A program made the position numbers and the translations under genes. This document shows positions 1 to 64,000 of a DNA stretch of 64,000 nt, piece after piece (positions within the stretch are counted from its first letter, which is position 1; each line of letters begins with the position of its first letter). Under the pieces are notes generated by a model, which worked only from the letters and a program-made list of their open reading frames with translations, was not told the DNA's origin and did not search any database. The DNA is taken from assembly GCF_029227915.1 (NCBI RefSeq), contig NC_079876.1, positions 13,516,001 through 13,580,000 of the forward strand, in the 5' to 3' direction. The stretch is from Hydractinia symbiolongicarpus. Its lineage: Eukaryota > Cnidaria > Hydrozoa > Anthoathecata > Hydractiniidae.

Positions 1-1111
1 CGTCTTAATTCTGTGATGTGTTTTTTCCCAATGTGAGATACGCCAGCCTCTACCATATACATACTAAATAATATAAAAGCTCCTACACAGCTTATTTCTC
101 TTCGATTTGGAAAATCTCAACAACATAACAAATGCAAAATTCTGAACTTCATTGGCGATAAATTTGTGATGTAACCAATGATATTGTTTTCTATAATAAA
201 CTGAAACCTTCTGTTTACAATTATATTTGATTGATGTCAAGACTTTTGGGGTAAAGAATCATCTGAAATGACAAATTTCAAGATGATCGTATCATCATAA
301 TGGAGATACAAAATCATTAGCAACACTGGTAAAAACTTTAGAAATAAAGTAAAATGGAATAAAAAATAGAATCAAAGTCTGCAGAATGAATTTCCAAAAT
401 GCACCTAATCTAGCTAGCATAAGTTAAAATGAATAAACGGCGCGCTATTGAACAACTTTTCGTTCCTAAAGTTTCCAAACACTAGCCACCTAAGGTGTGA
501 GTCGGTAACTTGTACACAGGAATATGAAATACGTTTATCTTAAGCTAGACTTAACTACACTATAATAAATACAACATTATGAGCACTAGATGTTAAGACA
601 TTCTTTTAAAAATCAATGTCAACCCGCTTTATAAATAAAAATTTTACCGCTCCGGCTAGTTTCTCATGTAACCTCGCACATGAATTGGCTCCGTGCAAAG
701 TATTCACCAATGTGTTTATTTTTTTATTCCGAGACGAAGAAAGGCTAAACCAAACACACATTCCTGCGGATTGTGTGAATAAACTTTTATAACTGCAGCA
801 TCGCTTTAAAGAGTTTTAAGAGAACAAAAAACCAATTTGTTGTTAATGTTCAGAGTGGACTTAGGTTACTTTGTAAAATCAAAATTTTAGCATGACTATT
901 TTTTTAAAGTGCTGGAGACAATGACATGTTTGTTTTTAATTTTGTAATTACACACCTAAAACCATGGTATCATCTCGTTTTATGCTAAGTAACATGGGAG
1001 ATCAAGTTGAATCGATATTTTACTTACGGAGAGATTTTATGCATGAAAATTATAACAACTAAAATGTATGAACAAAATCAGACTACTGACTTCCGCATTG
1101 TATTTAGTATT
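1..1111. other. AT-rich non-coding flank
   Basis: No open frame with recognisable composition or motif was seen on either strand. The sequence is ordinary AT-rich DNA up to the TA dinucleotide that flanks the pogo element. Confidence 0.5.
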
Positions 1112-1113
1112 TA

Positions 1114-1246
1114 CCGTATTTCCTCTAAAGAACGCCGCCCTCCAAAGAACGCCGCACTTCTATATGAAAATTTGTAATAAACGCCGCCCTCTAAAGAACG
1201 CCGCCCTCCAAAGAACGCCGCACCTTAGATGCGGCGTTTATTAGAA
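1114..1246. repeat. Left inverted repeat and subterminal repeats of pogo element
   Basis: After the 25-bp terminal repeat, the motif AAGAACGCCGC recurs several times as far as about 1240. Such arrays are usually transposase binding sites (inference). On the minus strand, AATAAA lies at 1237-1242, about 45 bases beyond the stop of the HIRAN gene, so the subterminal repeat probably also supplies its polyadenylation signal. Confidence 0.75.
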
Positions 1247-1285
1247 AAAAACCATTTTAATAGGGAAAGTAAAAAAAGTTGGTAT

Positions 1286-1813
1286 TTATATGAATTTGAT
1301 CTGTTTTCTTTCACAAAATTCTTCTACATCTAATGACAAATACGAATATTTAGTTTTACGCTTTAACAGTTCACCGTGAAGAATTTTATCATAACTTTTG
1401 CTAGATGTAAAACAAATGAACTTTGCTGGTACACTCAAACCAATCTCTCGTTTTCGTTTCCCAGTAACTGTCGCATTTACATGATTATCTCCAATTTCAA
1501 TAAAAAACGATATCAGCTTTGACAACTCTATTGGCAAATGTCCCACTAAGGTTTCGTTGCCGTCCATGAGTTTGTACGTTCCAATTGCATTCTTGTCCAG
1601 TTCTTGAGCCTCTACTCTCTTGTCTTCTTTGCAAACCAAAGATTCTCCTATAATGGGTGTCCATATATTTTTATAAACATGATGTCCGCGAATATTTGTA
1701 GAGAATTTAATGATGAAATACATTTCAAATGTTTTAGGAATCACTCGAGCCATGTTCTTCTCAAATCTCTGACTTCCACGTGTAGCTATCATATATTTCG
1801 TATGAGCGTGCAA
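1286..1813 (-). CDS. HIRAN-domain protein carried by the transposon
   Basis: The predicted protein has 175 residues. Residues about 40-135 show the HIRAN pattern: an opening IRGHHVYKNIWTPIIGESL segment, a central VGHLPIELSKL, then a VTGKRK strand and a VPAKF strand. HIRAN domains are known from HLTF-type DNA-repair helicases, where the fold binds single-stranded 3' DNA ends, and as stand-alone proteins. Here the gene lies inside a pogo-type transposon, transcribed away from the transposase across a 223-bp shared upstream region. An alternative start is Met21. A role in handling DNA ends or in regulating transposition is inference. The domain call is by eye. Confidence 0.7.
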   Translation of the reverse strand: MHAHTKYMIATRGSQRFEKNMARVIPKTFEMYFIIKFSTNIRGHHVYKNIWTPIIGESLVCKEDKRVEAQELDKNAIGTYKLMDGNETLVGHLPIELSKLISFFIEIGDNHVNATVTGKRKREIGLSVPAKFICFTSSKSYDKILHGELLKRKTKYSYLSLDVEEFCERKQIKFI

Positions 1814-2036
1814 TCAACGATTGATAAAAATAGAACTTTTTCTTATAGAGAAAAAATTCTATTCAAAATCATTTTCCGCGCTTTTGATCTCGTCGAAAAT
1901 AACACTCCCTTGGATTGTTAATAGTGTTTAAAGAAAAAGTTGACACCAGTAAACAATACTACAAGATAATTGCTCCCAGTCTGTATATATCAACCTTACA
2001 CACTTTTATGTTTGTAAGTGAAAGTTCATTAGAAAA
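1814..2036. promoter_or_regulatory. Divergent promoter region of pogo element
   Basis: This 223-bp gap separates the HIRAN gene (leftward) from the transposase (rightward), so both must start here or nearby. It is AT-rich and has a TATATAT stretch near 1985. No finer promoter element can be fixed by eye. Confidence 0.4.
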
Positions 2037-3461
2037 ATGTCGCACAACGAGGAGAAGCAGTTAATATCCCATAAACGGGAAAAAGGAAGAAGCTTTACCT
2101 TTGAATTTAAGACAACAGTTGTTGATCACGCAATTAGTACATCAAATCGCGAAGCAGGAAGAAAGTACGGTGTCGATGAAAAAAGAGTAAGAGAATGGAG
2201 AGCTAATGTGGAGAAGTTGAAACAAGGAGCAGCGAAAAGATTCAAACTAGAAGGAGGAGGTTGCAAAATCAAGAATCTTGATTTAGAAGAAGATCTGCTC
2301 GAATGGATACATGATAGGAGAGCTAATTCTTTGCGTGTTTCGAGAAAACTGATAATGAGAAAAGCAAAAGCAATGCACGATGAAAAAGCTGGAGAGGACA
2401 CTGTTGCAAAAAATAGTTTCCAGGCTAGTCGAGGTTGGTTGGAAAAGTTCATGAAACGAAATTGTCTTTCATTACGTCGTAGAACGACAACAGTTCAAAA
2501 GGATCCAGCGTATCTTGTGGACAGGTTGGTGCAGTATGTAGTACATGTCCGCCGAATGTCAAAGAAATACCAATTCAACGCCGGTTCGATTCTTGCAATG
2601 GACGAGACTGCTGTTTGGGCGGATATGACAGCACCTACAACGGTGTCACAGCGTGGCGAACGAGAAATTATGCTTAAATCGACTGGTCATGAAAAGGTCA
2701 GAATTTCTGTATGCTTGACAGCAAAGGCAGACGGAAGTAAATTTAAACCATTTATTGTTTTTGGTGGTGCAAAACGCGAATGCAAAGAACTAAATACTGA
2801 ATTCAAAAATAAATGCGTAGTTGTGTCCTCAAAAAATGCATGGATGAACGAGGAACTCACCTTACACTATGTGCAAACAGTTTTAGGAAAGTTTTCCTTT
2901 AATCGACGCTTGTTAGCTTGGGATTCATTTGAATGCCACATGATGGATTCCGTGAAACAAGAATTGTCAAAAGGCAGAATTGAGAATGTCATAATTCCCG
3001 GTGGCTGCACTAAATATATACAGGCACCAGATGTCTCATGGAATAAACCATTTAAGAGTCGGATGATCGATCTTTATAACGAATGGATGGTTGAAGGTGT
3101 TCAACAGTTCACAAAAGGAGGAAACCAGAAACCTCCATCGCGACGAAAGCTAGTGCAATGGGTTTTAGACGCATGGAATGGCTTGAGCACGGAAATGATT
3201 ATCAAATCTTTCAAGTCGTGTGGTTTAAATTTAGCTCTTGATGGATCAGAGGATGGACAAATCCATTGTTTTAAAGAAGGATCGTCCTGTTCATCTGGTG
3301 CTACCTTAATGAAAAAAGCAACTGAGGCATTGGAAGAAGACCAATCTTCTGACAACCCATTTGAAATTTATGATTGTGATGTAAATGAAAGCTATGAGTC
3401 CTTTCATGTTATCGACGAAGACTCGGACGGAGATAGCGACATTGACATTGACATTGTTTAA
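2037..3461 (+). CDS. pogo/Tigger-like DDE transposase
   Basis: The predicted protein has 474 residues in one uninterrupted frame. Residues about 15-62 form an N-terminal helix-turn-helix with REAGRKYGVDEKRVREWR. Residues about 84-150 fit a CENP-B-type DNA-binding domain ending in SRGWLEKFMKRN. A DDE_1 catalytic domain follows. The putative catalytic triad is D189 (in AMDETAVW), D296 (in WDSFECHM) and D332 (in APDVSWNKPFK), so a D-D-35-D spacing. The C-terminus is acidic and repetitive (DSDGDSDIDIDIV). Length and motif order match pogo/Tigger transposases, and no key residue is missing. AATAAA at 3559-3564, in the right subterminal repeat, may be its poly(A) signal. Confidence 0.92.
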   Translation: MSHNEEKQLISHKREKGRSFTFEFKTTVVDHAISTSNREAGRKYGVDEKRVREWRANVEKLKQGAAKRFKLEGGGCKIKNLDLEEDLLEWIHDRRANSLRVSRKLIMRKAKAMHDEKAGEDTVAKNSFQASRGWLEKFMKRNCLSLRRRTTTVQKDPAYLVDRLVQYVVHVRRMSKKYQFNAGSILAMDETAVWADMTAPTTVSQRGEREIMLKSTGHEKVRISVCLTAKADGSKFKPFIVFGGAKRECKELNTEFKNKCVVVSSKNAWMNEELTLHYVQTVLGKFSFNRRLLAWDSFECHMMDSVKQELSKGRIENVIIPGGCTKYIQAPDVSWNKPFKSRMIDLYNEWMVEGVQQFTKGGNQKPPSRRKLVQWVLDAWNGLSTEMIIKSFKSCGLNLALDGSEDGQIHCFKEGSSCSSGATLMKKATEALEEDQSSDNPFEIYDCDVNESYESFHVIDEDSDGDSDIDIDIV

Positions 3462-3551
3462 TAGACTTTTCATAGTTTAATTCTTTTGTTATCTATATTT
3501 AATCTTAAAGAAAATACTTAACGTCAACTTCTGCTTTTTGTCTCACTCATG

Positions 3552-3659
3552 GTTTTGTAATAAACGCTGCCCTCCAAAGAACGCCGCCCTCTAAAGAACG
3601 CCGCACCTAAAAATTGCATTTTGTAAAGAACGCCGCGGCGTTCTTTAGAGGAAATACGG
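3552..3659. repeat. Right inverted repeat and subterminal repeats of pogo element
   Basis: This mirrors the left end: AAGAACGCCGC copies followed by the 25-bp terminal repeat (3635-3659) and TA. A short palindrome, GAACGCCGCGGCGTTC, lies at the inner edge of the terminal repeat. AATAAA (3559-3564) faces the transposase gene, matching the arrangement at the left end. Confidence 0.75.
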
Positions 3660-4084
3660 TAGTTGTATTTAGGTAGTGTTAGGGCATTTCGGTTTAAAAA
3701 AAAGCATAAAACTATCTTTGGAAAATTTTGTTGCTTTCACAAAATCATGGAAAACTAAAATTTTACATAAATTATTCTAATATCTTCATGATTGGCTCAA
3801 CATTCTTGTAAAATATTTTTGTTTGAATTAGTTAACTTGACTTGGTTCAACCATTTGGCAATAACTCAAACATGTTGTAAATTCTGTAGAATGCTAAAAT
3901 TAATCTTGTTCCCAAACTCTTTTTCTCGGACAGTTTTGTCATAATACAGTTCTTAAGCAGTTTCGTTTAATACTTTTTATCGATACGAGGTAGATTAAAA
4001 AATTAATATTGCGAAAATTTGCTTTTGAAAATTTTGCTATCAGAAAAGAAAAGTATTGTCCGTCTGCAAGTGTTGATTTATCAG

Positions 4085-4210
4085 TTACCAACGAGTTATC
4101 AACGAGTTACCAACGAGTTAAGAACGAGGTTCCAACTAGATATCAACGAGTTATGAACGAGCTATCAACGAGTTAATAACGAGTTACCAACGGGTTACCG
4201 ATGGGTAAAG
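4085..4210. repeat. Minisatellite, about 11-bp unit
   Basis: About ten imperfect copies of AACGAGTTACC or AACGAGTTATC occur in tandem. Two further diverged copies lie near 4252-4272. The flanks from 3660 show no gene. Confidence 0.85.
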
Positions 4211-4467
4211 ATTTACCTTTTTATATTCTTGTCATAATTTGTGTATAAAAACTCGAGTTACAACGAGTTACCGCATATTTAATATGGTTGAAGATATATA
4301 CACATGTTTCAATATATCAGATGCCAATACAAAAAGTAACTTGTCGGTCACTCGACAGAAACTCGGAGTAACTCGAAGGTAACATCACGGAGATAGAGAG
4401 CACCTCTATGAAGGCAGTTTTTTAAAAATATATATTTTTAAATAAATATATTTTTAGCTTTAATTCA

Positions 4468-5070
4468 GATAAGGACTTAAAGGCTTGCCTAATAGCAAGT
4501 TTGACTCACATATTGGTCAACATATTTTCGTGATGGAGATAAAAATCACAACTAAATTCCTAATTAACAGATCCAGACAATTGCATTCCAACACCAACGC
4601 TTTTGACTGATCCAATTTGAACAACATACAGCGTCTTTACGTAAATGATTCTAGTTGTCATGTGTTTAGATTAGCTGTCAGTAAATTCATTAATTAGGTC
4701 ACAATATCAAACTGAGTCTAGATTAGCTGTCAGCAAATTCTTTAATGAAGTCAAAATTTCAAACTGCGTCTGGATAGCTGTGAGCAAATTAATGAAGTCA
4801 AAATTTCCAACTGCGTCTGGATTAGCTGTCAGCAAATACATTATTGAATCAAAATTTCAAACTGCGTCTTTACGTAAATAATACTGGTTGTCATGTGTTC
4901 AGATTAGCTGTCAGCAAATACATTATTGAAGTCAAAATTTCAAACTACGTCTGGATTAGCTATCAGCAAATTCATTAAAAAAGATGTATTTTGTAGACTG
5001 TATGCAGATTAGCTGTCAGCAATCTTATTAATAAAGTCAAAACATCAAACTATGTCCAAATTATCTGTGT
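4468..5070. repeat. Interspersed repeat (copy 1) with about 55-bp tandem units
   Basis: The first 170 bases recur at 5821-5994. From about 4665 a unit of roughly 50-60 bp containing GATTAGCTGTCAGCAAAT repeats about seven times, with TTACGTAAAT variants. No coding content was seen. Confidence 0.7.
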
Positions 5071-5820
5071 CAACAACTCTATTAGTTATTACATGTTCTG
5101 ACAGCAGCAGTTTTTCTTGTAGTCCACTTGATGAGCACAAGGATAACAGAATATCCTTAAACTAATTTAAATGTCATTTCACACCTACAAAACTAACTGA
5201 TAATGCCTGAAAAGTTTTCTAGATATTTTTGGTACCCATAATTTAATCTAAAAGAGTACTTACCCATTTTAAAATCTTTCTTTTATGCACAATGGCGGAC
5301 ACATGCAATCAAAAGTGTTAGCGGACAAGAAAACGACATAAACCGGACTAAATTTTAATCCCTCCTCATAAGTCCAAAGTCGGAACTTCGGGAGTTTTCT
5401 GAAGAATATAATTCTAGTTTAAGGATGATGATAAATCTTGCAGGTATTAATTTTCGCATAAAATTGTTTGTTAAATTGTTTTACAGGTAATAACTTTCAC
5501 GAATGACGTTATATGTGCTCAATAATATTGAGAAAAAATCTATTCGCAATAATCATTTACGCAAATTCACTTTTCAGAAGCTTTTTTATGTTTTTGACGA
5601 CAGCAAGATCAAATTTCTCAAATTACTATTTGTTTTCCGCTGCAATTAATTCTACCGAGTGTTGGGGACACAGTTACAACGACAGGTCCCTGATTTCGAC
5701 ATGCTAACAAAGAAACATGAAACAATCCAAGACAGTTTAATACTTGTAATACTCGTGTAGTAGCTAACGTAACAAACGTTTTATGAAGTGTACTGGAATG
5801 AGTTTAAAACTGGATTTAGA
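5071..5820. other. Non-coding spacer
   Basis: This stretch lies between two copies of the same repeat. A short open frame at 5513-5707 has no recognisable domain and no supporting context. Nothing else is supportable. Confidence 0.4.
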
Positions 5821-6110
5821 ACAAGGACTTAAAGGCTTGCATGATAACAAGTTTGACTCTACATATTGGTCAACATATTTTCGTGATAAAAATAAAAGTC
5901 TCAACTACATTCTTAATTAACAGATTCAGACAATAGCATTCCAACACCAACGCTTTCGACTAATTCAATTTAGACATCATGCCGCGTCTTTACGCAAACG
6001 GCTTTTTGTTGATTAGCTGTCAACAAGTATTAATAAATTCAAAATTTTCAAATACGCCAGGATTAGCTATCATATTGCAAAATAGGTGTCAGTAAATATG
6101 TATTAGTTAA
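5821..6110. repeat. Interspersed repeat (copy 2)
   Basis: Bases 5821-5994 are a diverged direct copy of 4468-4640. They are followed by two GATTAGCTGTCA-type remnants of the tandem unit. Confidence 0.7.
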
Positions 6111-7046
6111 TATATGTGCAGGACAAAAATTAGTTAATTTACCTGTTTTTAAAATCTTTAAAAAGTCAACAGACTGACAGTAGTTACATGGGTGAGTAGG
6201 ACCCTTATATATTGTATATTTCTTTAGATTTCTTACACAAGGGGAGATTTTTGCCTAAAGATAAGAAAAAAGGTATCCAGGGAAACCCTAGGCAAGTTTT
6301 ACCTAAGTTTTAACGATGTCATAGTAATTGAAGAAAATAAATAAAAACAAAGAATTTCCACAGCAACTGTTTGAATTTATTTTTAACGTTATAGTCAATC
6401 ATTCCTGACCTTTTTCTACGCAGTGAAGTTGCTAAAATTACAATCACTTCCGAAGAATTAGTATATATAACAATTAATTGGGCATTGACAAAAAATAATT
6501 CTTAATTTGCATTTTTCCCTCCAAAATGTATAAAGATAATTTTAAAATAACTTCACTGATAATTTTAGGGTTAGCTATTACAGGTTATACCTTTTCCTTA
6601 AATCTTATATCTAGCATTGCGTCATGTGACAGTAGTGGTCTTGCCGTTATTAAGGGTTGCGGTTTTACGGAACTTTATGATAAGAATTTGACTATAAAAC
6701 CGTCCCGATTAATCTTTCTGAAAATCTGTAGGAGGAGAGTGATCATAAGAAAATGTAGTGAACATCGAGTATAACTATCTCGTACCCAGGACTAATATCT
6801 TTTGTATTCTTTTTTCAGGATATATTGGTTGAAAAACGAGGTTTTAATTAAAAAAGCTCATAATACTTTCATAGTATATAATACTATTAAATTGATTCTC
6901 TAAGAGAGATCAAAAGAAATTCCTTGTGAGCATCGAACCATTAAATATTTAGAGGTATATTGCATCTACGAATAGCAACTCCAAGCAGAAGAAAGAGGCT
7001 GTTGACAGGTAAGGTTGTTTGTACTATACGTAAATTATACTAAACC
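6111..7046. other. Non-coding AT-rich spacer
   Basis: An 82-codon open frame at 6526-6774 starts MYKDNFKITS and shows no domain. It has one hydrophobic stretch, but its composition is not convincingly coding, so it is left unannotated. Confidence 0.4.
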
Positions 7047-8128
7047 TTAAGGCGTGAGTATACAAAAAAGGTGTGATATTTTAAAATGCTTTTAATTCAC
7101 CAAAACTTTATTTTGATATATTAATGTATATATTTTTAGAAAGCCTATATGATTACCTATATAATGCTATAAAAATTATTAAGAAAAAATAAAATTTGAA
7201 GGTTTAATAGACACGAAAAAAAATACAAATGCGATTTCTTTTACAAAGCTACTAATTTATCAAGTTTGTTGTTTGCTTTTTTGTGATCACAAGACATTGA
7301 TCTAAAAACGCTTTTTTAATTTTTTCTTAATGTTTTTTACTTTTGGAGTTATTCAGTATTAAAAATTTTTCCACAATAACTCGCGTTCTACTCATTCTCA
7401 AGAAATAAAAAAATCAATTTAGATCAAACATTCCTCTCCACGCTAAGCGTGCTCTCCACCTCACATTCTTTATAGTTTTGCAAAAAAGATTTAAAACGTA
7501 AGTGATACTCTCTTAAAACTTTAACACTGTGAAAAAGAGCTTTTAAGTTTCTCACAGAAATCTTATACTTCTGCATAATAATTGCTTACTATGGTAACGA
7601 CTATTTGTAAACAGGTTTTTTTCACATCTTCTGTTTATGCTGCACGTGTTCGCTCACATTCGCAATTATACACAGTTGAGTATGGGTAAAACAAAAACAA
7701 ACTGTAGAAACAAAAATCTGTTCGACTAGTGCTAGCTTGGCGATCGGCGGTAGAAACATTTTGCTTTAATCTTCTTTTAGCTGGCAGGTCAAATATTTTT
7801 GTTTTGGATTTTCTTCTTTTTTTTGGATGATATAAAAGCTTTATGACGATAGGACATTTTTATTCGCTGTTAACTTATAAACTGGTTTGGCCATGTTTTT
7901 CACAGTAAATTATATTCAGCTTTGGAAGACAAAAAAGAAAAAGAAAATATTCTTATGGGAAATAGGAGAAAAACTTCAAAATAATCTTAAGGGGATAATA
8001 ATCTATTCTAAATACATTTTTTTAAAAATATTTTTGCACCATTTTAAAGCGCTGATCTTTTTTTATCTAATCACTGAAAAAAATTTTTTTTAGAAAACAA
8101 ACCATTTTTTTCGTATACTCACGCCTTA
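7047..8128. mobile_element. Non-autonomous TTAA-target element
   Basis: The left end reads TTAA then GGCGTGAGTATAC. The right end (8112-8128) is the exact inverse, GTATACTCACGCC then TTAA. A TTAA duplication with GG-starting inverted repeats fits Kolobok-like or piggyBac-like elements, and the GG start favours Kolobok (inference). The interior is AT-rich with no transposase frame. Confidence 0.65.
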
Positions 8129-8324
8129 AAGACATAAACTAAAAAAACAATTAAGGTAGATTAAGTTGTTTTTACCTCTTGACTATTTCACTTTTTCCAT
8201 CAACATGAACACAATTTTTATACCTTAACTCTTTAAAAAAAATCATCCCTATACCAAATCATGATAAAAAATAGACAAAATATGGATGTTATTTATTTTA
8301 AGGATAATGTAATGCACGTTTCTC

Positions 8325-8946
8325 ACTAGGCACTAAAGCTTTGTTTCCACTTAGCGGGCACTAACGCTAATGAGTGGTAATGAAATCCGCGGTAACTTTT
8401 TTTATAAATAAAAACTGCTTGTTAACAAGTTATTGCTTTCTAGCGGTAATATTTTCATGATTGGTAATTTTTTATTCAAAATGGAATGAAATGTTGTTAT
8501 CTGTTGAAAAGTGAAAGTATGAAAAAGAGATTAGACCAATTATTAGACCAATGAAAAAAACTTACTTATAATAAAACTTACTTATAAAAATACTCTTTAT
8601 CACCAAGTCGTAATTCACGAAGAAGATTTAAAAAAACTAGCTACTTGTTCTTTTTTTGTAAATGTCACGAACCCGAAATCGTTGATCTCTCTTCTTCTTC
8701 TTTCTTCAATCATCATTCATAATCAAAAACTTGGGTTTGCTTTTATAATGAATAGCTTCTCCTCATCTAAAGAATCCATTCTAAACTGAGAGATAATTTT
8801 TATGATTTATATGATTTAAAGTTTTATTTCTCAAGTGGAAACATAAAACGTTACTGCTAGTTAACGCTTGCTAAAATGATACCGCTCATTACCGCTAGTT
8901 ACCGTGAATCGGAAGCCAAGCTTAATTAACGCTTACTAGGGCCTAA
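8325..8946. mobile_element. MITE with long imperfect inverted repeats
   Basis: The left arm, about 55 bp from 8325 (containing AAGCTTTGTTTCC), is inversely repeated at 8882-8946 (AAGCTTGGCTTCC when reversed). Both arms include TAATGAG-GGTA-type sequence. The centre is AT-rich and non-coding. Confidence 0.55.
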
Positions 8947-10612
8947 CTAACGATAGACTATTTACTAGATAGCAGGGCTAGTATTGGTAAGGAGACGTAA
9001 GTGATTGACTATCTTTGTCCCTTTTGGAGATTTTTGACGGCACTATCGGTGATGTATCTCTGTTATATAACGATACAAAAATGTAAACCAAATCATACAT
9101 ACGATCATATTAAGCAATATCTCTGATTGTAGAGCAAATATTTTAGTTCATTAATACAGTCTATATTTTTATAAAAGGACAAATATATCCCTTTTTTATA
9201 ATGCGATAGCGTGTTCGGAATAAAATGAAACTGGTGCACTGTATAAGGAAATCATGCTGAACAATTCGTGATCTGGCGTACTTTTCTTGCGTAGGTAGAC
9301 AATAAAAACGGAGATTATCAGTATGACACTACATAATTTCGTGACTACAATATTTTAATCCTGTTTTTCTTTTGTCGTATTAATCTCAGGTAGTTTATAC
9401 TACTTATTTAATTTAATATCACTTTAGAAAACTTTGCAAAATTGGCGATTTGTTTCATGCTTTGGATTTTGATGAAGGAGGATTATCACTATGGCACTAC
9501 GTATCTTCATTGCGACAATATTATAATCCTATTTTTTGTCTTAAAATCTCACGTAGGCTTCCACTACTTATGTAATATAATATGACTTATAGAAAAAGAG
9601 CCTATATGAAATAATCTTTTAGAATAAATAAAGGTGAAGAATTCTTTATTTTATTGGACGACCATCAAAATCCTTCAAATAATGTGTACTAACTATACTA
9701 TGAAAATCATCCTTATATGCCAACAGTATGCATTTTAGTAATTGCTATTCTAGTGTTTGAAATCACTTTACACACGCCTAATGCCGTCACACATGGTTAT
9801 TTTTCTAGTTTTGTAATAAATTTAAATTTTTCAAGTATTACTGCGGATAGGGCGTCAATTCTTAGTAGATTTATTCACTGGGTAGAAAGATTTATATTTT
9901 GTATAAAAAAATAATTTTAATCACTTCATTGGGATTGAAAATGACGTCATATTTGTAAGGAAGTTTCTTACTGTATCGATAAAGCAAAAAATCTGATTTC
10001 CTGAAATATCCATTTGAAGTCATTAAACTTTGCACAAGGTTAGAATTTATAAATGTTTGAGGTAAGGAAAACAATACTGAGATTAGAAATGACAATATTT
10101 TAGTGAAACGATACTCCCTTTAAATCTGTTCTGTATTTTAGCTTTGTGACCCATATATCTTCTTGGCAACACCTTAGTAACCACCTAGTGATGAACATAC
10201 ATGTAATGAATACTAAATTTAACTAATACAAAATCGTACAACACTCATACATGCAAGTCAGCACATTATAAAATTTACAAAAAATTATACCTGTCCCAAA
10301 ATTTTGATACCCCGCGAAAAGTATGAAGATTTTTCAAATAGAATTTTTTTTTATTACAAGTCCCAATGAAGGTTAGAAAAAGTCACAAAATTTCAGCACA
10401 TAATCACATGCCAACAAAACTTATGCCCAGTCCAAGAGGCCGTCAGCATATTGTACCCCCCCCCCCCTTCCCCTTTCCTCCTCTCCTTTAGGTGTACCAA
10501 CGCAATATGTCTGCAACAATGTAATTACGCTAAACAGTGTAAAAACGAAGTAATCTGTGACAAAATGTGAACGCATTTCAGCACCTATTTTATAACATAT
10601 ATTGTTCTTAGA
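8947..10612. other. Non-coding region upstream of the TIR gene
   Basis: No coding signature was seen. A C-run lies at about 10449-10460. A splice-acceptor-like TTGTTCTTAG ends at about 10612, 20 bases before the TIR start codon, so the gene may have an upstream non-coding 5' exon in this stretch. Confidence 0.4.
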
Positions 10613-10632
10613 TAAGCAAAGAGAAAAACAAA

Positions 10633-11053
10633 ATGGCCACCAAGGCAAATTGGGATATTATGATATCCTACCATCATGCGTCTGGCAAGGAGTACATGAA
10701 AAGGATTAAAGAGTCATTATTAAAACAGGATTACTCTGTTTGGACTGATGAAGATCGAGTGTATGGAGATTTAGGTGCACGGATGGCAGAAGGCGTTGCA
10801 GGATCAAAATTGATCATTCTTTTACTTTCAAAGGGATATGAAGAATCTAAAAACTGTCAGAAAGAATACAACTTGGCCTGTGCGCAACACAAGAAAATTA
10901 TCTGTGTAATAGTTGAGAAAGGTTATAAACCTCCAGCAGACCATGTGCTCAGTTTGATCCTGGGCAATAACATGTACTACCAATTATACAGAGGTGATGA
11001 AACAACTTTTCAAAATCTATTAAAAGACATCTCACAACAGCTATTAGGAGAAG
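10633..11053 (+). CDS. Exon 1: TIR domain
   Basis: Residues 1-140 follow the TIR pattern: WDIMISYHHASG (strand A), YSVWTDEDRVYGDLGARMAEG, SKLIILLLSKGYEESKNCQKEY, then KKIICVIVEKGYKPP. Glu78 in NCQKEYNLA sits where the catalytic glutamate of NAD-cleaving TIR domains lies (SARM1 and plant TIRs), so NADase activity is possible. The start codon has a favourable context (CAAAATGG). The exon ends in phase 1 at a GTATGT donor. Confidence 0.85.
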
Positions 11054-14000
11054 GTATGTGCATTTCAGTTGTAGATTTAAAAACTGCAAAACTGTTTTAT
11101 CGTTGTGTCATCTTGTGTATAGTTTGAAATACTAAAGGTCGTCGAAACTTTTAGTTGGCAAAACTTTAGAATTTTTTTGTTTACATTTCCCCGTCTTTGT
11201 TAGATTAAAGCAAAAAGAAACTACTACATTAGACCAATGTTTGTTTATTTTAAAAAAAGTTTATTTTTGAAGCAGGGTTTAAATAAATCTGTAGCTGGCC
11301 AATCCATAACAACCACAAATTGTGGATATTGTTAATGAGCCCTCAGTTAACACATGTAAATTCAGTCTATTTTGTTACACTGAATTTGTTGAAATGCTAG
11401 ATCTTTGCGTTTCTATTGAGTAACAGTGCATTTAATGATTTAGTTTAGATAGTTTAAATAGGGTTGTTTTAACTTTTTTGCTTTTATTTATTTTCTTATT
11501 TTTGATAGCCCCAGTAAAGACTGAGCCCATTTTGAAGTAAGTGTCACACATTTTACAAAAATTCTACAATGAAAAAAAATATTCTGTTTGTCATGTTTTG
11601 TTTTGTTTTGTTTTGTTTTTGTTTTTTTATCTCTACCTATTAAACCAGGAAAAATTTCCTAAAAGTATATAAATTTAACAATAACGTCTTTCTTTCGTAT
11701 TTTTGAAATTTAATTACTAAATCTATTCTTGTTAAAAGTTCTTGTTACAAGTATGTAGTAAGCAACATCAGTTCTTTATACATCAGTAAAAGATATTTTA
11801 AATGGTAAAACATCTTCTTTAAAAATATAATAATAGTAAGAAAAATGATTTTAGAAAACTGACATTATACTGCCTTATAAATCGGGATAAAAAGACATTA
11901 GGCGACCTTATGTAAAGCAGATTATACATTCTCACCTTGTCGCCGATTGTTTATATCAATGAAATTTTAATTCAGCGGATTTGTTGATGATTCAGTAAAA
12001 GATATTTTATATGCTAAAACACTTCCTATAAAAATGTAATAATAGTAATAATAATGATTTTACAAGGCTTACTTTATTCTACGCTTATAAAGTCAGTAAA
12101 AAAAGATATTAGTTAATTAAAACTAATCATAAACAACTCTTTAATTTGCATCTACTTTAAACTACTCGTTGTCTATTATATCATTTATCAGAATTAAAGA
12201 GTTTTTTTACCGTTATTACAACAGTAATATAGACTCATGATTAATATCATAAAGTGCTAGTTGGTGGTCCGTGGAAAAATCCCCGGGTTCGGTCCTTTTA
12301 ATACCTAACTGCGTGTGTGTTAATACATGCGGTCCTGTTTTGTGTGACAGACAGACAGACGTATACGGGTATTATAATATAGATACAGAAATATAAAGTT
12401 CGTTGACAAATATTTTAAAATATTAGCTTCCAACTATATTTTTAATTTTAGTTTTTGGATGTATAAAGACAAAGAAGAAAATATCATTGTTAAGTTTCAT
12501 AATAAAAACTTAAAAACCGTTCAGAGAATTACTATACAACAGGACGGTAGTGATACCAAGGTAGAACTGAAAGAATCATCAGACTTTCATGAAGAAATGA
12601 GAGACAATAAGCTTGTGTTAACAATATATAAGACAGCTGCTACCTGGTACATCCTAAAACTTGTCATATCGTTGCTGGACATTGATGGAAATAAAGAGAT
12701 TCTTGAAGTAGACAGTAAGTAGTAACTAAATAGGTTTTTAATTTTTTTAAAAAAAAATTGTCTTAAAAATTTTATTCGTCACTGTCATTACTATTTGTAG
12801 ATGTCAACATTGCCTGCGCTCACAAGTATTACAACAAAGAAAGTAAATTTTCTCTCCATACACATAATAGTGACAAAGTTGCAGCATATATCAAGTCAAT
12901 TATCAGCACCCCTGTTCTTGAAACTAACATTCAGCTGTTCTGTTGTGGAGAAGTATATGAAAAATGTAGAAACGAATACTTAAGATTTTCAAGAAATTAT
13001 GTTAATGAAAACTGCACATCCAACAATGCCTTTCTAAAAGAAGCTGTCCAATTTCCACCACCAATGGTAAATGAAGAGATTTCCAGCTTTGCATTTCGAC
13101 TAAAGTCAATTCTCAGTGAAATTGGGCACGTGTTTGTGATCTTCACACATTACAATGCCACGGACAATCTGAGACTTCTAAATTTAAATACTTATTGTGA
13201 TCGTGTTCAAGATTATAAACACAGACTTTTGCTGCTCCATCCATCTCAAAATACCTTCGTCAACATAAGATACACTAAAACTACTAGTGGGTCAATCATT
13301 GAGGAAGAATTTCAAAATGGTGAGGTAGATATCAAACATTTGTTTGCAATCAATCAACAATTTATCTCTGATAGTACATCCAGATTTATAAATGTTGTTG
13401 CTGCACCAAATTTCCGAAAGTTAGAGAACATCGACGTTTGTGCAAACTGTCAATTGTTAGATGAGCCTATTTTCTCGGACGACACAAAGGTTCAAAATTT
13501 CCTTCTATCTCTGGGATTAACAAGAAAAGATCTTGATCACAAAAGCAAAGAGCAGTACATGAACATATTGGGTCAAGCAATGTGTTTCATGGCTAGTAGG
13601 GAAACTGTGAACACTGTTCCAACAATCAAAGATGATATCCATGGGAAAATATGCACTGTTCTATTGTCATCTGAGCAGTCAAATATTTTTTTTAACGAAT
13701 CTAAAAAGAAAATTATTGTTGGACCATTAGGAAGTGGTAAATCGGTTCTTGCTTTATCTCATCTAAAACAACTTTACGAATGTTGTGAAGGAAAATGCAC
13801 AATATACTATGTCATGTGGAGTGACAAAACAATACTGCTGAAAGGTATTGAAAAATTTGTCTCAAAATTTCAATGCAACAAAAATATCACTTTGAAAGTA
13901 AAGAATGCAATTGAATTAGCAAAAGAGCTCAATCTCTTTAAACTTCCAACCTTATCCCAATTATTACTGTTGTTGTTAAAGAAACACGGTGGTATGTCAT

Positions 14001-17000
14001 TTCATTTTATAAGTGACGAAGTTGATGGAGCGATGTTTGACAATCAAGAAGCTTTATCGCTGAAGCAGATTTTGGAGAGGGAAGTGGCTTTAAAGAATTC
14101 CATGATTGTGTTGTTTCTGCAATCTTTGGAAAAGCACAGGATATTGGTTTTATCTGGAGAATCAAAAGGCCATGATAAATACAAGTACGAAGAAGCTGGT
14201 ATGCGTGTGTTTTACCTCAATAAATCAATGCGAACAACGAAGAAAAATTTTAACTTCTTGGTACAATTTGAGAAGAAAATTTCCGGGATTGAATCAGTTA
14301 TCAAACATCCTGTTCAGGACAAAAATCATGAAATATCATCAGCAAAATCTGGAACGACCAGCTCTACCATTCAACAAAATTCAAAGCAGCGTAAAGTCTT
14401 AGAAATTAAGAATTTACAAGTAGAATCAGCCGAAGAAAGTAAAAAGATTTTTGAAGAACCAGTGGATATAGAGGAAATTGCAGCTGCCTCACATTATCCA
14501 GATGTTTCTGAAGATATCAAAACCCTAACCAAAGTGAAATGCAACTCTGCGCAAGAAGTTGGACATAACATTGAAGGTACAAAGCCAATACTGATACATC
14601 TTAATTATGAAAATGAAACAGAAGAAAAAAGTATTGTCATGTTAGCTCTCTCGTTGGAACACTATCTAGATCGTGTTAATATTAAACGTTTATTTTTTCA
14701 TAACACTGTGGAACAAATGATCACGTTTCGAAAAGTTTTGGATTTAATCAGAAGGGATTATTTTGTTTATAACAAACAAACTGAATGGAGTGTCATCGAC
14801 CGCTGCAATAAAGTGTGTGATCTTCCTGCAGACGTGGGTTATAATATAATAACCGACGTACACGGTAGTAGAGGAACAGACTTTTGTGAAACCGTATGTG
14901 CTATTGACGTAAATGACACTATGTTGCGACACAAGACGTTAGAAGGCATGTCCAGAGTAACTGAACGCCTGATAATTGTTTGCGCGTGTAACATACAGTC
15001 TGCTACTACAAATTCATCAACTGGACATATCATTAAAGATCTGTTACCAGAGTACCTAAATGAGGTTTCTGTTGAATGTTGCAAGAATTCAAACGAAAAT
15101 TACATTGAAACACAAGTTAATGACAGAAAATCGATAGGATATGTAAATACAAATTCGCGTAGATTCAAAAATCTCATGGAACGGATAAAGAAAATTGAAT
15201 ATAAAAAGAATGAATCAGATGTGCATGATTTCGCGCGAGTTATACGTAAAAAGTAAATATATCTTTTTATTTATTTGAAGTATAAGCGAATTACCAGCAG
15301 GTATAATTTTTAATCAGAACTGCAAAATGTCTTCTAAACTTGTTTTTAGTACACTTTTATGCTTGCATCTAATTTTTAGTTTCCAGCCTCCAACAATCAA
15401 TGTGAGCTGCAATTTTTCAAACGACAATTCCTGTACAATTAATTGGAATGAGGAAGGATATCGTTACGTAATTGAAATGGAAAACGACAGATCACAATGG
15501 CAGAACGTAGAACATATCATCACGTTTGGTGGATGTGTTATCAATAATTTAGTTGTTGGAAATAAATACAAGTTTCGTGTTTTGGCTAGTAACGACTCTG
15601 GTCACGCTCAAAGTGTTGTATCGTATCGACATGTGTAAGTTTTTTTTTGCGGCTTTACTATTGGTTTTCTAAAGGTATGGTTATTTTTATTTCATTGGGT
15701 ACTTCATTTTTTATTTCTAGAAACAATCTTCCATCAACTCTTGCAGATATGTCTATCACTTTTAAAGGTAAGTTATCACGAAACTGAAATGATATATTTT
15801 TGACCTCATTTTAATCATAGTGCTTGTGAAACATTTTAATTTTTATTAATCACCGAAAAACGTTCTTAGTGTCCAAAGTTAAATATGAAATTTCTCTATG
15901 GTGAAATGTTAACTTTGCTACTATTATTTTTCCTTGAGTTGATAGGATATTTTGTATATCCAGTGCAGCTTTCTCCTGGTAAACAGAAGCAAAAAAGATT
16001 TACATGTTATCAAACTGTAATTGTATTGAAAAATCTTTTTTTTTTTAATTTAATCAAATCTCTTTTCTTTGAAATGCTTTGAAAATATAAAATTAAAATA
16101 ATCCAGCATTACGAAATCAAAGATGCACTAGAGATCTATAGTTTATTCTCAAGGTAATTTTTTTTGGTGAATAAGAATCTTCAATTTTCTCGACAATTAT
16201 ATGTAGTTTAATCGAACTTTAGAAAATTGAACTAAAACGTTACTCTTGAATCAAGCGGGTTTTTTATTACAATTACGACCTCTACTATAAAGTTGGCTCC
16301 CTATACTTTAACAAAAGCAAACGGAAAATAATCAAGGTATTTTTTTAATCCTGTTTGGTTGATAGGCTCCTTTTTCTCTTTCACATAAAGTGTGGCAAAT
16401 TAAAAAACAGTAAAAAAATGATTTGATCCAGCATAAAAAAAATTAATAATTTTTCTAATTGCATTTTCAAAGAGGTAGGAATGAAAATTATTTTTTTTGC
16501 GCGGTATTAATTAAAATTATTGGGGTAGTAATTGGGATAGCGGCTGGGGTAGTTAAATCGTATAATCGAAGCGTATATTTTGTAAATATACATTGTAGAT
16601 TCAATTTTACTGTAATACTCTTTGAATTGGGTGTAAAGTTGTTAAACAAAAGTTTTACCTGTACATTTAGTTCACAATGCGCAGCTCCGCAATATTTATA
16701 TGTTGCAGGATAATGCAGATCTTATGCCTTCGCAAAATTTGGCCACCGTGTCAAATTGATCACTATTAAAAAAAGATGGGCAATGTTGAACAGTCCGGCT
16801 CCTAAAGGATAGTTACCAAACTTGTCCTTGGGAACTGTTAGGCTTTTTATAGTTGGACGGCCTAGTATAATACAGGCCATTATCCATAGCCTTAAAGGTT
16901 TGAGTATACGGGTTGTGAAGTAGTGAAATTCTTATGAAGCTATAGCCTCGTTTCCATACTATTTCAATATTGTAAAGAGAATTTCATGCGAAGAAAATTT

Positions 17001-19997
17001 GTCATCAGGACCGGGGAAAAGCCTCCTTTCCAAGTTATTTATATTTAACCGTAATGGCTGGCCTCAATTCCATGTTATTTAGTCATTGACACGAGAACAT
17101 CATAACCAAAAGATTTGCTGTAAGAGCCTTCTTTTCAAGTTATTAGCAACCTTACGAAACAAGAACGGGAGCATTTGCGACGGAGAAAATACTATTATTT
17201 TTTCAACGAGCATGTACAGATCAGGACAATCCCACAAAACAAGGTTGACATTTTCCCTTCGATTTGAAAAGAACCATTTTGAGCTTGTGGATAGAGCGTC
17301 AAGTATTTAAGAAAGTAAAAATGTGATATGGAAGTATTACTGATAAGAGTACACAGAAACAGCTTATATGAGTTTTTCCCTAAATTGTGTCACTTTTTTT
17401 GCATTTTTTTGATAGTTGCCATGGTTTTATTTCATATTGTAACTTTCGTTTAACTTTTCTTAAGCAATTATTGGCGCGTTTTGCGTACAACGGGATTTCA
17501 TGAAAAGTTATTGTCAACATTGTTGCAGATAGTGCCGTATTTTGTAAAAGTCTCTACTTACACTTGAAAATTATCGCTAATAGAAACAATTCAGTGCAAA
17601 TCTTATGGGACGGTTTTCATCTGCAAAACTTATCAGTGGCAAAGGAAAGCACATAATGATCTGGTCTGTAGAATGAAACTACCATCAAAAACACCACCCT
17701 AAACACTACCCCAACTTCATTCTCAGGCCCCCTATTTGCTTTCTTATATTGGGACGGCGCGAACAGGAATGGGTCTTGAGGACGAGGTTGGGATACCCCA
17801 TGTTTTCAAATAACCGATCGCGTGTCAGTGAAACATCTTTGAAAATATTCGTGCAGACGAAATCGAATATATTGAGTACAATTTGTTCTATTTTTATCAC
17901 TATATCATACTCAACCAAAACGAATATGTTTCATTCAATAAATAATTTTGATAAAATCCGGTCGTGTGAGGTTAGAGAAAATTTAATTTTGATAAAAGTA
18001 GCAGCTAGTTTTTATTATACATTATTTTTTTTCATGAGAAACCCGTTTACAATTAACGGAGTATTTACTAAGAGCTGTGTACCTAAGTCTCGTGTTCTTT
18101 AGAACTTGTTCTTATAAAAAACCGATCGCGTGTCAAAAAACAATCTTTGAAATATTCGTGCAGCCGAAATCGAATATATTGAGTACAGTCGTTCTATTTT
18201 TATCACTATATCATACTCAACCAAAACGAATATGTTTCATTCAACAACGAGTTCTGATAACAACAGGATGTGAATAAGGTGAGAAAGGTTTTTCACTAAT
18301 CGTTAAAAAACTCTCGAAAGTTTCATTTTAAAAATATTTTGTGTAGAAATATTATTTTAACGATACAATACTTTTTTAAAGAAACCTAAAAAAAATTTTA
18401 TGATTTTTATCGTACAAATTTTTAAATTAAAAAATTAAATTTCTGAATGGTAGCTAAATTACTTTCAACGGTGTGAGAAAAAATATCGCTCGTATAAATT
18501 ATTTTTTCGACATAAAATTTTGTACCGAAGATTTAAATTATCTTCTCTCACTAAACTTGTTCTTTTTATGAAACCGTTGTGTGATAAAGAATGTATTAGT
18601 TAAACAAAAATGCTGATGTCATCATGATTTAGACAATTGATTTTGTGTTTCTAATTTGGTCTCTATTTGTGAATTCATACATGATGACGTCATTAAATTA
18701 GTGTTATTACAATTTAAATATTTCATCTGTTTATCAATGTTTGTATTAATTTCTATAATCGTTTATTTTCTTCGATATTTTTTTGTCGCTACGAACAAAT
18801 TATCTCAAAATATTTTTTGTTTAAGAATTTCCACTTGCGCAAATTAATCTGCAATGGTGACATCAAAATAATATACTCGAAATTCGTTTGTTCTTATATT
18901 TATTTTTGTGTTTTTATAATTATTTGTGAATGTTTAATATATTAACATTCACTATTTTTATGTTTATAAAATTTCCAATCTATTACAATAAGAAGAAACA
19001 TCTTAAAATCGATGTCATGAATTTTTCGTTAGTGGATTTCATAAATTTATAAATTTATATTTTTTATTCATTTATTATTTTATATTTAGATATCGAGGAA
19101 ATTATTAAATCTAACGATATCGAGAAACTGAAAAAATTACTATCCATTCATCCAAACATCAATCACATGAGAGATGAAGATGAATTCACACCATTGATGT
19201 GGACAGTACGTTTCACCAACAATACATCAATGGTGGAAATACTCATCTCATATGGGAGTGATGTTTGGGCGGAAGATGGATGGAAACACAACAGCTATCA
19301 TTGGGCTGCATATCGTGATCGTCACACAATATTAGATATGTTATGTCGACATGATGTAACAAACATCAACCGTGTAGATGTTCACAACCGCACACCATTA
19401 CATTGTGCTGCAATTGATGGTTACATCTCATGTGTTGATGTTTTGTTGCGTCATGAAAATATTGATGTGACGATCAAAGATAAATATGGAAACACAGCTT
19501 ATGATTGTGCTGGAGAATGGATGAATGGACAAAACCGGGAAATAATAAGACGGAAAATAAAAGATTACGAAGTAAGTTATTAAGTTGATTTAATAAATTA
19601 GAAAGAAGAATAAATTTGTATTTTATTTTAAGTTTGTCATATTAAGACATAAAAATGATTATAATATTTAAATGATAAAAGATAGGAAAAAATAGGAAGG
19701 AATGATTGGTTTGTAAGCAGAGTAAAATATTTTAACAACATTTTTAAAATAATTTAAAATACAATTAGATGTGATAATTTTGGTTTAAGTAGATGAAAAA
19801 GATAAAATAAAATGTTGAACAAAAACATGTAGTTATAAAAAAATAATTTGAATACTAAGTAAAATAAAACTTCGTACCCAGACCTCTATCAACTGGATGA
19901 AACGAGAATAAACAATTAAACAGCTAGTTATGTTATATATGTTACGAGTTTTTTTCAATGTTTTTAAATATTTTTTCAGCAAAGAAGGAGGAGATAA
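10633..19997 (+). CDS. TIR-SF1 NTPase-FN3-ankyrin protein, 8 exons
   Basis: Eight exons join in phase at GT/AG sites: 10633-11053, 11509-11536, 12452-12714, 12801-15252, 15380-15634, 15721-15767, 19090-19571 and 19980-19997. They total 3,966 bases and predict 1,321 residues. Domain order is TIR (1-140), a short linker, a beta-rich then mixed region (150-520), a superfamily-1 helicase-type NTPase (about 520-970), FN3 (about 1056-1138) and ankyrin repeats (1156-1316). TIR domains act as signalling or NAD-cleaving modules. UvrD-type NTPases work on nucleic acid, and FN3 plus ankyrin usually serve ligand or protein binding. An intracellular immune or stress sensor is inference. The weakest joins are the 15252 donor, which if unused would split off an FN3-ankyrin gene, and the last intron. 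AATAAA lies at 20273-20278. Confidence 0.75.
11509..11536 (+). CDS. Exon 2: 28-base micro-exon
   Basis: It is preceded by TTTTTGATAG and followed by GTAAGTG. It joins exon 1 (phase 1) to exon 3 (phase 2) and adds APVKTEPIL. Skipping it would break the frame between exons 1 and 3, which supports it. Confidence 0.6.
11755..12115. repeat. Intronic direct repeat, about 125 bp, two copies
   Basis: Bases about 11775-11900 and 11990-12115 share CAGTAAAAGATATTTTA, TGTAATAATAGTAA-type and CTTATAAA segments at matching spacing. Both lie in intron 2 of the TIR gene. Confidence 0.55.
12255..12375 (+). repeat. Dispersed hairpin repeat (CTAGTCG family), diverged copy
   Basis: It contains CCGTGGAAAAATCCCCGGGT and then GACAGACAGACAGACGTATA, matching the copy at 33670-33783. 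It lies in intron 2 of the TIR gene. Confidence 0.6.
12452..12714 (+). CDS. Exon 3: beta-rich region
   Basis: This encodes residues 150-237 and starts after TTTAATTTTAG in phase 2. The product, from NFWMYKDKEENIIVKF onward, alternates charged and hydrophobic residues like an all-beta or Ig-like fold. No family is recognised. The donor GTAAGTAG leaves phase 1, which matches the next acceptor. Confidence 0.7.
12801..15252 (+). CDS. Exon 4: SF1 helicase-type NTPase core
   Basis: This encodes residues 238-1054. Ordered motifs are a Q-motif-like LSSEQSNIF (526-534), Walker A GPLGSGKS (545-552), Walker B-type HFISDE (639-644), LNKSMRTT (710-717, the place of the LxxNYRS motif in UvrD helicases), HGSRGTDF (925-932, motif V) and GMSRVTERLIIV (953-964, motif VI). 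This layout matches superfamily-1 helicases of the UvrD/Schlafen/DUF2075 type. The 285-residue N-terminal part is unassigned and holds a CANC pair at 451-454. The exon closes at a GTAAAT donor. Read through, it would stop at 15254-15256. Confidence 0.85.
15380..15634 (+). CDS. Exon 5: fibronectin type III domain
   Basis: This encodes residues 1055-1139. FN3 hallmarks are PPTINVSC at the start, CTINWNEE (strand B tryptophan), NNLVVGNKYKFRVLASNDSG (tyrosine corner and G strand). Acceptor TAATTTTTAG gives the only open phase with exon 4. An ATG at 15327 would give an 18-residue hydrophobic, signal-like leader before the domain, so an independent gene start cannot be excluded. However, no AATAAA separates it from exon 4. 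Confidence 0.8.
15721..15767 (+). CDS. Exon 6: short linker exon
   Basis: This 47-base exon, with acceptor TTATTTCTAG and donor GTAAGTTA, encodes VNNLPSTLADMSITFK. It links FN3 to the ankyrin block in phase. It closes FN3 and starts the ankyrin-proximal linker, an order also found in FANK1 (FN3 followed by ankyrin repeats). Confidence 0.7.
16892..17700. repeat. Dispersed repeat, copy 1
   Basis: It shares TAAAGGTTTGA, GCTATAGCCTCGTTTC, AAAAGCCTCCTTTC, GGGACGGTTTTCATCT and ATCTGGTCTGTA in the same order with 21407-22260. It lies in intron 6. Confidence 0.7.
17811..18276. repeat. Direct duplication of about 155 bp
   Basis: Bases 17811-17970 and 18119-18276 are about 90% alike and share AACCGATCGCGTGTCA through ACGAATATGTTTCATTCAA. 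About 150 bp of other sequence separates them. Confidence 0.85.
19090..19571 (+). CDS. Exon 7: ankyrin repeats
   Basis: This encodes residues 1156-1316. There are about five ankyrin units, including the N-terminal cap (DIEEIIKSNDIEKLKKLLS), FTPLMWTVRFTNNTSMVEIL, SYHWAAYRDRHTILDML, RTPLHCAAIDGYISCVDVLL and NTAYDCAGEWMNGQNREII. The exon starts in phase after ATATTTAG. FN3 followed by ankyrin repeats is the FANK1 arrangement. Reading through the GTAAGT donor gives VSY and a stop at 19581-19583, with AATAAA motifs just beyond, so two 3' ends are possible. Confidence 0.85.
19980..19997 (+). CDS. Exon 8: terminal exon
   Basis: After the acceptor ATTTTTTCAG, this adds five residues, QRRRR, and a stop at 19995-19997. 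Phase and both splice sites are good, but an exon this short needs transcript evidence. Confidence 0.45.
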   Translation, partial: QRRRR

Positions 19998-21406
19998 ATG
20001 TCCCAGGAAAAAATAGCAATCCGGGCACCAGGTGAGATAATTTTTAAAATGTTTAAAAATTATGCGGTATTGTAATTTTACCAATCTATTTAAGTTTAAG
20101 TAACTTCGAAAATTTTCACACTTTTTTATGATATTAGAAACTTTTATTTTTTAGATGACGAACAAGTTTGCAGTTAAATTTTTTATTCTATTTATATTAG
20201 TCATTTATATATATTAATATGTTATACATATATATATTTATTTTAAATATATCTTTTTGTATATATGTCTATAATAAATTATTGCAAATATAAATCCATG
20301 TTGCTTTTAGTTTTATATTATTTATTATTTAAAATATATATTTATACTTTATTTATATTAGAACAAATTTATAGGAACAATGAAGCTGGAAGTGGCTGAA
20401 AAATAAGAACAAAGGGAAAGGCTGAAGTTTTAATTTTGTGTTCTTAGCGCAAAAAATGGCAAATTACAGAATAAAATGATTTTAAGCAGTTTATCAGATT
20501 GTGTCTGACAGATTTATCTGATTTGACAAAAATCTTTTTTGTCGTCACAATCTGAAAAGTTACAACGTTTTAACTTTTTAGATTTTGTCTGAAGAGAATT
20601 AACCAATGAAGTAACAGACTGTTTTATGAAATATTATTGATTTGAAAATTCGTATGATTTCGAAAGAAAGAAACTTCACAAACAGAAATTTTAAAAGGGG
20701 AAAAAGGTCTATGGAACATAAAAACTCTGTTGTACAAAAACAAGGGGCGAGAAGGCGAAGGTAATAGTCCGAATTTGTGACAAATTAAAAATGAAACAAA
20801 ATCTTCTCTTTCGCTGTGTTCGTTGTTTTTGCCTTTCCAGTAAAACAGGTATTTCGATTGCGGCAGCCTTTTCGAGGTGAGAAGCCATGTTAAAAAGAGA
20901 AAAAAATATTTGCGTCATCTGACACAAATGTAAACTTTAGAATGTGATATAATTAATGAGAAAACTCTTCAGACAAAATCTGGTAATGTAAAAGACGCCG
21001 CTGTCGGATGAACATGTAATTAAAAATCAGCGTGAAGACAAATTTCATCGTTCTTATAACGCATTTTTTAGCAAAAACATTAGAATTAAATTTAATTTTT
21101 ACCAATCGTACAATCCTTTTCTTTCACACTGTCTATAGTAAAAGTTGTCAGAATTTTTATTAGCAGAATTTCAGCTATTCTCTGACTATCCCTGTGAATC
21201 CACTAATTTTTTTATAGTATTGTGTTATATCAAATATATTTATATACCTATTTATGTATGAGTTCGGGTGAGTTTTGTAAAATATATTTGATTTGATTTT
21301 GATTTACTGTGGAACAATTTTTGTTCGATTTATTTTCGTATCATGGAAAGATACATGTTCTAAGTCACGTGGTTTTGCTGCATACAAATTGTCTCGTTCC
21401 CAACTA
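19998..21406. other. 3' flank of the TIR gene
   Basis: This is very AT-rich. AATAAA at 20273-20278 is a plausible poly(A) signal. A 72-codon minus-strand frame (20709-20927) shows no domain. Nothing else was seen. Confidence 0.4.
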
Positions 21407-22260
21407 TAAAGGTTTGACTTCTATATTTTATGTGACGTAAGGAAACTCTCCCATAGCTATAGCCTCGTTTCGATATTATTTATCATTACAAAGACAACTT
21501 CATACAGAGAAAATTTGACATAAGAGCATTGCGGGTAAAAGCCTCCTTTCTAAGTTATTTACCTTTAAAAATTAATTGCTAGTCTCGTTTCCATGCTTTT
21601 TTCGTAATTATAACCAGAAGATGTGCTGTTAAGAGCTTGCAGAGACGAAGACTTTTTCAAGTATTTGTTTACATGTAAAATTATTACTAATATTTATTTA
21701 TTTATAACGAATATTTATACAGGATTTTTCCATTCAAAATTAGTAAAATATACAAAATATATATAATTACAAAATTTCTGTTCTTCCATGGGTCCTGTTT
21801 CCCAGCCCTCCAAAAATAGTAATAAAATTTAAAATAATAACTAAAAATGTGTTAGTAAAAATTAATATTTACAAATTAAAAATCTCTTCATATAATTTTT
21901 ACAAAATCTTCTATTGATGTGGAAGCACGTATTTTCAGAGGAATCTCGTTGCAAGTTTTTGCGCCATTAAAAAAGCAACTTTTTCTACTTGATTCCAGCT
22001 TAATCTTAGGAAGTCTTAGTGAATGATTCTTGTGTTGCTTGTCATTTTTTCGAAATAATTTACAAAGGTTTCACACACGTCTCCATGAACACACTTGAAG
22101 ACTTTAAGGCAAAGACGTTTTCTTAACAGATCTTGAAAAATAGAAACCATCTTGTCCGAATCTAATGGGACGGTTTTCATCTACAAAACTTGTCAGCGCC
22201 AAAGTACAACACATAATTATCTGGTCTGTAAAATAAAACTACCTCCCCAAATACAACTTA
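21407..22260. repeat. Dispersed repeat, copy 2
   Basis: This is the partner of 16892-17700, with the same landmarks in the same order. It carries an extra AT-rich middle section around 21650-22130. Confidence 0.65.
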
Positions 22261-23644
22261 TTTTTTCAATAACCCGATAAAAACATCCCGCTTAGCCACG
22301 ATCACGATACCAGTATGTTGAGAAAGAAAGAATGATTCTATTTGTCTTGTTATAGCTTGATGATGTACTTAGTGTACGAAAAGCTTAACTTAATAAACAA
22401 TATCATAAAATAAAAAACTTCATAGCATAAAACTAACGGAAAAACTCTTGTAAAACTAGTAACGATTATTCGCAACGCTTGTGAATTTTTTGTCCAGAAT
22501 TACTTTAAGCATAATTATTTTGTGTTTTTTTTATGAAACAAGTCAAAGGTACCGATAAATCCTGACTAGCTAAAACCTGTTTCTACTTTCCTGCACAATT
22601 TAAAATCCAGTACCCAGGTATATTCTTCCGTACGTGTTGACAGAAGGACGTGTTGACAGAATGCTTTCGTAAGGACATTTTCTGTGAAGTCACTAGAAGC
22701 TTGAAATTTGTTAAAAATGCCAGTATCTCCATAAAATTGAATTACTTTTGTTCTAGAGCAAATTTTTATATTCTGTTTGAAGTTTCTGGAAACTTAATAA
22801 AAGTTATTTAACATATATTCCGATTTTTACATGGATCGCATTAAAAATTGCAAAAAAATGCCCGAGAATTCGTTTTTTCTGATTTTTGGGTAAAACCCGA
22901 CAAAATCGGGAAATCGGATTGGTCACGTGTCGGAATTACGAAAAATGATTCTTCTTGATGAAACAAGGTTGTGTTGCAAGTTTCAAGTTCTAAGGATAAT
23001 CCTAACAGGAGTTATTATATTTTCCCCATTATAAGGATTTTATAGAGATTTTTAGGGGTAGTTTCGAATAATGGCCAATATCAAAGCCTCTGAAGGGTAT
23101 GGGATCTAAATATTTAGCATGCAAGTGTCTAATAAGTAAATATTGAAACTCAGTAAGTAGCATAGCCATATAACAAAGCAATAAGGAGTTATTAAAAAAA
23201 ACCGTCAGAAGGGGGGGGGGGGGGGCGAATCCCCCCCTGACCGAATAGGGTTTAAGTTGGTCAATTTCTGTTCACGTGTAGACGTTTTCTGAAAGTTTTC
23301 TACTGAATCAATTACCTAACATGAACACACAAAGTCGAGCGGTCAGTCAAAAGTTGTCATTATTAAAATGCCCTACTTTGGGTGGCTTTATTCCTGCCCA
23401 AAGTCAGGCCAAAAGATTGGCCTTAGGGGTATTTTTCATGAAGCGAATTAAACGGCGAAATGTGGGGTATAATTTAAAAATGCTCGACTTTAAGCAGGCG
23501 TCCTACTTTGTAAGTACGCTTATACTATAGCAACGCATTCACAGGCGAAGTATTTATAGGCTGTTGCAGGCTTGGATAATGGCTTGACGATGAATGGTGA
23601 AATTTCAACTGAACTTCGAACCATGATTACATGTATTATAAGAT
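22261..23644. other. Non-coding stretch with a G-run
   Basis: No gene was seen. A G-run of about 15 bases at about 23211-23225 is followed closely by CCCCCCC, so it could fold as a hairpin or quadruplex. Confidence 0.45.
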
Positions 23645-24000
23645 AAAGTTTTACGAATCGTACAGAGTAACACAACCAATCGTAACAGTAACGTTTCACT
23701 TTTCGTTGAGCGTAACAGGATTTATCGTAACAGTGACGTTTCACGTTTTGTTCAGTGTGACACGATGAATCGTAATTTTGGCGCTTCATATTTCATTGAG
23801 CGTAACACAATCTATCGTAACAGTGACGTTTTACTTTTTGTTGAGTGTGTCACGATAAATGGTAACAGTGAGGTGTCACGTTTCATCGAGAGTAACACAA
23901 CTCGATCAACCGTAACAGCGACGTTTCACGTTTTATTGAGCGTAGCACGATCCATCGTAAGTGCGAGGTTTCACGTTTCGTCGAGAGTAATACGACCAAA
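23645..24000. repeat. Minisatellite, about 46-bp unit, derived from the MTG1 3' end
   Basis: About seven diverged units contain CGTAACAGTGACGTTTCACG and GTTGAGCGTAACACGAT-type sequence. On the minus strand each unit resembles the last codons and stop of MTG1 (TLDET then stop). The outermost unit is the real 3' end of that gene. Confidence 0.8.
23932..23937 (-). terminator. Likely poly(A) signal of MTG1
   Basis: AATAAA on the minus strand lies 34 bases beyond the stop codon. It sits inside the first extra minisatellite unit, where a C-to-T change of the usual CTCAACAAAACG has produced it. Confidence 0.55.
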
Positions 24001-27000
24001 CCTTCCATTTCTGAAAGCTTGTATTAACAATATCGAACAACGTCGGTAATCTGGTCGAGAATCTAAAATTAAAACAGTATAGTTACGTCACCAACGTAAG
24101 TAGCGGTTACTTACAACAGTTCATCTAACAGATTTTGAACTTGAATATACTTCGGTCAAAAGCAAAATCATTTTTTTAGCCTTGCATGTGAAATAGTTTT
24201 GACTTTTTTGAATACCACAACGCTTTTAGTTAACACTCCCCATTTTAGACACCCCTTATAGGCTTAACACCCTATTTTCAATTTTTTTCTTCGTCTAATT
24301 ATTAAAATCCCGTCTTTTTTAAGGGGTGTTTATCTGATGATGCCCTAGCTTACACCCACTCAGTGTTTACCTTCGTCACTTGTACTCAATGAAGACATTT
24401 CAGGAATATCAAGTAAGGTAACTAACGTACCCCTTATGAGATCTCTCTGTTCAGCTAGTGAGTATATCACTTTATCAAAATCGTCGCACGGTTCTTTTAG
24501 CGCACACATCTTTAGATACCTATAAAAAATAAAGTACGAACAGGGAGGTAAAAACAAGAGAAAAAGATTGTTGACAAATACAAGAAAAAGTGTAATAAAT
24601 TAAGTCATGCCGCATATTAATTCGTTATAAACCAACAAATTCCAACTTAAGTTCTTTCATACTCAACATATTAGTATTGAAGTTAACATGATGTTTTTGA
24701 AGTTCCTTTACCGATTATCGATATATGGTTTTAGGCTAACCAGATGTTATTGAATTTCCGCGCCCGAAGGCGTAGGAAATTCTTTAAAACCGTCGTTTTT
24801 TTCTTTTGGAGCATTTTTTGAGAAAAAATCGACCCTGGAATTTCACGTTCCTCTGATTTTTTGTTATCTAAATGTCATTTTAGGCCAAAATTGGTCCAAA
24901 AATTAAAACTACTTTATTTTTGACAAAAAATTGCCACAGTTAATAAAAAAGGTATGCTGAACATGGTGGTGGCATCAAAATTTTGATTTTTTGTCAACTA
25001 AATGCCATTTAAGACCATAAACATTTCAATAGCAAGACTTTCAACCATGAATGATAGGCTATATTTTTTTTTAGCATTTTCTTTTAAAATATGAGTTTAT
25101 TATGACACGTTTCGTTTTGTTTGCGTTTGTTGTTAGATATGATGTCACTTGTGTGCTTTATCTTCAGAGCTTCATGCACCAAACCTCTTCGAATGTTTGG
25201 CACAATAACACAACGAATTAGCAGGTTGTCATCAAATATTTTTGTAGCGAGCGGAAATTCTTAGAGTCCCCAGGGCTTCTTGTTTAAGTTGGTTTATCCT
25301 GTGGTCAATATTACTATATTAACATAAACCGATGACTAGTATCAAGGCTAACCTGGTGTTCTTTTGTTTGTTGAGCGCATAAAGCAAGTAGTCAGCAATT
25401 ACTTCTTCTCCAATCACGTGATCGGGAAATGTTCCTGCAGAAATAAGTTATTCAATGCCACAGAAGTAAAACCTAGTTTTTTAACCTTAATTTGTTCAAT
25501 GTTATTTCGTGTGAATTGACTAACTATAATCATAGTCATAAGAAAAAGAGTTAGTCTGGTAATTCAGGGCCGTCCTATTGTTCACAAGCAGATATGCTTC
25601 CTAAATCGAGGTGACCGGTTTAAGACTGCACAGAATTATCAATAATGGCTGCTCTTGGGGAGTATTACTTTAGTGAAGATGATTTTGATGCAATCTTGGC
25701 TGTTATTGATGAAGATTTATTAGAGAAAAATCGTGATTTAACTAAAGAATTGTCCGAAATTGTTGAAGAAATAGTTGACGACCCTTCTGAAAGTAGTTTT
25801 TCCTGTGATATATGCTTCAAAACATGCAAAACAAAACGGGGAATCACAAGACATCGAAATGCGAAACATCGTCAGCCACCAAACCAGTTAAATGACAACA
25901 ACCTTACTACTGCTGAAACCAAGCTCCATCTGTTATACTTTAAGAAGTAACACCAAGTAAGCAAGCCCAATTAAGTACAAGTAAACTTTCTAAAGATGAA
26001 TGCTCTAGTGAGAAGACCAGAAATTAATTTGTCAATTATGTTATTACAAACGACGAGCCAAACTTTTCTTATAGTCTGGTCAGAGATGTGATTGGTAGTT
26101 TTAAAGGTGATCCTGAAAAGTTTTATCCGGCCTTCTGCAAATCTGTTTCAGAAAATATTGTTTTCAGAAGTTATCAAATCGAAGCTCTATTCTCCTTGGT
26201 TTTGAAATGGCTAATCACGTAAAAGAAAACACTGCAGAATTTTCTGCCCATATAAATTTTTCACCCAAAGAAAAAAACATAATCCAATATCTAAGTGCTT
26301 ACGTATTTAGTACCCTATATCGTCGCATTAGGAGATCAAAAAAAAATCAAGAAGTATGCTTGGAGTTCAAAGTTTAGACATCTTATTAGCTGGAAAGTCG
26401 TGTCTTGTAAAAGACGATAAAAATTCTGATTTAGTAAATATCAAGGAGGGTTATGGTCAGTAACCGATGATGTTTTCAGAACTTTTTGTTGTGCAGAACT
26501 TGAAGTTCGTACTGCGACAATTGATAGTAAGAATATTGTTTCAGACCTGCTTGAGAACCCTGTTGTGCTTTGTAATTACAACAAAATAACATCACACTCA
26601 ACCGAAAAAGTCACAAAAGAATTAGCAATGAACTTAGTTGAGCATCTCATCATGCTTTATGTTCGTGTTTGTGTTTTTTCATTTGTGAAAGATAAATGTG
26701 AGCTGCACAAAATTGCATCAAAACAGAAAAAAGCTCGATCACTACGCACTGAAATCAAGAAGTCTTCAAGCAATCTTTCAGATAGACATTGACACTAACA
26801 GTCCAGAATAGTGACTATAAACCTGTTGCAACTGCTATTTTTATAGCAACAAAATTTAAAACAATATTATTTTGGCACATGGTATAATAAATAATTATAG
26901 TAGTCTACAAAAAGGTCCAGGTAGTGTATATAGGTTTTAAGGTATTTTAAAATATTTTTTATTAATGTTTGTGTTAAGCAGATAAAGCTTTAAATTGATA

Positions 27001-30000
27001 TTACCTGTCATCATTTGGAATACAGTGGTTGTTCTTGCTTATTAAGCAAATTTAATGTTTTTTATAAATGTGTGGCTATAAAAATAACCGTTTTTAGTTT
27101 CTTCTTTCTTCCAAGTTTGTTTAATTGCTCTTACGGCATGGCACAGTTTCGATATCAATTTCATGACAGTTACCAGCCATGGGTCGGAAATATTGTGTGT
27201 TTTAATTGTGTTGTCATTATAACCAAAATCACGGATTGATGGGTTATCTTCCTATGACCAATTGCACGTTGACGACAAAAGTAGTTTTCAAGGGGATCTT
27301 GAAAAAATCTTTCTGTCAGTACATATGGAACTCCATTATTAATTAAATACTGGATTAATTCTTCAACAGTAGAATGGACAGTGATTTTGATTCCTTGGTA
27401 GGTTTTCCATGAGATAAACATAGTTGCTCTAATATTATCTGTGAAATTACCAGGCCTATCAGCAATTGAATCCTTCCACGTTTTGAAATATCCTAGAAAT
27501 GTTTCGGTCAATCATAAGAATCTTTCATCATCAACAGATGTGTACGGTTTAAGAAATGGTTTACGTTTAATTGCTGCTTCTTTGGTATTCTTGACGTTGA
27601 GAAAGTCGAAAATTGGTCGAACACATATTACAATATTTGGCAGTTCCATTAGCTTCTGGTGGTCCATACAATTGAAGAGCGGTAAAGACAGCTTTGCTTA
27701 ACACTTGTGCTGCCAGACGTACATTCATGACTGAATATGGTGTGAGCTTATGTGGTCATTTGTTATTTTGGGAACAAGATGTAACCTACAGTCTAAGTCA
27801 TCAAGGAATAACTTTGAAATATAGTTCCAGGTAATATAACTTCCATCATTTCACATATTTCTGGGACATGTTGCTGCAAGAGAATTACTCAGGCAATTGC
27901 GGGCTGTTTTATATAAGTGTGGTAGATCTGAGATGAAGTAGATGGACCGTTCCTCATCCGCCATCACATTCAAAGTGCGTTATGTTACGTCCACTTCTGC
28001 ATTAATGTCAGCTACACGGGTGATGTTTAGGTGCATATGGTACATTCGTCGGTCTGGAGATGCTCCATCACTTGTGACACCAACAACTTTTATGCCACAT
28101 TTTTCCTCCAGTATGCCAACCACTTTCCTAAAGAAAGAAAACAATTGATGTGACATTGGTAGTAGCAAAATTTGCAAACGAAAATTTTAAAGGATTTACA
28201 ATGCTGCTCACGAGAAAAACATGAGATGCAATTTCATCAATCTTTTTCAACGCAACATAATTTAGATCAATTTTACCAAGGTCAACAAAACCGATAAGAT
28301 CACTATTATGCTTATCCCACACAAGACTTTCTTGAATTTTCATTTCATCCATTAATAATATTGCATATTTCTCATGTGGTTGTAATTTGAAGACCATATT
28401 ACACAATTCCTGGATAACGTCTTTGTTAAAGCCCTGTTTTGGACAAATATAGTTCTTATAGTCCCTTAAACGACGTCTACTAGGAAGAACCAAGAAACCA
28501 CTGTCTTTTTTATCGTCAACACAAATATCATCATAAAAGGCGGGGGATTTTGCAGTTAAACCCAAGCAGTAACGAATGATCATAGGATGATAGCGAACAT
28601 CAGTTTTCGATGATGATAAATATTTCTGCTGCTCTTCCCAAAAACATTTCATGAATGGTGATATCTTGCGACTAGTTGTTGACATAATTTTTATGAAATC
28701 TTCACCAAGACGTTTTTTGACTGGAACTGCACAAGTGGAAATTTCATCTTGCATTTTATTTAACTCTTCATTAATTCTTTATTTTCCAACCGATGACTTT
28801 GAAGGGTTTTTATGATTCGTTCTGGAAAAGTCATGGAAATTGGTGCTTTAAGTTTGGCAGGTGAAATTAAATTGTCCCTTTTCCTTTTCAAACTTAGGCT
28901 TTCTTTTGATTCCGACCTAACACATTTCAATCATTTTTCAGAACAAGGTGGAATAAGAACTATGCAATTTGGAGATCGATACCATTTGCTTTGATGAAGA
29001 GGTGCACTAGTGCTATCCTTGATGTTAAATACTTTTGGAACACAGTGCTCAAGACAGCTACCAGCAAAGTGGTCAAACCTAGGCATAATTTCAAATCCAT
29101 AATTAATCTTGTTAAATATGTAATTGTATTAAGTTTCAGTGAATGAGAATGTCATGTTTAGCAGGAACGGACGGTAAAAAAACACGAACAGTGAAAACAA
29201 GATTATTACCAACATATATCTCAAACTTTGGAACTGAGTGGATAGCATCATGACAGGCAAGAAAAGCACAATCACCTGTAGACTAATTTCAACAACTGAG
29301 TTTTAGAAATAAAATCTGTAAATGACTTGTACCGATCAGTAATGACATTTTCCACTGGATCAATTTTTTTCTGCAAAATAGATTGTGCTGATTGACGAGG
29401 CTTAGAAGATGTGGAGGATGAAGGAAAACTTTTGATAGGAAGGTTTATTGTAGGGATAGTACTGGGAACAAGTGTTGTTCTGCTAGAGTGATTACGATTC
29501 ATTTGATTTTCGCTGAGTTGCTTTTCACAAATATATATTTTCTTTCTTTGAATTCTATCCCTTAGAGCATGATCAACTTCCCTATCTTTTATCACAACAG
29601 CAACTAACTTTTCTCTCCACGACTTGTCAAATTGATTCTCACCAGCAGGAACTTTAAAAATAGATAGACCTATATATTTAGCTCTTTGTGAAACTGTGCA
29701 ACCGTATATAGAGCAATTTTTGCCAGGCATGTTAAAGATAATTCTGTTTAAATGTTTGTTAATCCTATGTTTACAGTAACTAACCTGCGTGCAGTCAAAG
29801 CACTGGGTACTAGGTATATTCTGCTAACAAAAACATAAACAATAGAGCCACGCGATTCACCAGACTCTTTTTCTTATGACTATGCTAAGATATAAAATTT
29901 CAGTCCAGCCTTTTCCGCGGGTAACAATAGTATCGGTCAATTATTACTTGCGGAGAAGGTAAGCCTAAAATTGTCTATGCAAATTTGAAGATTTTTTCAC

Positions 30001-33000
30001 TGTACGTAAAATCAAGTTTGTAAAACTTGTCTGAAAGTGTTTTGTTATACAAAAGCTTACATACCGGTTAATGCCAACTTGATTCCGGTCATACTGTCTT
30101 GTACTTCCGGATATGATATACCTACATAACAAAAATAACATTGATATAAACATTTTTTCTGCGATGAAATCAGTTCTTCCAGCATTGAAAACGTTGCATA
30201 AAAAAGCTAAAAAAACTATTCTGAATAATACCTGGAGTGTCGAGCAATAAAATTCTTGGAGATTGAGACATCTAGAATTAACAAAACTATTAAGTATGAC
30301 AATAAAAGTCGGTTTAATGCACGTAAAGATAGTGGTCTCATGGACTTCAAAATTAGGACAAATACAAATACCAGAAACGACCTGCAGTACATCAAACAAC
30401 TATATACCACACTTACTTTTATGGATTGCATGACAGACCGTGTTACACCAGGCTTTTTACCAACGGGAGTAGCTTTTCCTCCTGCATGTAGAAAAAAGCA
30501 TATCACATAGTAAAAAGTGGTTAAAATTGTTTCTGCAAACCCTTTTACGCTTTCCAAGATGCAAATTTTAAAGTTATCTAAACTCGCTTTGTTAAGCTGT
30601 AAATAAAAACGAGAACGTTTGTTTTCAACAGTAACATAAAAACGAATTGCATTGAACACTCAACATCCAATCTGAACCACATCCGCTATGAACAACATTC
30701 GCTATGAACAACCATCGCTTTGAGGAACATTCGCTATTAGCAAAACATTCGCTCTCAAAAACATTTGCTCTCAAAAACATTCGCTCTCAAAAACCTTTGC
30801 TATGAACAATATTCCCTATGAACAACATTCCCTATGAACAACATTTCCTATGAACAACATTCGCTATGAACAACATTCCCTATGGACAACATTTCCTATG
30901 GACAACATTTCCTATGAACAACATTCCCTATGGACAACATTCCCTATGGACAACATTTCCTATGAACAACATTTGCTCTGGACAACATTCACTATGAACA
31001 ACATTTGCTATGAACAAAATTCGCTATGAACAACAATCGCTCTGAACAACATTCCCTATGAACAACATTTGCGCTGAACAACAGTGGTTCTGAACAATAT
31101 TTACTCTGAACACTATTTACTATGAACCACATTCACTGTGAACAACATTCACTATGAACAACATTCATTATGAATAACATTCCCTATGAACAACAATCGC
31201 TCTGAACAAAATTCGCTATGAACAACATTCGTTATGAACAACATTCGTTATGAACAACATTCGCTATGAACAACATTTGCTCTCAATAATATTCGCTCGA
31301 AATAACATTCACTATGAACAACATTCACCATGAACAACATTTGGTATGAACAACATTTGCTATGAACAACATTTTGGCTATGAACAACACTTGATGTAAA
31401 CCTTTTTTGATATATCAGAGTGATTAAAGCAACATTCTAAAGTCATTTCATTTTACTCCTATACGATAATTTTAACCAGTTCTAAACTTTGGACATCAAC
31501 TTAAGGTGAAAAAAAGTCTTGATTCATCGCAATCTTAAACGTATTTCAAGAAGAATAAAAGAAACAAATCCAAGTTACCAGTGGTTAGACATTATGTAAT
31601 GTTGTAATTGACCATTTCGGACATAGATAATAACAATTTGTGAACCAGCACCACACTCTCAGGATAGTAAATAGTGTTGGAAATATGTAAACAAGAATTA
31701 TTTTCACCAAATAGCTTTACAGGTGTATTTGCATTGACATAAAAGCTTCACCATTAAAGTAAGCTAGCTGGGTAACCCAACAGTGAACTTTATGTTGAGT
31801 GATAAAGTGTAGGTAAAACATTCCGTACATATAGGTATTGTGTAGGTATGAGTGTTGGTTTAAATAAAAATCCCTGTCGTTAACAATCTAGCTAAAACTA
31901 TCACCCACCATTTTTATTATGTGGAATAACTTGTCGTGAAAGCCCAAAAAATAACTCGCAGTAAACGTATCACAACCTGGTGCATTACGACCTAAATAAT
32001 GCCTGTTATTGTATCAATTAGACCTTCATCCAACTTTAACACAATGTTAAAAGTATAACTAACTAAGTATATTAAACATACAAAAGCATTAATTAACCAT
32101 CTGAAATGTTTGTTGCAGCCAACCTATAACCAATTTTACTTTTTAGCTGAGCAGCTGGCCAAAATAATTAAGAATTATCAACATAGCTAGAAAGTATGAT
32201 TATGTAATTATTGTGACATGCAAAAGGTCAACAAAAGGGGCCTCTAAAGCTTAACACCATAATGATTAATGATTGGTTATTTGTAACAATCAGGGCTCAT
32301 GAGTGGCTTACTACGCGTGAGCAATTCCAAAAGTTGGAAAATATATTGCATTTGTTATTTGTGGTTTTAACATTTCGCGTCTGATTCGCATGACATCCTT
32401 TTGACTGATAGACAGAACACGGAAATATTAATATGGGGACTATGTAACGAGCACTATTATTGGTAAAATTCATTTTGTGCGAACTTTTTTTGCCAATTTT
32501 ACTTTTAATTGTTTCACTTAAACTTATATATACAATAAGCGTTTTATGTGAAATATTTACGCCAAGGATAACACAAAACATTGTGATAAGAAATTTTTAC
32601 CTTTTGACATAAAATGGCGTCTTGCAGAGTTTATAAATGATGACTTTCCAACATTAGGAATTCCACAAACAATTACTTTATACTGTCGTTCATGCAATCC
32701 TTTCACAGGTGTCTCACACTATAAAGACATTGGATATATATCAAATTTTAGTGGCTGAAATAGCAACAATCCCTTCACACGTGTCTCACATTATAACAAC
32801 AAGATAGAAAATTTGGGGAAGATGTAATCTATTTTATATAAGAAACAAGAATTTTCACTTTAACCAAAGATTATAATTTTACGTGTGGTGTCTGCTCTCA
32901 TTTTGTACTGATATTTTGACCACTTTTTTTATTATTTTAATGTGCGTTATAAATTAAAAAGTATAGTACAAAGCCATTGCTGGGACTATTTGCCTTTTCT

Positions 33001-35594
33001 TAAATTCAGCCTTAAATTAAAGGTGTATTAAAGCAACTGAGATATATATAACAATTACCTGTTCAGATTTGACTCTATTTTGTTCTGTAAAAATCTGCTT
33101 TAACACTGGCATAACCTGAAAATAAAATAAATGCAATAACTTTCTAAACAAAGGTAAAACAAGACTATGTCAAAACAAAAACATTTTTAACTTTCTAAAT
33201 TATTATTTTAAATTACTATTCTAAATTGGGCACCACCTTTCACATTGATGTCAGGTTTTCAATTTTTATAATATCTAGTCTTAAATAAGGTGCATGAAGT
33301 AGAAACAAAGACCTAGCTAACAACAAAGCATCAGCTTAACTTATTCACTACTGCAGCAACTGTGTGCAAGAGCAACATTGTACCTGTTTAATAGCATGAT
33401 TAAATCGAGCGTTGCAGTTACTAAACAATACTGCATCAGCATCATCATCCTTCAATATTTTATTTGAGATTTCCTAAACAAATTTAAAAAATAAAACAAG
33501 TATATTTGTAATTAAGAAGGTACCAGGACACTATAACGCGCAAATTTTAATTATTGATGAAATCTACAGGCTGTGAATATAAATTGCCAGTATGCTCTTC
33601 CTTATTTTTAAGGTAAAGAAATGATGGCGGAATAGCCTCATACAGACACAGTTAGCATATTATTATAAAACTAGTCGTTAGCTCGTGGAAAAATCCACAG
33701 GTTCGCCCGTCGCAGCTAGGCTACCATTTTGCGTGACAGACAGATGGACGAACAGACGTATACGGGCATTATAACAGAGATTTTTAAATCAAATTTGTTT
33801 CTGTGTCTGTATTTTTGATGAGCTCTGTAAGTTTATTTAGTAGGCCTTTTGAATGTGAAAAAACAACTGATACCTTTTCCACTTGACATAATATGCAAAG
33901 ATGTAAATGACTTTGGTACAGTGAGGCGCACAAACCAATTAATTTAGCTTATGAACTAGTTTTGATAATCCAGTTTTGTTTCAATGTTTTTCACACATCA
34001 GTGCAGTTATTTAATCAAAAACATATCACAGTGATTTCAACAGCTACTTTCCCTTGCACCCTTTCATATTGGATTTATTAATATTTAAAAATATGCGTAC
34101 ACAAACCTTTGTCTTCTTTTCATCAGCAATATCTATTTTGTTCATTAGTATTATTCTGGGTTTATTTGCATACAAATCCTCAAATTGTGGATTGGTGCTG
34201 GAAAATGGAACCTAAAGAAAACACCAACCTAATTGCAGTTGTCCCTGGAGTTATTCTATTCACTATATAGTCAGAAAATCTTGAACCCTGTCCCTTGCTC
34301 TACAGCCTTTTGGAACTGATTGCAGGTCACAAGCGCAAAATTGTAGATGACACTTTTGTTTGGAAGGTATAAAGGCAGGTTTACACCTGTTCCATTTTTC
34401 CCAATCAAACAGTTTATCTTTGCCAGAGCGAAAAAACTTCTATTCAGGTGTTTTATTTTGCCAATTGGGTAAAAATCCCTGAAAAGCATTGCTAAAAGGT
34501 GGAATCACTCTTGTCGGACCGAATTTATTTCCCTTAACATTCCCCAACTTCACAAATGTTTACTCTAAAGAACGATTTTAATACTCTTTTAAACATCTTT
34601 TTATATTATTTGTTCATTTATGTGACATTATCACTTACTATTATTATTACAAACAATATCACAAACATTATCACAAAAATTACCACAAACAATATTTGTT
34701 TGCTTCGCTGGTACAAATTAAACACAGGATATAACAACAACTTATAGTTTCAGGATGAATACCTTTGCATGTTTTAAGACAGAGAGAAAGGTAAAAAATG
34801 ACGTTAACGCGATGTCTTTTCCAAGGAAGAATCGTGCTGATCCTTTTGACAAGAGAATACAAAACACTAAAACTGAAAAAATAAACTTACTCTAGCATCT
34901 CGTATTTCAATAACACAATCACAATTATTAACAATGCCCCTCATTGCTCGCATGCCTAAATAAGAAATAAAGAAAGAAAATAATAGCTTGCAATTTGCAA
35001 ACCAACATGTACATCCGAAATTGTTGAATGATCAAGAAACACTTACAGTCAGCCATTAAAGTTTATTTCACGCTCCTTTTTTTTAGCTGTCATTGCATCA
35101 TATTTAAAAATAACACGAAAGATATCCTTTTATTGTATTACAAATTAAACTTAAAGTTATAAACGTCTGCTAAATTAGTGTAATATTCAACAAACACTGA
35201 CCAGTTTGATGTTGCAATACAAAACTAAAAATCAAAAGTACAGCTTTTTGCTTACTTGCATTCTACATTACAAAATCATTTATTATCTGACTACATCCCG
35301 TCTAAAATATAACAACACATTTGCTTGGGAACTTACTTTTGTATTTCAGGATAGTTCAAAATTGAATGGAATTCAGTTTTGTCACACTATTTAAATAATG
35401 GCTTTCCAAACCAGTTAGTATGAGTCCATAAAAAACCCTGTTATAATAAGGCACAAACGAATTAATTTTTTTGTATCAGTTAGGTAATATTTAATAATAG
35501 CATTATTACCTTTCGCCATATGGAATGGAAGAACTCTGTGGAAAATATCTGGTAAGAAATAGATTGGAAACTTGAATGAAGGTCTGCTTGCCAT
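23971..35594 (-). CDS. MTG1: mitochondrial ribosome-associated GTPase 1, 12 exons
   Basis: The minus-strand exons, first to last, are 35510-35594, 34891-34955, 34107-34211, 33384-33473, 33059-33115, 32601-32718, 30417-30481, 30232-30271, 30065-30121, 25353-25434, 24431-24519 and 23971-24062. All joins are GT/AG and keep phase, and the 945 bases give 314 residues plus a stop. Motifs come in the circularly permuted order of the YlqF/MTG1 family: NKID (74-77, G4), FSNCN (G5 region), GIPNVGKSS (153-161, G1), PGVTR (G2), DTPG (206-209, G3), then VIGEEVIADYLLYAL and a C-terminal AFRNGRFGRITLDET. HMAKG near residue 28 is the family's N-terminal signature. MTG1 acts in mitochondrial ribosome assembly at the inner membrane. 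Bases 24757-25262 hold a MITE and intron 9 holds a whole P element. The exon 6 acceptor could be 5 bases (32713) or 0 bases downstream of the one chosen. Confidence 0.9.
24063..24430 (-). other. Last intron of MTG1
   Basis: The donor GTACGTTAG and acceptor TTTAATTTTAG bracket AT-rich sequence with no other feature. A phase-1 join at each end restores GAT (Asp) across it. Confidence 0.6.
24757..25262. mobile_element. MITE with GAATTTCCGC ends, in an MTG1 intron
   Basis: The left end, GAATTTCCGCGCCCG, begins near 24757 and the right end (about 25253-25262) is GCGGAAATTC. The element is about 506 bp and non-coding. Confidence 0.5.
25645..26790 (+). pseudogene. C2H2 zinc-finger gene of the P element, degraded
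   Basis: The open first part (25645-25950, 101 residues) has an acidic N-terminus and one finger with C54, C57, H70 and H75 (FSCDICFKTCKTKRGITRH). Downstream, up to about 26790, coding-like blocks continue in shifting frames: a segment reading VRDVIGSFKGDPEKFYPAFC, then SVTDDVFRTFCCAELEVRTA, and an open frame from about 26565 to 26792 ending in basic and serine-rich residues. Stops and frame changes show the gene is dead. The function of this companion gene is unknown. Confidence 0.65.
27170..29730 (-). pseudogene. P-element transposase (THAP9-like), frameshifted
   Basis: Homologous blocks in order are: a THAP domain (29272-29730) opening MPGKNCSIYGC; 28128-28754 with RYHPMIIRYCLGLTAKSP, LRDYKNYICP and the catalytic LLMDEMKIQESLVWDKH plus GFVDLG; 27980-28177 with VTSDGASPDRR (second acidic site); a YGPPEANGTAKYC block near 27620-27660; and 27170-27511 with TERFFQDPLENYF. 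Frames change between blocks, and an internal TGA precedes the last one near 27512. The THAP zinc site shows ICEKQ where ICEKH is expected. This matches P-element/THAP9 transposases, but it is not expressible as one protein. Confidence 0.85.
30663..31393. repeat. Large minisatellite, 16-bp unit, in an MTG1 intron
   Basis: Roughly 45 copies of CGCTATGAACAACATT and close variants (CCCTATGAACAACATT, TCCTATGAACAACATT) run in tandem. The period of 16 is not a multiple of three and the array lies in the intron between exons 6 and 7. Confidence 0.9.
33669..33783 (+). repeat. Dispersed hairpin repeat (CTAGTCG family)
   Basis: It starts ACTAGTCGTTAGCTCGTGGA, continues AAAATCCACAGGTTCGCC and ends GACGTATACGGGCATTATAA. 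It lies in an MTG1 intron and matches 12255-12375. Confidence 0.7.
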
Positions 35595-37421
35595 TATGCG
35601 TGTTAAATTTAATTTTCTCTCTATAATATTGTTATATATTTAAAACCAGTACTCAAACTTAACTAGATTTTAAAGACAATTTTGATTTTAAATAAGTCAA
35701 AGTATATTAATAATTTTATTTTGACACAAAGCAAGTCTAAAATATGGCTACAATAAACCATTTAGTGGAATGAAAATAAAATTAAAAATGTATCTCATGC
35801 CTTAATTTCTCATTATTTATACTGGAAAAAAAATAAAGTGTGAGGAAGTAAATGGCATAAAAATACACAACAAGGTATATGCATAATTATAAGTGAAGAA
35901 GGTTTTTGTGTCATGCATTGGTTTTCAGGATTAAAATACGTTGTTTTTTGTTTAGTAAAAATGAATGTTACAAAACTATGGAAATGTCACAGCGGGTGGC
36001 TTAGTTTATTTGTTCAGCAATTATTTGCCACAGTAAATCTTTTCAAAAACAAAAATTTGCATTTGCGTTTGTAAAAATTTGTTGTCAAAATGTTTTTGAT
36101 GTCTATTATTCTCTAAATAAATAAGTAAATACTGAATTAAGAAAAAAGTATTTATTTATTTTTTGGGCACACATCACAGACAATTATAAAGGACAAATTA
36201 GCAATAAATAACAACAAACAATAAATTTTTTGCCTTTCTTTAAAAATAAAAAAATTTAGAAAAATTTGTAAAAAAGAAAATTTTGGAAAGATATATATAC
36301 AATACAAAAATAATCACATCTTTTACATTTCATCTGATCAGTTTATATGTAAACATTGACATATTGTCAAAACAACATGGCGGAGGTGACATATTTACAC
36401 TTTAATAATTGTTAACACAAAGATCTTAATATTATTTACAAAAGATAACTAAGAACTCTTCCTTCAAATACAAACACAACAAAAAAAGTAATGTTTGCAG
36501 GCATACCATAAATTGTTGTGATTCAACATAAATAATATAAAAACAGCATACAAAATAACCAAATGTCATATTTTTTTGAGGAGATTTGAGAAGAAAACCT
36601 AAATTTAAAAAATAATTGAGGACATTTGAGATGTGAGGAGTTATGAGGAGGCGTGGTAACCCTGTACAAACACTCATAAAAAATAAATTAATCAGGAAAA
36701 TTAAAAATAAAATAAAGACATATGTGAAGATTTATATACCCTGCCTTATACATAAAAATATATTTTTTCAGATGTAACATATGATTAAGAGCTGGAAAAG
36801 ATGTGTATGATTTGTTTTGTTTTTAATCTTCATAACAAGCTTTGATAAACCTACTAATTAATGTATGCCACTGTGTGTTAAAATAAATAAAGCACTGTTT
36901 TAGGGGTTTATCAAGGTATATGATGATGTAAATATGTTTTAACCTATCCAGTTTATTATTCTCAGTAATGTTTCGAATAAACGCCCCCTTCTATGAAACA
37001 CCCCCATCGAATAGACGCCCCTCCTTTTCAGTCATTTTTTAAATAAACGCCCCCGTCGAATAGACGCCCCTTCCTCATAGGCAATAGTGAAAGTATACTT
37101 ACTTAATCACTTTTATCCTAAATCTTAGGTTTAAGGTTGGAAGCATTATGGTATTACTTATTTACCCTGATTATCATTTATACAAGCAATTCTTTCTGAG
37201 TATCTAAATTCTGCATAAGTATTTAAACTGTAAAGACTTATATCTGGGAAAACAACAACAAAAATTTAAAATAATAAAAAGATTTATAGAGAACTTTTTA
37301 AGCTCCTTTATATGAAATCAACAAGCCGTTTGTTTTATGATGATTGAGCATTATGATGATTAGTCAATATTTCATTCATTTATGTATTATTTACAAAATT
37401 GTTTGAATAAAACATTACATA
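35595..37421. other. Spacer between MTG1 and the STRA6-like gene
   Basis: This is AT-rich with no coding pattern. At 36970-37075 are copies of AATAAACGCCCCC and AATAGACGCCCC, like the subterminal motifs of the pogo elements, so an old pogo MITE end may remain here. Confidence 0.45.
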
Positions 37422-37427
37422 TTTATT
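37422..37427 (-). terminator. Likely poly(A) signal of the STRA6-like gene
   Basis: AATAAA on the minus strand lies about 40 bases beyond the stop codon. Confidence 0.55.
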
Positions 37428-37466
37428 TTAATAGTTTAAAGTTGATTGAAAAATATATAAATTATG

Positions 37467-39248
37467 TCAACACACTATCGTTGGTAACCTTGGTTTCACT
37501 ATCTTGAATCTTTCCTTAACCAAACTTGGATTGTTTATCAAGGTGTATGCTAAAAACCGATTAAAAGCAACTGAGTTAACAATGTGTTGTCTGCGAACAA
37601 TACATCTTGAATCAGTGAACAAACAATAACCGTCTTCTAAAATAGTTGAATCGCTCTTGCAAGATTCATTTAATAAAATTTGACAAAAATATCTCATAAT
37701 TGGGTTTTTATATGAAGCTTGAACATGCAAGAAACCAATGTATGCTAAAAAACCACTATCAAATTTTTGGAAAAACTTGGAAATCATTGCGGTATGGTCA
37801 ATTTGTCCAACAAACAAAATGCTGACCAAAAATGCTTTGAAAGATCTGGATAAGCATGATACAGCACCAATAACGATATTGAAGAAAAAGAAAAAGTACA
37901 TGGCAATATGGTAAATTTTCAAATTTCTTACATAGATCGCAATTGTTGATAAGGGCTTCACAGTGAAAACTTTGTATGCCAGCAGTAATTGTAGGAGATA
38001 AATTATCAAAGGCATAAGCAAGTATGATGCAAGGTACCTTAAAAGATTTTCCGCAACTTCTTGAACAGATGGAAAATCAACTGCCAAAACAATAAATCCA
38101 TATATCAGGAAGAACAAAATGAAAAATACAATGAAAAAAACAATCATCCCCCAGGTCATGTATGCAACCAAATAACCAGGAAAGAATAAATTGTAATAAA
38201 CCATTAATCGATAGTTAACAAGTTTGGAAATATCAGTTTTTTTGCCAGCATACAGAGTTAACACATTTGCACGGTGTGAATAGATAAAGTGAAGCAGTAG
38301 CAGACCATACACTATTCCAGTTACAGCAAAGGAAACATAAAATGAAATGTAAAAACCTTCCATTGTTTTCTTAAGTGTTGGGTATATGTTTTCGGTTGAA
38401 TTGATATTAGACTCCAGTGAAGTAAGAAGAATCCCATTTGCTTTACTGAAACCATATATGGATAAAACAGCCAGATAATAATACACAATCATGATAACCA
38501 CGATAGATGATAAAAACACAGTAGAAAACTTAAACCAAGGCTTGCTGTATCTGCTGTACAATCTTTTAAGGAAGTTGCTGCTATGAATATCTACAGCGTC
38601 TCTTGAAAGGACATTAAGCGCTTTCTTCACATAAGTAATTTGATAGTCGTTCACTAGTTTATGCTCCAGTAACGGTCTGCAGTACACTCCTTGCTTCAAA
38701 TTTATGTAACAATTTTTAACAAATATTCCAAAAAGAGCCAACATGCTTAAAATGCTGGGTAAGTTTTCCATAACATTTACCAAAATAAGTTCCGTAACAT
38801 TAAAGGAGCAGGAGTAATAACAAGACTGTAACAACACAAAAATTAATTTCCACAATGTAAACAATGCACCAAAAACATACGCCATGACAACATATGAAGA
38901 ATTAATACAAGCAAATAACGGAAAGTTTATCAGTCCAATCTCTATAATATAAATAGTACCACAAAAAGCCTGCCCAATAACCCCAGGCAGAAACACAAGA
39001 ACAGTGGAACTGTTCATTAAAAGATGCACAATATCTCCAATCATTGATGCAAAAGCAAGTATTACCATGAAGCGATTTTTATCATTGTCCAGTAGAAACA
39101 GAAATGGTGCAATAACTTTAACCTGTCTAGTTTTATAATATTCATAAGCATAAAGTACAAAGATTATCAGCAATGAAGGTATAACAGTATAATGCTGCAG
39201 CATAGCTATACTCCACACTAGTTGACATGTTGCATTTGTTGAGCTCAT
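37467..39248 (-). CDS. STRA6-like multi-pass membrane protein
   Basis: The protein has 593 residues in a single exon, with about nine to eleven hydrophobic spans, an extracellular-type N-terminus with NAT at residue 5 and several further glycosylation sequons. The central segment SHRANVLTLYAGKK followed by KLVNYRLMVYYNLFFPGYLV resembles the conserved membrane core of STRA6, the receptor that takes up retinol from its carrier. The soluble tail carries cysteines and RRQHIVNSVAF. A CTTTCTTTAG acceptor about 20 bases before the ATG suggests a 5' UTR intron. STRA6 is the best match by eye. An unrelated multi-pass transporter remains possible. Confidence 0.6.
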   Translation of the reverse strand: MSSTNATCQLVWSIAMLQHYTVIPSLLIIFVLYAYEYYKTRQVKVIAPFLFLLDNDKNRFMVILAFASMIGDIVHLLMNSSTVLVFLPGVIGQAFCGTIYIIEIGLINFPLFACINSSYVVMAYVFGALFTLWKLIFVLLQSCYYSCSFNVTELILVNVMENLPSILSMLALFGIFVKNCYINLKQGVYCRPLLEHKLVNDYQITYVKKALNVLSRDAVDIHSSNFLKRLYSRYSKPWFKFSTVFLSSIVVIMIVYYYLAVLSIYGFSKANGILLTSLESNINSTENIYPTLKKTMEGFYISFYVSFAVTGIVYGLLLLHFIYSHRANVLTLYAGKKTDISKLVNYRLMVYYNLFFPGYLVAYMTWGMIVFFIVFFILFFLIYGFIVLAVDFPSVQEVAENLLRYLASYLLMPLIIYLLQLLLAYKVFTVKPLSTIAIYVRNLKIYHIAMYFFFFFNIVIGAVSCLSRSFKAFLVSILFVGQIDHTAMISKFFQKFDSGFLAYIGFLHVQASYKNPIMRYFCQILLNESCKSDSTILEDGYCLFTDSRCIVRRQHIVNSVAFNRFLAYTLINNPSLVKERFKIVKPRLPTIVC

Positions 39249-39525
39249 CTTGTTTAGTTGCTTTTCTAAAGAAAGAAAAATAAACGCTATGTCACTCTCC
39301 TGATTTCTTTCTAAATTTAGGGATCAGATTAGCTAAATATATATAAAACATTTAATAAGCACTTTAGTCATGTGACTAGAATGTCTCAAATTTGATAGCA
39401 GGATTTAGTCTGGTCTTATAATTTATATAAAATTGATAAAATTCTCATATAAAACAAAAAATATATATATTTTCATTTGGGCAGATATCAATGCTGAAAT
39501 TTATATAATCTGGATAATAATATAT
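39249..39525. other. Upstream region of the STRA6-like gene
   Basis: A short 5' leader with a splice-acceptor-like sequence is followed by AT-rich DNA. No promoter element can be named. Confidence 0.35.
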
Positions 39526-40270
39526 AATACTAGTCGATAAAGCCGATGGAAAAATCCACTCAGACAGGATAACAATGAAAAAGAAGTGTCATGTGAATTT
39601 TAGTGATATCACCATCCACAAAAGAAATTAATTCATTTCACATTGCCTCCATTGTGTGGAGCTTAAAGCACTAATAAAGAAAATGTGCATGATAATGTGC
39701 TTTGATGAACGGTTAAAGAGATAAAAAGGTATAAAAATTTTTCTGAGGTCAGCAACGTCCCCACAGAGTACAAATTTTTTTTTATAAATTTGTATATCAG
39801 TCATCATATACATCTTGAAACGCTGATAAAAAATGTATAGGATCGTGTGCTTTTGACAAAGAGTTGCAGAGACAAATATAGGTTTTTCTACAGGCTTTAT
39901 CACAAGGCAAACGGAAAGACAATGGGAAAGATCTGTCATATAAATTTTATTGACATCGGCAAATATTTTAGTATATTGCACACTGCCCTTTACCAAAAAA
40001 ATAAATCTAAAAATGTCAAAATGTAGGTGTGCAAGAAGTAATTCCTATGTTAGCAAAGATGTTAATAAAATCTTACACAAAATGTCAAATGAAGTGTAAT
40101 TCTACAAAATTTTGTGTGGATAAGGCCCAAGAAAAATCCACTTAGGCAGAAGGGCAAAGAAAAAGATCTGTCGTATAATTTTATTGATGTTAGCAAATAT
40201 TTAAGTACATTGCACATTTCCTTTTACTAAAAAAATAAATCTGTAATTGTCAAAAAAGGATGTGTGCAAT
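39526..40270. repeat. Diverged CTAGTCG-family copies and internal duplication
   Basis: The start ACTAGTCGATAAAGCCGATG marks a family member. Bases about 39900-40020 and 40140-40270 are two copies of the same stretch (AAAGATCTGTCATATAA through AAAAAAATAAATCTAAA, and so on). Confidence 0.6.
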
Positions 40271-40878
40271 TCTAGTTGATCACAAAGCGACAGTAACACA
40301 GTTACAATAACCGACTGTCACAACATCTTATGTGATTATGTTAAAAACCTTTAGTATTTTAATCTGAAGTGTCAAAAAGAAAGGCCTGCAAGAGTAAGCA
40401 CATATCTATGAAAATAAGTTTTTTACACATTTTAAACATTGTTTTTTTCCTAAATGCTTATACAACAATATCAAAAAGCCATAGTTTGGAAAACATCAAA
40501 TTTAAATCTCGAAAAATCATTTACTCAGTTGCATACAATCTTCTCCCGTAAAAATATACACAAAATGTAAAAATTAACTGGTTAATTTTTGTCTGATGAT
40601 CCGTACTGCCCTTTACTAAACATTTTAAACTGAAATGTCAAAGAAGCAGGGAGGGAGCAAGGAGTAAATTTGGAATAAACAAATTTTATTGTTTGTTTTT
40701 AAAGAAACAAAAAAAATCAGTTCATTCAGCATGTTGTATATTGCCATTACCCATAAAAGGTTATGAAACACATCAAATTATAGAAAAATCAGTCATTTCA
40801 GTGCATACAGTCCTTGGCCAACAAAAACAGTTTCAGTGAGAAAATTTAGTAGTTTTATTATCATCACGAAACAATTAT

Positions 40879-40909
<31 letters not shown>

Positions 40910-41097
40910 CTACAAAATTTTGTAAAATTATCAACAAAAACATGAAACCATGAAATTTTCTTCCAGTAAAAATGAGATCACATACTTTTTCCCAACAAAA
41001 GTTTACAATTCGAAATATAAACAGACATTAGCTTCACAACAGCTTACAATGAAAGTAATACTACAAAAATTTGTTCTCCCAGTATGTTGCATGTGAA
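40271..41097. other. Non-coding, with (AT)n tract
   Basis: No gene was seen. An (AT)n run of about 30 bases lies at about 40878-40908. Confidence 0.5.
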
Positions 41098-41221
41098 TGC
41101 GTGTACACTTAGGACCATTTGATTTTCAAATTAAATTGAAAATCAAAATTATTCACAAATTTTGAATATTGATTTTCAATTTATATAGTTGAAAATCAAA
41201 TGGGTCTAATGGTACACGCAT
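41098..41221. mobile_element. Palindromic mini-element
   Basis: The arms TGCGTGTACACTTAGGACCA and TGGTACACGCA with CAAATGGGTCTAA face each other around an AT-rich core containing further inverted ATTTGATTTTCAA motifs. The whole 124-bp unit can fold as a long hairpin, like a small MITE. Confidence 0.6.
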
Positions 41222-41783
41222 TCATTCAGTCTATTTCCATAAAAGTTTACACAAACTTTCAAAAAACAGCACTTCGCAATGCAAAAATATAAACTGACAA
41301 CCATCCTCTCAGAATTTTTTTTTAAGCTAAAGTCATAAACCCACATAAATCTCCAATCTAATGTCAATAACCCCTGTAAAAATAACTTGGCATTTTGCAC
41401 GTAGGCTGACAAAAGTTTATCAGGATGAGGAAACAAAACAATAAAAAATAACTTAACACACACACTTTAAATTCAATAAAATTTGTTCCACTTGTCATAT
41501 TGTGGTCCCCTTGTAAAGTTTACAGGTAATATGAAAAAAATGATACTCTATGGACATAAACAATGATTAACACTCCTAAAAGTTCAAGAAAGATTTTTTA
41601 GCTAGCTAGAGTGTTACATCCTAATTTGTGTTCAAAAAAGAAGAGAAGTTTCACTACTAAGGTACCTATAAATACCTAAAAAAAAGAGGGAGCCTTGAAG
41701 CTAACATTAGCTAGCTAACAAAACATTAGCTAAGACACTCAGTTATAAATACTGGGCTGGGAAGACTTAGCTACGTCTATAGC

Positions 41784-42251
41784 ACGAGGGTGCCGATAAG
41801 CCGCATACGCCGTAAAAAGTGCAGGCGTTTTCGGGCGAGTTCGGTGTTTTGAAAAAAATATAAGGATTCGCCCGAAAGAACCCACACAGGCCCGAATAAT
41901 GCCCGAAAAAGAAAAAAAAACAGACACTAATGTGATTCAAAAAAACTATAAAAATTAAAATAAACTTACTATGTGGTAGTGAAGTTCTTAAAAAAACTGT
42001 TTTTGATGGTTTTTGAGAAAGTTTACTTTAAAAATAACTTATATATAAACTATATTAACTCCTTTCTCTTCAAGCGCCTTCTTCCCAAATATCGTCCGCA
42101 TGGTTTGTTACAAGGAATTGCATTTCGGGAATGTTCCGGGCGATTTCGGGAAAGTGCGGGCGATTTCGGGGGCAAACGCCAATTTTATTCGAAAAGTCGC
42201 CCGAACTCGCCCGTATATATGCGGGCGTTTGCGGCTTATCGGCACCCTCTT
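41784..42251. mobile_element. hAT-type MITE, copy 1
   Basis: The ends GAGGGTGCCGATAAGCCGCA and its inverse are perfect over about 20 bp, then similar over more. TCTATAGC occurs directly outside both ends (41776-41783 and 42252-42259), giving the 8-bp duplication of hAT elements. The interior is rich in CGGGCGA-type motifs in both orientations. No transposase is present. Confidence 0.8.
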
Positions 42252-42259
42252 TCTATAGC

Positions 42260-43203
42260 TAGCCATAGTAAAACACATATAAAGGAAAACAATAAAAATT
42301 ATGACATTCGCAGTTAGTTTAACAAACCAAAACTTTCTATTTCGCTGGAATAATTGTTTGGTAGCCAGCTAACAGCTTTATGCAGCATTTTGAATTTTAA
42401 GACAAACACATTAGTTACGCACCAGTGGATACATAATTATGCAAAAAAATGTAAACAAATGCTAGCTTTTTTATAAAAAACGCGTTAAAATATAAAACTC
42501 CAATGCGTTTGGATTTGAGAATGTGATTTTCCTTGACAACTTTTAGTGTGCTACATATAAAAACGGAACGTCTAAAAGTATCAAAATTCTTACTTTTCTC
42601 AATTCCAATTCACTTGAAACTCCAGCATTCATTTTGTACTTTTAACTTTACTACTTCTAGCTCTACTCTTTACTTCCGAAGTAACTTTTTGTGGCTTTCG
42701 ACTTAACTTTTCTTCACTTGGACTTTTCTTTCATTTTCATATATTCGTTTTTGAAACACTTTACTTTTTGCATTTTCTTTCTTGTTGTTTTGTGTCGATG
42801 GTAACCCTCTTCCAAATTATATGTTTTTTTAATCCACTCTACTTCTCCACTTTGACTTTTCTTGCTTTTAATATCTGCACTTTTTAATGATTGAGGGATC
42901 GTCAAAAATGAGACATTTTTTATCCGCTTCTTTAGTTTGCCTTTTGTCAAGAACTTTGTCGAGAAAATTTTATGTTTGTTTGTTTTTACGCCAAGGGAAC
43001 TTTCTATTTGAATGCCGTCCCGTTCAAAAATGTGTATTTGAGCGAACCATATTGCTTATTTTTATCACGTGGTTTCTAACCGTTGCGAGACAAATGCAAA
43101 CAAAACAAAAAAACTTAAAAAACTCACGCATTCAGGTGGTAAAAAATATTGCGTTTGCAAAAGTGACAGACACACACATGGAACTGGCGTATTATTATAG
43201 AGA
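42260..43203. other. Non-coding stretch
   Basis: Lysine-rich and other short frames here have no domain support. The last 60 bases (ACACATGGAACTGGCGTATT and ATTATAGAGA) look like the 3' end of a CTAGTCG-family repeat directly abutting the next copy. Confidence 0.4.
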
Positions 43204-43775
43204 CTAGTCGATAAGGCCCGTGGAAAAATCCACTTAGGCAGGATAACAGAGAAAAACAACCATCATTTAAATTTTGCAGACATCAGCAGAGACCTTTTTT
43301 TAGAAATATGTATACCTGTTGCCTTCATCGCAAAGATCTTGAAATGCTGATCAAGAAAATGTATATGATCATGTATCTTTGACAAACGGTTGCAGAGATA
43401 TCAAGGTTTAAAGGTTTTTTGATGACGTCATCAAACCGTCCATTCCGAAACGGATACGGGGACCCTGGTTTGAAAAACTTACCCAAATTGGTCCCAGGTT
43501 GTCCCTAGTTACCCACGCGGTGAAAAAACATTGACGTCACCACCTCGTTTTCAAGTTATTTGGCCTCAAAGTTTTAAGTGCATTGTAATGGCTTCACTAA
43601 TCTTAATTAACTTTCCTTTGACGTCAATACTATTTTATCGGTAAAGTTTGGTAAATTACAGAACAATTTTATAGGCGATGTTTTATAGAATTTGTTAAAG
43701 AAAATTTTGAAGAATGTAATCCACTTTGCAAAAGTGACACACAGACACACGGAATTAGCGTATTATTATAGAGAT
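43204..43775 (+). repeat. CTAGTCG-family repeat, near full length
   Basis: It starts CTAGTCGATAAGGCCCGTGG and ends ATTAGCGTATTATTATAGAG. It stands head-to-tail with the 3' end of another copy. About 570 bp, without coding capacity. Confidence 0.7.
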
Positions 43776-44789
43776 GGTTCTGCCATAGCAGAAAAAAAAT
43801 TATTTTCAAACTTTTTCAAACAATTTTTAAGAATTGTGTAAGGAAAGGTAACAAACCAGTACTATTGTGATAGAAGGAACAATTTGAATAATTGCTTCCA
43901 GAGAAAAAAGTAGAGGAAGGAGATCTCATTCTCAAGACATTTGAAAAACATTTCAAACAACCAAGCTCGGAATATGTCAACACTTTACACAGAAATATAA
44001 AAGTAAAAAACTGGTGAAGCAAAAAAATTTGATTTAAATTAGCCAAATCAGGGAGTATCCAAAGATGCGCTGCGTCATATGTAAATATTGCCAAAAATAA
44101 CTATTGTGATAAACTGACATGTATAAAATTTGGTCACCCAGAACCAGATTCCACTACAAACTCTCAACTAAGACAGGTTAAAGGACAAATTGCCACCCTA
44201 AGAACACAAACTTTCAACAATAAATGCTTAAAAACACAAACTGTCAACAAGAACAGCTTAAAAACAAAAACTTTCAACAAAGACAGCTTACAAACACAAA
44301 ATATTCTTAATAAACAAGGAAAATGGTTATCATTTGAAAAATATAAAGAAATCGAACCTAGCGGCAAAAACGTGGTAAAAAAGACACCTGTAAATGCCCG
44401 AATAACTTGCCAAGCGGCTACAAATAAAACTTTTGTAACGTATATGGACAAAAGTCATTTATAGATGTAAACTAGAATGTTTATCTATATTTCTCTGTAT
44501 TTATACTAACAAATGGTAGGATCTAAAGAACTAAATATCAATATAAAATATATACTAGAATGTCATTTTCATTACTTTCCAGTAAGAAATAACATATACA
44601 ACCTGCAAAACAGCAGCAAAGGAAACTATCATGAATTACATACAACCTGCCAATCGACAACAAATGAAATAACCCTTCTGACAGATTCACGCAATCAGAC
44701 AGAAGACCTGACTCAAATTATCATAAAGAGTTGGTGGGTCGGGAAAACCTGATACCTTGCAGCAACCTGCAAAGAAAAAGGATAAGTGT
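43776..44789. other. Non-coding, with short tandem repeat
   Basis: About four copies of a 36-37-bp unit with AACACAAACTTTCAACAA lie at 44205-44310. No gene was recognised. Confidence 0.5.
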
Positions 44790-44797
44790 AAACATAC

Positions 44798-45268
44798 ATG
44801 TTTCATCATTTTCTTATGACATCATATGAGGCCTGTGTAAGAAGTGTTATGTTGTACGGTAGTGAGACATGGGCAGTGAAGCAGGAAGATCTTGACCGTT
44901 TAGAAAGGAATGATATGAGAATGGTTAGGTGGATGTGTAACGCCAGTCTGAGAGACAGAAAGAGTTCAGATGAGCTAAGAAGCAGGCTAAGTCTCCGTAG
45001 AATTAAAGATGTTATCCAGATAAGAAGATTGAACTGGCTGGGGCACTTGGAAATAATGGAGGAGGATAATTGGGTAAGAAAGTGTAGAGACTGGATAGTT
45101 CCTGGGGCAAAGCCCAGAGGCCGACCGAGAAAGACTTGGCAGGAGGTTATAAAGACAGACTTGATACAGAGGAAGTTGAGTGTAGATCTAACACAGTCTA
45201 GATCAGATTGGAAGAGGGTCATTAATATACCCCGTCCAACCCATGCTAGCATGGAAAATGGATGTTAA
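44798..45268 (+). pseudogene. RTE-type LINE, C-terminal fragment of ORF2
   Basis: This 156-residue frame carries the segment common after the reverse transcriptase in RTE-like LINEs: SVMLYGSETWAVKQEDLDRL, MVRWMCNASLRDRKSSDEL, IQIRRLNWLGHLEIMEED and GRPRKTWQEV. The 5' part of the element is missing. The stop is followed at once by a (ATG)n run (45270-45297), the short microsatellite tail typical of RTE elements. It is a dead-on-arrival 5'-truncated copy. Confidence 0.85.
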
Positions 45269-45298
45269 GCCGAGAATGATGATGATGATGATGATGAT
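45269..45298 (+). repeat. (GAT)n tail of the LINE
   Basis: A trinucleotide run directly follows the LINE stop codon. Confidence 0.8.
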
Positions 45299-46634
45299 CA
45301 TCAAGTGTAAACGTAATAATTTTTTTTTTTGAAAAAAGAGCCTTTTGCACAAAAATTGCAGATGTATCAAAACAAACATGACAGTGGAGTAGTGATGCAG
45401 GGTTGGAGCCACCTAAATCATGTCTGCATGCAATTAACTAGAGTTAGTAAACTTAACTATTGTTATAAATATCTGAGAAGTTTTAAATGTTAGAATAAAA
45501 GTGTAAGCTGGTGGGAAAAAAGAGTGTTTGCCTGGTATAGGAGCCTTCTGGTACATGCTATGAACCTTCTTACTCTTGTTTAAATAGCGATTGTTTCTTT
45601 TCTTACCTACAATGATGGTCAAATAGTATTTATATAATATAAATACTATTTGACCATCGTGCAACAGCTATTCAGGCGTGCGATTCATCGCACCCGTTAA
45701 TTACGCTCTTTACTCTCGTAAAATAAAAAAAATTAACGAAGGAATTATAAAAGTTGATTTTCTACAGCGTAGTTAATGTCGCCGTTTAAGGCTATGCTTT
45801 AAGCATCCAAAAATCAATCGTTGTACATCGACAGCTTCAACTGTATCATTAAAAACAGTTAATAACCACTTGTGGTTAAATTAAATTTTTTTAAAAACGT
45901 TAATTAAACGCCGTGTTTTTTTCCCGTGTTTAAATTAAATGTGTTTTTTTCTGCCTGTGTGAAATTAAATGTATGTTGAACATTTTAATTTAAAATTCCT
46001 AACTGTATAAAAGAACATAACATACTTGTTTTACTTTTAAAAATCTAAAGAACAACTTTAAATTTAAAAACAACTTTAAACTATTCCAAACAAGCCGTCT
46101 CCCAAAATCTAACAAACAAAACTTGAAACCTCAATAAATAAAAAATGACTCCCATTTTTACCATTTTTATAGATAATAGATAACCCACGGAGAAAATATA
46201 ACCCTGGGAACAAGGTTGGGGATAAATAGCACTACAAACAAAATGGCAGACCATTGCAGTAAGTGCAACGTGTGGCACGTGTCAGCGTCTCTTCGTCCAC
46301 TGTTTAAATTTAATTATATGTTATTTACCTATTATAAGTTACTTCCTACAACGAACCAAGGTGTTTTGTTAATATATTTAGCACTTTTACACCACTTAAC
46401 ACTCACGGGACTGATAAGAGTGAAATAAACCAGAAAAAAAAAATCGAAAAAACGCACGCGCAAATTTTCTAAAATAGATTTACGCGTGCGATGTGTAGCA
46501 CGCGTGTTGTTTTCTTCGTGGAATTCTCTGATATTGCTGTGATTGTTCGCAAACACCGAAATTTCTAATATAAAGTTGGACCGGCATCCATAAATTGAGT
46601 TAGAACATAACTCTTCATAATCTAAATTTAATTT
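45299..46634. other. Non-coding stretch
   Basis: Apart from the perfect palindrome at 45614-45658, no feature was seen. Confidence 0.45.
45614..45658. repeat. Perfect 45-bp palindrome
   Basis: Two 22-base arms starting GATGGTCAAATAGTATTTAT are exact inverses around a single A. It can form a cruciform or hairpin. No gene end lies close enough to make it a clear terminator. Confidence 0.9.
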
Positions 46635-47116
46635 TTGCGGAGCAAAGCGGAGCCCATTTCCTCCTTATATAAGGCAAATATATGTGAAAAGAAAGCACGG
46701 TGGATAGTATATAGGATTTCTATACAATTTCCGAGCCTCGTTCCCCTATACATTAAAAATATCAAAAATTCCGTCGTTTTGGGTCAGTTTCCAAGCGATA
46801 TAATATAGTCATTCTTAAGTATATTTTTTAGTGAGCGAGTCAACATGTTTTCAGCACGGCGATGATGTTTTTGTTGTTTTTTAAATATGGTATTAAGCGT
46901 AAATAGTGCCGTTTCAAGTTTAGGTCTAATCTGCCTACACTTTTTAGCCACGTGATACATAAAACACTTTTACTAACATCACATGACCTTTTCTCGGACA
47001 CATAGCGCCTCAAACTCAAACTAAGCCATATCGCAACTGACAGTAGGGCTTGTTATGTTAAAGAAAACGAAGAAAGAAAGGGAAAATGTTAATCTAGCTA
47101 GAATATCACTACTTTT

Positions 47117-48304
47117 TTGCGGAGCGTAGTGAAGGGGAGCGCCAGCGAGCCGAGCGCAGCGAAGCTATTTTCCTCGTTCCCATAAATATATTAGAGCGTA
47201 TCGAATTTCCGCGTTTTCTCCTAGTACATCAAATTTCAAAACGTCCGACTTTTGACCCACTTACCCAAATATCTTTTATGGTCATTTCTTCCGTGAAAAT
47301 CTGGTTCGTCGAGACCATACCGTTTCCAGTTGAGATCAGGTCGGCATACGGCTTTAGCCACGGTCACTCTTACTAATATCACGTGACATTGTCTCACATA
47401 CATAGCGCTTGAAATGAAAATTGCGTTGATGGCCATATTGGCTTGTTGGACGTAATGGACGGAAGGACATTTTCAAGAAAACGAAGAAAGGGTATGTTAG
47501 CTAGTATATCACTATTTTTTACATGTAATGAGCCCTTTTCTAGCCTCACTCACACCTAAAGCTAGCTAGTATAAAACTGCCGACTTAGCTGGGATAATAT
47601 TAAAACTTAGATAGCATATATAGCTATAGCTAGCTAACTACTTTAAGAATAGTTAGCTAGCTCGAGCTTACACCAGTGCGGCTCAAGTTACAGAAACGGA
47701 AATTATTTCAATAAATATGTATCGGGGAAACTTTAAATGTAATAACAAATAGTAATAACAAATGTATATACATTTGTTATTACTGAGGCGTTTTAAATTC
47801 TGACAAGCGGTTCTCATGCAATCATCAACGCCTACTGAAAATCTTCAAATATATATATATATAATTCATTTTTTGGGTTCAATCAAAACAAATTTCAGAA
47901 AAATGAAAAAATTTCCTGTTCGGGAAATCTCATAATTTTTTAAACCAGAAAATAATTTCACAATAAAGAAATATTTTCCGTTTTTGTAACTTGACCCGAA
48001 CACCATTCTTGTTCCGTTTAACCTTCTTAGCATTTTCGATACATCAGCTTCTAAAGAAAATATGTCCCTGGTGCAAGTAATATTGCGTCCGGAACACACT
48101 ACGGTATATACTGCTAATGCGGAAACCCCAGGAAATGTTTCATCAAGGCGAAGATGAAACAGTTTGATCGATTACCATGGAGCACGTGGGAACTTTGTTT
48201 TTTATACGATTCGTTATACAATTCAACCGAAAGGGGCATCTAAAATTTTTCGCTTGCGAACCTAGGGGACTCAGTCCCACGCTCCGCAACACTTTCTATA
48301 CTAG
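47117..48304 (+). mobile_element. Short Helentron-like element B
   Basis: This 1,188-bp element starts TTGCGGAGCG. Before its end lie a hairpin, GGGACTCAGTCCC, then ACGCTCCGCAACACTTTC and TATACTAG. The 5' start and an inner 3' motif are inverse (TTGCGGAGCGT and ACGCTCCGCAA), so the inverted repeats are placed asymmetrically. The flanks TTTT and TTACATG join into the sequence seen uninterrupted in copies B, C and E (near 47513, 48976 and 53291), so there is no target duplication. Confidence 0.75.
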
Positions 48305-48580
48305 TTACATGTAATGAACTCTTTCGTATTCTCACTCACACCTAAGGCTAGAAGCATAAAACTACTGACTGAGCTGGAATAATAATAGAACTTAAATAGC
48401 CATAGCTAGCTACTTGAATTGAAGAGTTAGCTAGCAATAGCATAAAAAATATTAAACAGTAGCATAATGGCTAGTATAAAACTAGCTACAAAGAAATAGA
48501 TTTTCTGGCTATAGCTAGCTAGCTTTACATATACTACACAGTGAGTGAGATAATACACTCAATCACTGTGTCATGTTTTT

Positions 48581-49750
48581 TTGCGGAGCGGAGTGAAGGG
48601 GAGCGCCAGCGAGCCGAGCGCAGCGAAGCTATTTTCCTCGTTCCCATAAATATATTAGAGCGTATCGAATTTCCGCGTTTTCTCCTAGTACATCAAATTT
48701 CAAAACGTCCGACTTTTGACCCACTTACCCAAATATCTTTTATGGTCATTTCTTCCGTGAAAATCTGGTTCGTCGAGACCATGCCGTTTCCAGTTGAGAT
48801 CAGGTCGGCATACGGCTTTAGCCACGGTCACTCTTACTAATATCACGTGACATTGTCTCACATACATAGCGCTTGAAATGAAAATTGCGTTGATGGCCAT
48901 ATTGGCTTGTTGGACGTAATGGACGGAAGGACATTTTCAAGAAAACGAAGAAAGGGTATGTTAGCTAGTATATCACTATTTTTTACATGTAATGAGCCCT
49001 TTTCTAGCCTCACTCACACCTAAAGCTAGCTAGTATAAAACTGCCGACTTAGCTGGGATAATATTAAAACTTAGATAGCATATATAGCTATAGCTAGCTA
49101 ACTACTTTAAGAATAGTTAGCTAGCTCGAGCTTACACCAGTGCGGCTCAAGTTACAGAAACGGAAATTATTTCAATAAATATGTATCGGGGAAACTTTTT
49201 TAACATGTATATACATTTGTTATTACTGAGGCGTTTTAAATTCTGACAAGCGGTTCTCATGCAATCATCAACGCCTACTGAAAATCTTCAAATATATATA
49301 TATATATAATTCATTTTTTGGGTTCAATCAAAACAAATTTCAGAAAAATGAAAAAAATTCCTGTTCGGGAAATCTCATAATTTTTTAAACCAGAAAATAA
49401 TTTCACGATAAAGAAATATTTTCCGTTTTTGTAACTTGAGCCGAACACCATTCTTGTTCCGTTTAACCTTTTTTAGCATTTTCGATACATCAGGTTCTAA
49501 AGAAAATATGTCCCTGATGCAAGTAATATTGCGTCCGGAACACACTACGGTATATACTGCTAATGCGGAAACCCCAGGAAATGTTTCATCAAGGCGAAGA
49601 TGAAACAGTTTGATCGATTACCATGGAGCACGTGGGAACTTTGTTTTTTATACGATTCGTTATACAATTCAACCGAAAGGGGCATCTAAAATTTTTCGCT
49701 TGCGAACCTAGGGGACTCAGTCCCACGCTCCGCAACACTTTCTATACTAG
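48581..49750 (+). mobile_element. Short Helentron-like element C
   Basis: This 1,170-bp element is nearly identical to B. It differs by a few substitutions and by lacking part of the palindrome around 47754. Its 3' hairpin and CTAG end are the same. The near-identity implies recent copying. Confidence 0.75.
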
Positions 49751-52252
49751 TTGCGTGCGCAGAAATGGAGGTAAAAGGTGTCCGATTGGTTTGTTTATAT
49801 TTTTGCGGAGAGAGAGCCATTGCTCAAACGGATCTATTTTCCTCGTTCCCATAAATATATTAGAGCGTGACAAATTTCCGCGTTTCCCCCTAGTACGTGA
49901 AATTTTGATGAAAACGTGGGCGTTTTTGACCCACTTACCCCACTTTTTTTATGGTCATTTCTTTAAAAGGTTCCGTAAAAATCTGGCTAATCGAGACAGC
50001 TTTATTTTATGCTGTTTCCAGTGGACATTGGTCTCCAGCGAGTACGACGAATCCGGTTCTGTGTCTTACGCCCGATAGACATTTAATAGAAAAATACCGA
50101 GTTCTGATTCGTCAAATTGGATCACGTGGTTAAATTTTGTATCCGGGCTTTGGGTACTTAAAGTTCCCGCTTAAGTTATTTTATAAACCCTCTTGAAATT
50201 TGAAATTTCAGGTGCAAGTTTTCATGAAAGTTTCTTGACCACAAGCAGTGTACAGTTTTAGGCACGTGATCCATGGGTCATTTGTACTAATATCACGTGA
50301 CTTTTTCTCGTATAACATAGCGCCTTAAATTCAAACTTTCGTTTATCTAAGCTATATCGCAGCTGACAGGGGAAGGGCTTGTTCAAGAAAACGAAGAAAG
50401 GGTATGTTTTACCTTGTTAGTATATCACTATTTTTTGCATGTTGGGAACCCATTCTTATTCTCACTCACACCTAAAGCTAGCTAGCTTAAAACTGCCGAT
50501 TTAAATAGAATAATAATAGAAATTAGATAGCATTTAGCTAGCTAGCTACATTGTTAGAGTTAGCTAGCATAAAAACAAACAAACAATGCAATATAGCTAG
50601 AATCAAACTAGCTACAAGGCTAGCATAAAATTAACTACTTAGCTGGGATAAAACAACCCATGTAGCTAGCAATAAATTGCTATTTTTTGGTGGTATAAAA
50701 TCAGCAACATAGCTAGCATAATAGAAAAATTCTTTTGGACAGATTTTCTAACTATCCTCTAACTAGCTAGCTAGCTAGCTATTATACATATATACTACGC
50801 GGTAGGTGAGATAATTCTACTCTGTAGGAATGTCCCATCATACAGCTTGTTCTAGCTACAATCGTCACAAAATGTGTTTTCTCTGGCAATTTTATACCAA
50901 GAACAAGGAACAATAAAGTTTAGCAAAGTCAGCAAAAGAACATAGTCAGCTAGATATTTTTCAGATAGTACGTTCTGTTCTCACTCGTGATCAATGTTTA
51001 TATACATGTATGTCACGTGTAATTGTTTACATTGCTTAGACACAAAAGAGCAGTTCTTAACATTAAGGGGGAATAGAGAGCCATATTTTCATGGACGATT
51101 GTAGCTAGCTATATATATTGTACACACGTCAGGAAATAAACTTTTTTAACCCTGCCGCTGAGCATACACCAGTGCGGCTGAATTTACAGATGGGAAAATT
51201 ATTTCAATACTCGTTCAATCGTCAACATGTATTGAAAATCTCCAAGTGTATTCATTATTTCTTACCTGATTTCACGATATGTATACAAATAATGTCCCAA
51301 TAATTTCTGTTTTTGTAACTTGACCCGATCTTTACAAATGTGGCTCTAATGATGTTTTTGTTCAGTCTGAAATAAGATATTTTTATCCTACTGTCATGAA
51401 AACTTGTTTGCAAACAAAACATATACTGCTATTTGTTTTTTAGCTGCACAGGCTAACAACAGGCTGTTTCCGCTGTGTTTTTTTAAACCGAAGTTGGAGT
51501 AAAGGTTTTTTTAAAATTGTATTACGGCTGTCCGATTTCATGATTAATTTTTGAAACTTTTCCCATAAAATATTGCAGGATTCTTTAGGAGCTTAAAAAC
51601 AGGTTTTGAACAGTGTTTTTATTTTTAAATGATACAAAAACTTTTCTGCAAAATAAAATTGCTGAATGATTGTTTTAGCTGTGTAGGATAACAACAGGGT
51701 GTTTACTGTCTGTTTATGTGAACCAAAGTTTCTTCGGATGTGCGCCACAGTGTATTTGTACTAATCACCCAGCCTAGTGTTAACGACAAGCTATTACCTG
51801 TGTTTCTATTTAACAGAAGTTGTGCTAATGTTATTTTCAAAGGGTTTGTTTACCTATACTAATGGCGCACAACAGATTAAATTACATATATATTTTAAGT
51901 TTTACCGGGAACATTTTGTGAAACAGTTTTCGCTATGACATTGCACAATATGTAAATTGTGTTTCTATTCAAGCTAAAGTTGAAGAAAATATATATTTTG
52001 TGAATCTGAAAAATATAATTACACACCCGACACACCTTTAATGTTGTGTGTTTCACTCAATTTATGATATACTGCACACCTATACTAAAGCGAGCCACCT
52101 GAATGTGTGGTATATACAGTTTAAATTTTGTATTAATTGTTCCATCAAGCGTTTAACGCCAGGTAACACACTTACTTGTGGCTTAACCAGCGTAAAATCC
52201 TAAGTGTATATAATACTCACCTGTAAAGTTTTGTATATATATTTATGTTTAT

Positions 52253-52320
52253 GCCCTGCTGGTCTAATGGCTATGACAATCATGCTAATGAGAGATCCAG
52301 GTTCAAATCCTGGACAGGGC
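52253..52320 (+). repeat. tRNA-like module, copy 1
   Basis: This 68-base unit has an acceptor stem (GCCCTGC with a single mismatch to ACAGGGC), an A-box-like TGGTCTAATGG and a perfect T arm (CCAGG TTCAAAT CCTGG). The anticodon arm is not canonical. It probably acts as a tRNA-derived SINE-like head with internal Pol III boxes and is not a working tRNA. Confidence 0.7.
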
Positions 52321-52704
52321 TAGGAAAAACATAATTATCTTGCACCTACAACAACCAGGTTTTCATATAATAGGTAATCTTTGAGTAGGACTTCTCTGAT
52401 TATTTCTATATCTTGACTTTTTAATGTTGTTGTCATTGGCACCAAGTTAATCTCAGATTTATCAAAAAATGATATGTCGTTATGACCGATTGTTTAAATA
52501 CTTGTAATGGCACATAATTTTGCTATGATTCACTGTGTATTGACCTGAGATAAATTTGAGACTTTTTTTGAGATATTGAATTTGAAACATTTGCACCTTA
52601 ATATTTTCTATACTCCTGGACTAATATGATACTTAACTTAGACATATTGAGTATACGCAATCTTTGAGTTGTAAGGTGGAGATTTTCTACTAAAGTCATG
52701 CACC

Positions 52705-52910
52705 CCTGCCTTGCCGTTCCATTGCCTTGCCAGCACTGACCGCGCCTTTCTTTGCCTACCCTTCCTATGCCTTTTCTGGTGCCTGCCTACTATGTCTTTG
52801 CCTGTGGCTCCCATGCCTTGCCTACCCCTGCCTTCCTGATTCCTCTTCCTATTTCCTTGCCCGCCTTTGCCCTTTCCTTGCCGTGCTTAATGCCTTTGCC
52901 TTGGCAACCT
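52705..52910. repeat. TGCCTTGCC minisatellite of element D
   Basis: C/T-rich short units around TGCCTTGCC run up to the 3' hairpin. The same block stands at the matching place in E (about 56940-57350) and A (about 59680-59925). Confidence 0.75.
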
Positions 52911-53874
52911 CTCCGCAACACTTTCTATATTGATTGCGGAGAGTAGCGGAGTGCGCGCCAGCGCACGGAACGTAGCGGAGCCTATTTCCTCATTATATAA
53001 GCCAAATATAAGGAAAAAGAAGTACGATGGAGAGTATATAGCATTTCTATGCGATTTCGTCCCTATACATCCGAATTATAAAAATTCAAACAAAAAATAA
53101 CAGTAATCCAGCAATTTAATGTGGTCATTCTTTAGTACAGTTTATAGTAAGCGAGACAACGTGTTTATCAAGGAGCAAAGCAATGGAGTGTTTGTTGTTT
53201 TTTAAAGATGGTGCCAAGCGGAAAATGGGGACGAACTGATATTTTCAAGAAAACGAAAGAGGGAAGTATGAATAGCTAGCTAGTATATCACTATTTTTTA
53301 CATGTAATGAACCTCTTCTCACCCACACCTAACTAGCAAATAACTACCAACATATGTGGCAAAATAAGCTGGTATAACACTACCAAATTGGCTAGCTAGC
53401 AGCATAAACTAGGTAGTTAACCAGCACAAAACTGTTTTTCTCACTAGCTACTTATCTGACATAAAACTGGCTACTTGGCCGGCATAAAATTAGCTATGTA
53501 GCTAGATTTAAATGATCCTTAAGACATATTTTCTAGTCATACACATACTGCACAATGAGTTAATTATGCTCTGATTAGGAAAGTACCATCAAATATCTAC
53601 AATTATCCACAAAATATGTTGGTTCTAACAATTTTACACAAAAAACTAAGAACCAAAAGTTTAGCCAAATCAGCAAAAGAACATTGGTATAGACATATAT
53701 TCTTTTTAGCAGAAGAGCCTGGACTTTTTTTATAAATAAAAGAATAAATGCAACCTCCATAATGTGTTTTTTGCAACCTTGTCCATAGGTTGTGTAGAGC
53801 TATCACTATTTTTCACTTTTAGGTCATTCACACCCCTAAAAAGCTCCCTAACTAAAGCATTAAACAGAATTCAG

Positions 53875-54358
53875 TGGCTCAGATAAGCCGCAAACGCCCG
53901 CATATATACGGGCGAGTTCGGGCGACTTTTCGAATTAAATTGACGGTTGTCGGCCGAAACCGCCCGCACTTTCCAGAACACGCCCGAACTCGCTCGGAAC
54001 ATTCCCGAAATGCAACACCTTGTAACATAAACATGGCGGACGACAGTTAAAAGAATGCGTTTAAAGAGAAAGGAGTTAATAAAGTTTATATGTAAGTTAT
54101 TTATCAAGTAAATCTTATCACAAATCATAAAAAACAGTTCTTTTAAGAACTTCGCTATCACATAGTTAGTTCATTTTTATTTTTATACTCTTTTAAATAA
54201 TTCTTCGAGAGTCATTTGTGGTGAATCTTTTTTTTTTCGGGCATTGTTCGGGACTATGCGGGTTTTTTCGGGCAAATACCTGAATTTTTTTCAAAAGACC
54301 GAACTCGCCCGAAAACGCCCGCACTTTTTACGGCGTATGCGGCTTATCGGCACCCTCG
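53875..54358. mobile_element. hAT-type MITE, copy 2
   Basis: This is the inverted partner of copy 1 at 41784. The right end GGCTTATCGGCACCCTCGTG is well kept, while the left end is diverged (GATAAGCCGCAAACGCC remains). Confidence 0.75.
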
Positions 54359-54871
54359 TGCTAAATATACCAAACTAGGTGCCATATTTTTACGGATTCT
54401 AATTCGTCAGATTATAAACAGAATGTAATATCATTGGCTCGTGAAATATTGTGCCCGGAACGAACTGTGGATTAGCTAATACAGACACTGGTAGCTAGTT
54501 TTTCGAAAAACAAACATTTTTCTGTTCATTTATAAGATATTTTCTGCCTGTGCATATGCATGCACATGTCCATTGGTGTGGATGCAAATCAAAATATTAA
54601 GTCGTGCTGCAACTCATCTAAATTCAGACAAGCGCTTCTTGTACAATCATCTATATCACATTCATTTTTGCAGTCAGAACACCTTTCAGAAATCAAAAAT
54701 AATTTGCAATTGGGAAATCTCATAATTTCTACACCGGGAAATAATTTCCCTTTCTGTAACTTGACCTTAACTGTATATACAACATTGCCAGATACCATTT
54801 CTGTGATGCAAAATTTTGCTATTTTTATGTGCTATTAATAGCCAGGTGAGATAAGATAAGCGATTGTAAAC

Positions 54872-55366
54872 AATGCAAGAGTTAGCAAATAAAGGTATAG
54901 AGTATGAAAATAATTTGAGAGAACTTTTTTTGTAAGAGTTACAGGACAGAATATCTAATTTAGAGAAAAAAGTGGAAGATTTAGAGAGAATAGTAAAAGT
55001 AAGTTATACGCCAGAAATAGCTTAAAATGTAGAATGTGTTAAATAGTAACAACAGGTTGATAAATGGTTATAAAATTATAATAAGTTTGCATTTTTATGA
55101 GTTTAGAATATAGCATTTCAATAAGTATTGTTTCATTCATTTAGGAATTAGCGGGTGGAAAGAAGGATTTAACGTGGGACGCCTTTCGGGACTTCTGTGC
55201 CGAGAACAAGTCACTGGAAGCGTTTATAAGCTCCCACAACTACAGGTCCTGGAAGTCGTCCGGGGGTCAAAGGACCTACACCAGAGAGGATGATGAGCGG
55301 GAGCGGGAGAAGAACAAAAGGAGATATGGTGGAGGGAGGGGTGGAAGAGGAGCAATGAGGTTTTAG
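54872..55366 (+). pseudogene. Two-exon coiled-coil/RGG fragment, possible captured gene
   Basis: The first part starts ATG at 54872 and reads MQELANKGIEYENNLRELFL, then meets TAA. The same frame continues ELQDRISNLEKKVEDLERIV and K up to a GTAAGT donor at about 55000. After an intron, an acceptor TTCATTTAG (55142-55144 region) opens a 77-residue, GC-rich exon in matching phase: ELAGGKKDLTWDAFRDFCAE through a charged REDDEREREKN stretch to RYGGGRGGRGAMRF and a stop at 55364-55366. A coiled coil plus RGG tail suggests an RNA-binding or structural fragment. No family is recognised. Its GC content contrasts sharply with its surroundings. The in-frame stop may mean it is dead, or that the upstream part is not used. 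Confidence 0.5.
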
Positions 55367-55705
55367 TTTTTTTTTTGATTTTTAAACTATTTCGTTCTGT
55401 TCCAATTTATTTTATTTATCAAGTTATCGAGATTTTATGTGTTTATATCAGAACATTTAGTTTTGTTGCTGATGCAGCTCTATAATTCTGTTTCTTAACA
55501 CTTGTGTCATTTTATCAGTAACTTTAGAAAGAATTATAAAGAATTCATTTTCTGGATTGTTCTTAATTTATAGTTCAAGTTGTTCTTAGTTTGTAAAGGA
55601 AATTGTTGCGCCTTGCAAAATTTATAACCAACAAACTGCATACTTTACGTTTGCGAGTATAGATCTTTTCTTTAGTTAAATTTATTTATTTATTAATGAT
55701 ATATA

Positions 55706-55932
55706 CCGTATAAGTCGAAAAAGCGCCTCCCCTAGAATTACCGGCCCTTTTGCCATGAAATATTTAAAAATCGCCTGCCTCGAATGAGCGCCCCTCTAAA
55801 AGACGCGAGACACGTATTCAAAGAGGCACTCATTTGAAATAAAATTTGAAAATTGTTAACACAATACTTTAGCAATCTTTTTTGTAAATGAGACATGAAA
55901 CACTTCTTTAGTTAGATTTATTGCTTATACGG
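55706..55932. mobile_element. pogo-type MITE
   Basis: This 227-bp unit is flanked by TA on both sides, with ends CCGTATAAG and CTTATACGG. Interior GCGCCCCTCTAAAAGACGC resembles the subterminal motifs of the intact element at 1114-3659. Confidence 0.7.
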
Positions 55933-56236
55933 TACGTTTGAATTTTATAAATTTGTTAATTTTTTTTAAAAGAATATTAGTCCATAAAATGTTGGCATTG
56001 CTTTTTGAGAAGTCGTTCTCTATTTCATTTTTATAGATGTCATTTATATATCTCAAAATCATAGTTCTAACGACGAAAAAAAAATTTAAGAAACTAATGA
56101 TTTGAGCCTGAATCTGTTCTTATTTTTCACCAATTTGACGGCTCATCTCTTATGAAATTGTTCTTATAAAAAAGCGTAACTTTTTCTCCAGATATATATG
56201 CCTTTTTTACTCACTAAAAACACTCAATAATTTTAT

Positions 56237-56304
56237 GCCCTGTTGGTCTAATGGCTATGGCACTCATGCAAATGAGAGATCCGGGTTCAAATCCTGGACG
56301 GGGC
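56237..56304 (+). repeat. tRNA-like module, copy 2
   Basis: This 68-base copy in element E has the A-box-like TGGTCTAATGG and the B-box-like GGGTTCAAATCC. One substitution weakens the T stem (CCGGG against CCTGG). Confidence 0.65.
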
Positions 56305-56939
56305 TAGGAAAAACAATTATGCATCTAACAACAGCCAGGTAATCCGTGGTCACACATTATTGAGGTGATTTTTTTATCCGAATCCTTATGTATGTGAGAA
56401 AACGTGCCAATTTTATAAAATCAATTACTTAGTGCATGTGTTACTTTGCACCAAGTTGGCTTTAAATCTCATAAATATAAAAAAATCCTATTTTTAGCCT
56501 TTTTACCGTGTATTTTGGATTATATTCGACTATATTTTGTATTTTTACTCAAAGCTGCCTATGATTTTTCTTTTTCTAAAACTTTGAATGAAACTAACAC
56601 TTTTTGGTGAACAAGAAACCAAAATAGGCGTTTTTAAAAAATGACTCTCGTTGACTTCTGTGATCATTTCTGTATCTTGACTTTTATTGTTGTTAGAGTT
56701 ATTAAAAACCAATATTGTCAAATTCATTCGAACCAAGTTGACTTTTAATCTTTAATTTAAAAAAAAGGTTTAACTTCTTGTATTGACACATAATTCTGAT
56801 GATTCGCTGTATATGGACCTTATATAAATGTAATTATCCTGTTTTTAGGTACTGAATTTGAAATTTGCAGCTTAATATTTAGATATATTGAGAATACGTA
56901 ATATTTGAGTTGTAGAGGGGAGAGTTTCTATTAAGGTCC

Positions 56940-57350
56940 CTGCCTGCCTTGCCATCACTCACCGTGCCTTTGCCTACCCTTCCCATGCCTTTTCTGGTGC
57001 CTGCCATGCCCTTGCCTACCCCTGCCTTGCTGATTTCTCTTCATGTTTCCTTGCCTGCCTATGCCGTGCCTTTTCCTTGCCTTCATTAATGCCTTTGCCT
57101 TGCCTGTGCCTTGCCTACCCCTGCCTTACTGATTCCTCTTCCTGTTTCCTTGTCTTCCTTTGCCGTGCCCTGTTTCCTTGCCTGCATATGCCGTGCCTTT
57201 TACTTGCCGTGCTCAATGCCTTTGCCTTGCTTGTGCCTACCATGCCTTGTCTACCCCTGCCTTACTGTTTCCTTGTCTGCCTCTTTGCCGTGCCCTGTTT
57301 CCTTGCCTGCCTTTGCCGTGCCCTTTCCTTGCCGTGCTTAATGCCTTTGC
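56940..57350. repeat. TGCCTTGCC minisatellite of element E
   Basis: This is the longest of the three C/T-rich blocks. Overlapping open frames across it encode only Pro/Leu/Cys-rich repeats and are not genes. Confidence 0.75.
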
Positions 57351-59018
57351 CTTGGCAACCTCTCCGCAACACTTTCTATACTAGTTACCTTTATTTCTGC
57401 AAGTAAATATCGGGACTGTGAATCCATGTATTCTACTTTGTAGGAATGTCCCATCACGTATATAGCTTGTTCTAGCTAGCTAGCTAGCTACAATCACCCA
57501 CAAAATGTGTTGCCCCTGGCAATTTTATACCACAGACTAAGAACCAAAAAGTTTAGCAAGTCTGGAAATGAACATAGCTGGCCAGATATTTTGCACATAG
57601 TACGTTCCGTTATTACCCATGATCAATGTTTATAAAGGTATGTCACATGTAATCGGTTATGTTGCTTAGCCACAAAGAGCAGTTTTTAACATTGAGGGGG
57701 GGATAGAGAGCCATATTCTTTGTAGCAGTTGTAGCTATATATATATTGTACGCATGTTAGGGAATAAACTTTTTTAACCCTGCTGCTGAGCACACACCAG
57801 TGTGGCTCAAGTTACAGAAACTAAAATTATTTCAATATACATAACATATAGCTAGGGAAATTCTTTCAACATCATTTCTTATTACTGTGGCTTTTTAAAT
57901 TCCGATAAGCGGTTCTCATGCAACCGTCAACGTATATTAAAAGTCTTTAATTAAATATATTCATTATTTCCTATTTAATTTCCCAAGATGTACAAATACT
58001 GTTCCTAACTTCTGTTTCTGTAACTTGACCTGATCTTACATCAACAGGGCTCTAGCAACGTTTTTGTTCAGTTTGGAATAAGAGCTTTTTATCCTACTGT
58101 CATAAAAACCTGTTTGCAAAATAAACATATATATACTGCTGTTTGTTTTTTAGCTGGACAGGGTAACAATGGGCTGTTTCTGCTGTATTTTTTTAAACTG
58201 AATTGCAATAAAGGTTTTTTGGAAAATGTGTTTAAGCCTATCAGATGTCACGATTAATTTTGATCTTTCACAGAAACTTTTCCCATAAAATATTGCAGTT
58301 TTTTTACTTTGAGAGGGTAAAAACAGGTTATAAACTGTATTTTTATTTTTAAATGTTACAAAATTTTCCAGAAAAAAAAATTGTTTTAGGAGCGTGGGAT
58401 AATAACAGGTTGTTAACTGTCTGTTTGTTTGAACCGACGTTAGGATAGTTTTTTGGAAATGGGTTTTATGCCGAAACGTATGTGCGAAACAGAATATCTG
58501 TACAAATCACTAAGCCCAGTGTTAACAACAAGCTGTTACCTGTGTTTCTATTTAACAGAAGTTGCGCTAATATTTTATTTGAAATCTTATTAAACATATA
58601 TGGATGTGCAACATTGTTTACCTATACTAAGCGCTTACCCTGGATTGAAATTCACTTTTTAAGTTTTGCGAGAAACATTTTGAGAAATTCGCTAAGATGG
58701 GCACAACATATAAACTGTATTTTTGAAGAAAAGTTATTATTTGAAAAATATATTACACCTGAAACATCTTACTGTTGTGTGTGCTTCACATAATTTATGA
58801 TATACTGCATACTTGTACTAAAGCGCTCCACATAAATGTGTGGCACAGTTTACAAAACTTATAAATCTCTCTACACCAGACGTTTAACGCCTGGTGTTGG
58901 AGTTACTTGTGACTAAACCAGACATTTCAATGCCAGGTCCCCCTGTCTAGTTACTGAAAAGACTATGTGAGCATATATAAGATGCACATGTAAAATTTTT
59001 TTATATGTGTATATTCAT

Positions 59019-59086
59019 GCCCTGTTGGTCTAATGGCTATGATACTCATGCAAATGAGAGATCCAGGTTCAAATCCTGGACAGGGC
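59019..59086 (+). repeat. tRNA-like module, copy 3
   Basis: This has the best-preserved stems: GCCCTGT pairs fully with ACAGGGC, and the T arm is perfect. The anticodon arm is a 5-bp stem (CTCAT/ATGAG) with a 4-base loop, unlike a working tRNA. Confidence 0.7.
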
Positions 59087-59945
59087 TAGGAAAAATATAA
59101 TTATCTTGCATCTACAACAGGCAGGTATGTATTCATAAGTATATGATATTAGCTATATTGAGTATAATAGGTAATTATTGAGTTGCGGAGGGGGGAATTG
59201 CGTACATTCATCACTTTCATTTATAGAGCCCAAAAATGCTTTGTTTTTGTAATAGATCTATCACTTTATGGTAAAAAGTTTTGTGTTGATAAACCTGCTA
59301 GGCACAAGAAACCAAAAAGGCGTTTTTTTACACTTTTTTTGCCTTTCTCGTGGACTTCTCTGATTATTTCCAATTCTTGACTTTTTAATGTTGTTGTCTT
59401 TGGAACCAAGTTAATTTTTAATCTCAGGTTTATCAAAAAATGATAGTTTTTTCAGCGTTATGACTGATTGTTTAAATATTTGTACTGGCACATAATTCTG
59501 CTAACATGATTCACTGTATATTGACCTGATATAAATTTGAGACCTTTTTTATGAGCCATTGAATTTGAAATATTTGCACCTCGATATGTTCTATACTCCT
59601 GCCCTAATATGATACATAGCTTAGACATATTGAGTATACACATTCTTTGAGTTGTAGGGGCAGATTTTCTATTAAGGTGCCTGCCTCTGCCTTGCCGTTC
59701 CCTGGCCTTGCCGGCGCTGACTGTTTCTTTGCCTACTCTTCCTATGCCTTTTCTGGTGCCTGCCTACTATGCCTTGCCTGAGCCTTCCATGCCTTGCCTA
59801 CCCTGCTTTGCCTACCCCTACCTTGCTTACCCCTGCCTTTCTGATTCTTCTTCCTGTTTCCTTGCCTGGCTTTGGCCGTACCCTTTCCTTGGCCATGCTT
59901 AATGCCTTTGCCTTGGCAACCTCTCCGCAACACTTTCTATATTGA

Positions 59946-62699
59946 TTGTTAAAAAGATTTCTGGGTTTTCTAAAGGCATGCATCTCACGGGAATTACAAA
60001 TAAATGTCTAGGTAGCTATATAGCTAGCCATGGCGAGCTAACGTAGTTACTTAGCTACTTAGAGCTAACATAAAAGATAGGAAAAATTAAAAACACGTAA
60101 AAGTTGCGGGACAGAAACTATAAAAGGCAAGGTACGTACAGTAAAATTGATAACTTACGAAATGATCACTTTGTTTCGATTTGTTCGCCACCCACCCCAA
60201 TGAAGCCAGGTTCGAAGAAATTAATTCTCCATCGTAGGCTTTCTGTACGCGAGAAAAGCAATACTTAGAACCCTGCACCTGAATCGGGGTCCAGAACTGC
60301 AGTTCGAAAACGTTTCTTTCGCAAGATCGTCCTCAGAGGCTTTTCCTCTTTTGGCATCAAAGCCTGCAGTTTACATCCGAAATGGATAATTTATTTGCGC
60401 GTCATAATATATGCAACGATTTAGGTTGGATAGGAGGATGAACCAGACTCATCCTCGTCTCTAGGGTTTGTTGCCTATTCCAGGGCCGCTAGCGCTTACT
60501 CAGACCTTGATCTTTCGGATCATGTTCATCAGTAATGAATTTACCATGCTAAAGCACATTATATTGCTGTTTAAACGCCAGCATGCTTCTGCGAAAACAT
60601 TTATTTGCTAGCTTAGGGAAGGGATCGTAGTGTAGTGTAGCGTAGGCATAAAGACTGGAGGTTGCTAATTTTGACCCAATTTTAAACCTATCATTAATCT
60701 GGGTTGCTTATAAAAATTATTAATCCAGTATTTAAAAGATATTGATAACTTATTTTATACCTAGCTAGCAAACTATCTAAGCTAGCTTTCATCTTGTTTC
60801 CTTTATTGAATATATTATATGCCGTCCCGTTATGAAAAAAGAGACAAAGAGTCCTGTGATCGAGGTGTAATGGTGTAAAGAAAGCCTAAAAAGCCTAAGT
60901 TTAAAGTATCCGAGAGATGAGCATTTTTATATGCAGTGAAAGGGAAATTATGTTTGCTCGGAGATCATTCTTACTCAAAACATTAAAGAGGAAAGGATTT
61001 CCTAATAATGATCACGTGAGGAAATACAATTGAAATACCCAGTAAAAAAGCGCAGTCAGTACCGTTATCCGATTAAGCTCTCAGCACTTAAAAGCACCCT
61101 CCACGATTAAGTGCCAATGCAAAAATTCAAAAACTAGTCGGTTGCCCGTGCAAAAATCCACGGGTTCGCCCGGCCTTTTTATACAGCATTAAGAGGGATC
61201 TTTCTGAGAATTTTGTTCACGCGTTTAATCCTATTTTTTATCCGAAAATCCAGAAAAAACGGATTTGGGGACAATCTTTGGTTTTTATTTATGCGGACAA
61301 TATGTTAATAACTTCTACTTTGTCAGGAACTATGAATAGAATGTAAAAATTCGCACAAGTGCTGACATCAGCAAAAATTCATCTCTGCTATTTTGTTTCA
61401 TTCACGACGTGTATGCACAGATTAATTCAATCTCGACAACCGACTTTTTCTGATACTGCGAAACTCCGCATAAAATCGCCATTACTTACAATTGATAGAA
61501 AATAGCACATTAGAAAGGAATTATTATATTGAAAATGTACACTAACGTTACAATAAACGCATGAAAAAATATACCTTTAAAATTTCTACATGCAACTTTG
61601 TCACAATCTTCTACAGATAAAAAAGACTTTAGATAAAATGACGCAATTAAAAAATAGATTTAAAAATTCTACATGCAAGAATGTCACAATCTATAAATGC
61701 AGTTTAAATACTACTTGTGCAAATTACAATATAAGTTCTCATAAAATCAAATAAAAATAGATTTAACATAACTACAAACAAGTCTGCTACTGCAGTTACA
61801 AGAAGACTTAAATCACGTAAAAAAGTGAAACATAATATACCATGCTACACCTGAACAACAATTCCCTATACCATGCTTATGCAGTTTTAAACACGTGAAA
61901 CATTTGTAACAATGCGTTGTAGGATCATTGCTAACATGATTTTTAAATGGAAATATCTGGTGAGTAGGCACAAAGATATTTGATTTTATCATTAATGTGT
62001 CATTGCTTCTGTACAAAATTAAATATGTGCTAACAAAAGCTTTAATGAACCTCTTCATAGTTTTAGTTTACACATTCTGTTACCCCTCTTTGTTATTAAG
62101 AACTACAACCCTCGAAAATACATATTGGGAATTTCATTTTGAGCTCACCCTTCCCCCCATAGTCAAGATGGTATTTGCCTAGCTGATTTATTCAGAAGTA
62201 GTTCAGGAACCGCAGAGGAAAATAACATTGACTTTTTGAGGGAAAGGGGGACAGTTGAAAGACATTATGACAAAATACAAGGAAAGAAGGCCTAATTGGC
62301 CATTTATCACCTTTTTTACCAAATATTTTTTCAGAGGTTGTCTGAATATTGAAAATTTAAAAAAATTCATAACTTTAGAATTACTGGTCTTTTGACTTTA
62401 ATATTTTGCATATTCAACTAACAGGTAACAAGTTTTACATATGTGTTGTTATTATTTGAGAAATCAATAATGGCGGATATGAGCTGCAATATTTGTGATT
62501 TTCATGATTAGTCTGAAAAATTGAGAGTTTACCTAATATGTGTTATATTTTTAGCTATAAAAATGAAATATCAAAAATTGAGAAAATCCCATGCTGTACA
62601 CATTTATGTCTTTCACAAAGACAAAGGGGTTAGGAGATCCGCGATATACGAAAGAGATATAAACACTACTCTAAATCCTCCGTATATAGACACACAAAA
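59946..62699. other. Non-coding region
   Basis: No gene can be supported. On the minus strand, 60164-60315 is comparatively GC-rich, open, and ends at a good GTAAGT donor (near 60163), so one exon is possible. A CTAGTCG-family copy starts at about 61133 (ACTAGTCGGTTGCCCGTG). Confidence 0.4.
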
Positions 62700-63640
62700 C
62701 TGATATTGCACAGAATCTGATGACAGAAGACATGCAAATGCTGGAAGGCCAAAATCGTTAACAGTACAAGATAAACAAAATTAGGGAATTACACTGGCTA
62801 CAGGAGGAAGAAGGCACCTTTGTGTCAAATCATCTGGGGGTCTGTGCTAATGCAACTTATGTCACAAGAATGCACAGTTCGTAACCATAAGAAAAAGGCA
62901 GGATTAACTACCAACAGACGAGAAAAAAGGAAAGAATGTCCATCAATGATTTGTTTAAAAGGCGGATGTTTTGTGCAAAAATGCAAAAAGATTATGCAGA
63001 TGTTTGGAAACAAGGGATTTCATTTCATTTGGATTGCAAAAGTTTTTAACATAAGAAGAATCCAAGGGACCAAGCCAGAGCCTATCATAGCCAGGAATGG
63101 AGAAGGAAAAGTGAGGGATTAAGCCAAGGTTGTACTGCAAATACCAGAAATGTGGAAAGTGGTGGCAAGATGGCGCAGTTCGTTGTGGCCATTGCGTACG
63201 ATAAATAATATGTGAAAGATATGATAAAATGAACGGCAAGTATTTTCAGATTTTATTGCGCAAAATTTTGATTTTATGTTTTCGTAATGTGAAGCGAAAG
63301 ATGAAAATTTTTTTTGCAGGATGGATTTTGAAGTGAAAATTTTTCTTGTGCTGTTATAGAAAAGGTTAGGGCTAAGATATTTAAGATATCTCCTCGAAGT
63401 TTGGATTTAAATCCTGATGAGAATTTTTTTAACATTATAACAGAACAGTTGGAAAGTGATGCGATAACACATGAGAAACATTACACATGAGAATTTTGAG
63501 GCTTTTGTTCAACAAGTCCATAATACAATGCTGAATTAATCTTTTAAAAACGTAACAAAATTATAGACAGCATGCCTAATCGAACAAAACAAACAAGTTT
63601 ATTTAAAATATTAACAAAGTTTTTCATGTTATTGCTGGAA
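62700..63640 (+). pseudogene. Tc1/mariner-like transposase, dead
   Basis: Blocks in several frames match the order of Tc1 transposases: GRPKSLTVQDK near 62730, RKKAGLTTNRREKRKECP (about 62900), NPRDQARAYHSQEWRRKSEG (about 63060-63120), then DISPRSLDLNPDENFF-type sequence (about 63390-63430) and IDSMPNRTKQ (about 63565-63595). Stops and shifts are frequent. No inverted ends were identified. Confidence 0.65.
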
Positions 63641-63797
63641 ATATAACGGTTAACCGAATGACAAAACCCGGCTTAAGAGAGTTTGCAAACATTTTTCAAG
63701 CCTAAAACACTAAATTATTGCTTTTATGTTTAATTTAAGGAAATACCAACGGTTAACCCAACTGTTCCTTAAAACATATTATATAATCATTATACAA

Positions 63798-64000
63798 CGG
63801 GGAATGCCTTGCCACTAATATTGTTTACAAGGTCGAAGTCAACACCAACGAACGGAGAGACAACTATTATTGCACATCGAAAAGCGAATTTAAAAATAGA
63901 TTCAACAACCACACCAAATCGTTACAGCACCAAAAGTACAAAAAGGAGACTGAGCTTTTGAAGTTTATTTGGAAGTTAAAGCATGAAGAAAAAGAATTCA
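63798..64000 (+). CDS. Penelope-like GIY-YIG domain, cut by the window end
   Basis: One open frame reads NGECLATNIVYKVEVNTNER, then YYCTSKSEFKNRFNNHTKSL and TELLKFIWKLKHEEKE. This matches the C-terminal endonuclease segment of Penelope-like retroelements: NIVYK is the GIY-side strand, FKNRFNNH the conserved helix and TELLKFIWKLK the tail. The YIG side is changed to YYC. The upstream reverse transcriptase is absent, so this may be a fragment. It runs off the window edge. Confidence 0.65.

Follow-up and report, generated by a model that had tools for sequence, protein, structure and literature searches.

LOC130629528 of Hydractinia symbiolongicarpus lies in the window analysed here (a 64,000-nucleotide stretch of contig NC_079876.1) and encodes a protein of TIR-NTPase-FN3-ankyrin architecture. 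Its ankyrin exon is hypervariable, with dN/dS well above 1 at the predicted binding positions, and is decoupled from the rest of the gene, while the TIR, NTPase and FN3 parts are under purifying selection. The evidence is strongest for the ankyrin end, which is read as a putative variable ligand-binding surface. The protein is probably an intracellular NLR-like receptor, belonging to a family enlarged in Hydractinia, in which an ankyrin paratope is combined with a Schlafen-like NTPase switch and a TIR or HEPN output and is diversified by exon exchange and selection. Whether such proteins make up an undescribed class of animal immune receptors, with Schlafen-type NTPases, swappable TIR/HEPN domains and ankyrin paratopes that form a germline repertoire reassorted by one-exon exchange, is in our view an even bet.

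If this reading is right, the ankyrin repertoire is nature's equivalent of a DARPin library, and the confinement of the diversity to a cassette of one exon would let receptors that differ in output share specificities or trade them. One genome carries more than 40 ankyrin cassettes, with directly readable candidate binding residues, on bodies with different outputs, so that in a cnidarian kept in the laboratory one could fish for ligands with cloned ankyrin domains, look for selection in populations and compare the TIR and HEPN outputs. The family bears on two wider questions: by what means animals that lack antibodies assemble extensive repertoires for recognition inside the cell, and where Schlafen-type sensors come from.

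Gene model and domain architecture

The gene comprises eight exons on the forward strand. Exon 1 (10633..11053) contains the start codon and the TIR domain, and is followed by a short linker (exon 2, 11509..11536) and by exon 3 (12452..12714), which encodes about 88 residues without a Pfam match. Exon 4 (12801..15252) encodes a Schlafen-like linker domain (approximately exon residues 1-290) and the SF1 NTPase, exon 5 (15380..15634) an FN3-like domain and exon 6 (15721..15767) another short linker. Intron 6 holds a tandem unit of about 308 bp, in one full and one partial copy (17808..18260, forward strand). Exon 7 (19090..19571) is the ankyrin cassette of four repeats, and exon 8 (19980..19998) supplies the final codons and the stop. 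The exons join in phase into 1,321 residues with GT donors, AG acceptors and no internal stops.

The same eight-exon model had been proposed in the initial annotation, and it is confirmed by its splice sites and open frame, by NCBI gene models and by the eight loci of the genome that carry the TIR exon. Each of these eight loci keeps the start ATG, an open joined frame and, for exons 1-7, the GT/AG splice sites. Exon 8 was located in four of them; in two of the remaining four, G2 and G3, the sequence examined ends 37-120 nt from exon 7. The NCBI protein of the gene (P0003, isoform X2, 1169 aa) is 100% identical across exons 3-8 and the NCBI models of paralogues P0001, P0002 and P0004 extend from TIR to ankyrin; at the window locus the exon 1-2-3 junctions are based on paralogue conservation and NCBI models. 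An in-frame TAA at 15254-15256, together with a methionine and a hydrophobic stretch at 15327, could suggest two genes, the first (TIR-NTPase) running to 15256 and the second (FN3-ankyrin) beginning near 15327, and transcripts ending and restarting at these points had been named as the case against a single gene. However, the NCBI models cross this junction, and its donor, acceptor and frame recur in 8/8 loci. The split was therefore rejected, and we give it hardly any credence.

When the joined product was checked against Pfam, TIR_2 was matched over its full profile length (E=3.4e-16, positions 1-122 of 122), which places the front domain in the TIR family, and Ank_2 was matched at 1.1e-28. 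The fn3 match (3.2e-4) is under the cut-off (21.3 of 25 bits), and the NTPase exon gave no Pfam match above any cut-off.

A predicted Schlafen-like NTPase core

Exon 4 contains a Walker A motif at 13721-13741 and a Walker B motif (DE) at 14015-14020, both on the forward strand, which with the SF1 predicted fold identify an SF1 helicase/NTPase. The predicted structure of the exon resembles the linker and helicase of human SLFN11 and SLFN14: these proteins make up its seven top Foldseek matches and are also at the top for the linker alone. The predicted fold thus corresponds to the linker plus group-III helicase module of the Schlafen family, and paralogues P0009 and P0027 have weak SLFN-g3_helicase Pfam matches, below the cut-off. 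The likeness to these group III Schlafens lies in the linker domain and the SF1 helicase fold; identity is about 10% and the relative placement of the two halves differs (Foldseek rmsd ~19-22). Furthermore, Pfam scans of the window protein and the scanned paralogues detected no Schlafen (AlbA-like) RNase core, the position of which is taken by TIR in the window and by HEPN or an unassigned front in the scanned paralogues, and the hydroid proteins add FN3 and ankyrin. The same scans found no NACHT or NB-ARC domain, NPHP3_N and other ATPase models appearing below cut-off only.

The initial annotation described an intracellular sensor that couples nucleic-acid or ligand detection to TIR output. 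An intracellular sensor with TIR output is still the best reading; the sole hint of nucleic-acid sensing comes from the predicted Schlafen/UvrD-like fold, and the ankyrin end is better supported as the putative place of ligand binding.

Interchangeable front domains

As read from the sequences, the front module is interchangeable on one core: eight loci have TIR there, and 13 of 27 related proteins a HEPN-type domain. The TIR domain matches SARM1 chains (E 0.0011). A C-x2-E motif with E78 (10864-10866) is present in 8/8 TIR loci, and the SARM1 alignment does not line this residue up accordingly; we take E78 to be a candidate catalytic glutamate, C-x2-E fitting the TIR NAD+ hydrolase motif. An RX4-6H motif (RNxxxH in those inspected) is found in 13/13 HEPN-type representatives, 11 of which match PF18738, with P0014 and P0020 assigned by similarity only; match and motif together indicate a DZIP3-like HEPN domain, in paralogues only. 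The HEPN-type NTPases are 37-42% identical to that of the window. Loci L023-L025 are classed as HEPN-type by their NTPase end (99-100% identical to P0014, P0015 and P0010).

It is possible that the family controls selfish elements or RNA, as Schlafen-like nucleic-acid sensors with ankyrin variation following transposon- or virus-encoded proteins. The Schlafen/UvrD-like predicted fold, the HEPN RNase-type motif of the paralogues and the transposase genes close by would fit such a role, although nearby transposons are commonplace in such genomes, and we regard it as unlikely.

A hypervariable ankyrin cassette under diversifying selection

The repeats of exon 7 start at D1184 (19173), D1218 (19275), D1252 (19377) and D1286 (19479) on the forward strand. 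A genome search for the cassette gave 43 matches at 77-100% identity, a lower bound since 150 of 379 candidates were scored, and all 43 were used. Among these stop-free cassettes, a variability above 1.5 bits is reached in 18 of the 20 predicted binding columns and in 6 of the 140 others (p=8.6e-17), yielding 41 distinct 20-residue paratopes, while frame and framework are intact in 43/43. The predicted paratope is rich in Y, R, W and F. In DARPins, positions 2, 3, 5, 13 and 14 of each repeat are varied, and the hypervariable codons of the hydroid cassette fall at the same positions. The hydroid version differs in being natural, germline and part of a multidomain protein; position 10 is also variable, in three of the four repeats, and position 33 hardly so.

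Paratope dN/dS is 4.9 (bootstrap 3.2-9.4; 42 cassettes, L048 left out). In the same 42 cassettes, paratope codon pairs that differ by one base, which are not independent of each other, comprise 6,358 nonsynonymous and 87 synonymous differences, and 5,101 and 1,088 of 16,879 pairs differ by two and three bases. The dS is 0.137 at paratope codons versus 0.041 in the rest of the exon, about threefold higher. Across the eight TIR loci, dN/dS is 0.29 for TIR, 0.59 for exon 3, 0.37 for exon 4, 0.33 for FN3 and 3.04 for the ankyrin exon, the only one of the five exons tested to exceed 1.

Alternatively, the variation might be generated by targeted hypermutation or another directed diversification at paratope codons, with selection secondary. 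This would account for the raised paratope dS, for the many codon pairs two or three bases apart and for copies with changed paratopes on a nearly unaltered exon 4 (below). Yet the excess of nonsynonymous one-base differences is not produced by mutation alone, frame and framework are preserved in every cassette, and five mosaic pairs (below) indicate exchange; we hold directed mutation to be an improbable main source and favour exchange with selection. C2 carries near-identical copies some 0.8 Mb from each other, which could also raise the suspicion of an assembly or haplotype artefact. This is very improbable as the chief source, given that the variation is limited to binding codons, is mostly nonsynonymous and also separates cassettes on divergent loci of C2, C6, C10 and C11, and that haplotigs would raise copy number rather than make such a pattern.

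Decoupling of the ankyrin exon and its probable exchange between loci

Paralogues share about 80% identity in the ankyrin exon, both where their NTPases are 95% identical and where they are 37% identical. Decoupling was quantified in 16 proteins (the window protein, P0001, P0002 and P0004-P0016, but neither P0003, which comes from the window gene itself, nor P0017-P0027, which are more distant). In their 120 pairs, paratope identity is 0.22-0.24 and framework identity, computed without the hypervariable columns, 0.89-0.90 in every core-identity bin, and the Mantel r is -0.01 between core and paratope versus 0.97 between core and FN3. Outside the paratope, dS between TIR-type and HEPN-type cassettes is 0.041. 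The window locus and the C2:12.69 copy, 837 kb away, differ at 1 of 2,452 nt in exon 4 but, of the 19 paratope residues that can be compared, at 13; C2:13.74 and 12.90 differ by two changes in exon 4 and 14 of 20 paratope residues.

Hydractinia is an established allorecognition model, and near-identical loci such as these may be alleles differing chiefly in the ankyrin exon. The variable surfaces could have a homophilic role, labelling self in the colony and not pathogens. Against this, the main start, with TIR first, has no predicted secretory route, and both TIR and HEPN are effectors of the cytosolic type; we regard a role in allorecognition as unlikely.

In all 12 loci examined, the corresponding region of the gene contains the intron-6 unit, whole or in part, and the unit may serve as a recombination substrate. 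Whole-exon replacement as the sole process is not upheld, the divergence of the flanking introns being inconsistent across pairs. Among TIR-locus pairs, the 21 that lack G6 have an ankyrin exon (0.079-0.125) more diverged than 0.9 kb of upstream intron (0.024-0.062), while the order is reversed in the 7 that include G6 (upstream intron 0.150-0.197); means over all 28 pairs lie near one another, at 0.094 for the exon, 0.079 upstream and 0.087 downstream. The PHI signal of recombination within the exon is weak past window 5. Repeat words are common to cassettes in 4, 5, 3 and 3 pairs, most of them from two cassette pairs with identical paratopes; excluding these leaves 1, 3, 1 and 1, six sharing pairs, a total reached in 6/1000 shuffles, and five of six mosaic cassette pairs.

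Proposed mechanism and comparison with known systems

Effector, NTPase and repeats, with diversifying selection on the repeats, follow the layout of NLR-type proteins. We infer ligand binding, an NTPase switch, TIR enzymology and an immune role, as well as the exact mechanism of exchange. The C-terminal ankyrin repeats would bind ligand through their germline-hypervariable paratope, altering the state of the Schlafen-like linker/SF1 NTPase core. This change would gather the N-terminal TIR domains, which may then act on NAD+ or signal, and in the HEPN paralogues RNA cleavage would replace the TIR output. Ankyrin exons may be swapped between family loci by ectopic gene conversion or by recombination around the exon and the shared intron-6 repeat, and selection would favour altered binding residues, so that new specificities would arise.

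Fungal NLRs combine a STAND NTPase with hypervariable ankyrin, TPR or WD40 repeats, in which diversifying selection acts on the repeat surface and the framework is homogenised. The hydroid family resembles them in this diversified surface over a homogenised framework; differently to fungal NLRs, whole-exon cassettes vary among genes with differing effectors. In bacterial defence proteins, a regulated NTPase carries either TIR or HEPN as its output. The resemblance to bacterial TIR proteins suggested earlier lies in this logic; the hydroid gene is an intron-bearing animal gene, and searches for its core with two peptide patterns per collection gave 53 matches in genome_contigs and 63 in viral_contigs, none confirmed as a prokaryotic or viral relative. 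In passages of three reports, cnidarian and bivalve NACHT proteins carry DZIP3-like HEPN, TIR or death-domain fronts and share with the hydroid family a swappable N-terminal effector, a central NTPase, C-terminal repeats and lineage-specific expansions (PMC8260672, PMC10236652, PMC9646362). Compared with the proteins of those passages, the hydroid NTPase is Schlafen/UvrD-like by prediction, without a Pfam NACHT match, and the ankyrin repeats have a measured hypervariable surface.

Family size and relatives

The genome contains eight TIR-exon copies at 95-100% identity (30/30 candidates scored) and at least 40 family loci with TIR or HEPN fronts, a lower bound since 40 of 455 candidates were scored. 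A PDB sequence search with the core returned nothing convincing, and one remote relative, P0044, shares 25% identity. With PADLOC, P0001 and P0008 matched an ankyrin-bearing model and P0010 gave a MukB-like match; there were no other hits.

Gene model and conservation

The initial annotation had predicted an eight-exon fusion of TIR, SF1 NTPase, FN3 and ankyrin domains (LOC130629528, exons between 10633 and 19998, forward strand), and this model holds: the joined frame encodes 1,321 residues free of stops, the introns are GT-AG, and the database protein of the gene, P0003 (Hydractinia symbiolongicarpus LOC130629528 isoform X2; the family protein records are automatic models), is 100% identical to it across exons 3-8. 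Pfam recovers TIR_2 and ankyrin repeats in the model, with fn3 sub-threshold. A tblastn search with 27 relatives places a single family member in the 64-kb window, which occupies G000:C2:13516001-13580000 of the 480.9-Mb assembly.

TIR exons 95-100% identical to that of the window number eight genome-wide (30 of 30 candidates scored). All eight loci have the same core, and in each the ATG is retained, exons 1-7 keep their splice sites and the joined frame stays open. A TAA flagged in the genome match at C2:13261086 probably sits beyond the exon, since the match extends to the exon end and the joined exons of that locus are stop-free. The candidate glutamate E78 is found in 8/8 TIR loci; alignment of the window TIR with SARM1 did not confirm it. 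The next-best TIR exons lie at G000:C15:10895299-10901854 on the reverse strand; one is 71% identical and the other, which contains one stop, 66%.

Interchangeable N-terminal fronts

Fronts were surveyed in 27 aligned family representatives. Three (P0001, P0002, P0004) carry a TIR front and 13 a HEPN-type front, the RX4-6H motif being present in all 13 of the latter and Pfam assigning HEPN_DZIP3 to 11. As read from their sequences, P0009, P0026 and P0046 (a later find, outside the 27) have in common a further front with no family assignment. P0023 has a long front, also unassigned, and the remaining representatives are incomplete or start at or after the exon-3 segment. In the HEPN-type P0014 (LOC130612446), HEPN and core are separated by a coiled-coil-like segment repeated in a very long array; shorter arrays occur in P0010-P0012, P0015 and P0016.

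Cnidarian and bivalve NACHT proteins carry DZIP3-like HEPN, TIR or death-domain fronts, according to the relevant passages of published surveys (PMC8260672, PMC10236652, PMC9646362; related reviews, PMC3710099 and PMC8195603). The Schlafen-like version is not described in those passages, which is not to claim its absence from print. None of the words ankyrin, TIR and NLR appears in the Hydractinia genome paper (PMC11067881, main text).

Hypervariability of the ankyrin exon

In DARPins, positions 2, 3, 5, 13 and 14 of each repeat are randomised. The same positions in the four repeats of ankyrin exon 7 (19090-19571, the cassette) were taken as the predicted paratope, a choice recorded after the alignment had been seen. 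Columns above 1.5 bits make up 18/20 of the paratope versus 6/139 of the other columns in 16 proteins, and 18/20 versus 6/140 in 43 genomic cassettes (p=8.6e-17), while registers offset by 1 to 12 positions in either direction capture at most 8/20. Three of the six extra hypervariable columns are position 10 of a repeat. Compared with the rest of the cassette, the paratope is enriched in Y (12.9 vs 4.0%), R (11.0 vs 5.9%), W (6.6 vs 1.9%) and F (5.3 vs 0.2%; 16 proteins). The 43 cassettes (38 on C2, two on C6, one on C10 and two on C11; family and cassette copy numbers are lower bounds) contain no stops and display 41 distinct paratopes. Scattered over G000:C1 is another large group of ankyrin cassettes, mostly 39-47% identical to that of the window; it might be a sister family.

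Among the eight TIR loci, dN/dS is 0.29 for TIR, 0.59 for exon 3, 0.37 for exon 4 (the NTPase), 0.33 for FN3 and 3.04 for the ankyrin exon, within which paratope codons reach 6.95 and the remaining codons 1.98. Across 42-43 cassettes, the values are 4.9-5.0 for the paratope (bootstrap 3.2-9.4) and 1.5 for the rest (0.96-2.54), or 1.18 without the six further hypervariable columns. Single-base codon differences at the paratope are 6,358 nonsynonymous versus 87 synonymous, counted over non-independent pairs. In the 43 cassettes dS, too, is raised at paratope codons (0.137 vs 0.041 at others).

Decoupling of cassette and core

TIR paralogues are 86-95% identical to the window gene over the NTPase and 78-80% over the ankyrin part; for the HEPN-type P0008 and P0010-P0016, together with P0009, the corresponding figures are 37-42% and 77-85%. 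Ankyrin identity is 39-65% for P0017-P0019, P0021 and P0026, which are more distant. Over 120 pairs of 16 proteins, identity is 0.89-0.90 in the framework (cassette columns outside the paratope and the hypervariable ones) and 0.22-0.24 in the paratope, irrespective of how similar the cores are (bin means of core identity 0.38-0.94). Mantel r with the core is -0.09 for framework, -0.01 for paratope and 0.97 for FN3. Three loci with HEPN-type cores (L023-L025), their NTPase ends 99-100% identical to P0014, P0015 and P0010, differ from the eight TIR loci at paratope codons by dS 0.108 and dN 0.752; at the other cassette codons dS is 0.041 and dN 0.067.

Recent change is seen in near-identical copies. 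The copy at C2:12.69 Mb differs from the window gene by 1 nt in exon 4, 3 nt in exon 3 and none in exons 1, 5 and 6; its ankyrin exon is 9% different, with 13 of 19 comparable paratope residues changed. Between C2:13.74 and C2:12.90, two changes in exon 4 accompany 14/20 changed paratope residues; the paratopes of C2:13.13 and C2:13.93 are identical. As 2,452 nt stayed almost constant while the paratope changed, ordinary point mutation is an unlikely source, and these comparisons suggest that paratope sequence was exchanged between loci, or targeted. The near-identical copies in G000:C2 12.6-13.9 Mb lie about 0.8 Mb apart (12.69/13.53, 12.90/13.74, 13.13/13.93); either this segment is duplicated or the assembly has placed two haplotypes of it in tandem.

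Homology between window intron 6 and L023-L025 is mainly confined to a tandem unit at about 17808-18284 (81-94%) and to 18942-19670, flanking and including the exon (86-88%), the rest being short pieces. The tandem unit is found, at least in part, in all 12 loci examined, and it and the 18942-19670 stretch are plausible recombination substrates. Recombination within the ankyrin exon itself is supported by five mosaic cassette pairs and by repeat words common to cassettes (6 in all, a total matched by 6/1000 shuffles), with PHI significant at the shortest window only (34, 740 and 4527 of 5000 at windows 5, 10 and 20).

Proposed mechanism

The analysis establishes the anatomy and the evolutionary signature of the family. 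We infer every biochemical step of its mechanism: ligand binding by the ankyrin surface would release or order the Schlafen-like NTPase body, this would cluster the TIR domains, and the clustered TIR would consume NAD+ or make a signal.

Other features of the window

An open frame at 2025-3458 on the forward strand, some 7 kb upstream of the gene, encodes a transposase that combines a Tc5-type DNA-binding domain with a DDE_1 domain. Of two reverse-strand frames at 28131-29823, both probably transposon-derived, one contains a TNP-like RNase H domain and the other a THAP match just under the cut-off. A 618-aa open frame at 37470-39323, also on the reverse strand, matches the retinol-binding-protein receptor family (E=1.3e-47).
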